DNA of 64,000 bases from Granulicella sapmiensis. Its GTDB lineage: Bacteria; Acidobacteriota; Terriglobia; Terriglobales; Acidobacteriaceae. A program made the translations under genes and the position numbers. Below are positions 1-64,000 of the stretch, piece by piece (within the stretch, counting starts at the first letter, position 1; each line of letters begins with the position of its first letter). The stretch is taken from the NCBI GenBank assembly GCA_026225395.1, contig JAMFSR010000018.1:1-64000 (forward strand), written 5' to 3'. The notes below the pieces were generated by a model. That model ran no database searches. It saw only the letters and a program-made list of their open reading frames with translations, and was not told the origin of the DNA.

Positions 1-1092
<1,092 letters not shown>

Positions 1093-1255
1093 AAGTACAG
1101 AGTGTAGAGGATATGGAGCAGCGAACAGCTAACAGTGACAGCGAAACAGCAGGCGCGAGGCGACGGGTGAGTCGATGGAGTGGGTTGTGCGTCTAATAGA
1201 TATATCCCCTGAACTTCTGTGCTCCTTATTCTGTATGACAGCCTAAATGTGCTGT

Positions 1256-1285
1256 TTGACAATTATTGCGTCTGAAGACGATAAT
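1256..1285 (+). promoter_or_regulatory. Sigma-70-like promoter for the TonB receptor
   Basis: A perfect TTGACA (1256-1261) is followed after 18 nt by GATAAT (1280-1285), five of six matches to the -10 consensus. The nearest plus-strand gene is the TonB receptor starting at 1512, so the leader would be about 220 nt. Confidence 0.5.
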
Positions 1286-1497
1286 GGTCAGCCGTACTCG
1301 GACTGGGCTTGTTTTGCTTTGAACCGCTGGACTGTTTGTGTGTCGAGCGAGATGATTCCAAGCCCTCTTAAGTCATTTTGACGATGGATGTGACCGGGTA
1401 ACAGACGTTGGAAGCGGCCGGATTGGTTTGATCGGCGGCGAGCTTTCTTGGATGGACTTTCTCTCCGGCGGACGACTTTTCCGGACAGCACGACAAT

Positions 1498-1502
1498 AGG
1501 AG
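1498..1502 (+). promoter_or_regulatory. Ribosome binding site that favours the start at 1512
   Basis: AGGAG is only 3 nt from the ATG at 1506 but 9 nt from the in-frame ATG at 1512. The second spacing is the usual one, so 1512 is the better start. Confidence 0.6.
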
Positions 1503-1511
1503 TAGATGGGC

Positions 1512-4500
1512 ATGTTTTTACGTGGGCTAATCGCCAGGGCAGCGTTGCCGCTGGCTGTGGCAGTACTATTTTTTGCAGGCGTGGCGCAGGCGCAAGAGTT
1601 TCGCGGAACGATCAGCGGAGCGGTGACGGACCCGACCGGAGCGGTGGTTCCGGGGGCGAGCGTGGTGGTGAAGGAAGTCCACACCGGGACGACGGCGCAG
1701 ACCAAGAGCGATGCGGATGGGCAGTACGTTGTTCCGTTCCTGCTGCCGGGCGACTACACGATTACGGTGACGATGCCGGGGTTCGAGACGACGACGCATA
1801 GCGCGATCACGCTGGAGTCGCAGGCGCACCCGATTGTGGACATGAAGATGCAGGTGGGCGAAACCACGACGTCGGTGACGGTGACCGATGCGGCTCCGCT
1901 GATCGACCAAGCGAATGCATCTGTCGGACAGATTATTTCGACGGAATCGGTGGCGGACCTGCCGCTGAATGGACGTACGCCGACGACACTGACGGAGCTT
2001 TCGGAAGGTGTGATCACGACGGCTCCGCCGCAGTTGGTGCATCCGTTCGACAATGGCGCGGGTAATTCCTGGTCGATGGGTGGAACACCGAACCAGGTGA
2101 GCGAAGTGCTGCTGGATGGCTCGCCCGACCTTACGCTGCTGGGTGCGCTGGCTTATGCACCGACACAGGATTCAGTGCATGAGGTTTCGGTGCGGCCGTT
2201 CGATACGGACGCGAGCGAAGGACATACGATCGGCGGCGTGATCAACCAGATCACGAAGAGCGGAACGAACTCACTGCATGGAACGGTGTATGAGTTCAAC
2301 CAGATTCCGAACATCGACTCGAATACATACTTCAACGATCGCGCTACTCCGGTTGTGAAGCTGCCGGTGACGCACTACAACCAGTATGGGTTGACGGTGG
2401 GTGGGCCGGTCTGGCTGCCGAAGATCTACAACGGTAAGGACAAGCTGTTTTTCTTCTTCGCCTATGAAGGCCTGAAGGATTCGCAGCCTGTGACCACGAC
2501 GACGACCGTGCCGACGGCAGCGGAGTTGACGGGTGATTTCTCGCAGACGCTGGCGGCCGGATGCAGCACGGGTTATACGGTGAACGGCGCCGGCCTGGCG
2601 ACGTGTAACGGTACGGGAGCAACTGATCCGAACCAGCTCTATAACCCGTTTACGGCGACGCTGGTAGGCGGAACAGTGACACGTACGCCGATTGCGAACA
2701 ATCAGCTTGCGTCGACCGGGCATGCGTTCGACCCGACGGCACAGGCTTACCTGAAGCTCTTCCCTGCAGCGAACAACTCGGCGAATGCCGCGGCCGACGG
2801 GCAGAACAACTACATCAGCAATGCACCCAGCGCGGACACGTATAACAACGAGTTCGGGCGGCTGGACTACAACGTGAGCTCGAAGGACCACATCTTCTTC
2901 GACATGCGCCACAACAACCGCACACAGACCAAGGGCAATTACTTTGGCAACAACACCACCGGAACGACGCTGCAGCGCGAGAACCTCGGGCTGACGCTGG
3001 ACAACGTGTATGCGCTGAACGATACGACGACCTTCGATGTGCGTGCGAACTGGACGTACTTCGGCGAGTCGCATGGAACGCAGGCGCAGGCTTACAGCCC
3101 GGCGTCGGTTGGCCTGCCGTACACTTCGGTGACGGAGCCTGAGCTTCCTTACATCAACTTTGCAACGGGCAGCAGCTGCGGCAGCTTTACGAGCTACCAG
3201 TGCCTGGGCGATACAGGATCGGCGCTGGATCCGACGACCAGCTACCAGGTGTTCGCCGATATGGTGAAGGTGCTTGGACGTCACACGGTGAAGATCGGCT
3301 TTGACGGACGGCAGTACCGCTTGAGCGTGCAGAACTTCGGCGATGCTTCGGGCAGCTTTACGTTCAACTCGAACTTTGTGGAACGTGTAGGCGGCGGAAC
3401 GGCGCAGACGTTCGGTGGCGATCTGGCGTCGTTTGAATTCGGCCTGCCGAGCTCCGGCGAGTACGACATCAATGCACGCTCGAACTATCACCAGTACTAC
3501 ACGGGATCGTTTGTGCAGGATGACTGGCGCGTGAACAACAAGCTGACAGTGAACATGGGACTGCGGTTCGATATCGACACGCCGTTCCGTGAGACGAATG
3601 GAAAGACGGTGAGCGGGTTCAATCCCCTGGCGGTGAACTCGGCTTCGGCCGGTGCAACCGCGGCGTTCAAGCCGACCACCGTAACCTACGGCGGTGAGAC
3701 GACGACGCTGAGCACGATCAACACGCTGGGCGGGCTTACTTATCCGAGCAGCAGCAACGGTGCGGTGTACGCGACCAACAACGGGTTCGTGAGCCCGCGC
3801 ATCGGGTTCTCGCTGAGTGTTGATCCGAAGACCGTGGTTCGCGGCGGATTCGGCATTTTTGTACAGCCGGAGACGCTGGCATCGCTGGCATCGACGGGAA
3901 CGTACTCGTCGAACGCGCTGAGCAACTCGGAAGGGTTCTCTGCGTCCACGACGTATACCTCTTCAACCAACAATGGACTGACGCCACCGACGAACACATT
4001 GAGCAATCCTTTCCCGACCGGGTTTGTGCAGGCCAGCGGATCGTCGCTGGGCGCGAGCTCGTTTCTGGGACAGACGATCAGCTTCCTGGCGCCGGTGCAG
4101 CATGATCCTTACTCGGAACGTTGGAACCTTGGGTTGCAACGCAGCTTGACCAGCAGCACGCTGTTTGAGGTGTTGTATCAGGGCAACCACAGTCTGCATC
4201 TTCCGATTGCGCAGCAGAACCTGAACGCGATCCGGACGCCGTATCTTTCGACAAATCCTTACCGGAACAACACGCTTTCGGCACAGTACTCGACGACCGT
4301 GGCGAACCCGTATGCGGGTTTGCTGCCGAACGGTGGAAGCGCCAACAGCCCGACGGTTTCTTACGGGAGCCTGCTGACGCAGTATCCGCAGTATGGAACG
4401 GCGAACGTGTTGGAGCAGAACCAGACGATCGGGCAGTCTTACTTCAACAGCGCGATCGTACACATCGAACAGCGGTCCAAACATGGGCTGACGCTGACGG

Positions 4501-5234
4501 CCAACTACAGCTTCTCGAAGCTGATTGAGGCCGACACGTTCCTGAACGATGAGGACAGCTCGCCGACGCGGCGCATTTCGCCGTTCGACCACACGCACCA
4601 CTTCACCGTGGGTGGAACGTACAACCTGCCGTTCGGCAAGGGCAAGCAGTTTGCCTTTGGCGGAAGCAAGCTGATGGATGAACTGGCCGGTGGATGGGTG
4701 ATCAACAGCATCTACCAATTCCAGACTGGACAGCCGCTGGTGTTCACGAGCGACCTGGTGCTGGCACCTGGAGCGACGCTGCGCCAGATCAGCAACAAGG
4801 CGCGGGACACGTCTCCCGTCCCTACCTCAACGGCGATTGTTGGCAATCCTGCTCTGAGCACCAGCAAGTTCGTTACGGGCAACGTGGCTGCTCTCACCGC
4901 AGCGCAATGCACGGCGACACCCTCGGCTTGCGATGGATCGACGTTCATCAACAATGGCGCTTATGTAGACCACTATCGCACGCTTCCGCAGACACTCTCG
5001 TGGGTGCGGCAGGATGGGTTCAACAACCTGGATGCTTCGGTGTTGAAGAACTTCGACCTCGTGCATGGAGCTTACCTGCAACTGCGCTTTGAGACGTTCA
5101 ACACGCTGAACCATCCGGTGTTTGCTGCACCTAATGTTTCCAGCGCCACGGCCAGCAACTTCGGGTACATTACGTCGACCATTGCCAACAGTCTGCCGCG
5201 GCAGGTGCAGTTGGGTGGACGGATTGTGTTCTAA
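1512..5234 (+). CDS. TonB-dependent receptor with carboxypeptidase-like regulatory domain
   Basis: This is a 1240-residue outer-membrane receptor of the Oar-like type that is expanded in Acidobacteriota, where such proteins are thought to import large nutrients such as oligosaccharides. A Sec signal peptide ends near AQAQ (residues 1-28). Residues about 32-115 form a carboxypeptidase-regulatory-like beta sandwich (GAVTDPTGAVVPGASV). A plug domain follows (about 130-245; DLPLNGRTPTTL), then a long beta barrel ending with QLGGRIVF, whose terminal Phe is typical of outer-membrane proteins. The substrate cannot be read from the sequence. The start at 1512 is preferred over 1506 because of the AGGAG spacing. 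The gene stands alone and is followed by a strong hairpin terminator. Confidence 0.95.
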   Translation: MFLRGLIARAALPLAVAVLFFAGVAQAQEFRGTISGAVTDPTGAVVPGASVVVKEVHTGTTAQTKSDADGQYVVPFLLPGDYTITVTMPGFETTTHSAITLESQAHPIVDMKMQVGETTTSVTVTDAAPLIDQANASVGQIISTESVADLPLNGRTPTTLTELSEGVITTAPPQLVHPFDNGAGNSWSMGGTPNQVSEVLLDGSPDLTLLGALAYAPTQDSVHEVSVRPFDTDASEGHTIGGVINQITKSGTNSLHGTVYEFNQIPNIDSNTYFNDRATPVVKLPVTHYNQYGLTVGGPVWLPKIYNGKDKLFFFFAYEGLKDSQPVTTTTTVPTAAELTGDFSQTLAAGCSTGYTVNGAGLATCNGTGATDPNQLYNPFTATLVGGTVTRTPIANNQLASTGHAFDPTAQAYLKLFPAANNSANAAADGQNNYISNAPSADTYNNEFGRLDYNVSSKDHIFFDMRHNNRTQTKGNYFGNNTTGTTLQRENLGLTLDNVYALNDTTTFDVRANWTYFGESHGTQAQAYSPASVGLPYTSVTEPELPYINFATGSSCGSFTSYQCLGDTGSALDPTTSYQVFADMVKVLGRHTVKIGFDGRQYRLSVQNFGDASGSFTFNSNFVERVGGGTAQTFGGDLASFEFGLPSSGEYDINARSNYHQYYTGSFVQDDWRVNNKLTVNMGLRFDIDTPFRETNGKTVSGFNPLAVNSASAGATAAFKPTTVTYGGETTTLSTINTLGGLTYPSSSNGAVYATNNGFVSPRIGFSLSVDPKTVVRGGFGIFVQPETLASLASTGTYSSNALSNSEGFSASTTYTSSTNNGLTPPTNTLSNPFPTGFVQASGSSLGASSFLGQTISFLAPVQHDPYSERWNLGLQRSLTSSTLFEVLYQGNHSLHLPIAQQNLNAIRTPYLSTNPYRNNTLSAQYSTTVANPYAGLLPNGGSANSPTVSYGSLLTQYPQYGTANVLEQNQTIGQSYFNSAIVHIEQRSKHGLTLTANYSFSKLIEADTFLNDEDSSPTRRISPFDHTHHFTVGGTYNLPFGKGKQFAFGGSKLMDELAGGWVINSIYQFQTGQPLVFTSDLVLAPGATLRQISNKARDTSPVPTSTAIVGNPALSTSKFVTGNVAALTAAQCTATPSACDGSTFINNGAYVDHYRTLPQTLSWVRQDGFNNLDASVLKNFDLVHGAYLQLRFETFNTLNHPVFAAPNVSSATASNFGYITSTIANSLPRQVQLGGRIVF

Positions 5235-5237
5235 GGC

Positions 5238-5255
5238 AGTGAATAGTGAATAAAA
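5238..5255. repeat. Phrase repeat, copy 1 (AGTGAATAGTGAATAAAA)
   Basis: This 18-mer directly after the TonB stop codon is repeated exactly at 48705-48722, 43 kb away. Both copies are intergenic. Confidence 0.7.
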
Positions 5256-5292
5256 CGGCGGCCGCCTCGGTTGAGGCGGCCGTTGTGTTTTG
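5255..5292 (+). terminator. Hairpin terminator after the TonB receptor
   Basis: A 9-bp perfect GC stem (GGCCGCCTC / GAGGCGGCC) with a GGTT loop is extended by weaker pairs and followed by a short T-rich tail (GTGTTTTG). It lies 20 nt after the receptor stop codon. Confidence 0.75.
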
Positions 5293-5313
5293 GGGTGGTG
5301 TTGAGGAGAGCGG

Positions 5314-5366
5314 TCGTTTGCTACCGCAAACGATACCCCACCCGACGTTGTGTTTTATGGGTGGGT
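5314..5366. repeat. Double hairpin between convergent genes
   Basis: There are two hairpins: a perfect 8-bp stem (TCGTTTGC, loop TACC, GCAAACGA; 5314-5333), then CCCACCC (5337-5343) pairing with GGGTGGG (5359-5365). The CCCCACCC...ATGGGTGGG outline resembles the ends of the palindromic repeats at 7047-7095 and 583-633. It could also act as terminator for the minus-strand hydrolase ending at 5392. Confidence 0.45.
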
Positions 5367-5391
5367 GTTGCCATGGTCCATCGGACAAGCT

Positions 5392-6909
5392 TCAGCTGCG
5401 GGTGGAGCGGAGCAGGATTGCGGTGGCGTGGGGGACGGTGGAGGCTTCGCGGAACCGGGCGGGCTCGAGGAAGTCGGCTTTGCGGGAGTCAAGAGAAGGC
5501 GCGGTGAGGGTGAGATCGAGGGCGAAGCCGGGAAGGCTGATGGGGAGATCCTTGGCTGTGTCCTTGTTGATGATCGCGACGAGAATTTGGCCGTCGGGGA
5601 GTTTGGCGGCGTAGGCGGTTGCGTTGACTGAGCCGGGGTTGAAGTCGATGGGGAGGATGGTGGCGCCGGCGAAGTGCTGGGCGAAGCGCATGCCGAAGGA
5701 GACGGGCTCGGCGATGTAGTCGTTGCCGATGTGGGCGATGGGGGTGTAGTAGGGGTGGGGATGGTCGGCCGGGTTGCCGTGCTCGGCAAGGACGATTTCG
5801 TCTCCGGGGAGTTTGCCGCCTAAGGAGTTGGCGACCATCTGGCCGTCGCCGCCGTGGAGGTTGACGCCGGCGTAGCCGAGGGAGGCTAGCTGGAGGAGGT
5901 AGTCGGCGGACCAGAGGGCGGAGGCGAAGACGTCGGAGACGCCGGGCTTGCCGCCACGGTAGCAGGTGTTGCCTTCGGTCATGCGCCAGGAGGTGTGGAG
6001 TTTTGCGGCGGCGGTGCTGACGATATCGGCGAGCTTGGGGACGCGAGGGTCGGCGGCAAGGATGTGGGGGATGGTCATCTCCGGGCTGGAGGGAGGGCCG
6101 CCGATGTAGTAGTGGTGCGAGAGGCAGGCGATGTGCGCGGCCATGGGGTCCGAGGCGAAGTGCTCGCCGATGCCGGCAAACCACTTTTCGTTGGAGGCGA
6201 TGTCGGGCATGCCGAACTTGGCGTCGGGGACGGCGGCGACGATGGACTTGGCGAAGGTGAGCCACTCGGCGATGAAGGCTTCTACGTCCCAGGGCTTGCC
6301 GGTGAGCTTGGGGTCGCGGATGGTGGAACCGAAACGGTCGGCTTCGTTTCCGATCTGGAGGTACTCGAGTTTGGAGCCGAGGGTTTTGTGGACGAAGGTG
6401 GCTTCATCGGCGGCGAGTGCGGGGGTATTTTCGCCGAGGTTGATGCCGTAGAGGCAGGTCCAGCCGGTGAGGTCGAGGAAAGCTTTTAGGTTGATGACGG
6501 CTTTGGGCGTGACGGCGTAGGACATGTCGGGCGGTGGGTCGCCGACCTTGTAGGGGCGCGCTGCACGAGGGGGCATGGTGGAGGTGGGGGTGGGTTTCCA
6601 GTAGCCGTAGTCGGAGGTGTTGCCGCCGAGACGGAGAACGCCGTGAGGAGCAAGCTCTTTGAACTGCGCGATGAGACCGGTGTTGGCGGGCGAGAAGAAG
6701 TCGGGGTCGGAGAGCTGCTGGGTTTCGTAGGAGAGGCCGACGAAGTTTTGAGGGATGACGGGACCGGGTTTGTCGGGGTGAAGCGTGAGAGTTATGGCTG
6801 CGGGCGTGGGGGCTTGCGCGAAGGACTTGAGGGTGGCGGCAGTGGCGGCAGTGGCGGCAGTGGTGAAGAGGAAGCGGCGGCGATCCATGGTTCGCTTGAG
6901 AAACGTCAT
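5392..6909 (-). CDS. Tat-exported glycoside hydrolase, GH79-like
   Basis: This 505-residue protein is probably a periplasmic retaining glycosidase of the GH79 group (beta-glucuronidase/heparanase-like, clan GH-A). The N-terminus has a twin-arginine motif (DRRRFLF) followed by an Ala/Thr-rich hydrophobic stretch. RLGGNTSDYG (about 93-102) and IGNEADRFG with Glu189 fit the acid/base region of a clan A barrel. TEGN with Glu312 is the likely nucleophile. The last ~90 residues form a beta-rich domain that fits the GH79 C-terminal domain. A later Met (codon 8, base 6888) could be the true start, because neither start has a clear ribosome site. The signal region contains a 9-bp tandem repeat. The exact substrate is not known. 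Confidence 0.75.
   Translation of the reverse strand: MTFLKRTMDRRRFLFTTAATAATAATLKSFAQAPTPAAITLTLHPDKPGPVIPQNFVGLSYETQQLSDPDFFSPANTGLIAQFKELAPHGVLRLGGNTSDYGYWKPTPTSTMPPRAARPYKVGDPPPDMSYAVTPKAVINLKAFLDLTGWTCLYGINLGENTPALAADEATFVHKTLGSKLEYLQIGNEADRFGSTIRDPKLTGKPWDVEAFIAEWLTFAKSIVAAVPDAKFGMPDIASNEKWFAGIGEHFASDPMAAHIACLSHHYYIGGPPSSPEMTIPHILAADPRVPKLADIVSTAAAKLHTSWRMTEGNTCYRGGKPGVSDVFASALWSADYLLQLASLGYAGVNLHGGDGQMVANSLGGKLPGDEIVLAEHGNPADHPHPYYTPIAHIGNDYIAEPVSFGMRFAQHFAGATILPIDFNPGSVNATAYAAKLPDGQILVAIINKDTAKDLPISLPGFALDLTLTAPSLDSRKADFLEPARFREASTVPHATAILLRSTRS
6833..6859. repeat. Three tandem 9-bp units in the Tat signal coding region
   Basis: GTGGCGGCA occurs three times in a row plus a partial fourth copy. 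On the minus strand it codes for the repeated Ala-Thr-Ala stretch in the hydrophobic part of the Tat signal of the GH79-like protein, so copy-number slippage would change signal length in frame. Confidence 0.75.
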
Positions 6910-7046
6910 GGGAAGAAGCGTACGGGGTGAGTATGAGGTGTTGCAAGTTCAATCGGATTTACAGAGGGAGGAAAGTGAACAGTAAGAAGGCGACGGTAGA
7001 TTTCTATCGGGATGAAAAGGCGAAGGGGGTGAGTTGGACATCCGAT

Positions 7047-7095
7047 GTTCCCCACTCATCGCGCAACGTGCCGCGCGATGAATGGGCCACCCGGG
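7047..7095. repeat. Palindromic interspersed repeat, intergenic copy
   Basis: The central palindrome TCGCGC ... GCGCGA (about 7059-7078) is bracketed by CCCCACTC and ATGGGCCACCCGGG. It matches the outline of the in-frame copy in glmS at 583-633. Confidence 0.55.
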
Positions 7096-7134
7096 GGTTG
7101 GGTTGAACAGAAGAAAGACAAAGCAAGAGCGAAC

Positions 7135-7167
7135 GCAGATCCCCTGCGGGGATGGCAACAAGAGAGA
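7135..7167. repeat. Solo hairpin repeat with GCAGATCCCC core
   Basis: GCAGATCCCC is followed by a TGCG loop and GGGGATGGCA, giving a small hairpin, then an A-rich flank. The same core outline (GCAGAT-YCC, loop, GGRATG) forms the inverted repeats of the GIY-YIG unit at 23.1-23.5 kb and lies inside lpxK at 51207-51240. Confidence 0.6.
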
Positions 7168-7206
7168 CATAGGCTGAGGGTAAGGCGGGACGGCGCGCAG
7201 GAGCGG

Positions 7207-8358
7207 TTAGTTGAGCTGGGCGCGCATGAGGCGGTCGATGGAGAGGATGCCGAGGTACTCGCCCTGGGTGTCGATGACGGTGATGGGGTCGAAGCGCGTG
7301 AGGGCGGGGCGGGTGAGGGCGCGGTGGAGGGTTTCCGCGGGATCGCTGAGGAGCTGAATCTTCATGATGTCCTGGACGCGCCGGATACCGGCGAGGGGAT
7401 GGCGCTCGACGATTTCGACGGGGCGGCTCCACTTGTCGAGGACGACGACGGCGTCGATGGAGAGGTCGACGGCGAGCATGGTCTGCGCAGCCTGTGGGGT
7501 GGTGAGCGATGGGCAGGGTTGAAGGAAGCGTTGCAGACCGGCGACCGTGGCATGGGCCTCGGTGCGCAAGCGGATGTCGGAGGCGCGGTCGTCGTTGAGG
7601 GGGTGCATGACGGGATTGGGGCGCCCGAGGTAGTAGCCCTGTCCGAGCGGGACGCCGAGGTGCATGAGTTCGTTGAGTTCGCCGAGGGTTTCGATGCCTT
7701 CGGCGATGATCCAGGCATCGAGGCGGTTGGCGGCGCGGCCCATCATTTCGATGAGGGCGGCCTTGGCGCGGTCGGAGTGGCAGTTTTCGACGAAGATGCG
7801 ATCGAGCTTGATGAAGGAGGGCTTCATTTCGACGACGTGCTTGAGGCTGGCGTAGCCGGCGCCAGCGTCGTCGACGGCGATGCTGCCGCCAAGGCGGCGA
7901 ATCTGCGCGATGCGGGAGCGGATATGGGCGTAGTCCTTGATGGATTCGCCTTCGGTGATCTCGATGACAACACCAGAGAGGTCGCAGACGGTGGAGAGCA
8001 CGGCCTGCCATTGATCCGAAAGCAGGAAGGTGGGGCTGGTGTTGAGGCTGAGGAAGCAGTTGGCGGGAAGCAGAGCGCGACTGTAGAGCGCGGCCCGGGT
8101 GACGGCCTCTTCGAGTTCGAGACGGCGGCCGAAGAGGGCGGCAGCGTCGAAGGCAACGTCCGGCGCAGGGCCCATGGCTTCGGGGAAGCGAACGAGAGCT
8201 TCGTAGCCCGTGGTTACGCCGCGGGAGAGATCGACGATGGGCTGATAGTGGAAGACAATGGGGCTCTCACCATTGAGGACAGCCTCAAGGGCGAGGAGAA
8301 AGTCTTCATTTTCTCTCTGAGACCTTGCGGGTTCAGAAAGGGATGAGCCAAGTGGCAT
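7207..8358 (-). CDS. EAL-domain c-di-GMP phosphodiesterase with C-terminal CBS-like pair
   Basis: This 383-residue cytoplasmic protein is predicted to hydrolyse the second messenger c-di-GMP. The EAL signature (YEALVRF, E53-A54-L55) and the expected metal and catalytic positions are all visible: Asn106, Glu133 in VIEITEGES, Asp163-Asp164 in VDDAGAGY, Lys184 in FIKLDR, Glu220/Glu223 in AEGIET and Gln240 in GQGYYLGRP. The protein is therefore probably active. Residues about 262-383 look like two CBS modules (SIDAVVVLDKWSRPV; PITVIDTQGEYLGIL), which may sense a nucleotide. There is no GGDEF domain. It starts 28 nt after the DUF1059 gene and probably shares its transcript, downstream of a kinase/receiver pair. 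Confidence 0.9.
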   Translation of the reverse strand: MPLGSSLSEPARSQRENEDFLLALEAVLNGESPIVFHYQPIVDLSRGVTTGYEALVRFPEAMGPAPDVAFDAAALFGRRLELEEAVTRAALYSRALLPANCFLSLNTSPTFLLSDQWQAVLSTVCDLSGVVIEITEGESIKDYAHIRSRIAQIRRLGGSIAVDDAGAGYASLKHVVEMKPSFIKLDRIFVENCHSDRAKAALIEMMGRAANRLDAWIIAEGIETLGELNELMHLGVPLGQGYYLGRPNPVMHPLNDDRASDIRLRTEAHATVAGLQRFLQPCPSLTTPQAAQTMLAVDLSIDAVVVLDKWSRPVEIVERHPLAGIRRVQDIMKIQLLSDPAETLHRALTRPALTRFDPITVIDTQGEYLGILSIDRLMRAQLN

Positions 8359-8386
8359 TGTGAAACCCCGCGTCCTAGATGCAGAG

Positions 8387-8569
8387 TTACGCTGCGGGAA
8401 TATTTTGGATATTGGAACGGACCTGCGCGACCAGCGATGCGGGGATATCCGTCATGCCGTGATCTTCCCTGGCATGTTTTGCGACCTGGCCGAGGATTTC
8501 CTCTTCACTGGCACCTTGAAAGCGAGCTTTGCAGCCCGGAACGACATCACCACAACAAAACTGTTTCAT
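8387..8569 (-). CDS. DUF1059 small protein
   Basis: This is a 60-residue protein (MKQFCCGDVVPGCKARF ...) with the features of the DUF1059 family: an early CCG, a Cys in VPGC, then an EEEILGQVAKHAREDHG helix and a short C-terminal helix. The family is small and of unknown function; the Cys/His arrangement suggests metal binding. The start at 8569 is chosen because AGGAG sits 7 nt upstream; a longer frame from 8677 would have a repeat-like, unconserved head. It lies between the receiver gene and the EAL gene on the same strand. Confidence 0.85.
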   Translation of the reverse strand: MKQFCCGDVVPGCKARFQGASEEEILGQVAKHAREDHGMTDIPASLVAQVRSNIQNIPAA

Positions 8570-8715
8570 CAAAAGTCTCCTGGCCCGAAATACTGCTTTA
8601 AAGCTAGTCTTCCGGGTAGACCCCTTCAATGGCACGGATGTGTTACGCAGTTGTGACGCAGGTGTTCGTTGCCGCACAAAAGATTGCGCGGGTTTTTACG
8701 CTGAGACCTTCCGGG

Positions 8716-9168
8716 TTACTCGCGGAGGTGCTTGATGAGCTGGGTGGGGTGGATGGGCTTGGGCAGGAGCTCGAAGGTGTGGCCGCGCTTCTTGGCGCGC
8801 TCGAGGATTTCAACCGTGGCCGCCTGCCCGCTGAAGAGAACGATGCGGGTGTCCGGGCAGTGCTCGCGGATGGCGATGGCGGCCTCTACACCGTCGATGT
8901 GCGGCATAAGGACGTCGGAGAGAAGGAGGTCGGGGCAGTTGCGCCTGGCGATCTCGATGGCCTCCGAGCCAGAGTAGGCCGCTTCGGCGATAAAGCCGTT
9001 GCGGTTGAGGATCTGGCAGATGGTGTCGGCAATGAGGGCTTCATCGTCGACGACGAGGATGCGCGGGGCCGGAGCGGTGTTGGCGGAGTCGCCAGCAGGC
9101 TCTGAGGAAGGCCGGAACAAGGGTTTGAGCGAGTCGCCGCTAAGCAGAAAGGGGTTCATGACGGTCAT
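8716..9168 (-). CDS. Stand-alone response regulator receiver protein
   Basis: This 150-residue protein has a single CheY-like receiver domain (about residues 35-150) and no output domain. The acidic pair is Asp41-Asp42 (VVDDE), the phospho-acceptor is Asp85 (LLSDVLMPH), the switch residue is Ser113 (LFSGQ) and the conserved lysine is Lys137 (LPKP). The start at 9168 (MTVMNPF) is chosen because the extra upstream residues look unconserved; AGGAC lies just upstream. It sits 117 nt downstream of a histidine kinase gene on the same strand and is the likely phosphorylation partner. An output through a protein partner is inferred. Confidence 0.88.
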   Translation of the reverse strand: MTVMNPFLLSGDSLKPLFRPSSEPAGDSANTAPAPRILVVDDEALIADTICQILNRNGFIAEAAYSGSEAIEIARRNCPDLLLSDVLMPHIDGVEAAIAIREHCPDTRIVLFSGQAATVEILERAKKRGHTFELLPKPIHPTQLIKHLRE

Positions 9169-9285
9169 CGGGGTCCTGGCAAGTGAGTGTAACTGGAATG
9201 AGGTCGTACACCGAGCGCTCCGGTAAGTCCCACAAGCGGGAGAGGATAAACCCATGGTCGGGTCTGAACCGCTCCATGGATAAGT

Positions 9286-11406
9286 CTACTGGAGAAACTT
9301 CGACTGTGTGACAAGGAATTTTTCGGGATCGATAAATTCCGCCGGGAGGAAGACGCGGAAGACCGTTCCGGATGGGTTTTCCGTAGAGGTGCGGAAGCGG
9401 ATCGAGCCTCCCTGCTTTTCCACGATGCCGCGAGTGACCCAAAGACCGAGACCGGTGCCGACTGACTGCTTGGTGGTGAAGAAAGGCGAGAAAAGGCGCT
9501 GGCGGACGGAGACCGGGATGCCTGTTCCGCGGTCGGCGATAAGGACGCTGACGCCGCGGCGGCCAAGGTGGGTGCGGGCGCGAGCGCGGATGTAGATCCG
9601 GGTTTTGGAGGAGGCGTCGATGGCGTTGACGAGGAGGTTCGAAAAGACCTGCCGGACTTCGCCCTGGAGCCCGAAGATGTGGAGGTCGGGCGTGAGGTCA
9701 AGATCGCAGGTGATCCTCTTGTAGTCCATTTTGCGCGAGAAGAGGTTGACGACGCCTTCGAGCATGTCGGTAAGGTTGATGTCGATGGGGCGGGTAGTAT
9801 CGCGGTAGAAACCGAGGGTCTGCTGGGCGATCTGAGCGACGCGGGCGAGTTCGTTATCGGCGGTATCGAGCAGGTGGGCGATGGGCGGAGGGATGCCGGG
9901 GTCGGTTTTGGAGAGATAGATGAGGTTGGTGACGGCTTCGAGGGGGTTGTTGATTTCGTGGGCGATGGTGGCGGCGAGGCGACCGGTGGCAGCGAGCTTT
10001 TCGCTCTGGCGAAGGGTGGCTTCCTGGGTTTTGCGGGCGGTGATGTCCTGCACGGTGCCGATCATGCCGGTGACCTGTTTGAGGGACTTCGGTGAGGAGA
10101 GGCCGGCGGAGTCATCGTCGTAGGTGGCGATGCCGCGGCTGGAGACCCAATGTTGGCGGCCGTCGCGGGTGTCTACGCGGTACTCGGCGCTGTATGCGCC
10201 GCCGGCGAGGACGATTTCACGCATGGATTCGGCGGTCTGACCGAGGTCGTCTTCATGGACGATGCGTTTGCGGAGCTCGGTGCGGGAGACGGGGACATGT
10301 GCGCCGTCGCCATCGAGGAGCTCGTTGGCGCGCTCGTCGAGATCGAGGAGATCGGTTTCGCGGTTCCAGGTCCAGGTGCCAAGCTGGCCGGCGTCGAGGG
10401 CCTGGCGGAGGCGTTGGGTAGCATCGGCGCTGGTGCGCTCGGCGCGGCGCTGCTGGGTGACGTCCTGAAAGAAGATGGCGATGCCATCGCTGGTAGGAAA
10501 GACGCGGATGGAGGCCCATATATCGAGCGGGGCGTAGAAGTCTGTGAACTCGACGACGCGGTGATTGTTCATGGCTTCGGCGTAGCGCTGCTCGAAGACA
10601 CTGCCGGCGGCGTCGGGAAAGAGCTCAAGGTAAGGCATACCGGTGACGTTGCGGCCGGGAGCGACGATATCGTTCGCACGCTTGTTGAGGTAGGTGAAGC
10701 GCCAGTTGCGGTCCATGAGGGCGATGCCGTCGGTGGTGCTTTCAAAGACGGAGGCAAGGCGCTCGGAGGTTTCGCGCTGGGCCTGGCGGGCGGCGTCGGC
10801 GATCGCAATTTCCTGGGTGAGGATGTCGGCGAGACGGGCATTTTCCATGGCGGCGCAGGCCTGGGCGGCAACGGTGACGACCTGCTGCTCGATGTAGGCG
10901 GAGAAGATGCCGGGGTCCGGGTGCCCGAAGAGCATGCCGCCGACGTGCTGGCCGTTGGGAACGCAGACGGGGATGGCAAGATAACTGCGGATGGCAAGAT
11001 GGCCGAGCGGGGTTCCGCTAAAAGGACTGTTTCCACCGAAGCGGGGATTGTGGGTGATGTCGGCAGAGCGGAGAATGACGTTGTCGAAAACGGATGGGCT
11101 GAAGAGGTCGGCTACGGGAGTAAGGGTGATGCCTGCCAAAACGGCTGGGTCTTCGGCGGCGAACCTGTAGAGCTGGACCGGACCGCCGTCCGAGCCGGTG
11201 GCGTTATAGAAGAAGACACCAAAACTGGCGCAGGCAAGCTGCCGGGCAGCGTCAAGGGCGGTCTGGATGATGGTTTCGAAGCTGCGTTCAGCGGCCAGCG
11301 CGAGGCCGGTTTTGATGAGGAGATTGAGGCGAACTTCATTCTGGTTCTCTTCCTGCAATGAAGAGTGCAGGGCGCCTGAAGGCAAGCTGTGTCTTTTGGC
11401 GTCCAT
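9286..11406 (-). CDS. Sensor histidine kinase with GAF and PAS domains
   Basis: This is a 706-residue soluble kinase without transmembrane segments, so it senses a cytoplasmic signal. A GAF domain covers about residues 25-190, followed by two PAS/PAC modules (about 210-325 and 335-455). The second ends in GTVQDITARKTQEATL. The dimerisation domain has the H box ATIAHEINNP with phospho-acceptor His483. The HATPase domain (about 560-690) shows the N box (NLLVNAIDAS), DRGTGIP, FSPFFTTK and GTGLGL. The ligand is unknown; GAF domains often bind heme, nucleotides or gases. It probably phosphorylates the receiver encoded next to it. Start at 11406 has only a weak GGA site. Confidence 0.92.
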   Translation of the reverse strand: MDAKRHSLPSGALHSSLQEENQNEVRLNLLIKTGLALAAERSFETIIQTALDAARQLACASFGVFFYNATGSDGGPVQLYRFAAEDPAVLAGITLTPVADLFSPSVFDNVILRSADITHNPRFGGNSPFSGTPLGHLAIRSYLAIPVCVPNGQHVGGMLFGHPDPGIFSAYIEQQVVTVAAQACAAMENARLADILTQEIAIADAARQAQRETSERLASVFESTTDGIALMDRNWRFTYLNKRANDIVAPGRNVTGMPYLELFPDAAGSVFEQRYAEAMNNHRVVEFTDFYAPLDIWASIRVFPTSDGIAIFFQDVTQQRRAERTSADATQRLRQALDAGQLGTWTWNRETDLLDLDERANELLDGDGAHVPVSRTELRKRIVHEDDLGQTAESMREIVLAGGAYSAEYRVDTRDGRQHWVSSRGIATYDDDSAGLSSPKSLKQVTGMIGTVQDITARKTQEATLRQSEKLAATGRLAATIAHEINNPLEAVTNLIYLSKTDPGIPPPIAHLLDTADNELARVAQIAQQTLGFYRDTTRPIDINLTDMLEGVVNLFSRKMDYKRITCDLDLTPDLHIFGLQGEVRQVFSNLLVNAIDASSKTRIYIRARARTHLGRRGVSVLIADRGTGIPVSVRQRLFSPFFTTKQSVGTGLGLWVTRGIVEKQGGSIRFRTSTENPSGTVFRVFLPAEFIDPEKFLVTQSKFLQ

Positions 11407-11544
11407 CGTTCCAAGTGAGATGCGAGGTTGAGCTGAATCGATATAGCTCGATTGAAGCTTTATCGATGCGGATTTTGACCCCAGTAAAGGCCGGGGGTCC
11501 GAATTGTGAAGAAGCGTACCCAGCTAGCGCCGGGGGAGAACGAA

Positions 11545-12189
11545 TTAGCGACCGAAGTGGAAGTTGATGCCGGAACCTGCCCAGACGGTGTTTTGAGTAT
11601 TGGTGCCGCCGTTCGGGAGCGCCGTTCGAACATATCCGCCTTCGATAAGACGAAGATCGAAACGATGATAAATCGTAACGTTGATCCCCGCACCGCCCTG
11701 GTAGGTGAGCGAGGAAGCATGGGTTTGCTCGACGCCGTTGCTGGGGTAAAGTCCTGAGGGCGCAATGGTATAGCCGACTTTGCCCTCCACGAAAGCGCTG
11801 CCGTGACGATTCCAGGCGGTGTCGGTGATGTGGCCGAGGTTGTAGGTGTAGCGGGGGCCGACGAGGAACTGGATGTGCTCGATATCGATGGACCCGCGGA
11901 GGTTCGTGGCGGCAAAGCCGGCGCCGGTAGCAGAGACGCCGAGGCCGTGCCAGAGGTCGACGGTGTAGTCGATTTTGGCGCCGCGGAGGTAAAAGTAGTC
12001 CGATGAAGAGGAGCCGAGGAACTTGCTGCGCTCCTGGACGTAGGACATGCCGAATTCCGCGCTGCGGCCACCGAACTGGGCGTGGGCGGGTGGAAGGGCT
12101 GTTGCCGCGAGGGACAGCATCGCTGCCAGCCGGAAGAGATGGCGGAACAGGCGGAATGCTGGCTGGGGATCGCGGGTTTCAGGGTACAT
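11545..12189 (-). CDS. Outer-membrane beta-barrel protein
   Basis: This is a 214-residue protein with a Sec signal peptide cleaved near AHAQ (about residue 38; an internal Met at 24 could also be the start). The mature part alternates polar and aromatic residues in strand-like stretches (AKIDYTVDLW, AFVEGKVGYTI, GAGINVTIY) and ends with INFHFGR, like small OmpA/OmpW-type barrels. It starts 22 nt after the large Ig-repeat gene and is likely co-transcribed with it. The function is not known; it may help display or secrete the surface protein, which is speculation. Confidence 0.75.
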   Translation of the reverse strand: MYPETRDPQPAFRLFRHLFRLAAMLSLAATALPPAHAQFGGRSAEFGMSYVQERSKFLGSSSSDYFYLRGAKIDYTVDLWHGLGVSATGAGFAATNLRGSIDIEHIQFLVGPRYTYNLGHITDTAWNRHGSAFVEGKVGYTIAPSGLYPSNGVEQTHASSLTYQGGAGINVTIYHRFDLRLIEGGYVRTALPNGGTNTQNTVWAGSGINFHFGR

Positions 12190-12210
12190 CGTCGTGGGGC
12201 TCCTGCTTTG

Positions 12211-15200
12211 CTACTGGACGGTAAGGGTGACAGTGGTGGCGTGCGAGAGAGAGCCCGAGGTCGCGGTAACGGTGAGGGTGTAGGTTTGCGGCGTGTTGCC
12301 ATAGTAGCCGCTGGAGGAGTCTGAAAGGCAGCCGGTAAGGCCGAGGGCGGAGATGCCGAGCAGGACCCAGAGGAAGAGGCCAGCGATACGGCGGCGACGG
12401 AAAGTAAAGGGCAGGATCAGCAGTGCCAGGGCGATGGGAGCGTAGTGGACGGCAGTGCGCGGGTGAAGCTGGCTCGGACGCTGGTCAAGATGGGCCTGCA
12501 CGACGGCGGGCGGTTTGACGGTAAGCGTGACGTTGGTGGACGCTACGCCGGTGGCGAGAGCGGCGGGAGCGAAGACGGCGGTGGTGCCGAGCGGGAAGCC
12601 ACTAAGGCTGAACGTGATGGGGGCGGCCATGGAGGCGCCGCCGAAGGGAGCGAGGGTGAACGTATAGCTGGCGGGGTAGCCGCCGAGGACCGTCGCGGTG
12701 CTGAGTGTGCCGGAGGCGACGGCGATGGTGAAGTCTTCAACCGATTCGATGAGCGCGGGCGAGGAGGCGGTGAGGAAGTTGGCGTCGCCGGAGTAGACTG
12801 CAGTGACTGGATAACTGCCGATGGAGGGGAACATGTACACGAAGGTGGCGGTGCCATTGACGACTGCAGCCGAGCCAAGAGTGGTGGTTCCGTACATGAA
12901 GGTGACGGTTCCGCCTGGAGCGGGTGCGGTTCCCTGCCCCACGGCAGCGGCGATGGTCGCGGAAAGGGTGGTGGCGTTCGTGACGAAGGCGGGGTTCGCG
13001 GAGCTGGTGAGCGTGACAGCGGCCGGGTAGCCGCTGACGACCTGGGTGAAGGCGGTTGACGTGGACGCTGCGAAGCCGGTATCGCCACCATAGACGACAG
13101 CGAGGGGGTGGTTGCCGGCGGTGGTGAAGGTGGCGGCGTAGGTGCAAGTGCCGGAGGTGAGGGTGCAGGCGCCGAGGGTGGTGACGCCGTCCTTAAAAGT
13201 GGCTGTACCGGTCGGGGTGCCTGCGCCGGGTTGGCCGGGCGCAGCGGAGACAGTGGCGGTGAGGGTGGTCTGTTGGTTCGGGGCGCTCGGATTGATAGAA
13301 CTGGTGAGGGTGGCTTGCGTGTTGTAGCCGTTGACGACCTGGGTGACGGGGGCGGAGGGTGAGCCGAGAAAGGTGGTGTCCGCGCCGTAGACGGCGGTGA
13401 GTGAGTAGCTGCCAGCGGTGGCGAAGCTGGTTGGGAAGGTGCAGGTGCCGGCGGCGAGCGTGCAGGTGCCGAGGGTCGCGGTGCCGTTCTTGAAGGTGAC
13501 GGAGCCGGTCGGGGTTCCGGCGCCAGTCTGGCCGGGGGTGGCGGAGACCGTGGCAGTGAGGGTGGTGGACTGGTTGAGCACCGACGGGTTGATCGAGCTG
13601 GTGAGGACGGTCTGGGAGGTGAAGGTGTCGACCACCTGGATGACGGTGTTGGAGGTTGAGGCGGAGAAGCTGGTGTCCGCGCCATAGACTGCGGTTAGAT
13701 TGTGACTGCCAGCGGTGGAGAAGTTGGCACTGTAGGTGCAGGTGCCGGAGGCGAGCGTGCAGGTGCCGATGGTCGCGGAGCCGTCTTTGAAAGTGATGGA
13801 GCCGGCGGGCGTGCCGGAGCCGGTTTGTCCGGGAGTGGCAGAGACGGTGGCGGTGAGGGTGGTCTGGCCGTTGATGATCGACGGATTGACGGAGCTCGTG
13901 AGAGCGGTCTGCGAGGTGTACTGATTGACGACCTGGGTGACCTGCGGTGAGGTGACGGTGGAGTAGAGGTTGTTTCCCGCATAGACGGCCGTGAGCACAT
14001 GGTTGCCGGAGGGGGTAAAGCCGGCAGGGAGGGTGCAGGATCCGGAGACCAGGTTGCAGGTGCCGACGGTGGCCGAACCGTCCTTGAAGGTGACGAGGCC
14101 GGTTGGAGTGGTAGAGCCGGTTTGTCCGGCGACCGCAGCTACCGTGGCGGTGAGGGTGGTGCTCTGGCCGACGAAGCTCGGATTGAGGGAGCTGGTAACG
14201 ATGGCCGTGGCGCCGTAGTCGTTGACAACCTGGACGAGGGGGGTGGCGGTGGAGGCGGGGTTATAGCTCGTGTCGCCGCTGTAGGAAGTGGAGATGTTGT
14301 GCGCGGTAGTGGTGGACGGGACAGCGAAGCTGGCAGCGGCGCTGCAGATGCCGGAGAGGAGTGTGCAGGAGCCGATGGTGGTGGCGCCGTCCTTGAGAGT
14401 GACCGTGCCGGAAGGAGTGGGCGCGCCGGTCTGGGCACCGAGATCGGAGACGGTGACGGTGAAGGTGGTCGACTGGCCGACGAAACTGGGGTTGATGGAA
14501 CTGGTGACGCCGATCTGCGCGGTGTAGTTGTTGACGACCTGCGTGAAGGTGCCGGTGGTGGACTGCGAACCAAAGGTGAGGCTGCCGTTATAGGTGGCGG
14601 TCAGGTTGTGATTGCCGGCGGTGGCGAAGCTTACGGGGAGAGTGGCGGTGGTGCCGATGATGTTGGCGGTGCCGAGGGTGGTGGCGCCATCCATGAAGGT
14701 GACCGTGCCGGCGGGCTGGCCTGCGCCGGGCTGGCCGGGTGTCGCGGTGACCGTGGCGATGAGGTTGGTGGTCTGGTTGACGAAGCTGGGATTGATGGAG
14801 CTGGCGAGGTTGATTTGCGCGGTAAAGTCGGTGACGACCTGGCTGAGTGCGGGCGTGGAGGTGGAGATGGCGAAATTAGTATCGCTGCCGTAGACGGCGG
14901 TGAGCGGATAGGTTCCGGCGGTGGCGAAGCTGACCGCGAGGGTGCAGGTGCCTCCGCTCAGATTGCAGGTGCCGAGCGAGGAGGCGCCGTTCATGAAGGT
15001 GATCGTGCCGGTGGGGACGATGGCGCTGGCGGTGGAGGAGACCGTCGCAGTGAGCGTGGTGTTGTTGTTGATGAAGACCGGATTGGCCGAGCTGGTGAGG
15101 ACCGTCTGCGAGGTGTACTGGACGAGGACGTTGTTGCTGGTGCCGGTGACGGTATTGAGGTGGGCGCTGATGGTGTACGTGCCGGGGGTGTTGAAGATGG

Positions 15201-17034
15201 CGTCGGAGGTGAAGGTGTGGACCCCGGCGTCCGCGGTGGTGAAGGTGTAGCTGGCGCCAGTGACAAAGCTGCCGGTAGCGTCGGTCATGGTGAAGGTAAC
15301 CGTGCCGGTGAAGGCGGTGATGACAGTGGTGCCTTCGAGCGCGGTGACGGTGAAGCTGACCGGCGTGCCAGGGGTGGTGCTGCTGGGTGTGGCGACGACC
15401 TCGAGGGTGTCGACCTGGGTGATGCCTGTGCCGGTGAGGTTGGCGACCGAACTGATTGCCAAGCCCGAGCCGACGGCAGTGCCGGCGACGGTGAGGGTGC
15501 CGGTGTTCGTACCAACGACCGACGGCGTGAAGCCGACCGCGTAGGTGCAGGTGTTGCCGATGGGAAGTGGGGTGGAAGTGCTCTGCAGGACGGGGCAGGT
15601 GTTGGTGGGGCCGCTGGCGAAGACGGGAGAGCTGAAGGCGGGGTCCGTAGCGGAAAATTGGATGGCCTGGTTGCCGGAGTTCTGAACGGTGAGGGTTTCG
15701 TAGCCGTCGGTGCTATCGAGGTGGCCTACCTTGGTGGCGGTGGGGAATGTGAGCGAGCCGGTGGAGCGGGTGATTTTGACGAGGCCGAGGACGGCGTCGG
15801 AGGAGACGATGTCTCCGGAGGGAGTGACGATTAAACCCAGTGGAGTGGAGGCAAGGGTGTTGCCGGTGTCCGCTGCGAAGGCAAAGACGGTGCCAGTGGG
15901 GGTGAGTTCTTCGATGTCGGAGCCGCCGGCGTTAGAGACGACGAGGTTCCCGGCTGCGTCGACTGCTACGCCGTAGTTGTTGGAGAAGGTGTTGGTGGGA
16001 GTGAGGGCGGTGGCGGCTCCGCTGGCGAGGGAGACTTCGACGATGCGGCCGTTGCCGGTGTCGGCGATGTAGAGGAAGTTGTTGTCGATCGCAAGGCCGT
16101 AGGGATTGAGGAGCGGCGTGGTGAGGCCGGTGAGCGCGAGGTAGGAGTAGCTGGAGCCATCGGCCGCGATGCGGGAGATCTGGTTGGTTTGCGAATCGGC
16201 GATGTAGATGGTTCCGGCGGAATCGACGGCGATGCCGGACGGACTGGTGAGGGTGACGCTGCCCGCGCTGCCACCGCCGCTGGTGGCGAGAGTGCTGATG
16301 GTAACCGGTGAGGTGCTGGTATCGATGACAACTACCTTGCCCTCGGTGGGCGAGGTGACGTAGATGGCGCCCGCGCCGTTGATCGCCATGGAGGAGTGGT
16401 CGTTGCCGACCTGAGAGGCGACGAGGGCGGCGGTATTACCGGAGGTGAGCTCAAGGATGCGGCTGTTGAGGTAGTCGTTGAAGTAGAGGTTGCCGTTGCC
16501 GTCGTAGACCGCGGTGGAGGTTTTGAAGGTAGAGGGCGACAAGCTGACGCTGGAGGTTGCCGCGGCGGTGACGGGCGAGAAGACGAGCTGCGGACCGAGG
16601 CCGATGCCGTGCAGAAAGACACGGTTGACGGCGACACCGGAGCCGTTGATAAGGGAGATGGCGCCTGTGCGTAACCCTACTTGTTTGGGTGAAAAATTCA
16701 CCGTCACGTTACAACTGTTGGTGGGAAAGAGGGTGCCGACGCAGGTCTGGCTGACCAGACCGAAGTCCTGATTTTGAGCACCGTTTGTGGTGACGATGAC
16801 GGAGCTGATGGTCGTTGTGGTGGTGGCCGCGAAGCTGATGGTGTAGTTGTTGGGGGAGCTGGAGCCAACGGCAATGGAGCCGAAGTCTACCGGACCGCCA
16901 GGCTCAAGACCCTGTGCGTGGGCGTGGGGAAGTGTAGAAAGAAGAAAGACGAGCAGGACGCCGAAACGAATCGCCAACAGCGAAACATGGCGACGCTGCA
17001 GCTTTCGCAGCGATTCGATCATCGACAAGAACAT
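12211..17034 (-). CDS. Giant secreted NHL/Ig-like repeat protein
   Basis: This 1607-residue protein starts at 17034, where GGAGG precedes the ATG by a few nt. A signal peptide (FGVLLVFLLSTLPHAHAQ) is followed by a choice-of-anchor D-like segment (about 25-135), a beta-propeller of NHL-type repeats (about 160-430; SGIAVDSAGTIYIADS, YGLAIDNNFLYIADTG), another anchor D-like region and one divergent Ig domain. Eight tandem Ig-like domains of roughly 95 residues follow, each opening with a (L/V)TSS-x-NPS motif and carrying GTVTFKDG. Near the C-terminus there is a hydrophobic pair around FTFRRRR with a LTGC sequence, then a short TLTVTATSGS tail. Such proteins are common in Acidobacteriota and probably act in adhesion or as cell-surface scaffolds. 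Confidence 0.88.
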   Translation of the reverse strand: MFLSMIESLRKLQRRHVSLLAIRFGVLLVFLLSTLPHAHAQGLEPGGPVDFGSIAVGSSSPNNYTISFAATTTTTISSVIVTTNGAQNQDFGLVSQTCVGTLFPTNSCNVTVNFSPKQVGLRTGAISLINGSGVAVNRVFLHGIGLGPQLVFSPVTAAATSSVSLSPSTFKTSTAVYDGNGNLYFNDYLNSRILELTSGNTAALVASQVGNDHSSMAINGAGAIYVTSPTEGKVVVIDTSTSPVTISTLATSGGGSAGSVTLTSPSGIAVDSAGTIYIADSQTNQISRIAADGSSYSYLALTGLTTPLLNPYGLAIDNNFLYIADTGNGRIVEVSLASGAATALTPTNTFSNNYGVAVDAAGNLVVSNAGGSDIEELTPTGTVFAFAADTGNTLASTPLGLIVTPSGDIVSSDAVLGLVKITRSTGSLTFPTATKVGHLDSTDGYETLTVQNSGNQAIQFSATDPAFSSPVFASGPTNTCPVLQSTSTPLPIGNTCTYAVGFTPSVVGTNTGTLTVAGTAVGSGLAISSVANLTGTGITQVDTLEVVATPSSTTPGTPVSFTVTALEGTTVITAFTGTVTFTMTDATGSFVTGASYTFTTADAGVHTFTSDAIFNTPGTYTISAHLNTVTGTSNNVLVQYTSQTVLTSSANPVFINNNTTLTATVSSTASAIVPTGTITFMNGASSLGTCNLSGGTCTLAVSFATAGTYPLTAVYGSDTNFAISTSTPALSQVVTDFTAQINLASSINPSFVNQTTNLIATVTATPGQPGAGQPAGTVTFMDGATTLGTANIIGTTATLPVSFATAGNHNLTATYNGSLTFGSQSTTGTFTQVVNNYTAQIGVTSSINPSFVGQSTTFTVTVSDLGAQTGAPTPSGTVTLKDGATTIGSCTLLSGICSAAASFAVPSTTTAHNISTSYSGDTSYNPASTATPLVQVVNDYGATAIVTSSLNPSFVGQSTTLTATVAAVAGQTGSTTPTGLVTFKDGSATVGTCNLVSGSCTLPAGFTPSGNHVLTAVYAGNNLYSTVTSPQVTQVVNQYTSQTALTSSVNPSIINGQTTLTATVSATPGQTGSGTPAGSITFKDGSATIGTCTLASGTCTYSANFSTAGSHNLTAVYGADTSFSASTSNTVIQVVDTFTSQTVLTSSINPSVLNQSTTLTATVSATPGQTGAGTPTGSVTFKNGTATLGTCTLAAGTCTFPTSFATAGSYSLTAVYGADTTFLGSPSAPVTQVVNGYNTQATLTSSINPSAPNQQTTLTATVSAAPGQPGAGTPTGTATFKDGVTTLGACTLTSGTCTYAATFTTAGNHPLAVVYGGDTGFAASTSTAFTQVVSGYPAAVTLTSSANPAFVTNATTLSATIAAAVGQGTAPAPGGTVTFMYGTTTLGSAAVVNGTATFVYMFPSIGSYPVTAVYSGDANFLTASSPALIESVEDFTIAVASGTLSTATVLGGYPASYTFTLAPFGGASMAAPITFSLSGFPLGTTAVFAPAALATGVASTNVTLTVKPPAVVQAHLDQRPSQLHPRTAVHYAPIALALLILPFTFRRRRIAGLFLWVLLGISALGLTGCLSDSSSGYYGNTPQTYTLTVTATSGSLSHATTVTLTVQ

Positions 17035-17294
17035 TGCCCCTCCAGCCTCCACCGAGGCAGACGCTGTTGCCTGAGGCCTTGCCGGTGGAGACTTTACAGG
17101 GACCCCCACGTCCAGCAATGACCGCCGAAGCCAATCAACGCAGTCTGCGGCTCACTCGAATGCTTCCCTAGAGAAGGACGACGAGAGAATGTGCCAACAG
17201 ATGACGAATATGACTTCACCATAACCGTTCTTGGAGAGAAGGTATAGGGGTCTTTTCGGGGAGGGTATGGATCGCAACCGGCCAGCGGCGGCGG

Positions 17295-17975
17295 CTATCT
17301 GCCGTAGTAGTCCTTGAAGAGTTGGGGAAACTCGGCTTTGAGGGTGTCGATCTTGGGGCGGTCGCAGACCTGGATGTAAGGATTGTCGGGGTTATGGAGG
17401 GCGTAGTCCTGGTGGTACGACTCGGCGTCGTAGAAGCCCTTGAGATCGTTGACCTGGGTGACGATGCGGTTGGGAAAAGCATGGGCGGCATCGAGCTGCT
17501 CGATATAGGCTGAGGCGATCTTCTGCTGCTCGGGGGTGGTGAAGAAGATGGCGGAACGGTAGGAGGTTCCAGAGTCGGGGCCCTGGCGGTTGAGGGTGGT
17601 GGGGTCGTGGACGGCGAAGAAGATCTGGAGGAGCTTGCCGTACGTGATCTTGCTGGGGTCGAAGACGACCTTGACAGACTCGGCGTGGCCGGTGGTTTCG
17701 GTGGTGACCTGGGCGTAGGTGGCGGTAGCGGCTGAGCCTCCGGCGTAGCCTGCGGTGGTGTCGATGACGCCCTTGACGCGTTCGAAGACGGCCTGGGTGC
17801 CCCAGAAGCAGCCGCCGGCAAAGACTGCGGTCTCTTTGCCGTGGGTGGGAGAGAGTTTGGCGTCGACGTTAGGAGCGGGTGGTGGGGTCTTGGGGATGGC
17901 GGCGTTGCAGCCGATGCAGGAGGTGATGGCGAGGATGGTGGCGAACAGAGCTTGACGCGAAGACGTGAAGGACAT
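17295..17975 (-). CDS. msrA: Peptide-methionine (S)-S-oxide reductase, exported
   Basis: This 226-residue enzyme reduces methionine-S-sulfoxide in oxidised proteins. The GGCFWG motif with catalytic Cys56 is followed by TAGYAGG, GHAESV, HDPTTLNRQGPD and YRSAIFF, all MsrA signatures. The first ~25 residues are hydrophobic and end with ITSCIGCN, which looks like a lipoprotein signal, so the enzyme probably repairs periplasmic proteins. Typical cytoplasmic MsrA is shorter by this leader. It stands alone; an MsrB partner is not present in the window. Confidence 0.94.
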   Translation of the reverse strand: MSFTSSRQALFATILAITSCIGCNAAIPKTPPPAPNVDAKLSPTHGKETAVFAGGCFWGTQAVFERVKGVIDTTAGYAGGSAATATYAQVTTETTGHAESVKVVFDPSKITYGKLLQIFFAVHDPTTLNRQGPDSGTSYRSAIFFTTPEQQKIASAYIEQLDAAHAFPNRIVTQVNDLKGFYDAESYHQDYALHNPDNPYIQVCDRPKIDTLKAEFPQLFKDYYGR

Positions 17976-18092
17976 GGAGACTCCGATGCGCCTTTAACAA
18001 GGCGCCCATACCTGAGACGCGTGAAAGCTCCAAGTGGATCGAAAAATTCGGTCGGTTTGAGCGCCGTCTGTTTTGGCCGGACGGTAGCGCGG

Positions 18093-18620
18093 TTACTTTG
18101 CCAGGGATTCGTGGTCGTAACTGATGACGCGCGACAGCTTCCAGACGCCGTTGGTGTTCTGCCAGAGCATGACGAACTTGGCTTCGCCGGCGACATCGTC
18201 CGTGGGCTGGTTGGGATGATGAAAGCGGTGAACGCCCATCTCGACGGCGCCGTACCCTTTGAGCGGATAGACCTCCAGCGACGAAGCGACAAGCGAGCGC
18301 TGAACTTTGCCGCAGATGTATTGCCTGGTGTTGGAGAGGAACTTGGCCTTGCCGAGAGAGAGGCCACTTTGGTCGTGGTAGAACTCGAGGTCGTCGGAGA
18401 CGAGCGAACTCAACGTTGGGATATCGCATTGGTTGTAGGCGTCAAAGAGCCGAGTGTCGAGAGCTTGCACCGTCTGGCGGAGAGATGCTTCCGCCAATGG
18501 CTTCTGCGGCGACTGCGCCATAACAGCGAGAGGCAGGGCAAAGGCCACGGGAAGCATGAAGGCGACGAAGAGGTTTCGCCGCAAGTGCGGCAGATGTTGC
18601 AGTTTGGGTGAGAGTGTCAT
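18093..18620 (-). CDS. Secreted NTF2-like (DUF4440) protein
   Basis: This is a 175-residue protein with a signal peptide (hydrophobic residues about 18-35, cleaved near AVMAQ). The rest fits a SnoaL/NTF2-like alpha+beta cone of the DUF4440 type: a helix LRQTVQALDTRLFDAYNQCD, SLVSDDLEFYHDQSG, and a final WKLSRVISYDH strand. Members are often described as putative ketosteroid-isomerase-like or ligand-binding proteins with no proven activity. It lies divergent to the membrane-protein gene at 18.78 kb, with 161 nt between. Confidence 0.78.
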   Translation of the reverse strand: MTLSPKLQHLPHLRRNLFVAFMLPVAFALPLAVMAQSPQKPLAEASLRQTVQALDTRLFDAYNQCDIPTLSSLVSDDLEFYHDQSGLSLGKAKFLSNTRQYICGKVQRSLVASSLEVYPLKGYGAVEMGVHRFHHPNQPTDDVAGEAKFVMLWQNTNGVWKLSRVISYDHESLAK

Positions 18621-18781
18621 AACCAGTTATACGGTTCGGGCGGTGGTCATGTTCCCCGTCTCTTGATCCTGGCTGTACGCGGTGCGTCGTCTCGGGTGCT
18701 ATTCTTCCCGAAACCAAGGCGCTGGACGGTGCTTGCGGATGAGCGCCCGGCATGCAGTAGAGAAGCGTAAGGAGACCGCCG

Positions 18782-19903
18782 ATGGAACCGCTGGAACCGT
18801 TCGATCCCGAGTACAAAGATGTTCGTGTCACCGCGACGAACGGCAATGCTTGGCTGGCGCCGGCGAAGCTGCCGGAGGTGCAGGCTGCGGCGCTAAGTGG
18901 ACCACCGCCAATTTATGACCTGCGGCCTTTGACGACCGGCGAGGTGCTGGACCGGACGTTTTCGGTGTACCGGTCGCGGTTCTGGTTGTTTGCGGGGATT
19001 GCCTCATTTTCGGCGGTGGTGGAAAGTGTGGCCGCGACATCGCAGATGGTGCTGCAGCATAGGACGATTCTGAGCGCGCAGACGGCGAGGCCGGGCACGG
19101 TTGCAGGTGGATTCCCGAACTTCCATTTTGGGGTTCCGCTGCTGGTGATGCTGGTGGCGTACCTGTTGTACTTCCTGGCGGCAAGCCTGACGCAGGCGGC
19201 CACGGCGTTTGCGGTGAGCGAGGTGTACCTGGGGCGGTCGACTTCGATCAAGGCCGCCTTCGCGGCGACGATCCAGAGGTGGTTTTCCTATATCGTGATC
19301 GGGTTGTGGCAGCTGTGCGGGTTTATCTGGCTGCCGGCGCTGATCCTGATACCGGCGATGGTCCTGGTGGCGATGAAGGTGCCGGGGCTGGCGGTAGTGG
19401 GTGGACTGCTGGCGGTGCTGGGATTTCTGGGCGGAGGCATCGGCGGGTTCATTCTTGGGTTACGCAATGCGCTGGCGATTCCGGCGACGGTGATCGAGCG
19501 GCTGAACATTCGCCCGACGATGCGGCGCAGCAAGGTGTTGAGCAGCGGAGCGAAGGGACGGATCTTTCTGCTGCTGGTGATCTCGGGATGTTTGTACATG
19601 GTCGTGGGCGTGCTGCAGACGCCGCTCTCGTTCGTGATGCTGTATGCGATGGCGAAGGGGCATGCGGCGGTGTCTGCGGAAGCTGGCATGCTGATTATCG
19701 GATTTCTGGGGCACTCGGTGGTGACGCCGGTGGCGCTGATCGGGTTCACGCTGGTGTACTTCGACCAGCGGGTGCGGAAGGAAGCGTTCGACCTGGTGGT
19801 ATTGCTGGGAGACGAGCAGGCGATTGTGGCGTCTGCTGCTGCGGCGGCGAAGACTGCGCCAGTGGCGGGTGAGGGCCGGGTGGACGATGGCGCTTTGCTT
19901 TAG
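18782..19903 (+). CDS. Multi-pass membrane protein at the head of the MoxR operon
   Basis: This 373-residue protein has a soluble N-terminus of about 55 residues containing RPLTTGEVLDRTFSVYRSRFW and then about six membrane segments. The LTTGEVLDRTF-type motif is typical of the glycerophosphoryl-diester-phosphodiesterase membrane-domain-like family found in front of DUF4129 genes. No catalytic residues are seen. Its end overlaps the next gene by 17 nt, so the two are translationally coupled. It likely belongs to the membrane complex of the MoxR-DUF58-DUF4129 system, whose role is unknown. Confidence 0.75.
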   Translation: MEPLEPFDPEYKDVRVTATNGNAWLAPAKLPEVQAAALSGPPPIYDLRPLTTGEVLDRTFSVYRSRFWLFAGIASFSAVVESVAATSQMVLQHRTILSAQTARPGTVAGGFPNFHFGVPLLVMLVAYLLYFLAASLTQAATAFAVSEVYLGRSTSIKAAFAATIQRWFSYIVIGLWQLCGFIWLPALILIPAMVLVAMKVPGLAVVGGLLAVLGFLGGGIGGFILGLRNALAIPATVIERLNIRPTMRRSKVLSSGAKGRIFLLLVISGCLYMVVGVLQTPLSFVMLYAMAKGHAAVSAEAGMLIIGFLGHSVVTPVALIGFTLVYFDQRVRKEAFDLVVLLGDEQAIVASAAAAAKTAPVAGEGRVDDGALL

Positions 19904-20915
19904 ATTGCGCGTGCAAGCGCGGGGACGGTTGGCTGGGCTGGCGATCGCTGGCGCGCTGACGCTTTCGTGTGCGCGGGCGTGGGGGGCGGAAGAGCTGCGG
20001 GAGGTTTCGCAGGCGGAGTTTCGGGCGGAAGTGGGAAAGATGGAGGCGTTAGCTGCGACGTGCAAGGCGGCAGCGAAGGCTTGCGATTCAAAAGCCGTTG
20101 GGGATGCCGAGCGCGTGAAGGCCGAAGGCAGCGCGCCGGAGTTTGTGATGCGCTGGGAGTGGCTGCGCACGACGATGGATACGGCGGCGAAGGCGAAGCC
20201 GGAGGATCGTGCGAAGGCGATGGATGAGGCGACCGGGCATTTGCAAGAGCTGGCGGGTGGAAGTGCGCCGACCGGAAGCGATGCCGAGTTTGCGAAGGCA
20301 AAGGCTGAAGCGGCGCAGGTGCTGGCGGGTGCGGAGTTCGGCAAGACCGAGCAGCCTTCGTGGTGGGATCGCCAGGTGGCGAAGTTCTGGACGGCTGTGG
20401 CGTTGATTTTTACAGGGATTGGCGCGCTGGGGGAAGCAACTCCGTGGATGGGTACGGTGCTGGAAGTGGTGTTTTACCTGGGTGCGGCGGTCGGCCTGCT
20501 GTTGCTTGTGCAGCGGGCGCTGGCGCGACAGCGACTGGCGATTTCGCTGGCGAACGGCGGAACGGCAGCGAGCGCGTGGGATAAAGAAGCGGCGGATTGG
20601 GCGGCGCTGGCCGATAGCTGTGCGGCGCAGCAGGAGTGGCGCGAGGCCGTGCATTGTTTGTATTGGGCGACGATTGTGCGACTGGAGGCGAGGCGGGCCT
20701 GGAGGCATAATCCGACACGGACGCCGCGGGAGTATGTGCGGCTGCTGAAGCCAGGCTCTCCGCAGCGAGGCGCGCTGGGTGGGCTGACGCAAATCTTTGA
20801 GCGCGTCTGGTACGGGCTGCGCGAGGCGAGCGATGAGGACTACCTACAGGCGCGGAGATTGTTTGAGGGGCTGAGTGAAGGGCAGGAAGGCACGGCGACG
20901 GTGGCAAACGCTTGA
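19887..20915 (+). CDS. DUF4129 domain membrane protein
   Basis: This 342-residue protein has a signal/anchor region (GLAIAGALTLSCARAWGAEE), an Ala/Glu/Lys-rich helical periplasmic part (about 35-150), one or two membrane segments (about 165-225), and a C-terminal DUF4129 domain. The family signature is visible as EWREAVHCLYWATIVRLE followed by RTPREYVRLL. DUF4129 proteins co-occur with transglutaminase or MoxR/DUF58 proteins and are of unknown function. The start at 19887 overlaps the upstream gene; a further-upstream ATG at 19824 would give a very Arg-rich head and is less likely. Confidence 0.82.
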   Translation: MALCFRLRVQARGRLAGLAIAGALTLSCARAWGAEELREVSQAEFRAEVGKMEALAATCKAAAKACDSKAVGDAERVKAEGSAPEFVMRWEWLRTTMDTAAKAKPEDRAKAMDEATGHLQELAGGSAPTGSDAEFAKAKAEAAQVLAGAEFGKTEQPSWWDRQVAKFWTAVALIFTGIGALGEATPWMGTVLEVVFYLGAAVGLLLLVQRALARQRLAISLANGGTAASAWDKEAADWAALADSCAAQQEWREAVHCLYWATIVRLEARRAWRHNPTRTPREYVRLLKPGSPQRGALGGLTQIFERVWYGLREASDEDYLQARRLFEGLSEGQEGTATVANA

Positions 20916-22129
20916 GCGCGGGAGATACCAGAAACGACCGGAAGCTGCTGCTGATTCTCGGCGGCGCAATGGTGATACTGGTGATCGGGGTGTGCCTGAT
21001 TGCGCCGGCAGGGGCGAAGGAAGATCCGCGACCGACGACCTATAACGCAGGCGGTGCAGGGGCGAAGGCGGCGTTTCTGACGCTGCAGGGGATGGGCCGC
21101 GATGTGCAGCGGTGGGACCGGCCTACGAATGAGATCGACGGCGTGGATGCGATACGGACGACGCTGGTGCTGGCGGAGCCAATCGCCAATACGCACCAGA
21201 CAAAGGTAATTGCGGGGGAGTTGAAGACGTTTTTGGAGCGGGGTGGGCGGGTGTTGCTGGCCGGTGGTAACGGAGCGCTGTTGCCGGAGGGTGAGACCGG
21301 GGCACCGAGTCTGTTTCAGAAAGGGCTTTGCGAGACGGCGCCGGAAGGGCCTGGTTTGCTGGCTGCGGTGGGGAAGGTGGAACTTTCGGAGAAGGCGCAG
21401 TGGACGGCTGAGGGGCCGCAGTTTCGTGTGGAACAGCGGTGTGGGAAGGATGCGGTGGTTGTGCGGTATCCCATGGGTAAGGGCGAGGCAATTTGGTGGA
21501 GCTCCGCTACGCCGCTGTCGAATGCGGGGTTGAAGACGGATGCGAATTTGAAGCTGTTGCTGGCGAGCTTGTATGGCGATGGCGGCGACGGGCGGACGGT
21601 GCTGCTCGATGAGTATCTGCATGCCGAGCATGGAGAGTACGATCCGACGAAGGGGTTGCCGTTGCGGTGGTTGTGGGTGCAGGTGCTGGTGGCGTTTGTG
21701 CTGCTGGTGTTGAGCTTCAGCAGGCGGAAAGGGCCGCTGCGGTTGCCGGTGGTTCTGCCGCGGAGCTCGCCGCTGGAGTTTGCGGAGTCGATGGGAGACT
21801 TGTATGCGAAGGCGGGAGCTACGGGCGCGGCTACGGCGGCGGCAGAGCGTCGGTTGCTGAGGATGCTGCAGCGTGAGGCGGGAGTGGCGAGGGCGACGAT
21901 TGATCAGGGACCGCAGGCGGTGGGCGAGGCGCTGGAGGCCAGGCTGGGTGGGGATTGGTCGAGGCTGGTGAAGCATTTGAGTGAGGCGGCGGGGGTTGGA
22001 GAGACTGAGCTTGCTCCAAGGAGTGCGCTGGCGCTGGTGCGTGCTTTGGCTGAGGATGAAGCTGAGGTGAAGAAGAAGGTTTTAGGTTCGAGGTTTCAGG
22101 TTTCAGGAGCGGGAGAGCGGATGGCATGA
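20912..22129 (+). CDS. DUF4350 domain membrane protein
   Basis: This 405-residue protein starts with TTG at 20912, overlapping the upstream TGA. It has an N-terminal membrane helix (LLLILGGAMVILVIGVCLIA), a DUF4350 domain (about 45-245) with a GATase-like Rossmann outline (LERGGRVLLAGGNG, VLLDEYLHAEHGEY), a second membrane helix (WVQVLVAFVLLVLSF) and a helical cytoplasmic tail. It is a standard member of the MoxR operon. Its last ~17 residues (KKVLGSRFQVSGAGERMA) are encoded by a low-complexity repeat and are probably not part of the ancestral protein. Its stop overlaps the moxR ATG (ATGA). Confidence 0.85.
   Translation: MSAGDTRNDRKLLLILGGAMVILVIGVCLIAPAGAKEDPRPTTYNAGGAGAKAAFLTLQGMGRDVQRWDRPTNEIDGVDAIRTTLVLAEPIANTHQTKVIAGELKTFLERGGRVLLAGGNGALLPEGETGAPSLFQKGLCETAPEGPGLLAAVGKVELSEKAQWTAEGPQFRVEQRCGKDAVVVRYPMGKGEAIWWSSATPLSNAGLKTDANLKLLLASLYGDGGDGRTVLLDEYLHAEHGEYDPTKGLPLRWLWVQVLVAFVLLVLSFSRRKGPLRLPVVLPRSSPLEFAESMGDLYAKAGATGAATAAAERRLLRMLQREAGVARATIDQGPQAVGEALEARLGGDWSRLVKHLSEAAGVGETELAPRSALALVRALAEDEAEVKKKVLGSRFQVSGAGERMA
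22080..22110. repeat. Low-complexity phrase repeat at the end of the DUF4350 gene
   Basis: The phrase TTCGAGGTTTCAGGTTTCAGG has two GGTTTCA units and a related GGTTCGA unit. It encodes the SRFQVSG tail. This kind of phrase repeat is familiar from intergenic DNA of several soil phyla; here it has extended a coding region. Confidence 0.6.
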
Positions 22130-23088
22130 GTGAGATGGGTGTGGCGGCGGCTAGTGAGTTGTTTGCGCGGGGGCAGGAGCAGATTGGGCGCGTGATTGCC
22201 GGGCAGGAAGAGGCTGTGGCGCAGGCGTTGCTGACGATGCTTTGCGGTGGTCATGCGCTGCTGGAGGGCGTGCCCGGTGTGGCGAAGACGCTGGCGGTGA
22301 AGACGCTGGCGCGGTTTCTGCAGCTGGAGTTTCGGCGGGTGCAGGCTACGCCGGACATGATGCCGGCGGACATCCTGGGAACGAATGTGTTCTCGCAGAA
22401 GACGGGCGAGTTTTCGTTCCATAAAGGGCCAGTGTTTACGCAGTTTCTGCTGGTCGATGAGATCAACCGTATGCCTCCACGGACGCAGGCGGCGCTGCTC
22501 GAAAGCATGGAAGAGCGGCAGGTGACGGCGGATGTGGAGACGATGCGGCTGGATGAGTACTTTACGGTGTTTGCGACGCAGAACCCGGTGGAGTTTGAAG
22601 GGACGTATCCGCTGCCGGAGGCGCAGCTGGACCGCTTTCTGCTGAAGATCAAGGTGGGGTATCCGGATGTGGCCGAGGAACGCGTGGTGCTGGAGCGGCA
22701 TCATGCTTCGCACAGTGCTACGGGGCTGGCGGATACGCCGATTGAGCCGGTGCCGTTTGAGTTGCTGGCGGCGGCGCGGCGGGAGATTCGGAGTGTTCGG
22801 GTTGAGCCGGCGATCTTTGATTACCTGCTGGCGATTGCGCGCAGGACGCGGGATTGGCCTTCGATTTCGCTGGGTGCAAGCCCGAGGGCGGCGGCTAGTT
22901 TGTTGTTGGTCGCGAAAGGCTACGCGGCGCGCGAGGGGCGAGACTTTGTGATTCCCGATGATGTGAAGGAAGCAGCGCTGCCGACGTTGCGGCATCGGTT
23001 GGTGTTGAGGCCGGAGGCTGAGTTGGAGGGGTTTGATGCGGATCGGGTGGTTCGGGATGTGCTGGCGGCGGTGCAGGTGCCGAAGTGA
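22126..23088 (+). CDS. MoxR-family AAA+ ATPase
   Basis: This 320-residue cytoplasmic ATPase has Walker A EGVPGVAKT (about 47-55), Walker B FLLVDEINR (Asp111-Glu112), sensor 1 in FATQNPVEFEGTYPLPEAQLDRF and the C-terminal lid. MoxR proteins act as chaperones that help insert cofactors into or assemble partner complexes, often with DUF58/VWA proteins. The ATG overlaps the DUF4350 stop by 4 nt. In typical clusters moxR is directly followed by the DUF58 gene; here a GIY-YIG unit lies between them, starting 18 nt after the moxR stop. Confidence 0.95.
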   Translation: MSEMGVAAASELFARGQEQIGRVIAGQEEAVAQALLTMLCGGHALLEGVPGVAKTLAVKTLARFLQLEFRRVQATPDMMPADILGTNVFSQKTGEFSFHKGPVFTQFLLVDEINRMPPRTQAALLESMEERQVTADVETMRLDEYFTVFATQNPVEFEGTYPLPEAQLDRFLLKIKVGYPDVAEERVVLERHHASHSATGLADTPIEPVPFELLAAARREIRSVRVEPAIFDYLLAIARRTRDWPSISLGASPRAAASLLLVAKGYAAREGRDFVIPDDVKEAALPTLRHRLVLRPEAELEGFDADRVVRDVLAAVQVPK

Positions 23089-23106
23089 CAAGTGTGCCTC
23101 TCTGCA

Positions 23107-23142
23107 TTTCCATTCCGTAGCGCAGCGAAGGAATCTGCTTTC
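23107..23142 (+). repeat. Left inverted repeat of the GIY-YIG unit
   Basis: This 36-nt arm is the perfect reverse complement of 23497-23532. It begins 18 nt after the moxR stop codon. Confidence 0.9.
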
Positions 23143-23176
23143 TTTGATCGCTAGCAGCCTTTTGAGGACAGCCATC

Positions 23177-23464
23177 ATGTACGAGTACAAGTTCTACGTG
23201 TACATTCTCGCGAGCCGCTCGCGCACGCTTTATGTGGGTTTCACGACAGGCCTTCGCAGGCGCGTGATGCAGCATCGGGAAAAAGTGCCGGGTTCCTTTA
23301 CCGCTCGCTACAACATTGATCGGCTGGTTTATTTCGAGACCTTTCAGTACGTGAATAACGCGATTGCTCGTGAGAATGAGCTGAAGGATTGGAACCGAGC
23401 TAAGAAAATAGCGCTCGTCGAATCGAAGAATCCGACGTGGGAGGATTTAGCGGCTGACTGGTAA
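23177..23464 (+). CDS. Small GIY-YIG nuclease-family protein
   Basis: This 95-residue protein is a single GIY-YIG domain, the catalytic fold of UvrC and many homing endonucleases. The first signature is YVYIL (residues 7-11) and the second is LYVGFT (18-23). The conserved Arg follows in GLRRRVMQH, and the catalytic Glu is probably in ARENELKDW. Length fits the stand-alone COG2827/YhbQ-like group. The start at 23177 has GAGGA at good distance. The gene is alone between 36-bp inverted repeats inside the MoxR operon, which points to a role in moving or cutting those repeats rather than in the MoxR system. No DNA-binding domain is attached. Confidence 0.9.
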   Translation: MYEYKFYVYILASRSRTLYVGFTTGLRRRVMQHREKVPGSFTARYNIDRLVYFETFQYVNNAIARENELKDWNRAKKIALVESKNPTWEDLAADW

Positions 23465-23496
23465 GACTTCCATGAGGCGCCTGTGGTGGCAGTAAC

Positions 23497-23532
23497 GAAA
23501 GCAGATTCCTTCGCTGCGCTACGGAATGGAAA
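23497..23532 (-). repeat. Right inverted repeat of the GIY-YIG unit
   Basis: This 36-nt arm is the perfect reverse complement of 23107-23142. Its last bases include an ATG (23526) that opens the DUF58 reading frame. Confidence 0.9.
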
Positions 23533-25028
23533 AACAAAAAGGCCGGATCATTACGACAATGCAGACATTGATTCCACAACCCGCGAGTGGCAGGGCTCAG
23601 CCGATTGGTCGGACTGGGCGGGTGTTGGGGTTTGGGTTTACGCCTTTGGCGATGATTTTGTTCGCGTGTGGGTTGGTGCTGGCGGCGCCGGCGTTCTGGC
23701 ATCCACGGCGAATATGGTGGATGTTTGCCTGGGATGGCGTGGTGGTGGTGCTGGCATTGTTCGATGCGGTGAGGCTTCCCCGCCCTGCTGATTTTCTGGT
23801 GACGCGGAGTTTTCTGGATTCGCCGCAGCTGGGGCAGCCTACGCGGGTGGAGTTGCGGGTTGTGATGCAGGCGGATGTGGTCGCGGATCTGCGACTGACC
23901 GATGATCTGGATACGGCGCTGGTGGCAAAGCCCGTGGAGCAGCAGGTGCAGGTGTTTCCGCGGGATGCGGCGGTGAGCGTGGCGAGGGTGTATCCGCGCG
24001 AGCGTGGGGATTTTGTGATGCGGCGGGTGTATCTGCGGTATCGCGGGGTGTTGCGGTTGGTGGAGCGGTGGGCGGCGGCGGAGCCGGTGGAGTCGACCGG
24101 CGAGGCACAGCGGGTGAGGGTGTTTCCGGCGCTGGAGGAGAGTCGCGAGAGTACGAAGTTTTACCTGCTGCGGGCGCGGCAGATCGAGATGCAGAAGCGG
24201 AGGCTGCGACTGCGAGGGGTGGGGCGGGACTTTGAGAGTCTGCGGGATTATCAGCAGGGTGATGAGCTGAGGAATGTTTCATGGACGGCGACAGCGCGGC
24301 GGAACAAGCTTGTTAGCCGGCAGTTTACGGTGGAGCGGTCGCAACAGGTTTGGATTGTGCTCGATGCGGGGAGGCTCTCGCGGACGGCGTTTGAGTTGAA
24401 GCGAGGTGGGGTTGAGAGCTTTTCGGAGACGGAGGCGGAGAAGACGGCAGCGCATCTGTTGACGGTTACGCAGCTAGACCAGGCGACGCAGGCGGCGGCG
24501 ATGCTGGCGCAGGTGATCAATGGGTCGGGCGATAAGTTCGCCATGATGGCCTATGGGCAGAAGGTGCAGCAGCTGCTTCCGCCGGGCGCGGGGCAGACGC
24601 ATCTGCGGGTGCTGATCGACCACTTGAGCCGGACGAGGAGTGAGCGAGCGGAGGGCGACCACCTCGGAGCGATGGCTCGGCTAAAGACCGTGCAGCGTCG
24701 GCGCGGGTTGATCGTCTGGGTGACGGAGTTGACCGACAGCGTGGGCAGGCCGGAGATTGTGGCTGCGGCTGCGGAGCTGGTGCGGCGGCATTTGGTGGTG
24801 CTAGTGCTGTTGAAGCATCCGGAGCTGGATGAGCTGGCGGCAAGGACGCCGAAGACACGGGCGGAGATGTTCCATGCCGCGGCGGCGCAGGAGATGATCG
24901 AACGGCGGAGAGAGACGGTGGTGCAGCTGGAGCGGCAAGGGGTGTTGATCGTGGAGACGACCGCGGCGGAGGTTGGGGTGAATGCGATTACGAAGTATCT
25001 GGAAGTGAAGGCTAAGGGGCTGCTTTAG
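23526..25028 (+). CDS. DUF58 domain-containing protein
   Basis: This 500-residue protein has an N-terminal pair of membrane helices (about 35-80) and a DUF58 domain (about 230-330) with the signature GDELRNVSWTATARRNKL followed by SRQFTVERSQQVWIVLDAG, which leads into a VWA-like fold (to about 470). DUF58 proteins work with MoxR ATPases. The first ATG at 23526 lies in the right inverted repeat of the GIY-YIG unit; another ATG is at 23559 (MQTLIPQP). Neither has a strong ribosome site, so the natural start may have been displaced by the insertion. The gene ends 41 nt before the convergent SpoIIM gene. Confidence 0.85.
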   Translation: MEKQKGRIITTMQTLIPQPASGRAQPIGRTGRVLGFGFTPLAMILFACGLVLAAPAFWHPRRIWWMFAWDGVVVVLALFDAVRLPRPADFLVTRSFLDSPQLGQPTRVELRVVMQADVVADLRLTDDLDTALVAKPVEQQVQVFPRDAAVSVARVYPRERGDFVMRRVYLRYRGVLRLVERWAAAEPVESTGEAQRVRVFPALEESRESTKFYLLRARQIEMQKRRLRLRGVGRDFESLRDYQQGDELRNVSWTATARRNKLVSRQFTVERSQQVWIVLDAGRLSRTAFELKRGGVESFSETEAEKTAAHLLTVTQLDQATQAAAMLAQVINGSGDKFAMMAYGQKVQQLLPPGAGQTHLRVLIDHLSRTRSERAEGDHLGAMARLKTVQRRRGLIVWVTELTDSVGRPEIVAAAAELVRRHLVVLVLLKHPELDELAARTPKTRAEMFHAAAAQEMIERRRETVVQLERQGVLIVETTAAEVGVNAITKYLEVKAKGLL

Positions 25029-25046
25029 CAGGCCTCTCGCCAGGAA

Positions 25047-25097
25047 ACAGCGAACAGGGAACAGCAGACTAGCTGTTGGCTGTTCGCTGTTCGCTGT
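25047..25097. terminator. Long hairpin made from AACAGCG phrase repeats between convergent genes
   Basis: The left arm ACAGCGAACAGGGAACAGC (25047-25065) pairs with GCTGTTCGCTGTTCGCTGT (25079-25097) at 18 of 19 positions, with a 13-nt loop. It lies after the DUF58 stop and includes the SpoIIM stop codon (25069-25071) in its loop. It may terminate transcription from both sides. Its right side codes for the last residues of SpoIIM. Confidence 0.6.
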
Positions 25098-26049
25098 TGG
25101 CTGTCTTTCGGCCCCCTTCGCCCAGCCAGTAGCAGAGGCCGGTGAAGAGGATGGCGCAGGTGGCGAACTTGAAGCCTATGGGGATGTGGGTGGGCGAGAG
25201 GAAGGCTTCGAAGCTGCCGGCGATGATGAGGAGCGGGATGGTGCCGGAGATGAGCTGGACGGATTCGGTGCCGGCGAGGGCAAGGGCGTCGCGGCGGCGG
25301 AGTATGCCGGGAAACAGGACGCCTGCGCCGAGGCGGAGACCGGCGGCTCCGGCGAACATGATGGATGGGATTTCGAGCGCGCCGTGGGCGGCCATGAAGC
25401 TGAGCAGGCTCATCGCCATGTGGTGTTGCGCGACCGTGGTGAAGGTGGCGCCGATCGAGAGGCCGTTCTGGATGAGGAGAAGGACGGTGCCGATGCCGCC
25501 GAGGATGCCGAAAATGAAGGTGTAGAAACAGACCATCATGTTGTTGGTCATGATGAAGGACGAAGTTTGCGGCTTGGCACTGAGGACGCTCTCGGTCCAG
25601 AGCTTGTGACGGTCGAGATCGGCGATGCGCTGGGCGCCTAGCATGGCTGCGCCGAACTCAGGACGCACGATGGTGATGATGGCGCCGAGGGCGAGCGAGA
25701 CGGCGAAGATCGCTGTTGCCAGGACAACGTAGCCGGAGAGACGGCGCAGGAGGCGTGGGTAGCCGTGGGCGAGAAAGTGCCAGAGGCCGGCGGCAGAAAC
25801 CTTATTGCCGGAGTAGACGAAGTTGTGGGCGCGTGCGACGAGGCGGTTGAGGTATTGCTCGAGGGCGCGGGAAGATTGATCGGCGCGGGCAGCGCTGAGA
25901 TCGGCGGCAGCCTGGCGATAGAGGAGGCCGAAGTCGCGGAGTTCGGTTCGGTTTAGGGATTTGACGCCGGAGGATTCGACCTGGCGCAGGAGCGTATCGA
26001 GCCGGTTCCAGTTATCCTTGCGTAAATCGATCCAAAGGTTTGTGATCAT
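25069..26049 (-). CDS. Stage II sporulation protein M-like membrane protein
   Basis: This 326-residue protein belongs to the SpoIIM/DUF95 family. A cytoplasmic helical N-terminus (ELRDFGLLYRQAAADLSAAR) precedes about five to six membrane helices with ...FMAAHGALEIPSIMFAGAAG, a strong family signature (HGxxEIP). In non-sporulating bacteria it occurs beside MoxR, DUF58 and RDD genes and probably forms a membrane component of that system. The C-terminal GRKTANSEQRTANS is encoded by the AACAGCG phrase repeat and looks like a recent extension. The start codon overlaps the divergent RDD start codon by two bases. Confidence 0.9.
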   Translation of the reverse strand: MITNLWIDLRKDNWNRLDTLLRQVESSGVKSLNRTELRDFGLLYRQAAADLSAARADQSSRALEQYLNRLVARAHNFVYSGNKVSAAGLWHFLAHGYPRLLRRLSGYVVLATAIFAVSLALGAIITIVRPEFGAAMLGAQRIADLDRHKLWTESVLSAKPQTSSFIMTNNMMVCFYTFIFGILGGIGTVLLLIQNGLSIGATFTTVAQHHMAMSLLSFMAAHGALEIPSIMFAGAAGLRLGAGVLFPGILRRRDALALAGTESVQLISGTIPLLIIAGSFEAFLSPTHIPIGFKFATCAILFTGLCYWLGEGGRKTANSEQRTANS

Positions 26050-26893
26050 GGCGACTTTCGAGCAGAACGGTTTCGGCCAACAGCAGGGACTGGCGCAACA
26101 ACTTTATATTGACACGCCGGAGCAGGTGGAGCTGCAGTTTGCCGTGGCGGGCATTGGCAGCCGATTTGTGGCGGTGTTGCTGGACCACCTTATCCAGTTC
26201 GCCGCAGTGATCGTTGAGGTTCTGCTGTTTGCATGGATTGGGTCGCATGCGTCGAAGGGAGACAGTGCGCCGCTCAATACAGCGGGTAAGTGGTTTATCG
26301 GATTTGTGATCTTCTTCAATTTTTGCCTGTGGGCGGGATACTTTGCCTTGTTTGAGGCGTTCTGGCGTGGGCAAACGCCGGGTAAGCGCGTCATGAGGCT
26401 GCGGACGATCAAAGACTCCGGGCGGCAGATTACGTTCTTTGAGGCGTTGGCGCGGAACCTGATGCGGTTGGTCGATTATCTGCCTTCGATGTATCTAGTC
26501 GGCGTGATCACGATGCTGTGCAACAAGCAAAACAAGCGGCTGGGCGATATGGTTGCCGGGACGCTGGTGGTGCATGAGGCTCGCGAAGAGCAGCCGCTGC
26601 TGCCGCAGCATAATGCATTTCTGCCGGTGAAGGAGTCGACGTGGCAGACGCCGGTGGCGAGCTCGATGTTTGCGGCGGACGCGGTGGCGAAGCTGAAGGC
26701 ATCGGATTTGGTGGTGATCGATGCGTTCTTTGCACGGGCGCTGGACCTGGATATGGATGTGCGTGCGGGGATGGCGCAAAGGATTGCACAGCAAATGGCC
26801 GCGAAGATGGGTGTGGCGCTGCCGGAGGGCAATCCTCAGCGGGCGTTGGAGGCGATGGCCGTGGCGATGCGTGGGGGCGGCGGTTTTCGATAG
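26048..26893 (+). CDS. RDD family membrane protein
   Basis: This 281-residue protein starts at 26048 with AAAGG 9 nt upstream. The RDD domain (about 25-180) has an Arg in GSRFVAVLLDHLIQ, the Asp in that segment, and GQTPGKRVMRLR before the second Asp-containing region; three membrane helices are visible. The C-terminal 100 residues are soluble and rich in Ala/Met. RDD proteins are often transporter-like, and some act in Na+/H+ exchange. Here the family fits the SpoIIM/DUF58/MoxR neighbourhood. Divergent start codons with SpoIIM share bases 26048-26049. Confidence 0.88.
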   Translation: MATFEQNGFGQQQGLAQQLYIDTPEQVELQFAVAGIGSRFVAVLLDHLIQFAAVIVEVLLFAWIGSHASKGDSAPLNTAGKWFIGFVIFFNFCLWAGYFALFEAFWRGQTPGKRVMRLRTIKDSGRQITFFEALARNLMRLVDYLPSMYLVGVITMLCNKQNKRLGDMVAGTLVVHEAREEQPLLPQHNAFLPVKESTWQTPVASSMFAADAVAKLKASDLVVIDAFFARALDLDMDVRAGMAQRIAQQMAAKMGVALPEGNPQRALEAMAVAMRGGGGFR

Positions 26894-26954
26894 GAGCAAA
26901 GTGGTTTGACGACGTTGGTCTCGTTGCGTGCATCACAGCTAGCGGAGTCCTGCG

Positions 26955-28016
26955 ATGGTCGAAACCCCACAACCTGATGCGCCAGCGGTGAAATCGTGGC
27001 GCAAAGACCATCGGATTGCGAAGGACCCGCTGGCGCAGAATATTTGGGACTATGTGGCGCGGTCGCCGTTGCATAACCTTTGGGATTTTCAGGGTGCGCC
27101 CATTGGGATGGTGATGAAACGGGCGTTCAGCTCGTTTCTGGACGATAACCTGCTTTCGCGAGCAGCGGAGCTGGGGTACTACTTTCTATTCGCGCTGTTT
27201 CCGACGCTGGTGAGTGCGAGCGCGATCCTCGGACTGGCGGCGCGCAAGGCTTCGCTGATCTATGTGCATCTGCTGAACTATATGGCGCTGGTGATTCCGC
27301 AGTCGGCGTTTGCGATCGTGGTGGAGACGTTCAACCAGACGACGGCCGCGGCGACCACCGGCAAAGTAACTCTGGGGCTGGCGGCGGCGGTGTGGTCGGC
27401 TTCGGTGGGTTTCTCTGCCATACAGGACGGGATGAACACCGTGTACTGCGTACGGGAGACGCGGCCTTACTGGAAGGCGCGTGGATCAGCGATCCTGGTG
27501 ACGATGCTGCTTTCGGTGATCGTGACACTGAACCTGGCGGCGCTGCTGGGTGGGGACTTTACGGCGAGGTATGCGCTGCACCATATCTGGCACAGGTGGC
27601 TGGCGATTGTGGCGGCGGTGGTGCTGCATACGATCTCGGTGATTCTGGCGAGCGCGACGCTGATGCTAGTGTTCGCGGTTATCTATTACTTTGCGCCGGA
27701 TTTGCCGAACAAGCGTTGGCACTGGCTGACGCCGGGAGCGGCGACCGGGATTGTAGGCTGGCTGGCGGCTTCGATCGGACTGCGGATTTATCTGCACTAC
27801 TTCAACAGCTTTTCAGTGACGTATGGGTCGCTGGGTGCGGTGATCATTTTGTTGATCTGGTTTTACATCACGGGGCTGATGTTGTTGCTTGGCGCTGAGA
27901 TCAACTCGGAGATTGCGGCAGCGGTGGCGGAGAAGATGCTTAAAGAGACGGGGGCGGTCCCGCCAGAGGCTACTACGGATAAGGCCCATCCGATTGTGAG
28001 TGGAGAGGCTGTATGA
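26955..28016 (+). CDS. YihY/virulence factor BrkB family protein
   Basis: This 353-residue inner-membrane protein has six helices and the family's pattern: RAAELGYYFLFALFPTLV in helix 1, then WSASVGFSAIQDGMNTVY, YYFAPDLPNKRWHWLTPGA and YGSLGAVIILLIWFYITGL near the end. The family was once called RNase BN in error; its real function is unsettled, possibly transport or envelope upkeep. GGAG lies 8 nt before the ATG. It follows the RDD gene by 61 nt. Confidence 0.92.
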   Translation: MVETPQPDAPAVKSWRKDHRIAKDPLAQNIWDYVARSPLHNLWDFQGAPIGMVMKRAFSSFLDDNLLSRAAELGYYFLFALFPTLVSASAILGLAARKASLIYVHLLNYMALVIPQSAFAIVVETFNQTTAAATTGKVTLGLAAAVWSASVGFSAIQDGMNTVYCVRETRPYWKARGSAILVTMLLSVIVTLNLAALLGGDFTARYALHHIWHRWLAIVAAVVLHTISVILASATLMLVFAVIYYFAPDLPNKRWHWLTPGAATGIVGWLAASIGLRIYLHYFNSFSVTYGSLGAVIILLIWFYITGLMLLLGAEINSEIAAAVAEKMLKETGAVPPEATTDKAHPIVSGEAV

Positions 28017-28042
28017 GATGGTGCGGGTCTTGAGGGAAAGCG

Positions 28043-28085
28043 CTCACGCAGAGGGCGCGGAGAGAAGCGCAGAGGTCGCGGAGAG
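28043..28085. repeat. CGCAGAGG-type phrase repeat
   Basis: The segment reads as two related phrases, TCACGCAGAGGGCGCGGAGA and AGCGCAGAGGTCGCGGAGAG. It lies between the convergent YihY and M61 genes. Phrases of this kind recur in intergenic DNA of many soil bacteria. Confidence 0.65.
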
Positions 28086-28107
28086 TGGATTGTAATTTTG
28101 TGGTGGG

Positions 28108-29991
28108 CTATTTGGTTAGTGGCTGGATGATGTCGTCGAGGCGGGCGGGAGTGTTGGGGACGCGAGTGAGGGTGGGGTATTTTTCGCCGCCGTGATAGTC
28201 CAGGCCGATGACCTTGAAGTAGCCGGTATTTTCAACGATGAGCTGGATATTGGGGCCGTGGTTTTGTGCGTCTTTGAGCGCGGCGCGGAGTAGTGGCGAG
28301 GCGAAGGCGCGGCCGTTGATGGCGACCAGGCGCATGCCGGGGCCGAGTCCGGCTTTGTCGGCGACACCGCCGAGGATGACGTCGGCGATGCGGCCGTCGT
28401 AGGTGACGATCATGCCGAGCGAGTAGCTGGTGTCGACCATGGCCTGCTGGCCTTCTTCGAGCTGGTCCCAGTAGGCGGGGTTCGCCGTGTAGGTGAGCTT
28501 GTAGCCGGAGAGGGCGTTGATGCCGGCGAGTTCGGGCGCGTGCGCGGTGTTGGCGTCGAGGCGCTGGTGGAGGAACGTGGACCAATCGTTGGGTGCGATG
28601 GCGTTGAGCGCGGCGACGAGGTTGTCGAAGGTGTAGGGAGCGACGGTTGGTGCGCTGTTGCCCGCTGGACCGAAGAAGGACGCGGCGAAGTCGTTGAGGG
28701 ATTTCTTATCGTTGGTTTTGGAGCGGATGGTGAGATCGACTTCGAGCCAGAGGAGCTCGCCTTCGTCGTAGAAGTCGGAGTTGCGACGCCAGTTGTCGTA
28801 GGGGGTGTTTTGCGAGTAGTTGTCGAGGAACTGCGCCATGGAGGCCGTGTCCTGGAGGTCGCGCCAGGTCCGGCCAGGGCGGAGGTCGTTGAGGTAGCCG
28901 GCAACGGTGGCGAGGCGGTCAAGGTACATGGTGGGCTGCCAGATACCGGAGCGCGCGGTGAGGACGTCGCCAAGGTACTGGGTGAGGCCTTCGTAGACCC
29001 AGAGGAGGTTGTCCTTCATGGGGTCTTCGTAGTTGCCGGTGGCGAGCCCGGCCGGGCGGCGGTACTTGCCGTTCCAGGAGTGGGTGAACTCGTGCGGGAG
29101 CAGGAGACCGTTGTTGATGAACTGGCCATCGTCGGTAAAGGCTTTTTCGGGGAGGCGGTCGTCCGAGGATTGGTGGTGTTCGAGACCGAAGTGCGCGACC
29201 TGGTCGGAGAGCGAGACGAGAAAGTGGTAGGAGGTGTAGTGGCGCGATTTGAAGAGCGGGCCGGTTTCGCGGACGAGCTTGGTGAAGTTGTCGATCTTGT
29301 CCTGGGAAAGCTCGAGGTCTTCGGGGCCGTCGGCGGCCATGTCGAGGAAGTGCTTGGGAGTGACGTCGGTGGCGAGGGGAATTTCGCGGAAGAAGCGGCC
29401 GGCGAGGACGGGCGAGTCGATAAGCTGCTCCATGGGTACGGGCTTGAAGGTGGTGATGGGAGCAGTGGGGTATGAGGTTTCTTCAAGCGCGGTGCCGAAC
29501 TTCCAGCCGGTGGGGAGTTTTAGCGATGGGGTGACGGTGAGGCTTGACGGGCTGACACCTTGTGGCGAGAGGATGAGCGTGTTCCAGCTGAGGATTGCGA
29601 GGTTAGCGCTGGTGCTGGCGCCGGCAGAGAAACCGGAAGCGGCTGCGGTCGCGAGGAAGTCCATCTTGATGCTGAGTTGGGTTGTGCCGGCTGGAACGGT
29701 GAGGTGGTAGGCGTACATGTCGACGAGGTCGCGCTCCCATTTGATGGGCTGGCCGGAAGCGGTGGTGATGAAGACGCCGGCCTGGTTGTCGACGGGGCCG
29801 GAGGGCATGTGCTCGCCGGGGATCCACTTGGGATAGACGAGGGTAAGCGGGCCGGGCTGGACGGCGAGGGTTTCCGTGGCGTGCAGGAGCTTGCGGGGCG
29901 CGTCAGTGAGGTCGACAGCGAGCGATATCTGGGCGTGAGCGGCAGTGGTGGTGAGGAGTACGGCCAGTGGGACGAGGTGGGACAACTTCAT
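28108..29991 (-). CDS. Secreted M61-family metallopeptidase with PDZ domain
   Basis: This 627-residue protein is a glycyl-aminopeptidase-like zinc peptidase. A signal peptide ends near AHAQ (residue 21). An N-terminal beta domain (about 25-195) precedes the catalytic domain with PHEFTHSWNGKYRRP, where His300, Glu301 and His304 form the HExxH site and Glu334 (VYEGLTQYLG) is the likely third zinc ligand. A PDZ domain (about 505-590; DGRIADVILGGVADKAGLGPGM) lies near the C-terminus. It probably acts in the periplasm on peptides. The gene is alone. Confidence 0.93.
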   Translation of the reverse strand: MKLSHLVPLAVLLTTTAAHAQISLAVDLTDAPRKLLHATETLAVQPGPLTLVYPKWIPGEHMPSGPVDNQAGVFITTASGQPIKWERDLVDMYAYHLTVPAGTTQLSIKMDFLATAAASGFSAGASTSANLAILSWNTLILSPQGVSPSSLTVTPSLKLPTGWKFGTALEETSYPTAPITTFKPVPMEQLIDSPVLAGRFFREIPLATDVTPKHFLDMAADGPEDLELSQDKIDNFTKLVRETGPLFKSRHYTSYHFLVSLSDQVAHFGLEHHQSSDDRLPEKAFTDDGQFINNGLLLPHEFTHSWNGKYRRPAGLATGNYEDPMKDNLLWVYEGLTQYLGDVLTARSGIWQPTMYLDRLATVAGYLNDLRPGRTWRDLQDTASMAQFLDNYSQNTPYDNWRRNSDFYDEGELLWLEVDLTIRSKTNDKKSLNDFAASFFGPAGNSAPTVAPYTFDNLVAALNAIAPNDWSTFLHQRLDANTAHAPELAGINALSGYKLTYTANPAYWDQLEEGQQAMVDTSYSLGMIVTYDGRIADVILGGVADKAGLGPGMRLVAINGRAFASPLLRAALKDAQNHGPNIQLIVENTGYFKVIGLDYHGGEKYPTLTRVPNTPARLDDIIQPLTK

Positions 29992-30086
29992 GAAGGTGTG
30001 ACTCCTGCAGCCGAGTTACGTCTGAGTAGTTTACGTGGCGCGAGGCGTGGTGGACGTGCGGGTTCGCTGGGAGTGGGTGCGTCCGC

Positions 30087-30092
30087 TAGAAT
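30087..30092 (+). promoter_or_regulatory. Possible -10 element close to the symporter start
   Basis: TAGAAT ends 11 nt before the ATG at 30104, and TTCGCT lies 18 nt upstream as a weak -35. Transcription would start about 5 nt before the ATG, giving a nearly leaderless mRNA, which fits the absence of a ribosome site. Confidence 0.3.
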
Positions 30093-30103
30093 CTCCACAC
30101 CTT

Positions 30104-31540
30104 ATGAATCTTTACGCGATCGTTCTTGGGATTATTGTGGTCACGCTGCTGAGCGTGTCGCTGGCACGCCTTCACACGGTGAAGACCAAGGCCGATTACC
30201 TGGTGGCCGGGCGGAGCCTGCCGGCGTTTGTGCTGGTGTTTACGCTGCTTTCGAGCTGGATCGGGTCGGGATCGCTGCTGGGTGGGGCGGAGAACGCGTA
30301 CAAGCATGGCTTCTATGCGCTGTGGCAGGGCGGTGGTGGATGGGCCGGGTTGGCGCTGATTTACTTCATCGCGCCGCGGGCAAGGAAGTTTGCGCAGTTC
30401 ACGATTCCTGACCTGCTCGAGGCGAGGTATAACCAGGCGGCGCGCGTGCTGGGTGTGATCGCGGTGTTGTTTACGTATACCGCGATTACCAGCTACCAGT
30501 TCATCGGTGGTGGGGACATTGTGCATCTGGTTTTTCCGCAGGTGACGGCTGTGCAGGGGCAGTACATTCTTGCCGGATTTGTGATCGTCTTTACCGCGAT
30601 TGCTGGGATGGGTTCGGTCGCTTACATGGATGTGGTGATCGGGCTGCTGGCGACCTTCACTATGATTGCGGCGCTGCCGGTGCTGCTGCATCTGGCGGGT
30701 GGATGGAGCGGCGTGCGGGCGACGCTGCCGGCGACGCACTTTCAGCTGTTCAGCGATATGAAGCCGATCAATGCGCTCGAGCTGTTTCTGCCGACGTGTT
30801 TGCTGATGCTGGGAAACCAGTCGATGTATCAGAAGTTTTTTTCGGCTAAGAGCGAGAAGGATGCGACGCGGGCGACGGTGGGGTGGATCATCGGCACGGT
30901 GATTTTGGAGACGGTGATTGTGGCGATCGCGGTAGTGGGATCGGCGCTGTTTCCAACGGGTGAGGTCCATGAGCGGCCGCGGGAGATTCTGGCGTATACG
31001 GCGGTGCATGGGTTTGGCGGGTCGAAGGTGCTGAGCGTGCTCGGTGCGTTGCTGGTCGGAGCGATCTTTGCGAAGGTGGTGTCGACGGCGAATAACTATC
31101 TCTTCTCGCCTGCTACGAATCTTGTTAACGATGTATTTGTGCGTTATGTGAAGCGTGATGCTTCGAACAAGCAGGTGCTGTTGGTATCGCGGTTGATGGT
31201 GGTGGCGCTGGGGTTGTGGGCACTGTATCAGTCGCTTGGGACGACGAGTGTGCTGAAGAAGTCGCTGTATGCGTACACGATTTATTCTGCGGCGCTGACG
31301 CCGGTGATTCTGGCGGCGTTCTTCTGGAAGCGGGCTACGGCGGCTGGAGCTGTGGCGAGTATTGCCGCGGGCACGGTGGTGACCGTGGGGTGGGATCTGG
31401 TGACGCCGCATCTGCCGGCCGCGATTGCGGAGCGCGATGCGATTCTGCCGGCGCTGGTGGCTTCGCTGATTTGTTTGTTTGCCGTAAGTTTATGCACGCA
31501 GAGGCCGAGCGCGGCGCAGCTTGCTCCGTTTGCGGAATAA
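30104..31540 (+). CDS. Sodium:solute symporter family protein
   Basis: This 478-residue inner-membrane carrier has about 13 helices. Family marks include KTKADYLVAGRSLPAF near the N-terminus, SSWIGSGSLLGGAENAYKHG, GMGSVAYMDVVIG, and FAKVVSTANNYLFSPATNL, the segment that contributes to Na+ site formation in SSS proteins. The substrate is not evident; pantothenate, proline or sugars are all possible in the family. The start at 30104 (MNLYAIVLG) is chosen because the upstream in-frame residues from 30035 are not membrane-like. Confidence 0.9.
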   Translation: MNLYAIVLGIIVVTLLSVSLARLHTVKTKADYLVAGRSLPAFVLVFTLLSSWIGSGSLLGGAENAYKHGFYALWQGGGGWAGLALIYFIAPRARKFAQFTIPDLLEARYNQAARVLGVIAVLFTYTAITSYQFIGGGDIVHLVFPQVTAVQGQYILAGFVIVFTAIAGMGSVAYMDVVIGLLATFTMIAALPVLLHLAGGWSGVRATLPATHFQLFSDMKPINALELFLPTCLLMLGNQSMYQKFFSAKSEKDATRATVGWIIGTVILETVIVAIAVVGSALFPTGEVHERPREILAYTAVHGFGGSKVLSVLGALLVGAIFAKVVSTANNYLFSPATNLVNDVFVRYVKRDASNKQVLLVSRLMVVALGLWALYQSLGTTSVLKKSLYAYTIYSAALTPVILAAFFWKRATAAGAVASIAAGTVVTVGWDLVTPHLPAAIAERDAILPALVASLICLFAVSLCTQRPSAAQLAPFAE

Positions 31541-31608
31541 AGCTGCGAGGGATGGCGGAAGTGCATCCTATCGACACACGGGCCGACCGCCTGTGAGGAG
31601 GCAATGCC

Positions 31609-32115
31609 ATGGCCAAGATGGATACCGATAGCGCAAAGGAACTTCGTGAAGTGGTGGGCGATGACGCCACGGCTACGTTTGAGGACGATCCAACGTTTGT
31701 GGAGTCGAACCCGACGGGGAATGCCTCTACAGAAAGCGTAACAGTGCAGCGGGACACCGACGACCTGGAAGACAGTGAGGAAGAGGAAGAAGACGCGGAC
31801 GAGCTCGAGGATGATGAGGAACTCGATGACGAAGAGGACGCGGAAGACGATGAGGATGACGAAGACTTAGAAGACGACGAAGAAGCAGATGATGAAGAGG
31901 ATGAAGACGAAGAGGACGACGCCGCTGAGGTAGCGGCGTCTCCTGCTTTGTTCATCATGAAGGAGTCTGAAGAAGATCAGGACGATGGGGATGTGGCGCA
32001 AGGTATCGATGAAGAAGAGCTCGAAGCCGACGATATGGATACGGATAAAGTAGCGGATGGGTGGGCTGCTGCTTCGCTCGCTGGAGGCACCCCGCGGACT
32101 TGGCTTCGCATCTGA
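31609..32115 (+). CDS. Very acidic low-complexity protein
   Basis: This 168-residue protein has an almost uninterrupted Asp/Glu stretch from about residue 50 to 105, with long DD/EE runs, then ALFIMKESEED and another acidic segment. There is no signal peptide, helix pair or known domain. A strong AGGAGG sits 8 nt before the ATG, so the gene is real and probably well translated. It precedes a DUF1440 membrane-protein gene by 7 nt and is likely co-expressed. A disordered polyanion that binds cations or basic proteins is a guess. The DNA is made of degenerate GAN triplets, so slippage can change its length. Confidence 0.75.
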   Translation: MAKMDTDSAKELREVVGDDATATFEDDPTFVESNPTGNASTESVTVQRDTDDLEDSEEEEEDADELEDDEELDDEEDAEDDEDDEDLEDDEEADDEEDEDEEDDAAEVAASPALFIMKESEEDQDDGDVAQGIDEEELEADDMDTDKVADGWAAASLAGGTPRTWLRI

Positions 32116-32122
32116 AGGCAAC

Positions 32123-32599
32123 GTGAGTATAGAGATGACATCGAAGCAGAAGTCGCTTGCCAAGGGATTGCTGGCTGGCCTCGTGGCAGGTATTGTGGCG
32201 ACGGGGGCGAAGTCGCTGGCAGAGAAGTACTATCCGCCGCGGACGCATAGCGAGCCGGAGCCGCCAGAAGTGCTGGCTGAGAAGATCGCCGGGCATCATC
32301 TTGATAACACAACAATGGCGATGGCGAGCGAATCGATCCACTGGGGATTTGGCGCGCTGGCCGGCGCGGCGTATGGGGCGCTGGCGGAGTTTTACCCGGC
32401 GGCGACGGCCAAAGAAGGTGCGAGCTTTGGGCTGGCCCTGATGACGCTGACTCACGAGACGGTACTGCCGGCGATGGGGTTGAGCGCACCGGCAGAGGAA
32501 CAAACTTCGCGCGAACATACCAGCGAGGCGGCGACCCATGTCCTCTACGGCGTGGTGGCGGAGCGGGTTCGAAGTTTGGTGCGCGGACTGCTGGATTAA
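32123..32599 (+). CDS. DUF1440-like membrane protein
   Basis: This 158-residue protein has a glycine-rich membrane segment (GLLAGLVAGIVATGAKSLAE), a YPPRTHSEPEPP loop, then two more hydrophobic segments (HWGFGALAGAAYGALAEF; GASFGLALMTLTHETVLPAMGL). This matches the outline of DUF1440/YagU-type inner-membrane proteins, of unknown role. GTG at 32123 has AAGG just upstream; the ATG at 32135 is an alternative. It directly follows the acidic-protein gene. Confidence 0.72.
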   Translation: MSIEMTSKQKSLAKGLLAGLVAGIVATGAKSLAEKYYPPRTHSEPEPPEVLAEKIAGHHLDNTTMAMASESIHWGFGALAGAAYGALAEFYPAATAKEGASFGLALMTLTHETVLPAMGLSAPAEEQTSREHTSEAATHVLYGVVAERVRSLVRGLLD

Positions 32600-32700
32600 T
32601 GGTGTAACGGGTCTTATTGCCGACTTAAGATTCAGTTTGGATGGGGCGAATTGGAACGCGGCAATCTTTTATACGGCGATAGACGTTAACCGTTCGTGGG

Positions 32701-34326
32701 ATGAAGCGTAGAGCTTACGCGCTACACTCCTCCTACTCATCTTGCGGGACGTGGAGCGCGGCCGTTTTGAATCGAAGCATCGGATCCAGACATGTAGTGA
32801 TTGCCGGCGCGGGCCCGGGTGGGCTGGCGGCGGCGATGTTGCTGGCGCGGTCAGGCGTGAAGGTGACCGTGGTGGAGAAACATGACCGTGTGGGTGGCCG
32901 GACTTCGACCTATGAGCAGGATGGGTTCAAATTCGACATAGGGCCGACGTTCTTTTTGTATCCAAAGGTGTTGCGGGAGATTTTTGCGGCTGCGGGGTAT
33001 GACTTCGACGCGGAAGTGCCGATGAAGCGGCTCGATCCACAATACAGACTGGTATTCGGTGCAGGCGGTGAGTTGTTGGCGACGCCAGACGTGGCGAGGA
33101 TGGAAGAGGCGATTCGCGCCATCTCGCCTGGGGATGCTGAGCAGTTCAAGCATTTTCTGACGCATAACCGTACAAAGCTCGAGAAGTTCCTGCCGTTTCT
33201 GCAGTCGCCCTTTGAGAGCTGGAGCGACCTGCTGAAGCCGGAGATGATGAAGCTGCTGCCGCTGCTGAAACCGTGGCTTTCGTTGGATGGCGACCTGCAG
33301 ACGCACTTCAAGGATGAGCGAATTCGGCTGGGGTTCAGCTTTCAGTCGAAGTACCTGGGGATGAGCCCGTTCCGCTGCCCTTCCCTGTTTTCGATCCTGT
33401 CGTTTCTTGAGTATGAGCATGGGGTGTTTCATCCGGTGGGTGGATGCGGCGCGGTGACGGCGGCGATGGCGCGGGTTTGCGAGGATCTGGGCGTCGAGTT
33501 CCTGCTTGATGAGCCGGTGGAAGAAGTGCTGGTGGAGCATGGCAAGGCTGTGGGCGTGAGGACGGCGAAGCGGAGACTGCAGGCCGATGCGGTGGTGATG
33601 AATGCGGACTTCGCCGATGCGATGCGGAAGTTAGTGCCTACGAAGCATCGGCGGAAGTGGACCGACAGCAACATTGCCAGCAAGAAGTTTTCGTGCTCGA
33701 CGTTCATGCTGTATCTCGGGGTTGAAGGGCGATATGACGAGGTATCGCACCATACGATTTACCTGGCGAAGGACTACCGGCAGAACCTGAAGGACATTGA
33801 GGATGTGCATCGGCTTTCAGCTGATCCTTCGTTCTATGTGCAAAATGCTTCGGTGACGGATGGGACGCTGGCGCCGGATGGATGCTCGACGTTATATGTG
33901 CTGCTGCCGGTAACGCACGAAAGCGCAAATGTGAACTGGCGGTCGGAAGCTCCGCGGTTTCGCGAGCTGGCGTTGAAGCAGATCGAGAAGATTGGGATTA
34001 CGGATGTGGCGAAGCGGATTCGCACGGAGCGCATGCTGACGCCGCCGGGATGGCGCGAGGAGTTTGGGCTGCATAAGGGAGCGACGTTTTCGATGGCGCA
34101 CTCGCTGGGGCAGATGCTGCACCTGAGGCCGCATAATCGGTTTGAGGATATTGCGAATATGTACCTTGTGGGTGGTGGGACGCATCCGGGATCGGGGTTG
34201 CCGGTGATCTTTGAGTCGGCACGGATTAGCTCGCGGCTGCTGCTCGAAGACCTGGGCGTGGAGCCGCATTGGAGTGCCGCGCCAGAGCGAACGGTAGAAG
34301 GCGACATGATGCAGGTCGCGGGATGA
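32701..34326 (+). CDS. CrtI/CrtN-type carotenoid desaturase (FAD-dependent)
   Basis: This 541-residue flavoprotein is the first gene of a carotenoid operon. The dinucleotide-binding motif is VVIAGAGPGGLAAAMLLARSG (about 32-52), followed by EKHDRVGGRTSTYEQDGFKFDIGPTFF, a hallmark of CrtI/CrtN desaturases. The C-terminal motif LVGGGTHPGSGLPVIFESARI is also typical. It should desaturate a C30 (squalene/dehydrosqualene) or C40 (phytoene) polyene. The operon's other genes favour a C30 acid pathway. The first ~28 residues look unconserved, so a later TTG may be the true start. Its TGA overlaps the next gene's ATG. Confidence 0.88.
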   Translation: MKRRAYALHSSYSSCGTWSAAVLNRSIGSRHVVIAGAGPGGLAAAMLLARSGVKVTVVEKHDRVGGRTSTYEQDGFKFDIGPTFFLYPKVLREIFAAAGYDFDAEVPMKRLDPQYRLVFGAGGELLATPDVARMEEAIRAISPGDAEQFKHFLTHNRTKLEKFLPFLQSPFESWSDLLKPEMMKLLPLLKPWLSLDGDLQTHFKDERIRLGFSFQSKYLGMSPFRCPSLFSILSFLEYEHGVFHPVGGCGAVTAAMARVCEDLGVEFLLDEPVEEVLVEHGKAVGVRTAKRRLQADAVVMNADFADAMRKLVPTKHRRKWTDSNIASKKFSCSTFMLYLGVEGRYDEVSHHTIYLAKDYRQNLKDIEDVHRLSADPSFYVQNASVTDGTLAPDGCSTLYVLLPVTHESANVNWRSEAPRFRELALKQIEKIGITDVAKRIRTERMLTPPGWREEFGLHKGATFSMAHSLGQMLHLRPHNRFEDIANMYLVGGGTHPGSGLPVIFESARISSRLLLEDLGVEPHWSAAPERTVEGDMMQVAG

Positions 34327-35816
34327 ATGCAGCCCTGCGCAACGCCACGGCGAGTGTGGGCGCGACTGTTTGCGGCCAACACTGCTCGTTTGGAACTGCG
34401 GGGGTTTCGGAAAGCGATGTGCAGCAAAGCTGGGCGTCGCTGAGCGTTGGTGCGCGGCTGAAGGTGTTGCGGGGTGCGCGACATCGCATGGCGGAGATGG
34501 CGGGAGAGTTTGCGGAGGCGGTGTCGCCTGCGCTGGCGCGAACCAAGGCGGACACGTTAGTGACAGAGTTACTGCCGCTGCTGGATGCGTGCAGATTTCT
34601 TGAGGGGAATGCGGAGCGGTTGTTGCGGCCGCGAAAGCTGGGACGTGCAGGCAGGGCGATGTGGCTCGGTAGTGTTTGGGCTGAGGTACATCGCGAGCCG
34701 CTGGGGCATGTGCTGGTGATCGGGCCGGCTAACTTTCCGTTGTTTCTTGCGGGAGTGCAGGTATTGCAGGCGCTGGCTGCGGGCAACGCTGTGACCTGGA
34801 AGCCGGGGACGGGTGGCCGCGCAGTAGCGGAACTTGTTGCCCGCGCACTGCGTGAGGCGGGACTCGCCGAGGGTTTGCTGCGCGTCACGAAAGATAGCGT
34901 GGAGGTAGGGCGCACGGCGATTGCTGCCGGCGCGGATAAGGTTGTGTTTACGGGATCGGCGAGCGCGGGTGAGGCTGTGCTGACGGAGTTGGCGAAAACG
35001 GCTACACCGGCGGTGGTGGAGCTTTCCGGAGCGGATGCCGTGGTGGTGTTGCCTTCAGCGGATTTGAATGTGGTGGCGAAGGCTGTGGCCTTTGGGTTGC
35101 GGCTGAATGGTGGGGCAGTTTGTATGTCACCGCGGAGATTGTTTGCGAAGGCCGCAACGCTGGAGGCGCTGAAACCGCTGCTTATGAGGGAGTTTGAAGA
35201 TGTCCCGGCGGTGCGGTTGAATGAGCGCACGGGAGTGCGGCTGACCGCAATGGTGGAAGATGCGGTTCGTGGTGGAGCGCGGGTGATTGGGTCTTTGCGG
35301 ATTGAAGAGCAACGGCCTTTGGTGATGGAAGAGGCTACAGCAGAAATGGAGATCGCACGGAGCGATGTGTTTGCGCCGGTGATTTCGTTGATTGTTATAC
35401 CGAGTTTGCTTCACCTGCATGAGGCGTATGCAAAGTGCGACTACGCGCTGACGGTGTCGATCTTCTGCGGGAAAAATGATTTGGCGAAGGCGCGGGAGAT
35501 TGCGCGGACACTCAAAGCGGGGACAGTTTTGATCAATGATTTGATTGCGCCGACGGCGGATGCTCGTGTGCCATTCGGTGGACGCGGTGCTAGTGGCTAT
35601 GGCGTAACGCGCGGAGCTGAGGGATTGCTGGAGATGACGGCGGTGAAGACGCTGATTGTGCGGAAGGGTGGACCGATGCGGCACCTTGAGGCGACGACAG
35701 ATGCGGATGCGCCGATATTTGAAGGAATGATTCGTGCTTCGCATGGAGATGGATGGCGCATGCGATGGAGTGGGCTGCGGCAGTTCGTTGCAGCACAGCG
35801 GAAGAGGAACGGATAG
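34323..35816 (+). CDS. Aldehyde dehydrogenase of the carotenoid operon
   Basis: This 497-residue protein is of the aldehyde dehydrogenase superfamily. VIGPANFPLFLAGVQ and WKPGTGG mark the cofactor fold, VFTGSASAGEAVL the NAD(P) loop, Glu233 (VVELSGADAVV) the general base and Cys267 (NGGAVCMSPRR) the nucleophile. In C30 carotenoid pathways an AldH turns a terminal aldehyde (4,4'-diaponeurosporen-4-al) into the acid; the placement between two desaturases supports that role. The family's usual GQ-x-C is GGAVC here. It overlaps the upstream stop by 4 nt and is followed after 2 nt by the next gene. Confidence 0.88.
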   Translation: MNAALRNATASVGATVCGQHCSFGTAGVSESDVQQSWASLSVGARLKVLRGARHRMAEMAGEFAEAVSPALARTKADTLVTELLPLLDACRFLEGNAERLLRPRKLGRAGRAMWLGSVWAEVHREPLGHVLVIGPANFPLFLAGVQVLQALAAGNAVTWKPGTGGRAVAELVARALREAGLAEGLLRVTKDSVEVGRTAIAAGADKVVFTGSASAGEAVLTELAKTATPAVVELSGADAVVVLPSADLNVVAKAVAFGLRLNGGAVCMSPRRLFAKAATLEALKPLLMREFEDVPAVRLNERTGVRLTAMVEDAVRGGARVIGSLRIEEQRPLVMEEATAEMEIARSDVFAPVISLIVIPSLLHLHEAYAKCDYALTVSIFCGKNDLAKAREIARTLKAGTVLINDLIAPTADARVPFGGRGASGYGVTRGAEGLLEMTAVKTLIVRKGGPMRHLEATTDADAPIFEGMIRASHGDGWRMRWSGLRQFVAAQRKRNG

Positions 35817-35818
35817 CG

Positions 35819-37342
35819 ATGCGTGTTGGTGTGATTGGATCGGGATTGGCGGGGCTGGCGGCGGCTTGTACACTAGCGGCTCGCGGGCACAAGGTTACCG
35901 TGCTTGAGAAGAATGCGTGGCTGGGTGGGAAGGCGGCGCAACTGCGTGGCGAGGGGTTCCGGTTCGATATGGGGCCGACGATTCTTATACAGCCTTCGGT
36001 GCTGCGGAAGATCTTTGCCGAGGCCGGAAAGAAGCTCGAGGACTACTGCCCGATGGTGCGGCTCGATCCGCAGTGGCGTTGCTTCTTTGAGGACGGGGCG
36101 ACGATCGATCTACTAGACGATGCGAGTGTGATGAGTGCAAATCTCGAAGCGCGGTGGCCGGGCATGGGCGCGAAGTACTCGCGGCTGATGGAGCTTTCGA
36201 AAGAGTTGCACGAGATCAGCGACAGGTTCTTCTTCTGGAAGTCCGTGGGCTCGATGATGGACACATTCGAGATCGGCGGAGCGTTCGACATCAAGGTACT
36301 GAAGGACGTGATGAAGATGCGGCTAGGCAAAACGGTCGCGGGTACGATTCGGGAGTTCATCCCCGATGCGAATACAGCGCAGATGCTGGACCACATGGTG
36401 CAGTACGTGGGCTCGTCACCGGATGCTTCGCCTGCGATCCTGACGGCGATTGGGCATATGCAGATGGAGGAAGGCATCTGGTATCCGATGGGTGGAACAC
36501 GCGCGGTACCGGAAGCGATGGTGAAGCTGGCGACCGAGCTGGGCGTGGTGTTCCGGACGGAGACCGATGTGGCGCGGATCATTACCTCAGGTGGGAAGCA
36601 TGAGGTCGTGGAAGGTATTGAGACGACTGCGGGTGAAGTGATTACATTCGATGCAGTGGTGAGCAATGAGGACGCGGTGCGGACGCATCGCGAGTTGCTG
36701 AAGGGTACACATGCGGCGAAGACCTTTGATCATGCGCGGAAGTATGAGCCGGCTTGCTCGGGCGTGGTGTTGTATCTCGGGTTGAACAAGCGATATGAAC
36801 ACCTGGCTCACCATGACTTTGTGTTCTCGCGCGATCCGGAAGAGGAGTTCCACCATATTTATGATCTGGGCGAGCCGGCACCTGATCCGACTTGTTATTT
36901 AGCTTGTACGTCGCAGACGGATCCGACGAGTGCGCCGGCAGGTGGTGAGGCAATGTACGTGCTAGTACATACGCCGTACCTGCGGCCGCACCATGACTGG
37001 AAGAAGATGCTGCCGGGGTATCGGCAGGTGATTCTGGACAAGTTGAAGCGGACGGCCGGATGCGAGGATATTGAGGAACGGATTGTGTTTGAGGCGGCAC
37101 TGACGCCGCAGGATATCCATGACCGCTATCGCGTGTTGAACGGGGCGATCTATGGGATTTCGTCGCACGGGCGGTTTATGGGCGCATTCAAGCCGGCGAA
37201 CCGTTCGCGTGAGGTAAGGGGCTTGTATTTGGCCGGAGGTGCGGCGCATCCAGGGCCGGGCATGCCGATGGTGATGATGTCGGGATGGATTGCGGCCGAT
37301 TCGCTGGACGCGGATGCAAAGCAGAACATTAGCATCGGCTAA
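35819..37342 (+). CDS. CrtP/CrtNb-type carotenoid oxidase or desaturase
   Basis: This 507-residue flavoprotein starts with MRVGVIGSGLAGLAAACTLA, a perfect FAD fold, then EKNAWLGGKAAQLRGEGFRFDMGPTILIQP. The end has YLAGGAAHPGPGMPMVMMSGW. It is a second member of the CrtI family in the operon, and such paralogues often oxidise the terminal methyl group of a C30 polyene to an aldehyde (CrtP/CrtNb), feeding the adjacent AldH. Which of the two does desaturation and which does oxidation cannot be settled from sequence alone. The start follows the AldH stop by 2 nt. Confidence 0.87.
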   Translation: MRVGVIGSGLAGLAAACTLAARGHKVTVLEKNAWLGGKAAQLRGEGFRFDMGPTILIQPSVLRKIFAEAGKKLEDYCPMVRLDPQWRCFFEDGATIDLLDDASVMSANLEARWPGMGAKYSRLMELSKELHEISDRFFFWKSVGSMMDTFEIGGAFDIKVLKDVMKMRLGKTVAGTIREFIPDANTAQMLDHMVQYVGSSPDASPAILTAIGHMQMEEGIWYPMGGTRAVPEAMVKLATELGVVFRTETDVARIITSGGKHEVVEGIETTAGEVITFDAVVSNEDAVRTHRELLKGTHAAKTFDHARKYEPACSGVVLYLGLNKRYEHLAHHDFVFSRDPEEEFHHIYDLGEPAPDPTCYLACTSQTDPTSAPAGGEAMYVLVHTPYLRPHHDWKKMLPGYRQVILDKLKRTAGCEDIEERIVFEAALTPQDIHDRYRVLNGAIYGISSHGRFMGAFKPANRSREVRGLYLAGGAAHPGPGMPMVMMSGWIAADSLDADAKQNISIG

Positions 37343-37388
37343 ATGTTCTGTTTATTTTTGCGCGAAGGCATTTCTGCCAAAATGAACT

Positions 37389-38171
37389 ATGCCCCTTGAA
37401 CAGGATGTTCCGCCGATCTCCGGATTCACGTTGCGGTTGTTTACGCGGATCGTGCGACGGTACTTTCGGAGTCACTTTCGATCGGTGATGGCACAACATG
37501 CGGATCGGCTTGCGGCGGCCCCAGGGCCGCTGATTGTGTATGCGAACCATTCATCGTGGTGGGACCCGATGATGTCGATTCTGCTGGCGCAGACACTGTT
37601 GCCCGGATGTAAGCACTATGCACCAATGGATGCCCATGCACTGGCGCGCTATCCGATTTTGCGCAAGGTGGGAATCTTTCCGGTGGAGATGACGACGGCG
37701 CGTGGAGCGGCGCAGTTTCTGCGGACGGGATGTGCGATTCTGCGGGAGGGCGGGGTGCTTTGGATTACGCCGCAGGGAAGGTTTGCCGATGCGCGCGCAT
37801 GGCCGCTGGCGTTCAAGCCGGGGCTGGCGGCGCTGGCGTTGCGCGTTCCGGAGGCGACGATTGTGCCGCTGGCGATTGAGTACACGTTCTGGGATGAGCG
37901 GTTGCCGGAGGCGTTGTTGCATGTGGGTTCGGCAGTAACTCTCGAAGTTGCTTCGACGACCGAGAATGCTACGAAGCAGCTTGAAACGGCGCTGGCAGCG
38001 GCCATGCTGGCGTTGCAGAAGGCTTCCATTGCACGCGATCCGCATGCGTTTGAGCCGTTGTTGCAGGGTAAGCGCGGGACGGGTGGGTTTTATGGGCTCG
38101 GCCGTAGATTGCGGGCCTTTTTCGGGCGTAAGCCATTGCAGCTGGATCACACCCGACGCGACAAGTCGTAG
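37389..38171 (+). CDS. PlsC-like acyltransferase of the carotenoid operon
   Basis: This 260-residue membrane-associated acyltransferase has the H-x4-D motif in ANHSSWWDP (His54, Asp59), the second motif in TTARGAAQFLRTG and a PQGRF in place of the usual PEGT. It may esterify a glycosylated carotenoid, as CrtO does in staphyloxanthin synthesis, or be a phospholipid acyltransferase. CrtO of Staphylococcus is a different fold type, so the role is inferred from the operon. The gene is 46 nt after the desaturase and 36 nt before a glycosyltransferase. Confidence 0.82.
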   Translation: MPLEQDVPPISGFTLRLFTRIVRRYFRSHFRSVMAQHADRLAAAPGPLIVYANHSSWWDPMMSILLAQTLLPGCKHYAPMDAHALARYPILRKVGIFPVEMTTARGAAQFLRTGCAILREGGVLWITPQGRFADARAWPLAFKPGLAALALRVPEATIVPLAIEYTFWDERLPEALLHVGSAVTLEVASTTENATKQLETALAAAMLALQKASIARDPHAFEPLLQGKRGTGGFYGLGRRLRAFFGRKPLQLDHTRRDKS

Positions 38172-38207
38172 CTGCATCGAAATAGAAAAGAGATTGGCGA
38201 GACGAAA

Positions 38208-39416
38208 ATGGTGTTGGAGATCGTAATAGCGCTGGCGTTGGTGTGCGCGATAGTTCCGGCAGTGCTGTTTGTAGTGAACCTGCGGCGATATACAGCGCCA
38301 CGCTTTGGCAAGAGCGACGATGTGCCGGTCGCCGTGCTGATTCCGGCGCGAGATGAGGAGCGTGGCATCAAGGCATGTTTAGAAAGCGTGCTGGCGAGCC
38401 GCGAAGTACATTTGGAAGTGTGGGTGCTCGATGATGACTCGGTCGACCGGACCTCCGATGTTGTGATGGAAGTAATGGCCACGGACACGCGGGTGCATCT
38501 GCTGCGAACCGACATGCTGCCGCGGGGGTGGAATGGGAAGCAGCATGCCTGCTGGCAGCTCGCGCTTTCGGCAACCGCGAGCGAGGTGATGGTGTTTCTC
38601 GACGCCGATGTGCGGCTGGATGAGTGGGCGCTGGCGCGATGCGTGGCAGCGATGCGCGGGAAGAACGTATCGCTGCTTACAGGGTTTCCACGGCAGGTGA
38701 CCGTGGGTGTGATGGAGTGGATGCTGCTGCCGCTGATCCACTTTGTGCTGCTGGGATTTCTGCCCATGGGCAAGATGCGTAAGGGCACCGATCCGAAGTA
38801 TGCGGCTGGGTGCGGGCAGTTTCTGATGGTGGATCGTGGAGCTTACTTTACCAGCGGCGGGCATAAGGCGATTCGCGAGACCAGGCATGACGGGTTGCGG
38901 CTGCCGAAGCTGCTCCGCGAGCATGGGTACAGGACGGACCTCGTCGATCTGACGAATCTCGCTTCGGTGCGGATGTATGAGTCTGCGGGCGCGGTTTGGT
39001 CAGGCTTGGCGAAGAATGCGACTGAAGGCATGGCCGCGCCGGCGAGGATTGTGCCGTTTACGCTGCTGCTCTTGCTTGGACAGGTGTTGCCGGTCGTGCT
39101 GGTGCTGCTGAGTGTGGTGCTGACGGTCGAGTTGGTGATGAAGAAGGGCGACCTCGGAACGCAGCTTGGGGTGAGCGATCCGTTTATTGCGATGTTGCTG
39201 GTGATGGTTTCGCTGCTGGCGCTGGTGGCTTCATACCTGCCGCGATGGCTGGCGGTGTGGAAGTACAAGCAGCCGCTGAAGTCGGCGTGGTGGCACCCGG
39301 TGGGTGTAGGGCTCTTGCTGGTAGTGCAGTGGTATGCGCTGGCGCGGCAGGTAGTGGGGCGACCGGTGGGATGGCGGACGCGGCGGTACTCGACGTCGAC
39401 CGGTGGGCAGGTTTAG
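38208..39416 (+). CDS. GT2 glycosyltransferase of the carotenoid operon (CrtQ-like)
   Basis: This 402-residue inner-membrane enzyme has an N-terminal helix, a GT-A domain with VAVLIPARDEERGI, VLDDDSVDRT, MLPRGWNGKQHACW and VFLDADVRLD, and three to four C-terminal helices. The GWNGKxxAC motif is shared with 4,4'-diaponeurosporenoate glycosyltransferase CrtQ and the hopanoid-associated HpnB. With the preceding aldehyde dehydrogenase and acyltransferase this supports a glycosylated carotenoid acid. Its stop codon overlaps the convergent queE stop by 4 nt. Confidence 0.84.
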   Translation: MVLEIVIALALVCAIVPAVLFVVNLRRYTAPRFGKSDDVPVAVLIPARDEERGIKACLESVLASREVHLEVWVLDDDSVDRTSDVVMEVMATDTRVHLLRTDMLPRGWNGKQHACWQLALSATASEVMVFLDADVRLDEWALARCVAAMRGKNVSLLTGFPRQVTVGVMEWMLLPLIHFVLLGFLPMGKMRKGTDPKYAAGCGQFLMVDRGAYFTSGGHKAIRETRHDGLRLPKLLREHGYRTDLVDLTNLASVRMYESAGAVWSGLAKNATEGMAAPARIVPFTLLLLLGQVLPVVLVLLSVVLTVELVMKKGDLGTQLGVSDPFIAMLLVMVSLLALVASYLPRWLAVWKYKQPLKSAWWHPVGVGLLLVVQWYALARQVVGRPVGWRTRRYSTSTGGQV

Positions 39417-40096
39417 ACGCCCTTTTTGCGGGGCTCCCAGACGTACTTGTGAATCTGCAAGCTGAGGCGGGCGGGAAGGCCGTCCGCGAGCATCCATTCG
39501 ACGACAAGGCGCGGATCGAGCGTGGCGTTGTCGGTACTGCGCTGGTCGGTGGGGGTCTTGCTGAAGGCCGGTGAAAGAAGGATGCCGCCGCACTTTGTTT
39601 CAAGCGCGTGCGTGCGGATGAAATCGCGGGCGAACTCGTAGTCGGCGCGGTCCGAGAGGACGAACTTAACTTCGTCGTTGGGTGTGAGGACTTCGAGGTT
39701 CGCGAGATTGAAGCTGTTGGCTGCGGAGCCTGCGCCGGGACATTTGACGTCGACGATTTTGTGGACGGCTTTGGGGACGTCGGCGAGTGGGCGCTCGCCG
39801 GAGGTTTCCATCATGAGTTTGTAGCCGGAGTCGAGGAGCCGCTGCATGAACGGGAGCAGTTCGCGGGCTTGCAACATGGGTTCGCCGCCGGTGAACTCGA
39901 TGAGGGGGCAGGGTTGCAGGGCTTCTATTTGCGCGACAATTTGGTCCGCGGTGAAAGGCTGACCACCAGTGAAGGTGTACTCAGAGTCGCACCAGGCGCA
40001 GCGGAGGTTGCAGCCGCCAAGACGGACGAAGATGCAGGGCAGGCCGGTGAAGGATGATTCACCCTGAACGGACTTGTAGAGCTCAATGAGGTGCAT
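39413..40096 (-). CDS. queE: 7-carboxy-7-deazaguanine synthase
   Basis: This 227-residue radical SAM enzyme converts 6-carboxytetrahydropterin to 7-carboxy-7-deazaguanine in queuosine synthesis. YKSVQGESSFTGLP is the entry motif; the iron-sulfur cysteines are in CNLRCAWCD (C-x3-C-x2-C). FTGGEPMLQ binds SAM, and ETSGERPL follows. Its ATG overlaps the queD stop by one base (TAATG), so both are co-translated. Tail-to-tail overlap with the glycosyltransferase gene is 4 nt. Confidence 0.95.
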   Translation of the reverse strand: MHLIELYKSVQGESSFTGLPCIFVRLGGCNLRCAWCDSEYTFTGGQPFTADQIVAQIEALQPCPLIEFTGGEPMLQARELLPFMQRLLDSGYKLMMETSGERPLADVPKAVHKIVDVKCPGAGSAANSFNLANLEVLTPNDEVKFVLSDRADYEFARDFIRTHALETKCGGILLSPAFSKTPTDQRSTDNATLDPRLVVEWMLADGLPARLSLQIHKYVWEPRKKGV

Positions 40097-40473
40097 TATT
40101 CGTAGTAGCGCGCGAAGCTGGTGTCGGTCTCGTAGAGGGTGCAGTCTTTGACACGGACGCGGCCAGAGGTCATTTCGAGGAGTTGGCTGGCTGTTTTGTC
40201 GAAGAAGTACTTGGCGAGGTTTTCTGCCGAAGGGTTGAGCGTGGTGAAGGGCTCGAGGTCGTTGATCATCTGGTGATCGAGGTATTCGACGGTCGGTTTC
40301 AAGACCTGCTTGAGGAGCTTAAAGTCCAACAGAAGGCCGGCGTGGTCGAGTTCTTCGCCGATGAGCGTGACGAGCACGCGGTAGTTGTGGCCGTGAGGGT
40401 TTTCACACTTGCCCTGGTACTCGCGGAGGTAATGGCCGGAGGAAAAACCGGCCTGGACGGTGACTTCAAACAT
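40096..40473 (-). CDS. queD: 6-carboxytetrahydropterin synthase
   Basis: This 125-residue enzyme makes 6-carboxytetrahydropterin from dihydroneopterin triphosphate. The zinc-binding His residues are in FSSGHYL and NPHGHNY, the catalytic Cys is in GKCENPHGH, and YLDHQMIND and PSAENLAKY complete the family pattern. The start at 40473 (MFEVTVQAGF) is chosen because GGAG lies 10 nt upstream and the family starts at this strand. It forms an operon with queE. Confidence 0.94.
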   Translation of the reverse strand: MFEVTVQAGFSSGHYLREYQGKCENPHGHNYRVLVTLIGEELDHAGLLLDFKLLKQVLKPTVEYLDHQMINDLEPFTTLNPSAENLAKYFFDKTASQLLEMTSGRVRVKDCTLYETDTSFARYYE

Positions 40474-40524
40474 TGCAGTGATGCTCCAAATTCGGCGGAA
40501 AGCGCCAATATCCATTGTAAGCCG

Positions 40525-40776
40525 CTACTGACGGCGGCGGCGCTTTTCGGCGCGCTCCTCGGAAGCGCGACGTTCTGCCTGCTCGAAGAGAGAGGAGAGG
40601 ATGCCGGCGAGGGCGACAATCATCGAAACGCAGAGGAGCGCGATGCCGGTGGTGCGCCAGAGGGCGACGTCGCCGGGTGAGCCGGGCTGCTGTGCGATAT
40701 TGGTGAACGAAAGGGCGACCGAGACCAACGCGAGGACGGCGAGCGTGGCGGCGAGGATGTAGAGGTTGCGTCCCAT
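40525..40776 (-). CDS. Small two-helix membrane protein
   Basis: This 83-residue protein has two hydrophobic segments (about 5-27 and 42-64) and a strongly basic, charged tail (QAERRASEERAEKRRRRQ). No family is recognised. It lies 18 nt downstream of the dinG gene and 52 nt upstream of queD on the same strand, so it may be read with either. Confidence 0.65.
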   Translation of the reverse strand: MGRNLYILAATLAVLALVSVALSFTNIAQQPGSPGDVALWRTTGIALLCVSMIVALAGILSSLFEQAERRASEERAEKRRRRQ

Positions 40777-40794
40777 AAGGCTGTTGTAAGGATA

Positions 40795-42864
40795 CTAGGC
40801 TTCGAAGAAGCGCTCGACTTCGGTGATGTCGTCGGTGCGGCGGTAGGCGGGGAGGGATTCGAGGAAGACCTTGCCGTAGCGGGTGGTGCGGATGCGGGGG
40901 TCGAGGAGCATGAGGACGCCGCGGTCTGAAAGTGAGCGGATGAGGCGTCCGAAGCCCTGCTTGAGCGCGATGACCGCTTGTGGGACCTGGAGGTCGTTGA
41001 AGGCGTTGCCGCCGGCAGCGGTGATGGCGTCGGTGCGGGCTTTCATGATGGGGTCGGTGGGGACGGCGAAGGGGAGTTTGTCGATGATGACGCAGGAGAG
41101 CTGCTCGCCCTGGACGTCGATGCCCTGCCAGAAGCTGGAGGTGCCGAAGAGGACGGCGTTGGGCGTGTCACGGAACTGCTGGAGCAGGACGTGGCGTGGC
41201 GCAGTGCCCTGCAGCAGCAGCGGGTAGGGGAGCTGCGAAAGCAGACGCTCGTGAAGCTCGCGCATCTGCGCGTAGCTGGTGAAGAGGCAGAAGGCGCGGC
41301 CGCGGGAGATTTCGAGCACGCGGCGGATCTTCTCCGTGGCCTGCGGGACGAAATCAGGCGAGCGGGGGGCCGGCATCGAGGGCGGCAGGTAGAGCAGCGC
41401 CTGCTTGGCGTAGTCGAAGTGGCTGGGGACGACGAGTTCTTTGGGGAACGGGATGCCGAGGCGCTTGACGAGATGGGCGAAGCTGGGCGCGCCGTCCTGA
41501 CCTGCCACGGTGAGCGTGGCCGAGGTGAGAATGACCGAGGGGTAGTGGGCGAAGAGAGTTTCGGCGAGGAGCGTGGAGACATCGATCGGCGTGGCCTGGA
41601 GGTGGGTGCTGAAGGCTTGTGGGGGGGCGGTCTCCGGATGGTTGGTGGTGCGGGCTGCGTTGCGGAGGCCGGTGGTGGCGCGGCGCTCGATCCAGAAGAC
41701 GGTGTTGGGGTCGATGGACTCGAGCAGGAACTTCATGTGGTTGCGGATGTCCGCGGCGCGCTTGCGGAGGCCGGAGGCTTCTTCAACCTCGCGGAGGCGT
41801 TCGAGCTCGGCCTCGAGGCGGACTAAAGCGTTGGAGGCTCCCAGATAGGCGTCGCCGCGGGCTTCGAGGAAGTCCGCCCGGTCGGTGAATTCGAGCCTGC
41901 CAAGGTGCGACGGACCGGCGGGGAGCGACGAGAAAAAGAGCTTGGAGCGCTCGCGGATAGTGCTGGTGGCGGATTCGATGGCGAAGGTGCTGACGCCTTT
42001 GGACTTGAGCATCGAGTCGGTATCGCGGGCAAGTTCGTCGAAGCGGGCGTTCGAGAGGGCGATGCCGAAGTACTGGCTGGCGACGTCTTCGAGCTCGTGG
42101 GCTTCGTCGAAGATGACGGCGGCAGCTTCGGGGAGGATGCCGGCATCGGGGGCGCCGGCTGCCTGCTGCTTGATGCTGAGGTCGGCGAAGAAGAGGTGGT
42201 GGTTGACGATGACGATGTCGGACTCGAGCGCTTTGCGGCGCATGCCGGTGATGTAGCAGGGCTCCCAGTTGGGGCAGGATTGGCCGAGGCAGACTTCGGA
42301 GCGGGCGTCGAGCTTGTGCCAGAGGGGAGAGTGCTCGGGCAGCGAGTTAACCTCGGCACGGTCGCCGGTGAAGGTGGTCTTTTCCCACTTGAGGATGTGA
42401 TGGAACTGGTCGATCTCTTCGAGACCGCTGAGGATCGGGTTGTCGCGCAGGGCGTAGAGCTTCTGCTTGCAGAGATAGTTGGCGCGGCCCTTCATGTAGC
42501 AGACGCGCAACGGGCCGAGGATGGATTCGAGGAACGGTATGTCCTTGAAAAAGAGCTGTTCCTGCAGGTTTTTGGTGCCGGTTGAGATGATGATGCGCTG
42601 TTTCTGCTCGCGGGCACGGCGCAAGGCTGGGAGCAGGTACGCGAGGGTTTTGCCGGTGCCGGTGCCGGCTTCGACGATGAGATGGCGCTTGTCGTTGAAG
42701 CACTGCTCGATGGTCTGGGCCATTTTGTACTGGCCCGGGCGATGCTCAAAGTTGAGCGAAGATTTCGCCAGCAGGCCGCCGGGATGGAAGAACTCGTAGA
42801 GCGACGGCAGCTTCTGCTCAGCGGCGGGATCGTGCATCGCGGGGAGTGGGGTGGTGGCGGCCAT
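40795..42864 (-). CDS. dinG: ATP-dependent DNA helicase, DinG/XPD type
   Basis: This 689-residue superfamily 2 helicase has Walker A EAGTGTGKT (65-73), the DEAH box IFDEAHELEDVA (about 251-262) and QGFGRLIRSLSDRG in motif VI. Four cysteines in NYLC, EVC, QSC and EPC between motifs Ia and II fit the 4Fe-4S cluster of XPD/DinG enzymes. Such helicases resolve R-loops and damaged DNA structures. No strong ribosome site precedes the ATG. The gene is divergent to der. Confidence 0.92.
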   Translation of the reverse strand: MAATTPLPAMHDPAAEQKLPSLYEFFHPGGLLAKSSLNFEHRPGQYKMAQTIEQCFNDKRHLIVEAGTGTGKTLAYLLPALRRAREQKQRIIISTGTKNLQEQLFFKDIPFLESILGPLRVCYMKGRANYLCKQKLYALRDNPILSGLEEIDQFHHILKWEKTTFTGDRAEVNSLPEHSPLWHKLDARSEVCLGQSCPNWEPCYITGMRRKALESDIVIVNHHLFFADLSIKQQAAGAPDAGILPEAAAVIFDEAHELEDVASQYFGIALSNARFDELARDTDSMLKSKGVSTFAIESATSTIRERSKLFFSSLPAGPSHLGRLEFTDRADFLEARGDAYLGASNALVRLEAELERLREVEEASGLRKRAADIRNHMKFLLESIDPNTVFWIERRATTGLRNAARTTNHPETAPPQAFSTHLQATPIDVSTLLAETLFAHYPSVILTSATLTVAGQDGAPSFAHLVKRLGIPFPKELVVPSHFDYAKQALLYLPPSMPAPRSPDFVPQATEKIRRVLEISRGRAFCLFTSYAQMRELHERLLSQLPYPLLLQGTAPRHVLLQQFRDTPNAVLFGTSSFWQGIDVQGEQLSCVIIDKLPFAVPTDPIMKARTDAITAAGGNAFNDLQVPQAVIALKQGFGRLIRSLSDRGVLMLLDPRIRTTRYGKVFLESLPAYRRTDDITEVERFFEA

Positions 42865-42959
42865 TCGCTGGTTTCATCATAATCGCCGTTTCTTCGCCAT
42901 ACTAAGGCCGCATGCGGCGATTCAACATGCGACCATGGAAGAGTAGAGGAACGAACGAC

Positions 42960-44852
42960 ATGGCTCCGAAGAAGCAGAAGAAGCGGTTAGGCAAGAAACA
43001 CCGGACGGCGGCGACGCGGCCGAAGCTCGGCAGAGCTGTGCCGAAGTTGAAAGGGGCGGTCAAGGAAGTTTCGCCCAAGAAGCGTAAAGAGATTGCAGCG
43101 AAGAAGGCTGCGTCCATCGCCAAGTCGAAGACGCCTACGCGGAGCCCGGAGAACGAACGCCGTCGCGTGATCGGCGACGAGCCCATGCGCGCGCAGGGCG
43201 GTGAGGACCGTGCGGCGAGAACGCCACGTACGAAAGCTGGCTCGAAGGCTCCGATTGACCCCGAAGTGGAAGAGAAGCGTGCGTGGCGCGATGCGGAAGA
43301 GATTGCGACGACGCTGACGCTGGCGACAGCGAACGTGGGCCATCACGAGACGACGCGATTGCCGTTGGTGGCTATCTGCGGGCGGCCGAATGTGGGCAAG
43401 AGCACGCTGTTCAACAAGCTGACGCAGACGCGGCGCTCGATCGTGGGTGATGAGCCCGGCATTACGCGCGATCGCATCTATGGCGAGGTCGAATGGGCCG
43501 GGCGCGATGTGCGGCTGGTGGATACGGGCGGCGTGATTCCCGATGATGAAGCGCTGATTCCGGCGGAGATCTTCCGGCAGGCGAAGGTTGGGCTTGAGGA
43601 AGCGGACGCGATCATCATGGTCGTTGACGGACGCACCGAGCTTGCTTCTCCGGACATGGAGCTGGCGAGGCTTCTGCTGCGCGGCGGTAAGCCGGTGTTT
43701 CTCGCGGTGAACAAGATGGACACGCCCGAGATGTTTGCGGCGGCAGAAAACTTCAGGCGGCTGGGTTTCAAGAATGTATGCCCGATTTCGGCTGAGCATG
43801 GGTCGGGCATTGGCGATCTGCTGGACGAAGTCTGGGCTGCGCTGCCTCCTGAGTTTGTGGCCGAGGAGCCGGAAGAGAATCTCGAGGGCTTTGAAGAAGA
43901 GTTCGAGGAAGACATGGATGGTGGTGGCGATCCGCTGCCCGGTGCCCAGGATAGCGACGAAGATGAGCCTGCGCCTGGCCGTCGTTTGCGGTCACACGGA
44001 GAGCATATTTCGCGTGAGACGAAGGTTGCCATCATCGGGCGCCCGAATGTGGGCAAGAGCACGCTGCTGAATGCCTTTACAGGCACCGAGCGTGCGATTG
44101 TTTCGCCGATTGCGGGAACGACGCGCGATGCTGTGGATGAAGTGGTCGAGCGCGATGGGCATGCCTTCCGGTTCATCGATACGGCGGGCATTCGGCGCAA
44201 GGGTAAGACCAAGTTGATGGCCGAGAAGCTCAGTGTGATTATGAGCCGGAAACATCTTGAAGCAGCGGATGTATCGCTGCTGGTGATCGATGCGGCGGAA
44301 GGCGTGGCGGCGGCGGATGCGAACATCGGCGGCTATGCGCATGAGAGCGGGCGCAGCGTCATCATCATCGTGAATAAGTGGGACTTGATGACCGAGGTTG
44401 GACCGGATGGCATGCGGCTGTTCGATGGCAAGCCACCGGCGGATAAGAAAATTTACGAGCAGCAGGTCAGGGACTCACTGAAGTACCTGGACTACGCGCC
44501 GCTGTTGTTTATCTCGGCCGCTGAAGACAAAGGCATTGAGGAAGTGTTCAAGAAGGTGGAGCTGGTTTCACGCGAGCGACGCAAGCGTGTTTCAACGGGC
44601 GCTATGAATCGCTTCCTCGACAAAATCGACTTCCAGCGCGCCAGCGTGCCGATGAACAAGCGCATTCGGATTTATTACATGACGCAGGCGGCTGTGGCGC
44701 CGCCAACGTTTGTGCTGTTCACCGATCGCGACGTGAAGCTGCACTTCAGCTACGAGCGCTTCCTGGCCAATGAGATTCGAGGAACGTTCAAGTTTATTGG
44801 GAGCCCGATCTGGTTCAAGGTGAAGGCGCGGAACAAGAAGAAGAAAGAGTAG
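42960..44852 (+). CDS. der: Ribosome biogenesis GTPase Der with extra basic N-terminal tail
   Basis: Der (EngA) has two GTPase domains that help mature the 50S subunit. The first has GRPNVGKSTLFN (about 140), DTGGVIP and NKMD; the second has GRPNVGKSTLLN (about 359), DTAGIRRKGK and NKWD. The C-terminal KH-like domain ends FKFIGSPIWFKVKAR. At 630 residues it is about 150 longer than usual. The surplus is a Lys/Arg/Ala-rich tail of about 135 residues (PKKQKKRLGKKHR, SPKKRKEIAAKKAAS) before the first GTPase and an acidic linker of about 50 residues (EENLEGFEEEFEED) between the domains. The start at 42960 has GAGGA upstream. Confidence 0.94.
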   Translation: MAPKKQKKRLGKKHRTAATRPKLGRAVPKLKGAVKEVSPKKRKEIAAKKAASIAKSKTPTRSPENERRRVIGDEPMRAQGGEDRAARTPRTKAGSKAPIDPEVEEKRAWRDAEEIATTLTLATANVGHHETTRLPLVAICGRPNVGKSTLFNKLTQTRRSIVGDEPGITRDRIYGEVEWAGRDVRLVDTGGVIPDDEALIPAEIFRQAKVGLEEADAIIMVVDGRTELASPDMELARLLLRGGKPVFLAVNKMDTPEMFAAAENFRRLGFKNVCPISAEHGSGIGDLLDEVWAALPPEFVAEEPEENLEGFEEEFEEDMDGGGDPLPGAQDSDEDEPAPGRRLRSHGEHISRETKVAIIGRPNVGKSTLLNAFTGTERAIVSPIAGTTRDAVDEVVERDGHAFRFIDTAGIRRKGKTKLMAEKLSVIMSRKHLEAADVSLLVIDAAEGVAAADANIGGYAHESGRSVIIIVNKWDLMTEVGPDGMRLFDGKPPADKKIYEQQVRDSLKYLDYAPLLFISAAEDKGIEEVFKKVELVSRERRKRVSTGAMNRFLDKIDFQRASVPMNKRIRIYYMTQAAVAPPTFVLFTDRDVKLHFSYERFLANEIRGTFKFIGSPIWFKVKARNKKKKE

Positions 44853-44918
44853 CCAGGGCTCAATTGTTTCTTCGATGGACATCATGTGGACGCGGAACGT
44901 ATACGCCCGCGAGATAGT

Positions 44919-45944
44919 TCAGCGATATCCCGGAAGTAGTTTGGCCGCAATATTGCCCGCACCGAACTTCTCCGCGATATCAAAAATGGCATGATTTACG
45001 CTCCACTTTGGTGCATGCACGAAGGTCTTTCGATACTTTGCCATTGCAGGATCCAAGGACCAGTCCGACGCCATGGTGGCCTGCAGGATATCGCGAGCCC
45101 TACGGCTTTCTACGGGCAGGACGGGGATGAAAGCCACGGGAAAGTAAGGCATGTTCGAGTAAAGCTTGCCGAAAAGCTTACTGGCGGCGCAACGGTAAAT
45201 TTCCAGCTCAGGATTGAAGACCTTTGCAAAGCTCGGCAGGGCGGACGAAGTCTCGATGACGCAGTGGCATCGAGAGAGGAGAACGCAGTCCATCACGGCA
45301 CGATCTGTCTTCTCGGTCTTTGACGTCGAATCGGTCGTGGACATGTGAAAGTCGACCTCTCCGAGAGCGATAACCGGCAACGAAACGGCCGAGCGGAGCT
45401 TTTCAACAAAGGAATACTCATCGGTCGCGGCAAAGATGACATCGAAGTCGGTGCGTGACGATAAGAAGTCGCCGATGAGAGACAGGTACTGGTCCTGGCT
45501 GATGGGATTGCTGTCCCAGGAGGTGGTCTGCTTATCGGTTCCGCGATAGTGGATGCCCAGGACACGGCCCTTCGGCATGACGGCGTCGGCGCCAGCGAGC
45601 ACTCTTGGAGGAATGCGGAAGTAGCTGCTCCAGATGCGATGAAGCTCGGCCCAGTCGTTTCCCAGAATGGAGGCGTGCCTTCTGCGCATCTCCTCCAGTG
45701 AGATCGTTTGATATGGTCCAGCCGGAGGCTCATAGGCAAGATCCAGTGCGCCGGGGATGGTGAGAAAGGCCGGCGGTTCGCCATAGTGCAGCGTCCTCAA
45801 CTGCCAGGCTGGATAGAGGTTGCGCTCGTACAAATAGGGAAGGACCTGAAACGCGTGATAAAAAGCATTTCCAAAGAGACCTTGATCAAGCTCTTCGGCG
45901 CGGGAGGAGATGCAAAGCGGGCGTGGCACTGTAAGACGCTCCAT
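44919..45944 (-). CDS. Fucosyltransferase-like protein (GT23/O-FucT superfamily)
   Basis: This 341-residue protein lacks membrane segments. The motif VLGIHYRGTDKQ (His132, Arg134, Asp137) and FAATDEYSFVEKL match the GDP-fucose site of NodZ/FUT8-like enzymes, and CVIETSSALPSFAKVF fits the later sugar-nucleotide motif. It may add fucose or a related sugar to an exopolysaccharide or glycolipid. No other polysaccharide genes are nearby, and the gene stands alone between der and trmFO. Donor and acceptor are not known. Confidence 0.65.
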   Translation of the reverse strand: MERLTVPRPLCISSRAEELDQGLFGNAFYHAFQVLPYLYERNLYPAWQLRTLHYGEPPAFLTIPGALDLAYEPPAGPYQTISLEEMRRRHASILGNDWAELHRIWSSYFRIPPRVLAGADAVMPKGRVLGIHYRGTDKQTTSWDSNPISQDQYLSLIGDFLSSRTDFDVIFAATDEYSFVEKLRSAVSLPVIALGEVDFHMSTTDSTSKTEKTDRAVMDCVLLSRCHCVIETSSALPSFAKVFNPELEIYRCAASKLFGKLYSNMPYFPVAFIPVLPVESRRARDILQATMASDWSLDPAMAKYRKTFVHAPKWSVNHAIFDIAEKFGAGNIAAKLLPGYR

Positions 45945-46119
45945 GGAGCTGAGATGACCGCAAGACGGGCTTCCACGTGAGCCCGATCCTGTGGAACTCC
46001 AAAGTTACACGTCGGCGGTTGTCTTTCCTAGACTTCTGTAGATCGGAGTGCAAATCGAGTTTTATTGCACGATAACCGTTCGCTAACCATGAATGGCGAA
46101 AGGGGCATTTGCCCGTCAG

Positions 46120-47508
46120 CTAGAAGCCTGCGAGCCACGCATCCCAGGCTTCGAGCGCACGTTCGCACTGGATGCGGTGGCGTTCTTTCTTGTCGCGGAT
46201 CTTCTTGCGGAGCTCTTCTTCGAGCGGCACGAGCAGGTCGAAGGTGATATTGGCCGGTTGGAACTTCTTGGCGTCAGCGTGGGTGATGTAGTGCGTGAGC
46301 GAGCCGTTGGCGGTGAGGCGTGGTGCGGGTGTTGGATGTTCGCCGCGGGCGAGGGCAGCAGCGTAGCGGCCGGCTAGAAGGCCGCTGGCGATGGATTCTG
46401 TGTAGCCTTCAATGCCCGAGAGCTGGCCAGCGATCATAATGCTGGGGTGGGCTTTGAGCTGCAGGGTTTCCGTTAGCAGCGACGGGGCGTGGATGTAGGT
46501 GTTGCGGTGGATCTGGCCGTAGCGCAGGAAGCTCGCGTGCTCGAGTCCGGGGATCATGCGCAGCACGCGGGCCTGCTCGCCGTACTTGAGCGAGTTCTGG
46601 AAGCCGACGAGGTTGTAGCTGTCGGCACGGAGGTTTTCCTGGCGGAGCTGGACTGCGGCGTATGGCCAGCGGCCGGTCTTTGGGTTGGTGAGGCCGGCGG
46701 GCTTCATGGGGCCGAAGCGGAGGGTATCCTTGCCCCGGCGGGCGGTCTCTTCGATGGGAAGACAGCCTTCGAAGTATTGGAGGTTGGCGGAGGCAGACGA
46801 GTTGATTGCCGGAGTACCCGATTCTGTGGTGGGTTCAGAGGGCAGGGCTTCCCAGGATTTTTGCTCGATCTTTTCGGCGGTCGCCAACGCGTCGATGAAA
46901 GCTTCGTACTCTTCTTTGGTGAAGGGGCAGTTGATATAATCGGCGGTGCCTTTATCCCAGCGGGCGGCGAAGTAGACGCGGTCCATGTCGATGGTGCTGG
47001 CGTCGACGATGGGGGAGATGCTGTCGTAGAAGGCGAGGTGGTCGGCGCCGGTGAGGCGCTGGAGTTCTTTGGCGAGCGGCGAGGAAGTAAGCGGGCCGCT
47101 GGCGAGGATGGTGATGGTGTCGGGGTCGTTCTCGTCGAGGTGCGTGACCTCTTCGCGGCGGACTTCGATGTTGGGCTGCGCGGCGATGAGTGCGGCGACG
47201 TGCTGCGAGAAGACTTCGCGGTCGACGGCGAGCGCATGACCGGCGGGGACGGCGGCTTTGTCCGCGGCCTGAAGCAGGAAAGAGCCGGCGCGGCGCATCT
47301 CCTGCTTGAGCAGCCAGGGGGCGGAGTTTTCGCTTTCGGATTTGAGGGAGTTCGAGCAGACGAGCTCGGCGAAGTCGGGGGTCTGGTGGGCTTCGGTGGA
47401 GCGGAGCGGGCGCATCTCGGAGAGGATGACTTTGCAGCCCAGGGATGCGGCTTGGAGGGCAGCTTCCGGACCGGCCAGGCCGCCGCCGATTACGTGGATT
47501 TTCTTCAT
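46120..47508 (-). CDS. trmFO: FADH2-dependent tRNA (uracil-54-C5) methyltransferase
   Basis: This 462-residue flavoprotein methylates U54 of tRNA with methylenetetrahydrofolate. It starts MKKIHVIGGGLAGPEAALQ (FAD fold), then ELVCSNSLKS, INCPFTKEEYEAF, YFEGCLPIEE, RFGPMKPAGL and GQLSGIEGYTES, all TrmFO marks. A short Ser/Thr-rich stretch (EPTTESGTPAINSSASA) before YFEGC is longer than usual. It lies alone on minus. Confidence 0.96.
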   Translation of the reverse strand: MKKIHVIGGGLAGPEAALQAASLGCKVILSEMRPLRSTEAHQTPDFAELVCSNSLKSESENSAPWLLKQEMRRAGSFLLQAADKAAVPAGHALAVDREVFSQHVAALIAAQPNIEVRREEVTHLDENDPDTITILASGPLTSSPLAKELQRLTGADHLAFYDSISPIVDASTIDMDRVYFAARWDKGTADYINCPFTKEEYEAFIDALATAEKIEQKSWEALPSEPTTESGTPAINSSASANLQYFEGCLPIEETARRGKDTLRFGPMKPAGLTNPKTGRWPYAAVQLRQENLRADSYNLVGFQNSLKYGEQARVLRMIPGLEHASFLRYGQIHRNTYIHAPSLLTETLQLKAHPSIMIAGQLSGIEGYTESIASGLLAGRYAAALARGEHPTPAPRLTANGSLTHYITHADAKKFQPANITFDLLVPLEEELRKKIRDKKERHRIQCERALEAWDAWLAGF

Positions 47509-47611
47509 CTGTTACAGGATACGGTGTTGGGCGGGCAGGGGAGCGATGCCCATCCTCGGCGCGCGGTGAACGTGCGTTGAGGACGGGTTTCGAATGCCAT
47601 CTTTGACTTTG

Positions 47612-48106
47612 TTACTTGGAGGGTGGTGGCGTGGGTGGTATTTCGGAGGTGGGGATGTCTTCCGTGGCTTTCCAGGAGCCGTCAGCGGACTTGCGATAGA
47701 CGGTGACGTAGCTGCCGTGGTCGTGGGCGACCTGTTTGGTTGCCGGATCGGTGATGTCCAGCGTGTAGGAGCCCTGGGTATAGCCAAGGTCGCCGGACTT
47801 CGCTACTTCTGCTTTCTGGGTATGGATCGTGAGTGCAAAGGCGGGATCGGAAGTCATGCCAGTGAAGGCTGCCTGGAGAGCGGCACGACCGACGGTGGGT
47901 TTTTCGCCGGTGACCATGAGGACGCCGTCGTCGGCATAATGCGCGGTGATTTTGGTGACGTCTTTGGAAGCGAAGTCCTGGTTCCATTGAACTTCGTTGT
48001 CGGTGAGAGCCTTGACGTCTGCGTCATGGGTGTCGGGCGTGGCATTGCAGGCGAGGAGCAGCGATGAGGCCGCTGCAAGAGCACAGAAGGAAAGAATCGG
48101 CTTCAT
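47612..48106 (-). CDS. Lipoprotein with NTF2-like (DUF4440) domain
   Basis: This 164-residue protein has a lipobox (SLLLAC, Cys20), so it is probably a lipoprotein. The rest is an NTF2-like fold of the SgcJ/DUF4440 type: VQWNQDFASKD, YADDGVLMVTGEKPTVGRAAL, and a final WKATEDIPTSE strand. It ends with a Pro-rich tail. Function is unknown. Confidence 0.78.
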   Translation of the reverse strand: MKPILSFCALAAASSLLLACNATPDTHDADVKALTDNEVQWNQDFASKDVTKITAHYADDGVLMVTGEKPTVGRAALQAAFTGMTSDPAFALTIHTQKAEVAKSGDLGYTQGSYTLDITDPATKQVAHDHGSYVTVYRKSADGSWKATEDIPTSEIPPTPPPSK

Positions 48107-48205
48107 TGGGATGGTTTCTCCTGGAGCGGGATTGATCGAGCTGGAGAGCTGCCGAGAATTACAGGGAGAGTATATGTCGCGCAGAGCGCTGACAACAGAA
48201 TTCTG

Positions 48206-48685
48206 CTAAGTGGCTTGGGTGGCGAGCGTTTGGAGGGCGTCGCCGGAGAGACGCATAATGCGCCACTCGGTGAGGATGTGGGCTCCGAGGCGTTCGTAAA
48301 CGGCGATGGCGGGGGCATTCCATTCGAGGACGTCCCACTCGAGACGCGGGCAGCCCTGTTCAACGGCAATCTGCGCGAGGCGGGCGAGAAGCGCTTTGCC
48401 AATTCCCTGCCCTCGCAGCGCCGGGGTGACGTAGAGGTCCTCCAGCCGGATGCCGTGGTGGCCGCGCCAGGTGCTGTAGCTGGTGAAGTAGAGGGCGAAG
48501 CCGGCTGGTGCGTCATCGTGCTCGGCGATTAGAGCCCAGAAGCGTGGGGTGGGACCGAAGCCGTCGCGGAGGAGGTCGGCTTCGGTGGCGAGCACGGCGT
48601 CAGGTTCGCGCTCATAGAGAGCGAGCTCATGAATGAAGCGCAAGATGGTCGGGACGTCGGCGGGCGTGGCAGGGCGAATGGTCAT
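48206..48685 (-). CDS. GNAT-family N-acetyltransferase
   Basis: This 159-residue enzyme has the acetyl-CoA loop RGQGIGKALL (R-x2-x-G-x-G/A) at about 90-99, the preceding strand GIRLEDLYVTPALRG and the C-terminal NAPAIAVYERLGA. The pattern resembles spermine/spermidine or diamine acetyltransferases, but the substrate is not proven. Confidence 0.9.
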   Translation of the reverse strand: MTIRPATPADVPTILRFIHELALYEREPDAVLATEADLLRDGFGPTPRFWALIAEHDDAPAGFALYFTSYSTWRGHHGIRLEDLYVTPALRGQGIGKALLARLAQIAVEQGCPRLEWDVLEWNAPAIAVYERLGAHILTEWRIMRLSGDALQTLATQAT

Positions 48686-48704
48686 AAGGGAGTGAATAGT
48701 GGGA

Positions 48705-48722
48705 AGTGAATAGTGAATAAAA
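48705..48722. repeat. Phrase repeat, copy 2 (AGTGAATAGTGAATAAAA)
   Basis: This is an exact copy of the 18-mer at 5238-5255, preceded by a further half-phrase (AGTGAATAGTGGGA, 48691-48704). It lies in the 41-nt gap between two minus-strand genes. Confidence 0.7.
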
Positions 48723-48726
48723 GCGA

Positions 48727-49404
48727 CTAGGGCTTGGCTTCCGGGGTAGGCTTGTCGGCTTCGCCGGTTTTCTTTCTCAGGGGGATTTCGAAGCTGTCGA
48801 GCGCCTTGTTGTTGAGCATGAGGCGGACCTTGCGGAGTTCGAGCGTGGCGTGGTCCAGGATGGGCTGGTCGAGGTTGTTAGTGTCGTAGAAGAGATAGCC
48901 GGCGACTGTGGTGTGGGGCTGGACGGTGGTGGTCTGGAAGCCGAAGTCGTTGTCGTCGGAGAGGATGTCTTTGTTGATGTTGGTTTTGCCGTGGCTGATT
49001 GGAATGGGGAACGGCAGCGGCAGAGGCGTCTTGCTGCCGGTGGCGGATTTGATGGTAAACATGCCGCGCTGGAGGTCGTCATCGGTAGCAGCGGGAATGG
49101 AGGAGCCGTCGGCTGCGATGAAGTGGATGCGGGCGTCGTCGAGGTTGATGGCCAGGTCCGAGTCGTTGGTGACGATAACGCGGACGGGGAGGAAGCCATG
49201 GTCGGCGTACTTGAGCCGGAAGTGCGGCATGGTTTCCTTGTCGGTGCAGGGCTCGGCGGCGATGGTGACGTGATTGGCTTCGTCGCGCTGGTGGAAGGGG
49301 TATTCGGCCGCGGGCAGCGGGGGGTCGGGCTTGCGGGCCTTTTCGGCGAAGGCGGTAAGGGCAAGCGGGAGGGCCAGGAGAAGGATGAGAATGCGGCGTT
49401 GCAT
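48727..49404 (-). CDS. Secreted protein of unknown function
   Basis: This 225-residue protein starts at 49404 (MQRRILILLLALPLALTAFA) with a clear signal peptide. The mature part is beta-rich (FLPVRVIVTNDSDLAINLDDARIHFI), has one Cys and a region ending LFYDTNNLDQPILDHATLELRKVRL. This resembles a fibronectin-like or DUF-type extracellular sandwich domain but I do not recognise the family. The earlier in-frame Met at 49443 would place a hydrophilic head before the signal. Confidence 0.7.
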   Translation of the reverse strand: MQRRILILLLALPLALTAFAEKARKPDPPLPAAEYPFHQRDEANHVTIAAEPCTDKETMPHFRLKYADHGFLPVRVIVTNDSDLAINLDDARIHFIAADGSSIPAATDDDLQRGMFTIKSATGSKTPLPLPFPIPISHGKTNINKDILSDDNDFGFQTTTVQPHTTVAGYLFYDTNNLDQPILDHATLELRKVRLMLNNKALDSFEIPLRKKTGEADKPTPEAKP

Positions 49405-49468
49405 GTGGCTTCGATTATCCTCTTGACGAGATGGTGCAGGCAAAAAGTGCGGGCGGTTGCGGGTGGTG

Positions 49469-50812
49469 ATGCTGGGCTATAGTCTCGCGCTGGCGCTGGC
49501 GCTGCTCGTGAGCTCGCCCTGGTGGGGCCTGCGGATGCTGACGACCGAGCGCTATCGCGAGGGTCTGCGGGAGCGGCTGGGGCTTGTGCCTCGGCGGTTG
49601 ACCGAGGGCGTGCGTGGATCCGGCTTCAACACGCGCGTGGTTTGGGTCCATGCGGTGAGTGTAGGTGAGGTGCTGGCGGCTTCGCGGCTTGTGGGTGAGC
49701 TGGAGGCGGCTTTGGGTCCGGGCTGGGGTGTGGTGGTTTCGACTACGACGAAGACCGGACAGGCGCTGGCGCGAGAGCGGTTTGGGGCTGAGCGGGTGTT
49801 CTATATGCCTCTGGACTTTGCGTTTGCGGTGCGGCGGTACATGCGGGCGCTGCAGCCGGCGGCGCTGGTGCTGATGGAAAGCGAGCTTTGGCCGCGGGTG
49901 CTCCATGAGTGCGAGCGCGCGGGCGTACCGGTGACGGTGGTGAATGCGCGCGTGAGTGACCGGTCGTTTGCGCGCGGGATGAAGGTGCGGTCAGTCTGGG
50001 GGCGCGTGCTGCGGAAGGTATCGTTGTGGCTGGCACAGAGTGAGGAGGATGCGCGGAGGCTGGTCGCGATGGGAGCTCGCGCGGGGACTGTGAAGGTTGC
50101 GGGGAATTTGAAGTATGACGTGCGGGCGCCGAAGTCGTCACGGGTTGCGGAGTTGATCAAGGAGGCCGCGGCAGGACGGCCTATTGTGGTGGCGGGGAGT
50201 ACGGTTGGTGGCATTGCGAAGGGCGATGGCAGCGAAGATGAAGCCCTCATTGCAGCATGGCAACACCTACCCGCTTCCAACGCTGAACAGATTGAAGGAC
50301 GCGAGTTGCGTCCTCTCTTGGTGATCGCGCCTCGACATCCGGAACGTTTTCAGGAGGTGCGGGCTGCGGCAAGTGCAGTTGCTGCGGAATCATGTGCTTC
50401 GAGAATGCTCGCGGAAACACAAAATGCCCTTGGGTTCGGCATCATTGTGCTGGATACAATTGGCGATCTCGCGGCGGTATACGGGATTGCCGATGTAGCC
50501 TTTGTCGGTGGAAGCCTCGTGCAGAAGGGCGGACATAATCCGCTCGAGCCCGCACAGTTTGGCGTGCCGGTGATTATGGGGCCTTCGCTTGAGAACTTCC
50601 GCGATATCGTGGCGAAGATGCAGGCGGCGGATGCTATCTGCATCGTGAACGACGAGGAGCAGCTTGAGGGTGTGATGCTCGGGATGTTGAAGGACCCTGA
50701 GGCGGCGCGGGAGATGGGTGAGCGCGGGCGGCGCGTGTTTGAAGAGCAGCAGGGTGCGACTGGGCGGGCGGTTGCGGCGGTTGTTGCGATGATTTCGGAG
50801 GCCCGGCCGTGA
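49469..50812 (+). CDS. waaA: 3-deoxy-D-manno-octulosonic acid transferase
   Basis: This 447-residue GT30 enzyme (KdtA) adds Kdo to lipid A precursor. An N-terminal membrane anchor (YSLALALALLVSSPWW) precedes WVHAVSVGEVLAA, STTTKTGQALA, MESELWPRVLHECE and GNLKYD; the C-terminal lobe has APRHPERF and GGSLVQKGGHNPLEPA. Alternative start TTG at 49457. It begins a three-gene operon with lpxK and waaC. Confidence 0.94.
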   Translation: MLGYSLALALALLVSSPWWGLRMLTTERYREGLRERLGLVPRRLTEGVRGSGFNTRVVWVHAVSVGEVLAASRLVGELEAALGPGWGVVVSTTTKTGQALARERFGAERVFYMPLDFAFAVRRYMRALQPAALVLMESELWPRVLHECERAGVPVTVVNARVSDRSFARGMKVRSVWGRVLRKVSLWLAQSEEDARRLVAMGARAGTVKVAGNLKYDVRAPKSSRVAELIKEAAAGRPIVVAGSTVGGIAKGDGSEDEALIAAWQHLPASNAEQIEGRELRPLLVIAPRHPERFQEVRAAASAVAAESCASRMLAETQNALGFGIIVLDTIGDLAAVYGIADVAFVGGSLVQKGGHNPLEPAQFGVPVIMGPSLENFRDIVAKMQAADAICIVNDEEQLEGVMLGMLKDPEAAREMGERGRRVFEEQQGATGRAVAAVVAMISEARP

Positions 50813-51870
50813 GCGCGCGTCGGTCGTGGGCGTGGCCGCTGGTGCCGTTGTATGCGGCGGTGCTGCGTGCGAAGGATGCGTTGCGCGGTGAGGCGAAGAC
50901 GCTTGCGTGGCCGGTGGTGAGTGTGGGGTCGGTGTCGGCGGGGGGAGCGGGTAAGACGCCGGTGGTGATCGCGCTGGCAAAGGTGCTGCGTGAGCGTGGA
51001 TGGCGGGTGGATGTGCTTTCGCGAGGATATGGGCGCGAAGGGTTGGGGATTGCGCGGGTAGATACGGTGCGCGAGGATGCGGCGCGGGTGTTTGGGGATG
51101 AGCCAGTGTTGATCGCGCGAGCGGCGGAAGTTCCGGTTTGGGTGGGGTCAGATCGGTATGCGGTGGGAGTTGCTGCGGAGAGGGCGGTTGCAGATGCTGA
51201 CGAGAAGCAGATCCCCTTCGAGGATGACAGAAAGAAAAGCACGAACGGTGACGCCGGCGAAAGGCGCGGGGTGCATGTGCTGGATGATGGGTTTCAGCAT
51301 CGGCGGCTGAAGCGGGATGTCGATATCGTGCTGATCACGGCAGAAGATCTGGATGATGCGTTGCTGCCGGCGGGCAATCGGCGGGAACCGCTGGAGGAGC
51401 TGGGACGGGCGGATGTGGTGGTGATTCGCGAAGAAGAGCGCGGGGCGGTTGAGGCGCGGGTGAGCAAACTGATGCGTACCGGTGCGCTGCTGTGGAGCGT
51501 ACACCGGAGGCTGCGGTTCCCTGCTCCACTGGGCGTGCTGAGCGCGGGACTGCGGCCGCTGGCCTTCTGTGCGATCGCGCGGCCCGAAGGGTTTGCGAGT
51601 GCATTGCAGGACGCTGGGTGCGGGATTATCGATGCAGTGGTGTTTGATGATCATGCGCCATATACGGAGCGCGAAGTGGAAGACCTGCTCGCTATCGCGA
51701 AGAAACTAAACGCCTCGGGGTTTGTGACGACTGAGAAAGATGCGGTGAAGCTGTCGGCGGAGTTGTGGGCGCAGCTGGAGGTTGTGGGGCCGGTTGTGGT
51801 GGTCGCGCTGGATGCGGAGTTTGTTTATCCGGAGCGCGTGGCTCGTGAGCTGGAAGCGAGGCTTGCGTGA
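50809..51870 (+). CDS. lpxK: Tetraacyldisaccharide 4'-kinase
   Basis: This 353-residue inner-membrane-associated kinase phosphorylates the lipid A precursor. The P-loop is VGSVSAGGAGKTP (about 39-51); LSRGYGR, GDEPVLIA and HVLDDGFQHRRL follow, and TTEKDAVKL is near the end. It starts at GTG, overlapping the waaA stop by 4 nt, with GGAGG 7 nt upstream. About 23 residues (129-151; ADEKQIPFEDDRKKSTNGD) between the GVAAERAV helix and HVLDDGFQ have no counterpart in normal LpxK and are encoded by a GCAGATCCCC-type repeat. The insert falls on a loop before the DDGFQH motif, so activity may be kept. Confidence 0.93.
   Translation: MSARRSWAWPLVPLYAAVLRAKDALRGEAKTLAWPVVSVGSVSAGGAGKTPVVIALAKVLRERGWRVDVLSRGYGREGLGIARVDTVREDAARVFGDEPVLIARAAEVPVWVGSDRYAVGVAAERAVADADEKQIPFEDDRKKSTNGDAGERRGVHVLDDGFQHRRLKRDVDIVLITAEDLDDALLPAGNRREPLEELGRADVVVIREEERGAVEARVSKLMRTGALLWSVHRRLRFPAPLGVLSAGLRPLAFCAIARPEGFASALQDAGCGIIDAVVFDDHAPYTEREVEDLLAIAKKLNASGFVTTEKDAVKLSAELWAQLEVVGPVVVVALDAEFVYPERVARELEARLA
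51207..51240. repeat. Hairpin repeat with GCAGATCCCC core inside lpxK
   Basis: GCAGATCCCC, a TTCG loop and AGGATGACAG, followed by an A-rich flank, match the intergenic copy at 7135-7167 and the arms of the GIY-YIG unit. It is in frame and is translated as part of the extra LpxK segment. Confidence 0.6.
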
Positions 51871-52892
51871 AGGTGCTGATCGTGCGCGTAGGCGCGATGG
51901 GAGACGTGCTGCATGCGTTGCCGGCGGTTGCGGCGTTGCGGGCGGAGCGGCCGGATTGGGTGATCGACTGGGCCGTCGATACACGGTGGGCCGCGTTGCT
52001 GGCCGACGGCAAGAAACGGGGACCGGTGGTGAATGCGGTGCATCTGGCGCCGACCAAGGATTGGTCGCGGAAGCCGCTATCGTGGGCGACGTTGACGTCC
52101 GTGCTTGGGTTGCGGAAAAAGCTACGGAAGGCGAAGTACGACCTGGTGGTCGATATGCAGGGGACGCTGCGGTCGGCGGTGATTGGGCGGATGGCCGGGG
52201 TGAAGCGATTTGTGGGCTATGCCGATCCGCGTGAGGCCGTTGCGGCGAAGTTTTACAGGACGAAGCTGGTGCGGCGGGGAGCGCATGTGGTGGAACAGGG
52301 AGCGGCGCTGCTGGGTGAGGCTTGCGGGCTGGCGCTGAAGGCGCGCGCGGTGGCGTTGCCCTGGATCGAGTGGGCGGAGAACTGGGCGGAGCAGGAAGCA
52401 GTGCTCGCGCGCCCGCTGTGCGTTCTCGGAGCGGGTGGAGGATGGGGCGCCAAGCACTGGCCGGCGGCGCGGTATGGCGAGCTGGCGGTGCGGCTGAAGC
52501 GAATGGGGTTCGACGTAGTGGTCAACGCGCCGCGCAAGGACGATGTTGTCGCTCTGGCGGTTGCGGAGGCCAGCGAGGGGGCTGCCCGGATGGTGGTGGG
52601 CAACGTCGCCGGGCTGGTGGCGCTGCTGCGACGGACGGATTTGTTCGTCGGGGGCGATAGTGGGCCGACGCATCTGGCGGCGGCGCTGGCTGTGCCTACC
52701 GTGGCTCTGTTTGGGCCGACCGATCCGGCGAGGAATGGGCCGTGGGGGCCGGGCGTCTGCAGAGTTTTGCGTGATCCGGAGTCAGTGACGAGCTACAAGC
52801 GGGTGGATGAGGTGGAGGCTCGACTGGCCAAGCTGCCGGTGGAGGATGTGGTCGACGCAATCTGGGAGATTTTGCCTCCCGCAGCCGACTGA
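51867..52892 (+). CDS. waaC: LPS heptosyltransferase I
   Basis: This 341-residue GT9 enzyme adds L-glycero-D-manno-heptose to Kdo. MKVLIVRVGAMGDVLHALPA is the N-terminal motif, with VVDMQGTLRSA, GGGWGAKHWPAARY and DLFVGGDSGPTHLAAALAVPTVALFGPTDP in the donor domain. GTG start overlaps the lpxK stop by 4 nt. It completes a small LPS inner-core operon. Confidence 0.93.
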   Translation: MKVLIVRVGAMGDVLHALPAVAALRAERPDWVIDWAVDTRWAALLADGKKRGPVVNAVHLAPTKDWSRKPLSWATLTSVLGLRKKLRKAKYDLVVDMQGTLRSAVIGRMAGVKRFVGYADPREAVAAKFYRTKLVRRGAHVVEQGAALLGEACGLALKARAVALPWIEWAENWAEQEAVLARPLCVLGAGGGWGAKHWPAARYGELAVRLKRMGFDVVVNAPRKDDVVALAVAEASEGAARMVVGNVAGLVALLRRTDLFVGGDSGPTHLAAALAVPTVALFGPTDPARNGPWGPGVCRVLRDPESVTSYKRVDEVEARLAKLPVEDVVDAIWEILPPAAD

Positions 52893-52926
52893 GCGGGTCA
52901 GGGCGGCGATTTGAGAGAATGGTGGG

Positions 52927-53511
52927 ATGGCTGGAGCATCGGGAACGAAAACGGCATGGCAGAGGTTTGCGCGGAGAGCTCGCGTGCCTCTGGGTTTTGT
53001 GGTCGCCGCTGTGTTTCTGGTATTCGCAAATCCGAGCTGGAAGTCGCTGGCGTGGGGGCTGGTGCTGGTGGTTCCGGGCATCTGGCTGCGAGCTTATGCG
53101 GCGGGCTATGTGAAGAAGAATGCGGAACTTACGCGAACTGGACCGTATGCGTATACGCGCAATCCGCTGTATCTGGGGTCGATGGGGATTGCGTTTGGAA
53201 TCGCCATTGCGGCCGGACGCGTCTGGCTGGGAGTGCTGTTGGCTGTTATGTTTCTGGCAATTTATGTGCCGACGATTCTTTCCGAAGAGACGTTTTTGCG
53301 GGGCGCGTTTCCCGAGTTTGACGAGTATGCCCGGCGGGTTCCAAGGCTGCTGCCGCGGCTTACGGCGGCGCGTTGGGACGAGTCCAACGCAGGTGCCGGC
53401 AGGTTTTCGGCAGAGCGGTATCGCCACCACCGTGAGTACAATGCTCTAATGGGCGCGGCGGCAATCTACGCGGCGCTGATTCTGCGAATGCTGTTTCATT
53501 TGCGCGGCTAA
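52927..53511 (+). CDS. Isoprenylcysteine carboxyl methyltransferase-like membrane protein
   Basis: This 194-residue protein has four membrane helices and the family motif ELTRTGPYAYTRNPLYLGS, then SEETFLRGAFPEFDEYARRVPRLLP. This is the ICMT/PEMT fold that binds SAM inside the membrane. Bacterial members methylate lipids or unknown targets. It lies 34 nt after waaC and may be in the same transcript. Confidence 0.82.
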   Translation: MAGASGTKTAWQRFARRARVPLGFVVAAVFLVFANPSWKSLAWGLVLVVPGIWLRAYAAGYVKKNAELTRTGPYAYTRNPLYLGSMGIAFGIAIAAGRVWLGVLLAVMFLAIYVPTILSEETFLRGAFPEFDEYARRVPRLLPRLTAARWDESNAGAGRFSAERYRHHREYNALMGAAAIYAALILRMLFHLRG

Positions 53512-53531
53512 CCCCCTTAGTGGCTAAACCC

Positions 53532-53536
53532 AGGAG
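53532..53536 (+). promoter_or_regulatory. Ribosome binding site that suggests a TTG start
   Basis: AGGAG directly touches the ATG at 53537, too close for use, but lies 9 nt from the in-frame TTG at 53546. The TTG may be the true start of the DUF3108 gene. Confidence 0.4.
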
Positions 53537-54355
53537 ATGTCGATTTTGAAGGCTTGGAAGATCACAGCCATTACGGCCTTCTGTTCGCTCGTCTGGATGC
53601 GCACGACCGCGCAGGGGCAGATTTTCTCCAAACCGCAACCTCCCGTGCAGAAGCCGATTCCTGTGCTGCAGCCGCCTCCAGGGAGCTTTTTGTATCCGCA
53701 GAACGAAACCCTGACCTTCAGCGTGGACTGGCGCGTTTTTACCGCCGGAACCGCGGTGTTTCACCTGGAGCGCTCGGGCGATATCGAGAAGATTTCTGCC
53801 ACGGCGGACTCCGTAGGCGCCGTGAACATGCTTTTCCCGGTGATCGACCGCTTTCAGTCGGGGATCAATACCAGGACTGGCTGCTCGACCGGGTTTAACA
53901 AGCAGATCCAGGAGGGCCGGCGGAAGATCGCCAGCGACCTGAGCTTCGACTACGAGCATGGCAAGCAGACGCAGAACGAACGCAACCTGGTAAAAGGCAC
54001 GGCAACCCACAAGGAGGCTAACATTCCGGCCTGCGTGGCGGATTCCCTGGGGGCGATGTTCTATACGCAGTCGCAGCCGCTGGTGGTGGGACAGATGATG
54101 TCGTTTCCACTGGCGGACTCCATGCGGACGGTGACCGTGGGGATGAAGGTGGAAGACCGCGAAGAGATTAAGACGCCGGCCGGAACCTTTGAAACCGTGA
54201 AGGTGCAGGCGACGGCCGACGAAGGAATTGTGAAGAACCGCGGGCACATCTGGATCTGGTACACGGATGATCCACGGCATCTGCCGGTGCAGATCCAGGC
54301 AAGACTATTCTGGGGGACGATTACGTTCCATTTGCAGTCGATTGATTTGAAATAG
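53537..54355 (+). CDS. DUF3108 domain secreted protein
   Basis: This 272-residue protein has a signal peptide (residues about 5-26, cleaved near AQGQ), a Pro-rich linker (KPQPPVQKPIPVLQPPP) and a DUF3108 domain: ETLTFSVDWRVFTAGTAVFHLE near the start, FDYEHGKQTQNERNLV in the middle and HIWIWYTDDPRHLPVQIQARLFWG near the end. The family is periplasmic and of unknown function. The true start may be the TTG at 53546. Confidence 0.84.
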   Translation: MSILKAWKITAITAFCSLVWMRTTAQGQIFSKPQPPVQKPIPVLQPPPGSFLYPQNETLTFSVDWRVFTAGTAVFHLERSGDIEKISATADSVGAVNMLFPVIDRFQSGINTRTGCSTGFNKQIQEGRRKIASDLSFDYEHGKQTQNERNLVKGTATHKEANIPACVADSLGAMFYTQSQPLVVGQMMSFPLADSMRTVTVGMKVEDREEIKTPAGTFETVKVQATADEGIVKNRGHIWIWYTDDPRHLPVQIQARLFWGTITFHLQSIDLK

Positions 54356-54417
54356 CCGAGAAGCAGACGACCGCCGGCTGGCTATCGCGAGTACCCGGTA
54401 AAAGCATCCAAGAAAGA

Positions 54418-54699
54418 ATGAGCAAAACGATGAGCGACGAGTTTGTAACCGTAGGGACATTCCAGGATCCGATTGACGCCAACATGGCGCAGACAGCTTT
54501 GGAGTCGGCTGGGATTGAATCCTTTATGCAGGGCGGCAACGCGAACAGCATGATTCCGGTGGCGTTTACGGCACGCCTGCAGGTTCGGCCTGAAGATGAA
54601 ACCGTGGCGCGGTCGATTCTTGAAGGAGCGGACGACAGTCCGGAGTCGTTGGCCGCCGTAACCGCGGCAGAGCTTGCCGATGAGGACGAAAAGCGTTGA
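54418..54699 (+). CDS. DUF2007 domain protein
   Basis: This 93-residue protein has the ferredoxin-like DUF2007 fold: FVTVGTFQDPIDANMAQTALESAGIESFM, then LQVRPEDETVARSILEG. The family is described as putative signal transducing protein with no known ligand. An internal Met at codon 5 is an alternative start. It precedes queC by 16 nt. Confidence 0.85.
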   Translation: MSKTMSDEFVTVGTFQDPIDANMAQTALESAGIESFMQGGNANSMIPVAFTARLQVRPEDETVARSILEGADDSPESLAAVTAAELADEDEKR

Positions 54700-54715
54700 T
54701 GCTTGAGGTGCGGCG

Positions 54716-55414
54716 TTGAGTGCGGGCCGTCCGCGAGCGGTGGTGTGTCTTTCCGGCGGGATGGACTCGACCGTGTGCGCGACGCTGGCTGCGCGGGACT
54801 TCGAGACCTATGGGCTGCACTTCAGCTACGGGCAGCGAACCGAGGCCCGGGAGCTTGCATCGGCACGCGCGGTGGCAGCGACGGTGGGCATGCACGAACT
54901 GCTGGAGCTGAAGATTGATTTTTTTCGGAGAATCGGTGGGTCGGCGCTGACGGACGCGTCCATTGCCGTGCCGGACGCCGTAGAAGAAGAAGCGGACGCT
55001 GCGAACCGTACTGGGAACGACGTTCCGGTGACCTATGTGCCCTTCCGGAATGCGCATTTTCTGAGCGCGGCGGTGAGCTGGGCGGAGGTTTTGGGGGCGA
55101 AGACGGTGTTTCTTGGCGCGGTCGAGCAGGACAGCTCAGGGTATCCGGATTGTCGTCCAGCGTACTATCAGGCGTTCAACGAGCTGATCCGAATGGGTAC
55201 CCGGGACGGCGATATTCAGGTGATTACGCCGCTTATCGGTCTGCGAAAGGCGGAAATCGTAAGGCTGGGAGTTGAATTGGGCGCTCCATTGCATGTAAGT
55301 TGGTCGTGCTACTCCGGCGAGACCGAAGCCTGCGGGGTGTGCGAAAGTTGCGCGTTGCGTTTGCGGGCTTTTGCGCAGGCTGGGGCGGTCGACGCAGTTC
55401 CGTATGCCAGATAA
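54716..55414 (+). CDS. queC: 7-cyano-7-deazaguanine synthase
   Basis: This 232-residue ATPase converts 7-carboxy-7-deazaguanine to preQ0. The PP-loop is LSGGMDSTV near residue 12. The product domain has FVPFRN-like TYVPFRNAHFL and SSGYPDCRPAYYQAF, and the zinc cysteines are in CYSGETEACGVCESC (C-x8-C-x2-C-x2-C). The start is TTG with GAGGTG upstream. It lies 14 kb away from queD/queE; queF is not in the window. Confidence 0.94.
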   Translation: MSAGRPRAVVCLSGGMDSTVCATLAARDFETYGLHFSYGQRTEARELASARAVAATVGMHELLELKIDFFRRIGGSALTDASIAVPDAVEEEADAANRTGNDVPVTYVPFRNAHFLSAAVSWAEVLGAKTVFLGAVEQDSSGYPDCRPAYYQAFNELIRMGTRDGDIQVITPLIGLRKAEIVRLGVELGAPLHVSWSCYSGETEACGVCESCALRLRAFAQAGAVDAVPYAR

Positions 55415-55465
55415 ATCCTGCGCTCCAGAGACATGGATGGCGCTTTAGTTCGAGGGTAAAGAAGG

Positions 55466-56674
55466 ATGAGGATGATGACGATGAAGCATAGACTTTTTAG
55501 CGCGGGCAGGTTTGCTTTGGCTGCCGCCGCAGTGGCATTTCTTTTGACTGGACCGGCAAAGGCGCAGGGGCCTGTCGCCAAGGTTCACGGCAATGTGATC
55601 GACCCAGCAGGCACAACCATCACCAAGGGTGATGTGAAGTTCACCACGGATAAAACCACCCCGCAGAAGGACATGAAGTTCACCTACGACTTCCCGCTGG
55701 ACGCCTCAGGCAACTACAAGGGAGAAGTAAAGCCCGGTGACTACATCGTGTTCATCTTCCAGGGCGAAGTCGCGGCTGATTATCAGGAAGTGGTACTCAA
55801 GGACGGCGACGACAAGACCATCAACTTCGATATGACCCGCGAAGAGTATATGAAGACGCTTTCTCCGGAACGCCGCAAGGAGATCGAGGAGTTCAAGAAG
55901 AAGAACGCTTCGGTTCAGCAGGGGAACAAAGTTGTGGCCAGCCTGAACGCGACGCTCGCCAAGGTGCGTGCGGACTTGTTAGCTGCAGCGAAGGATAAGG
56001 GCGACGTAAGCCAGGACATCACCGACATGCAGGCCGCGGTTGCAGCAAAGCCGGATGAAGGCCTGCTCTTCCTTGAGCTCGGCAACACGCTGCAGGCGCA
56101 GGGTGACCACCTGGCCAAGGCCGACAAAGCCGCGGGCAAACTGCCCTCCAGCGACGACGACCTGATGAAGAATTACGCGGATGCCGTTGTGGCGTACAAA
56201 AAGAGCATCGACCTGAACGTTGCTTCGAAGAAGCCAGACCCGCACACACAGGCGACTGCCTACAACCAGATGGGAAACTGCCTGGCCAAGGCCGGTAAGC
56301 TGGACGATGCTTCCGCGGCGTTTGAAGGCGCGGTAAAACTTGAGCCGACCAGCGGTGGTATTTACTACAACAACGAGGCTGCCGTGCTGTTCAACGCCAA
56401 CCAGATGGACGGCGCCCTGTCTGCCGCGGATAAGGCCATCGCGGCAGACCCGAACCGGCCTGACCCCTACTTCATCAAGGGCCAAGTGCTGATCGCCAAG
56501 ACCACGCTAGATCCGAAGACGCAGAAGCTGGTTGCGCCTCCGGGATGCGTGGAGGCCTACCAGAAGTACCTGGAACTGGCTCCGGATGGATCTCAGGCGG
56601 CGACTGTGAAGGAAGTACTTGCGAGTCTCGGTGAGAAGGTCGATACGAGCTACAAGGCCACCAAGAAGAAGTAG
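55466..56674 (+). CDS. Secreted TPR protein with carboxypeptidase-like regulatory domain
   Basis: This 402-residue protein has a signal peptide (ALAAAAVAFLLTGPAKAQG), a beta-sandwich domain (about 38-125; VHGNVIDPAGTTITKGDVKF, GDYIVFIFQGEV) and a helical TPR part (about 150-400; AYNQMGNCLAKAGKLDDASAAF). It probably acts as a periplasmic scaffold. Several in-frame ATGs crowd the start (55466, 55472, 55475, 55481); GAGG at 55468 fits 55481 best. A strong terminator follows. Confidence 0.8.
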   Translation: MRMMTMKHRLFSAGRFALAAAAVAFLLTGPAKAQGPVAKVHGNVIDPAGTTITKGDVKFTTDKTTPQKDMKFTYDFPLDASGNYKGEVKPGDYIVFIFQGEVAADYQEVVLKDGDDKTINFDMTREEYMKTLSPERRKEIEEFKKKNASVQQGNKVVASLNATLAKVRADLLAAAKDKGDVSQDITDMQAAVAAKPDEGLLFLELGNTLQAQGDHLAKADKAAGKLPSSDDDLMKNYADAVVAYKKSIDLNVASKKPDPHTQATAYNQMGNCLAKAGKLDDASAAFEGAVKLEPTSGGIYYNNEAAVLFNANQMDGALSAADKAIAADPNRPDPYFIKGQVLIAKTTLDPKTQKLVAPPGCVEAYQKYLELAPDGSQAATVKEVLASLGEKVDTSYKATKKK

Positions 56675-56692
56675 TGAATGTCGCAAACCAGG

Positions 56693-56735
56693 AAGGCCCC
56701 GGACCAGTCGCATCGTCCGGGGCCTTCTCCTTTCT
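56693..56735 (+). terminator. Strong intrinsic terminator after the TPR gene
   Basis: A 12-bp perfect stem (AAGGCCCCGGAC / GTCCGGGGCCTT) with a 10-nt loop is followed by CTCCTTTCT. It ends 18 nt before the moeA ATG, so moeA needs its own promoter or readthrough. Confidence 0.85.
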
Positions 56736-56753
56736 GAATTTTCCGAGACGACG

Positions 56754-57989
56754 ATGACCGAAAACGTGCTGAGCTTCGAAGACGCACTGGCGATCGTGCT
56801 GAAGCAAGCGCACGGACTGGCGACGCCCACAGCGCTGGAGGTTTTGCCGCTGTTGGAGACGCGTAGACGGGTTCTTGGCAGACGCATCCTCGCCGACCGC
56901 GACCAGCCGCCGTTTGATCGCTCCACACGCGATGGATATGCCGTACGCGCGGCTGACGTGACCGCAGGAAGGACCTTGCTGGTGCTGGGGCTCATCCGCG
57001 CTGGGGAACGCTGGCGCGGTGATGCGCTGGGTGACGGACAGGCTATCGAGATCATGACCGGTGCACCCCTGCCGGCCGGGGCCGACGCGGTTCTGATGGT
57101 GGAGCATGCCGTACCGTTAGGCGAAGAGTTACAGCCTTTGCAGGGACGCAGCCTGAGCAAGGGCGACAATGTGGTTCCGCGTGGCGCCGAGGCGCACAAC
57201 GGCGACTCGCTGCTGCCCACAGGTTGCGTGATTGAAGCCGCGGAGATAGCTGTCGCTGCCAGCTGCGGTGCGGCGAGGCTGGAAGTGTTCGCCAAACCAC
57301 GGGTGGCGATCGTTGCCACCGGGGATGAGCTGGTCGAGCTGGGTAAGACGCCGGAAGCGTTTCAGATTCGGAACTCCAACAGTTACGCGCTGGCTGCCTT
57401 GGTGGATGATGCAGGCGGTGAGGCTGTGCGGCTGCCCGTGGCACGCGATACGCTCGCGGACCTGCGAGCGCGGATTGCTGAAGGACGTGAAACGGATTTG
57501 CTGTTGCTTTCAGGTGGTGTTTCGATGGGCAAGTTCGATCTTGTGGAGCAAGTGCTTGCCGAGTATGACGCCGAATTTTTCTTTACGGGCGCGTTGATCC
57601 AGCCGGGCAAGCCGATCGTCTTTGGGCGGTTGGCTCGCGAAGACAGCGGATGGACGTACTTTTTTGGCCTGCCGGGCAATCCCGTGTCGACGCAGGTTTG
57701 CTTTCACCTGTTCGTCGCACCGATGCTGCGCGCTCTAGCGGGGCAAACGGATCTGGTCCCGCGATTCGTGGAGGCAACGCTGGCCGGACCCGTGAAGGGC
57801 GGCGCAAAGGTTACGCGGTTTCTGCCGGCGGAGATGACGAGCGCCTGGGATGGTGTGAGCGTGCGAGTCGTCGGCTGGCAGGGTTCGGGCGACATTGCGG
57901 CAAACGCTCGCGGCAACTGCTACGCGGTACTGCCGGCAGGCGTGGAGGCGTTTGCCGCAGGCGAGACGGTACGCCTGCTGCTGCGATAG
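56754..57989 (+). CDS. moeA: Molybdopterin molybdenumtransferase
   Basis: This 411-residue enzyme inserts molybdenum into molybdopterin. PPFDRSTRDGYAVRAAD, IMTGAPLPAGADAVLMVE, GDELVELGKTPEAFQIRNSN and SGGVSMGKFDLV, then FGLPGNPVST, are all MoeA signatures. It heads an operon with two small membrane proteins and moaC, with 1-nt to 4-nt junctions. Confidence 0.95.
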   Translation: MTENVLSFEDALAIVLKQAHGLATPTALEVLPLLETRRRVLGRRILADRDQPPFDRSTRDGYAVRAADVTAGRTLLVLGLIRAGERWRGDALGDGQAIEIMTGAPLPAGADAVLMVEHAVPLGEELQPLQGRSLSKGDNVVPRGAEAHNGDSLLPTGCVIEAAEIAVAASCGAARLEVFAKPRVAIVATGDELVELGKTPEAFQIRNSNSYALAALVDDAGGEAVRLPVARDTLADLRARIAEGRETDLLLLSGGVSMGKFDLVEQVLAEYDAEFFFTGALIQPGKPIVFGRLAREDSGWTYFFGLPGNPVSTQVCFHLFVAPMLRALAGQTDLVPRFVEATLAGPVKGGAKVTRFLPAEMTSAWDGVSVRVVGWQGSGDIAANARGNCYAVLPAGVEAFAAGETVRLLLR

Positions 57990-57990
57990 C

Positions 57991-58206
57991 ATGGGCCGTA
58001 TGAAGCCTCTCAACCTTCGGCAGCTTGGCTGGATTCTTCTCATCCTCGGCATCGCCGCAGAGTTGCTGGCGATCATTGCCCACCATGCGAGCCGCGACTA
58101 CGCGACAGGCGGCTTCACGCGGATGGTAAAGTCGGAGATTGTTTCTTCGATGGTGATTATTGTGATCGGAGCGTTGTTGATCTCCGTTGGAAAGCCGAAA
58201 TCATGA
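57991..58206 (+). CDS. Small membrane protein in the molybdenum operon (1)
   Basis: This 71-residue protein has two membrane helices (LGWILLILGIAAELLAIIAHH; SSMVIIVIGALLISVG) with a short soluble loop. No family is recognised. It starts 2 nt after the moeA stop and overlaps the next gene by 4 nt. ATG at 58000 is an alternative start. Confidence 0.7.
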   Translation: MGRMKPLNLRQLGWILLILGIAAELLAIIAHHASRDYATGGFTRMVKSEIVSSMVIIVIGALLISVGKPKS

Positions 58207-58412
58207 CCGACAAGGCAACGCCGACAGTGATCGCCTCCTTGGCGATTCTAGGCGAAGTCCTTTACTGGCTATGGTTGTTTATCGGTGTGCGCCGGGGCCA
58301 TTACCCGGTCACTTTTATCGGATGGGTATCCTTGATCTCTGACCCAATCTTGGCAGTGATCGGGCTAATCGCCGTCATTTCATGGTGGAAGTATCGGAGT
58401 CGCGACGTATGA
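58203..58412 (+). CDS. Small membrane protein in the molybdenum operon (2)
   Basis: This 69-residue protein has two membrane helices (ASLAILGEVLYWLWLFIGV; WVSLISDPILAVIGLIAVI). It overlaps the previous gene and moaC by 4 nt each (ATGA). The role is unknown; with its neighbour it could form a membrane pair linked to molybdenum or cofactor handling. Confidence 0.7.
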   Translation: MTDKATPTVIASLAILGEVLYWLWLFIGVRRGHYPVTFIGWVSLISDPILAVIGLIAVISWWKYRSRDV

Positions 58413-58879
58413 CCGACAAACTATCGCACTTCGACGATGCCGGACAGGCGCACATGGTGGACGTTGGCACAAAGGCTGCTACGCGGCGAGAGGCTGTGGC
58501 GGCTGCGTTCGTTGAGCTTAACAACGCTGTGCTGGTTGCGCTTCCGCAGAACCCCAAGGGAAATCCGCTGGAGGTCGCGCGCTTTGCAGGAATTCAGGCG
58601 GCGAAGCGCACCAGTGAATTGATCCCGATGTGCCATCCGCTGGCGCTGAGCTTTGTCGATGTGCAGGCGACGGTGGTTGCCGGAGGCGTGGAGATTCGCG
58701 CAACGGCAGCGACGGTCGCAGGTACAGGCGTGGAGATGGAAGCGATGGTGGCAGCGTCCGTCGCGGCACTCACTGTGTATGACATGACCAAAGCACTCGA
58801 TAAAGGGATTAGAATTCGCGAGGTAGTATTGCTGTCGAAAACCGGTGGCAAGAGCTGCGACTACAAAAGAGCGAAATAG
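58409..58879 (+). CDS. moaC: Cyclic pyranopterin monophosphate synthase
   Basis: This 156-residue enzyme makes cPMP from the MoaA product. The start at 58409 overlaps the upstream stop. The family motifs KGNPLEVARFAGIQAAKRT, IPMCHPLAL and GTGVEMEAM then TVYDMTKALDK are intact. It ends the molybdenum operon. Confidence 0.96.
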   Translation: MTDKLSHFDDAGQAHMVDVGTKAATRREAVAAAFVELNNAVLVALPQNPKGNPLEVARFAGIQAAKRTSELIPMCHPLALSFVDVQATVVAGGVEIRATAATVAGTGVEMEAMVAASVAALTVYDMTKALDKGIRIREVVLLSKTGGKSCDYKRAK

Positions 58880-58901
58880 CGAAGCGACACAGGAGAGAAC
58901 G

Positions 58902-60104
58902 ATGCGTTGGTTAGCAGCAGCAGTTTATGTAACCGTGTGCAGTGTGGGTTTGGCCCAAATGCCCGCAGCAAATTCGAAGATCGCTCCAACTCTGGCGCAG
59001 ACACCACCCATGGGATGGAACAGCTGGAACCACTTTGCCGGCAAGGTGACCCAGCAGGACGTGATGGACGCCGCCGACGCGCTGGTGAAGACTGGCATGC
59101 GCGATGCGGGCTATGTCTACGTGAACATCGACGACACCTGGGAAGGCGAGCGTGACGCTCAGGGCGTATTGCATACCAACTCCAAGTTTCCGGATATGAA
59201 GGCACTGGGTGATTACATCCATTCTCGTGGTTTGAAGTTTGGCATCTACTCCTCGCCGGGTCCAACGACCTGTGCGAAGTTTGCGGCAAGCTATCAGCAC
59301 GAGCAGCAGGATGCCGACCTGTACGCCTCATGGGGTGTCGATTATTTGAAGTACGATCTTTGTTCTTACCGCGGGTTGATGAACGACGCTGCGAAAGCGC
59401 ATCCGGAAGACGCGGAGTTGTCCAACCGCATGATGCGCGAAGCCTATGTGAAGATGCGCGACGCGCTGGATCATACTGGCAGACCGATTGTGTACAGCCT
59501 TTGCCAATATGGCTTTGACAACGTTTGGGAATGGGGGCCTTCGGTCGGTGGCAACCTGTGGCGGACGACCGGCGATATCAACGACACTTGGGACCGGATG
59601 TCGCTGATCGGCTTTAGCCAGGCGGGCCTATCGAAGTACGCGGCGCCCGGGCACTGGAACGACCCGGATATGCTGGAGATCGGCAACGGCAAGATGTCGA
59701 CCGACGAGTATCGCACGCACATGAGCCTTTGGGTGCTGCTGGCGGCGCCGCTGATCGCAGGCAACGATCTCTCCAAAATGTCGGACGACGCGAAGAGCAT
59801 CCTGATGAACAAGGGCGCGATTGCGATCGATCAAGATTCGTTGGGCAAGCAAGGGGACCGTGTATACGAAGAAGGACCACATGATGTGTGGTCGAAGCCG
59901 CTATCTGGCGGAGCGCTTGCGGTTGGGCTCTTCAATCGCGGCGAGTCAGTGTCTCCGGTCACCGTCACGCTGAAGCAACTGGGCGTGAAGAAGGCTCATG
60001 CCATTGTGAATGTATGGACCGGCGAAGCGGTTGATGCAAAAGATGGCACGCTGAGCGCAGTGGTTCCACGGCATGGTGTGGTGCTGTTGCGCATCACGCC
60101 GTAG
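58902..60104 (+). CDS. Secreted GH27 alpha-galactosidase-like enzyme
   Basis: This 400-residue protein has a signal peptide (AAAVYVTVCSVGLAQ) and a GH27 (clan D) catalytic domain. TPPMGWNSWNHF opens the barrel, Asp152 in YLKYDLC is the likely nucleophile and Asp225 in RTTGDINDTW the likely acid/base. HWNDPDMLEIG and a C-terminal beta domain complete it. AGGAG precedes the start at 58902. It probably acts on galactosides outside the cytoplasm. Confidence 0.92.
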   Translation: MRWLAAAVYVTVCSVGLAQMPAANSKIAPTLAQTPPMGWNSWNHFAGKVTQQDVMDAADALVKTGMRDAGYVYVNIDDTWEGERDAQGVLHTNSKFPDMKALGDYIHSRGLKFGIYSSPGPTTCAKFAASYQHEQQDADLYASWGVDYLKYDLCSYRGLMNDAAKAHPEDAELSNRMMREAYVKMRDALDHTGRPIVYSLCQYGFDNVWEWGPSVGGNLWRTTGDINDTWDRMSLIGFSQAGLSKYAAPGHWNDPDMLEIGNGKMSTDEYRTHMSLWVLLAAPLIAGNDLSKMSDDAKSILMNKGAIAIDQDSLGKQGDRVYEEGPHDVWSKPLSGGALAVGLFNRGESVSPVTVTLKQLGVKKAHAIVNVWTGEAVDAKDGTLSAVVPRHGVVLLRITP

Positions 60105-60107
60105 CGG

Positions 60108-61127
60108 CTATTTTGCAGCGGGCTTTGCGAGGAAGCCGGAGGGGTGCGCGTAGCCATCGAACAGCGCCATGAATGTTTCGTTCGAGGCTGCATTGGTGAT
60201 CACATAGTGGCCGGAGTCGGCTGCGGATGACCAAGTGTCGGCACCCGTTTGCGCGTCGATGGAGATCGTACCAGGCTGGCTCAGCGTGAAGTAGGTTACG
60301 TCCTGATAAGCAAGTCCGCGAACTGCAAACATAGCTGAGAGCATGTCCCACATGGGGCGCTGCGGCGTCTGTGCGAGATCGAGGCCATACTTCGTCGGGT
60401 TCGTCATGGGTGAGGCTATAGCCGTTGGGCCTGCGAGCACGTCCAGCCCATTCGCGAAGCCGTTGAAGTACACCGGCGGATAGCCATTCTGTTTCGTCCA
60501 CTGCGAGAAGAGCGTGTGGAAGCCCGGTGCGTCGGACTCGAAGTTCCACTCCGTGCCTTGCGGATAGCGCCCGCCCATAACAGAGAGCAGCTTCACCTTC
60601 TGCTTCACAAGCTTGGCGCCGCTAAGCTTGCTTACAGCATCTGGACCGCTGGCGAGCAACTGGTTGAGGCACGGAGCGAAGCCTGTGACTACAACAGCGA
60701 CGCTGTGCGCCGGTTGATGCGCGAGCGCCTTTCGATAGACAGCCACGCAGTTGAGATAGTTCGCTCGCGTGTCGCCCGGATCGAAGCGCTGGACGAGGCC
60801 TGTCGTCCAATAGCTTTCGTTGCACTTGTTCTTGAGACACAACGCACTCGCGGGATCGTTGCTCTGATTGGCTCCAATGGGCGTTTGCGGATGTACCGCG
60901 TAGTTGGCGAAGATCTTCATGACAGGCGCTGTCAATGGGTTCGCGGAGTCCGCAACCATGGCGAGGATGTTGATCTCGCCGCGGTCTTCAAGCGCATACA
61001 GAATGGGTAAGGTGTTGACGCAGTCGACGTCCTGGGAGCAGTCGTCGTCGTAGATGAGGCGCTGCTGCGCTTGCGAGGCTGTAGCTAATGCCAAGGCAAA
61101 AGCGAGAAGGGAAAGGATGCGCATCAA
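60108..61127 (-). CDS. Secreted nucleoside-hydrolase-like protein
   Basis: This 339-residue protein has a signal peptide (LLAFALALATASQAQ). The N-terminal YDDDCSQDVDCVNTL is a modified Asp cluster like the DTDPGxDD calcium site of inosine/uridine nucleoside hydrolases. Later VVVTGFAPCLNQLL and SVMGGRYPQGTEWNF also fit. The changed cluster and two Cys near it leave the activity uncertain. It is convergent to the GH27 gene, 3 nt away. Confidence 0.75.
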   Translation of the reverse strand: MMRILSLLAFALALATASQAQQRLIYDDDCSQDVDCVNTLPILYALEDRGEINILAMVADSANPLTAPVMKIFANYAVHPQTPIGANQSNDPASALCLKNKCNESYWTTGLVQRFDPGDTRANYLNCVAVYRKALAHQPAHSVAVVVTGFAPCLNQLLASGPDAVSKLSGAKLVKQKVKLLSVMGGRYPQGTEWNFESDAPGFHTLFSQWTKQNGYPPVYFNGFANGLDVLAGPTAIASPMTNPTKYGLDLAQTPQRPMWDMLSAMFAVRGLAYQDVTYFTLSQPGTISIDAQTGADTWSSAADSGHYVITNAASNETFMALFDGYAHPSGFLAKPAAK

Positions 61128-61166
61128 GACTCCGGCAGCGTGACGTTAGGGAAGTACTTCAACAGA

Positions 61167-61988
61167 CTATTCCACCACGGAGTGTCGGCCCCAATCGAAC
61201 CGGCGGCCGAGGATGCCTTTGACGATAAGGTGGTCCGTCGCAGCAGTCGGCCCCACACCGATACCTACGTTGATCTCCCATTTTGGGGACACGTTGAGGT
61301 CCGTGACAACGAAAATCTGTTGCTGCTGTGCGTGCAGCGCATCGAAGGCAAAGAAGCGACCGTAATCCGCATAATACTCAAAGCCGCCGCTGATCACACG
61401 AGTGAAGTCATAACTTACCTTCACGCCGGGCGAAAAGCCGAGACCCTGGTTCACATCAGGCCCGTGCCATGTACGCTCGATGGCGGGGTTCAGGGCGAAG
61501 TACCAGCGGCCGAGGGACTTGTCTAGGATCGGACGAAGCTCCCACGTCCATATATCGGGCGAATAGACAGCGCGCTGGTAGCCTATCTCGGTAGAAAGAC
61601 TGACGCCGACGGGCCAATGCCACGCATCGGGAACACGCACGCGCGGACGAATATGGTCGCCCACCCACTGCACGCCGTGGCCATCCTGCTCACTGGTGAA
61701 GATGTAAAAGCCTACCTCGGACCAGTCGTTGATGCCTTCGGTCAGTTCGATCGTTTCGTGTTCTTGGTGGTTGGTGGGATACACACCATCGATCGTGTTG
61801 TTCTGGCCATCAATGGTGTAGTTCGAGTGCAGTTCAACCATCAGGTTCTTCGGCGCGACCGTGTCCGCTCCGTAGACCTGAATCTCATAATTTCCCTGCG
61901 CCTGGGCAGTGTGCGCGCACGCCGCTGAAAGTACCAGCAGCGCGGCCGCCGCTATCACCCGCGTTGAATCGGCGTTCGATCTACGCAT
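61167..61988 (-). CDS. Outer-membrane beta-barrel protein of the copper-oxidase operon
   Basis: This 273-residue protein has a signal peptide (AAALLVLSAACAHTAQAQ) and a strand-rich body (LMVELHSNYTID, EVGFYIFTSEQ, FALNPAIERTW). It starts 8 nt inside the multicopper oxidase end and is therefore co-translated. Its barrel-like pattern suggests a porin or surface protein; no clear family. Confidence 0.72.
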   Translation of the reverse strand: MRRSNADSTRVIAAAALLVLSAACAHTAQAQGNYEIQVYGADTVAPKNLMVELHSNYTIDGQNNTIDGVYPTNHQEHETIELTEGINDWSEVGFYIFTSEQDGHGVQWVGDHIRPRVRVPDAWHWPVGVSLSTEIGYQRAVYSPDIWTWELRPILDKSLGRWYFALNPAIERTWHGPDVNQGLGFSPGVKVSYDFTRVISGGFEYYADYGRFFAFDALHAQQQQIFVVTDLNVSPKWEINVGIGVGPTAATDHLIVKGILGRRFDWGRHSVVE

Positions 61989-63366
61989 ACCGAAAGAGCA
62001 TCATAAAGCCCGCATCCATGTGGTTTTGTTGATGGCAATGGAACAAAGTGCTGCCGGGGTTGTTGGCTGTGAACTCCACGGCCACTTCGGTTTTCGCAGG
62101 CACGAGCACGACATCCTTATGTACGCCGCGAAGCAGATTGCCACCCATGGTAAGGCGGAGCAGTTCGAAGGTATGGCGGTGCAGATGTACAGGATGATCG
62201 TCCGTGCTTTGGTTTTGGAACAGCAAACGGTAGCGCTGGCCGTTATGCAGCGTAGGCGTATCCGTCTGCGGATAGGACTTGCCGTTAACCATCCAGTGGT
62301 CCATCGTGCCATGTCCGGCGAATTTTGATTGGAAAACCAACGGCACTTCTATAACTTCTGTGCCGAGTTGCTCGAGGGGCGCTGCAAAGGCTGCATAGTC
62401 CCATACCAGCGCTGCCGGCTGTCGCCATTGAGGAACACCGCTGCTTCCGGCGTACTCGATAACGATGCCCATACCTGCACCTTGAATGTGCTTGCGCACT
62501 TCTCCCAAGATCCAAATACCCGGATTGTCCAGTTCGACGATGACACAGACGCGCTCTGCCGGAGCAAGACGAAGCATTTCCGCCGCGCGTGGTTGCGAGA
62601 CTTCATTGCCATCGAGTGCGACCACCAGCAGCCTGTGCCCCGCGAGCGAAACCCAATGCACTTCTGTTGGGCTGGAGTTCAGTATGTGCAGCATTAGCTT
62701 TTGGCCTGCTTTCACACGCAAGGGTTCGCCAAATCCTAAGCAGCGGCCATTGACCGTCGCCACATCATAGACCGGGTTCATAGAACCATCGTTTGCGGCA
62801 AGCATCTGGCCATGCCAGTCATGGAGCGCGAGAAACGCTTCTTGATCGTAGCGGGCGGGATTATCTTTCGGGTCAACGAACAGAAAGCCGTGCTGCCCGG
62901 TGTATTGCCCAAGCTTGAAATTCGTACCTGCGAAGGTATGCGTGTGATACCAGCGAAAGCCCGCGGGCTCTGGCGTGAAGGCGACGCGTGTGGTCTGGCC
63001 GGGCGATATCATCGGCGTGCCTTCTTCCATGGCACCGTCAACCTCCGGCGGAAGAAACAATCCATGCCAATGAACGATCTCCGAGTGTTTTGTCTGGTTC
63101 ACGATTTCGATACTTGTGCTGCGGCCCTCGCGCAGTCGCAACAGCGGCCCGGGTACTTGTTGGTTGTAGGCGATAGTCTCGAGGAAATGATTCGCCCGCA
63201 CCTCAAGCTTGAGGGGTGCAATTTCCAGCTTGTAATCGGGGTCCGCCTGCTGTGCGCACAGTTCGGACGTCAGCGCCATACAGGATGCCGCAGCAACCGA
63301 GCCGCGCAGAAACTCACGCCGTGTTGTTCCTCGATGGCTGGATGCGCCGGATTCTCTCTTCAGCAT
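61981..63366 (-). CDS. Tat-exported multicopper oxidase
   Basis: This 461-residue enzyme has a twin-arginine signal (TTRREFLRGS) and three cupredoxin domains. Copper ligands are in IVHWHG (His99, His101), WYHTHTF (His141, His143), DHPVHLHRHTF and the final HCHQQNHMDAGFM (His443, Cys444, His445, His449, axial Met455). It fits CopA/CueO- or laccase-like oxidases that oxidise Cu(I), phenols or manganese; the substrate is not shown. It overlaps the barrel gene by 8 nt. Confidence 0.93.
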   Translation of the reverse strand: MLKRESGASSHRGTTRREFLRGSVAAASCMALTSELCAQQADPDYKLEIAPLKLEVRANHFLETIAYNQQVPGPLLRLREGRSTSIEIVNQTKHSEIVHWHGLFLPPEVDGAMEEGTPMISPGQTTRVAFTPEPAGFRWYHTHTFAGTNFKLGQYTGQHGFLFVDPKDNPARYDQEAFLALHDWHGQMLAANDGSMNPVYDVATVNGRCLGFGEPLRVKAGQKLMLHILNSSPTEVHWVSLAGHRLLVVALDGNEVSQPRAAEMLRLAPAERVCVIVELDNPGIWILGEVRKHIQGAGMGIVIEYAGSSGVPQWRQPAALVWDYAAFAAPLEQLGTEVIEVPLVFQSKFAGHGTMDHWMVNGKSYPQTDTPTLHNGQRYRLLFQNQSTDDHPVHLHRHTFELLRLTMGGNLLRGVHKDVVLVPAKTEVAVEFTANNPGSTLFHCHQQNHMDAGFMMLFRYA

Positions 63367-63490
63367 TCGTCGCCGTACTCACAATCCATCATTTTCGCTC
63401 TTCTTTAGACGAACAACCTTTCGCTCATCATAAGCGGTGAGCAAAGCAGGATAAGAACAATGAACACAATGTAATCTGCGCGTCTGCTAA

Positions 63491-64000
63491 CTATGCTGTG
63501 AACGCACGTTCCTTTTGTTCAAAGCGCTTCTGCTTCCACCATGTGCCGATGACGATCTGCGCAGGCCGCTCGACAAACTTGCGAACAGTGATCGCCAGCA
63601 GCACGATGAACACATACGAGATCCACGGATCGAAGCGCGCCACGTGGAGCCGCTCCGGAACGTGGTGCAGGTGCAGCAGCACGAACACGTTGAAATGCAG
63701 CAGATAAAGGCAGTAGGTCGAGGTACCGATGGTGAGCAGCGGTGGAATCGAAAATACTCGCGCCAACGGGCTGGGGCCGGCGAGGCCGAGAATGATCGCC
63801 GCGAAGATCGGCGTTAGAAGGCCGCCGTGGATCATGATGTATGGCAGCCGTGGCACCAGGTGGTAGACAAAGAACCATGCCACCGCGAAGCCGCTCAAGC
63901 CCACGATCATGCGGCCGCGCACGCCGAGCTTTGCGGCCTCATGCAGGCGGCCCAGCGTAAGCCCTGCAAGGAAGGTGCAAACGTATGGCAGCGGCGTGTA
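63491..64000 (-). CDS. Acyltransferase-3 family membrane protein, 3' part
   Basis: The last 170 codons of an OafA/YrhL-like O-acyltransferase are present; the frame stays open to base 64000, so the 5' part is outside the window. The visible part starts YTPLPYVCTFLAGLTLGRLHE and continues with several membrane helices (GGLLTPIFAAIILGLAG; LLTIGTSTYCLYLLHFNVF; SYVFIVLLAITVRKFVERP). The final GxxSYxLYLLH and FVERP patterns are common in this family. It probably acetylates a cell-surface sugar. Confidence 0.8.
   Translation of the reverse strand, partial: YTPLPYVCTFLAGLTLGRLHEAAKLGVRGRMIVGLSGFAVAWFFVYHLVPRLPYIMIHGGLLTPIFAAIILGLAGPSPLARVFSIPPLLTIGTSTYCLYLLHFNVFVLLHLHHVPERLHVARFDPWISYVFIVLLAITVRKFVERPAQIVIGTWWKQKRFEQKERAFTA

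Follow-up and report, generated by a model that had tools for sequence, protein, structure and literature searches.

The closest described systems are the REP/RAYT systems and REPINs (REPtrons), in which, according to the excerpts of PMC3733652 available to us, an enzyme gene lies between inverted, dispersed palindromes, gene-free dimers occur and presence is patchy, all as in the case presented here. RAYTs are HUH tyrosine transposases that go with GTAG repeats, whereas the gene considered here encodes an unrelated GIY-YIG protein with no HUH domain detected by Pfam. RAYTs have resided in genomes for a long time. Another group of palindromes, the CGTC-tagged REPs, has a CGTC, TGTC or CCTC tag, an AT-starting stem of 8-9 bp, a loop of 4-5 and a tail that is often CCA, and forms head-to-head dimers (PMC3733652, available excerpts). 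The class includes the Neisseria repeat dRS3 (= CGTC-1) and the Rickettsia elements RPE-4 and RPE-6; in the same excerpts Di Nocera 2013 describes it as apparently without a dedicated transposase and reports no case of CGTC repeats flanking a tyrosine transposase gene (PMC3733652). Insertion sequences and mini transposons share with our unit the terminal inverted repeats around an enzyme gene. The free-standing GIY-YIG homing endonucleases of phages are likewise lone GIY-YIG genes, which possibly drive their own copying by cutting DNA, and we know of no homing endonuclease that combines inverted arms and gene-free dimers with a dispersed repeat family to match. The unit described here is probably a member of a widespread two-part system that consists of CGTC-tagged palindromes and a dedicated small GIY-YIG nuclease encoded between inverted copies of them.

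The unit lies in the window, the 64,000-nucleotide stretch of Granulicella sapmiensis DNA that was analysed (contig 38, genome of 4.98 Mb). An ORF of 95 codons plus stop (23177-23464, + strand) encodes a protein of the core GIY-YIG subfamily with the C-terminal NP.W.DL motif, and its sole Pfam match is GIY-YIG (PF01541, E 5.9e-13). The left arm is the 36-nt palindromic repeat TTTCCATTCCGTAGCGCAGCGAAGGAATCTGCTTTC (23107-23142, +), with the core ATTCC...GGAAT and a CTGC tail facing the gene, and sequence comparison identified the right arm (23497-23532, -) as the same repeat inverted. The two are exact reverse complements, as the original prediction had it for this 95-codon gene. They sit inside a longer 50-nt pair (23096-23145 and 23494-23543) with 90 % complementarity, whose ends delimit the probable whole unit of 448 bp (23096-23543, +), although no clean empty site fixes these outer limits. 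The gapped arm score of the window is 37.5 against a maximum of 34 among 504 control windows from core loci, and a chance origin of its inverted arms is excluded. Between the arms Pfam found GIY-YIG only and no transposase, NCBIfam had no matches for the protein, and Rfam had none across 22900-23800 at E up to 1. The 5′ neighbour of the unit is moxR (22126-23088, +) and the 3′ neighbour is a DUF58 gene (23559-25028, +). The right arm had been thought to overlap the start of DUF58, which proved wrong: the relatives keep a start like ATGCAGACNCTGAT, corresponding to 23559, and the ATG at 23526 represents another possible start further upstream.

The layout of the left arm matches TTGTCATTCCGCAGCGTAGCGAAGGAATCTGCTTGT of a genus relative (L060), with the position of the GTC tag being TTC-like in the window. 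This holds for both arms, so the window copy lacks the unpaired (C/T)GTC tag, and its stem, ATTCC/GGAAT, is 5 bp with an imperfect inner part, compared with the 8-9 bp stem of a CGTC-tagged REP. The window copy is a divergent member of the family. The identical change of the tag on both arms points to copying between the arms or to movement as one unit. Within the genome, the exact 25-nt arm core occurs at this locus only and three further copies differ at 2-3 of the 25 bases, while a query of 75 bases from the left-arm region found seven other places at E < 0.01. Tagged palindromes as a pattern gave 61 matches compared to one for the reversed pattern. Two solo palindromes of the same family, both predicted originally, are present in the window on the - strand, GCAGATCCCCTGCGGGGATGGCA from 7135 (7135-7157, tag GCC) and GCAGATCCCCTTCGAGGATGACA from 51207 (51207-51229, canonical GTC tag). 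The genome also has two other copies of the core nuclease, which are without arms at the score cut of 17 defined below.

With the cut-off used, moxR was detected in 19 genomes out of 41, the window's among them; the other 18 comprise 14 from the genus and four more distant. DUF58 follows moxR in all 18 of these readable loci. The estimated gap between the two genes is 470 bp in the window, 2-177 bp in 13 of the 14 genus relatives and at most 71 bp in the four distant ones. The remaining genus relative (G017, locus L255) has other sequence of 1.18 kb at the same junction (estimated gap 1181 bp). A profile search of the 19 loci found the GIY-YIG gene at the window's locus alone; the gap in the relative G002 holds one tagged palindrome and that of the close relative G023 none. 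The unit does split two normally adjoining genes, as had been proposed. The original prediction had named as its refutation a gene fixed at this place in relatives together with an arm occurring nowhere else; none of the 18 keeps the gene and related palindromes occur elsewhere, and we reject the explanation of a conserved local gene. The window protein has matches, one to five each, in 15 of the 25 genus genomes searched and no match in the other 10, some of which are incomplete.

Matched inverted palindromes surround core GIY-YIG genes in Acidobacteriota, Pseudomonadota, Bacteroidota and others. An exploratory comparison revealed inverted arms with a score of at least 16 within 600 bp in 11 of 14 relatives from several phyla. 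The wider sample of loci came from three sources: Acidobacteriota, where 96 of 396 genomes had a match; the 12 genomes that had supplied the first relatives; and the phylum of a Burkholderiales relative, where 99 of 398 genomes had a match. The Burkholderiales centre of this last search means that it covers Pseudomonadota. The Pseudomonadota sample comprised 69 of the places listed (29 new and 40), taken roughly by rank, and the low-scoring Acidobacteriota sample 40 rows; near-identical places were merged before counting. Our phylum-wide wording refers to these sampled loci. As arm score we used a gapped inverted-repeat score that compares the 220 bases before the gene with the 220 after it, with a cut of 17. 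This cut was reached by 80 of 126 core loci and by one of 504 windows drawn at random from those loci, and in Pseudomonadota by 45 of 68 loci and one of 272 control windows. The pooled set contains 209 domains of at least 80 bits, 206 of them with 200-bp flanks, named plasmid loci included; 134 of these 206 reached the cut, compared to 3 of the 264 ORFs of 70-180 codons in their neighbourhood. These pooled loci are not independent, with several per genome, some orthologous and one (L115) counted twice. The other 72 had no arms at this cut. Arms were found in 3 of 46 loci of a distant GIY-YIG clade with less than 60 bits on the core profile (control 0 of 184) and in 3 of 10 loci of a middle group with 60-90 bits. 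A hairpin-plus-tag detector was too loose: it recognized both sides of 111 of the 206 core loci, but did the same for 88 of 836 control windows and flagged a single side of about 30 % of the controls, which is why we rely on the inverted-repeat score.

The random windows and the neighbouring ORFs reject a chance inverted repeat. Tagged palindromes are abundant, with up to 137 pattern matches per genome in the genus, and some gene may fall between two of them by mere capture; however, the counts for neighbouring ORFs, random windows and the related distant clade leave this explanation next to no credibility. Phage origin was rejected as well: the phage matches were only distant GIY-YIG genes (34-35 % identity) in ten Rhizobium phage records, and the one examined has no flanking arms. 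In that record (Rhizobium phage RHph_Y65, L400) the GIY-YIG gene, at 35 % identity, lies a few genes from an HNH endonuclease and is not flanked by palindromes. On plasmid p1 of Planktothrix agardhii No.66 (L393) a GIY gene has a type IIL restriction enzyme, annotated as MmeI, on one side and the DISARM gene drmA on the other.

Regarding the enzyme, the residues Y9, Y19, G21, R29, H33, E66 and N85 are conserved in the window protein and the core family. In the core set, Y9 is kept in 207 of 207 domains, Y19 in 208 of 208, R29 and E66 in 208 of 209 each and N85 in 206 of 208. We take the tyrosines, the arginine and the glutamate (and the asparagine) to have the catalytic roles that they have in UvrC and other GIY-YIG enzymes; judged by these residues, the protein is predicted to be an active GIY-YIG nuclease. 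The core is set apart from the low-scoring group by Y45 and the C-terminal N85/W88/D90 motif. The only solved relatives at E 0.01 are the UPF0213 proteins 1zg2 and 1ywl, whose 44.5 and 31.2 bits lie in the low range. These small GIY-YIG proteins share the domain and the size with the core nuclease, but relatives with similarly low scores mostly lack flanking palindromes (the 3 of 46 above) and, where the alignment reaches, also N85/W88/D90. An in-frame stop is present in 11 of the 209 core domains. The dN/dS ratio was 0.03-0.19 in 14 of 16 orthologous pairs, some of which share a member, undefined in one and 0.37 in a pair that includes a stop-bearing copy. Because of the low ratios and the stops, we consider the core enzyme to be under purifying selection with some copies decaying.

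The palindromes around these genes have much in common with the CGTC-tagged REPs of PMC3733652, as far as the available excerpts describe them: the outward (C/T)GTC tag, the AT-starting stem, the short tail, the head-to-head dimers, found here in the genus relatives G002 and G023, and the many copies. The tag motif of the left arm was present in 128 of 143 loci with a score of at least 15, strictly as GTCA(T/C) in 115. Outward GTCAT occurred within 150 bp upstream in 84 and downstream in 77 of 123 loci, and inward GTCAT in 31 and 34 of the 123; with 50 and 42 of 369 control windows, the inward motif is also above control. Upstream hairpins had T or C directly before GTC in 141 of 154 cases, and the (C/T)GTC tag of CGTC-tagged REPs is thus a family-wide feature. 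Several arms from Pseudomonadota and Flavobacteria have exactly the CGTC stem and loop, e.g. TGTC ATTCCCGC GCAG GCGGGAAT CCA, while the Acidobacteriota arms differ by longer and more varied loops and often by CTGC tails, the tag in the window being divergent. Core GIY genes between such repeats were found in Azospirillum lipoferum (flank CGTCATCCCCGCGAAGGCGGGGATCCA) and Sinorhizobium meliloti, two of the five multi-replicon carrier species of CGTC repeats named in the excerpts of PMC3733652, and in a record of Neisseria gonorrhoeae (Neisseria flank GTCATTCCCGCGCAGGCGGGAATCC). A difference is that the same excerpts report no associated enzyme gene, whereas here the GIY-YIG gene is constant between the arms.

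The arms are also specific to the nuclease they surround. Arms matched within one element in 134 of 206 cases and between elements in 45 of 1231. When the stem type was mapped on the nuclease tree, 41 changes were needed, compared to a mean of 58.4 and a lowest value of 53 in 300 shufflings, so the stem type follows the tree. This analysis used 101 labels, after dropping 15 orthologous copies, loci with a score below 15 or an unreadable tag, and tag types that occurred less than three times; an earlier labelling rule, run without a null distribution, had given 44 changes. Gene-free dimers of about 160-190 bp in G002 and G023 have about 50 bp at each end in common with the arms of one G002 nuclease gene (L058). 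The mean scores of the ends of 19 such dimers were 41.5 for L058, 43.0 for L059 of G010 and 40.2 for L074 of G001, and for other nucleases 23.3 and 6.2 (two of G002), 8.8 (L078 of G010) and 8.9 (L079 of G023). One dimer-region query had, among the matches listed, at least 65 in G023, at least 24 in G010 and at least three each in G016 and G001, with flanks included and palindromic copies counted twice. G001 has the dimer-matching nuclease subtype (L074) yet few dimers, with three matches among those listed. By flank comparison, three of ten G002 dimers have an orthologue among nine G023 dimers, a count that is too low because the orthologous G023 region of L310 has a form missed by the pattern.

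The number of genes correlated with the number of tagged palindromes over 41 genomes (Spearman 0.78, kinship ignored, with G031, which has one weak match of 33 % identity, set to zero). Within the genus the correlation per Mb was 0.63, kinship again ignored, with a median of 6.9 palindromes per Mb in genomes with the gene and 2.8 in those without it. An exception is G014, an 89 % complete genome with 45 tagged palindromes, in which no gene was found.

Four sites could be compared between relatives. At site 1, a GIY unit stands next to a palindrome in G002, where G023 has a single palindrome; the flanks are 97 % and 92 % identical, and the two matching pieces of the two genomes overlap by 40 bp. 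The gap could be read in five more relatives: G019 shows one tagged palindrome, and G010, G000, G001 and G018 show none. At site 2 the GIY unit is in G023 (L079), and G002 has a gene-free dimer with the same ends (L281), the two arm loops being in swapped order between the two as after an inversion. Reading by eye revealed no such palindrome in the gaps of G016, G000 and G001; site 2 depends on this reading because the automated gap check, which required an exact stem of 5 bp, misses the long-loop type, including the G002 dimer at this very site. Site 3 is on plasmid AZO_p3 of Azospirillum lipoferum 4B (L390), where sufB and sufC are separated by a GIY unit that has a full dimer at either side. 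The gene is absent in A. ramasamyi (matched flanks 97.9 % identical), A. oryzae, Azospirillum sp. B510 and A. thermophilum, and three of the gene-free Azospirillum sites are without a tagged palindrome. Site 4 is found on Sphingobium plasmids; in seven records the gene is bordered by fnrL on one side and a response regulator on the other. At the same place TomTYG64 (L416) and, less perfectly, TomTYG74 (L421) show a hairpin tagged at both ends (CGTC...GACG) and made of the outer halves of the arms, which from its sequence reads as the scar of an arm-to-arm deletion; no tagged palindrome is present in TomTYG72. The sites differ between relatives by the whole unit, the gene or the orientation, and the direction of change could be either.

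The unit had also been proposed to be a mini mobile element. The inverted repeats around an enzyme gene agree with this, but the data do not demonstrate an ordinary cut-and-paste transposon: orthologous copies evolve under purifying selection, the enzyme is of a hydrolytic type, and the gene-free sites found have gap sequences that differ too much for a target-site duplication to be read.

A free-standing homing endonuclease would cut existing palindromes and have its gene copied in by break repair, the palindromes spreading by other means. Such GIY-YIG homing enzymes are known, and the single palindrome of G023 at site 1, exactly where G002 has its unit and with the two pieces overlapping, fits an intact target site. 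However, unlike in the phage systems, several gene-free sites are without a tagged palindrome (four relatives at site 1, three at site 2 and the three in Azospirillum), though these could be older states. The gene-free dimers moreover have long specific ends of one nuclease subtype, as if dimers and gene-bearing units were both products of one process, and the two arms of an element resemble each other more than they resemble other copies. Homing into palindromes that spread independently is, on this evidence, unlikely.

Another explanation is a resident host gene, with the palindromes serving as terminators or insulators or with the nuclease policing hairpins, and the repeats spread by RAYTs, replication errors or the like. 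The strong purifying selection at fixed sites speaks for it; indeed, fixed orthologous copies under such selection fit a resident gene as well as a mover, and a policing enzyme could also covary with the number of repeats. But a resident gene does not go well with presence and absence at orthologous sites or with the 10 genus genomes without a match, and terminators leave the matched, subtype-specific inverted arms in several phyla unexplained. Spread by RAYTs is opposed by the lack of tyrosine transposase genes flanked by CGTC repeats (PMC3733652, available excerpts). We hold a resident gene to be highly improbable.

This leaves as the preferred reading a dedicated nuclease that acts on its own palindromes. 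The original prediction had drawn the analogy with REP sequences and RAYTs, and this analogy, with the idea that the nuclease acts on these palindromes, is well supported by the pairing of gene and matched, outward-tagged arms under controls, by the covariation of arms and nuclease, by gene-free dimers that share a nuclease subtype and by the differences at orthologous sites; the proposed cleavage of the palindromes, like the mode of spread, is what we infer from these. The form in which the nuclease would recognise its own palindrome is probably an extruded hairpin or cruciform, which it would nick or cut near the boundary of tag and stem. A single-strand fold of 23090-23550 pairs both arms (z -6.2), while a lone arm folds no better than shuffles (z 0.49); the arm-arm pairing is compatible with a hairpin or cruciform mechanism. 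GIY-YIG enzymes cut DNA by hydrolysis and have no strand-joining activity, which is why we suggest that new sites receive copies of the dimer, either including or lacking the gene, through host repair or replication. The GIY-YIG nuclease would in this way play for CGTC repeats the part that has been proposed for RAYTs with GTAG REPs. RAYTs are regarded as partly domesticated, and because of the purifying selection the same may apply to the present enzyme. We give roughly even chances to the wider claim that CGTC palindromes in many phyla, including dRS3 and some of the Rickettsia elements, form a class of mobile repeats of their own, copied as gene-bearing and gene-free dimers by a nuclease of about 95 residues that cuts its own palindrome and by host repair, with no transposase, recombinase or reverse transcriptase.

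The matches listed in a search of open-licence PMC papers, preprints excluded, contained no link between GIY-YIG and REP, CGTC, dRS3 or RPE repeats, and such an absence is not proof. A REP-type repeat with a dedicated enzyme is known; what is likely new, as far as we have seen, is this enzyme and its likely chemistry. CGTC-tagged palindromes are widespread small repeats, and the paper that defined them, in its available excerpts, left the agent of their spread open (PMC3733652). The GIY-YIG subfamily is likely their missing partner, which provides a named enzyme, a substrate and simple assays. If this is true, REP-like repeat systems evolved on two occasions around unrelated enzymes, and many genes annotated only as "GIY-YIG nuclease family protein" would receive a function. 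It would also account for the location of such genes between moxR and DUF58 in the window and between sufB and sufC in Azospirillum lipoferum.
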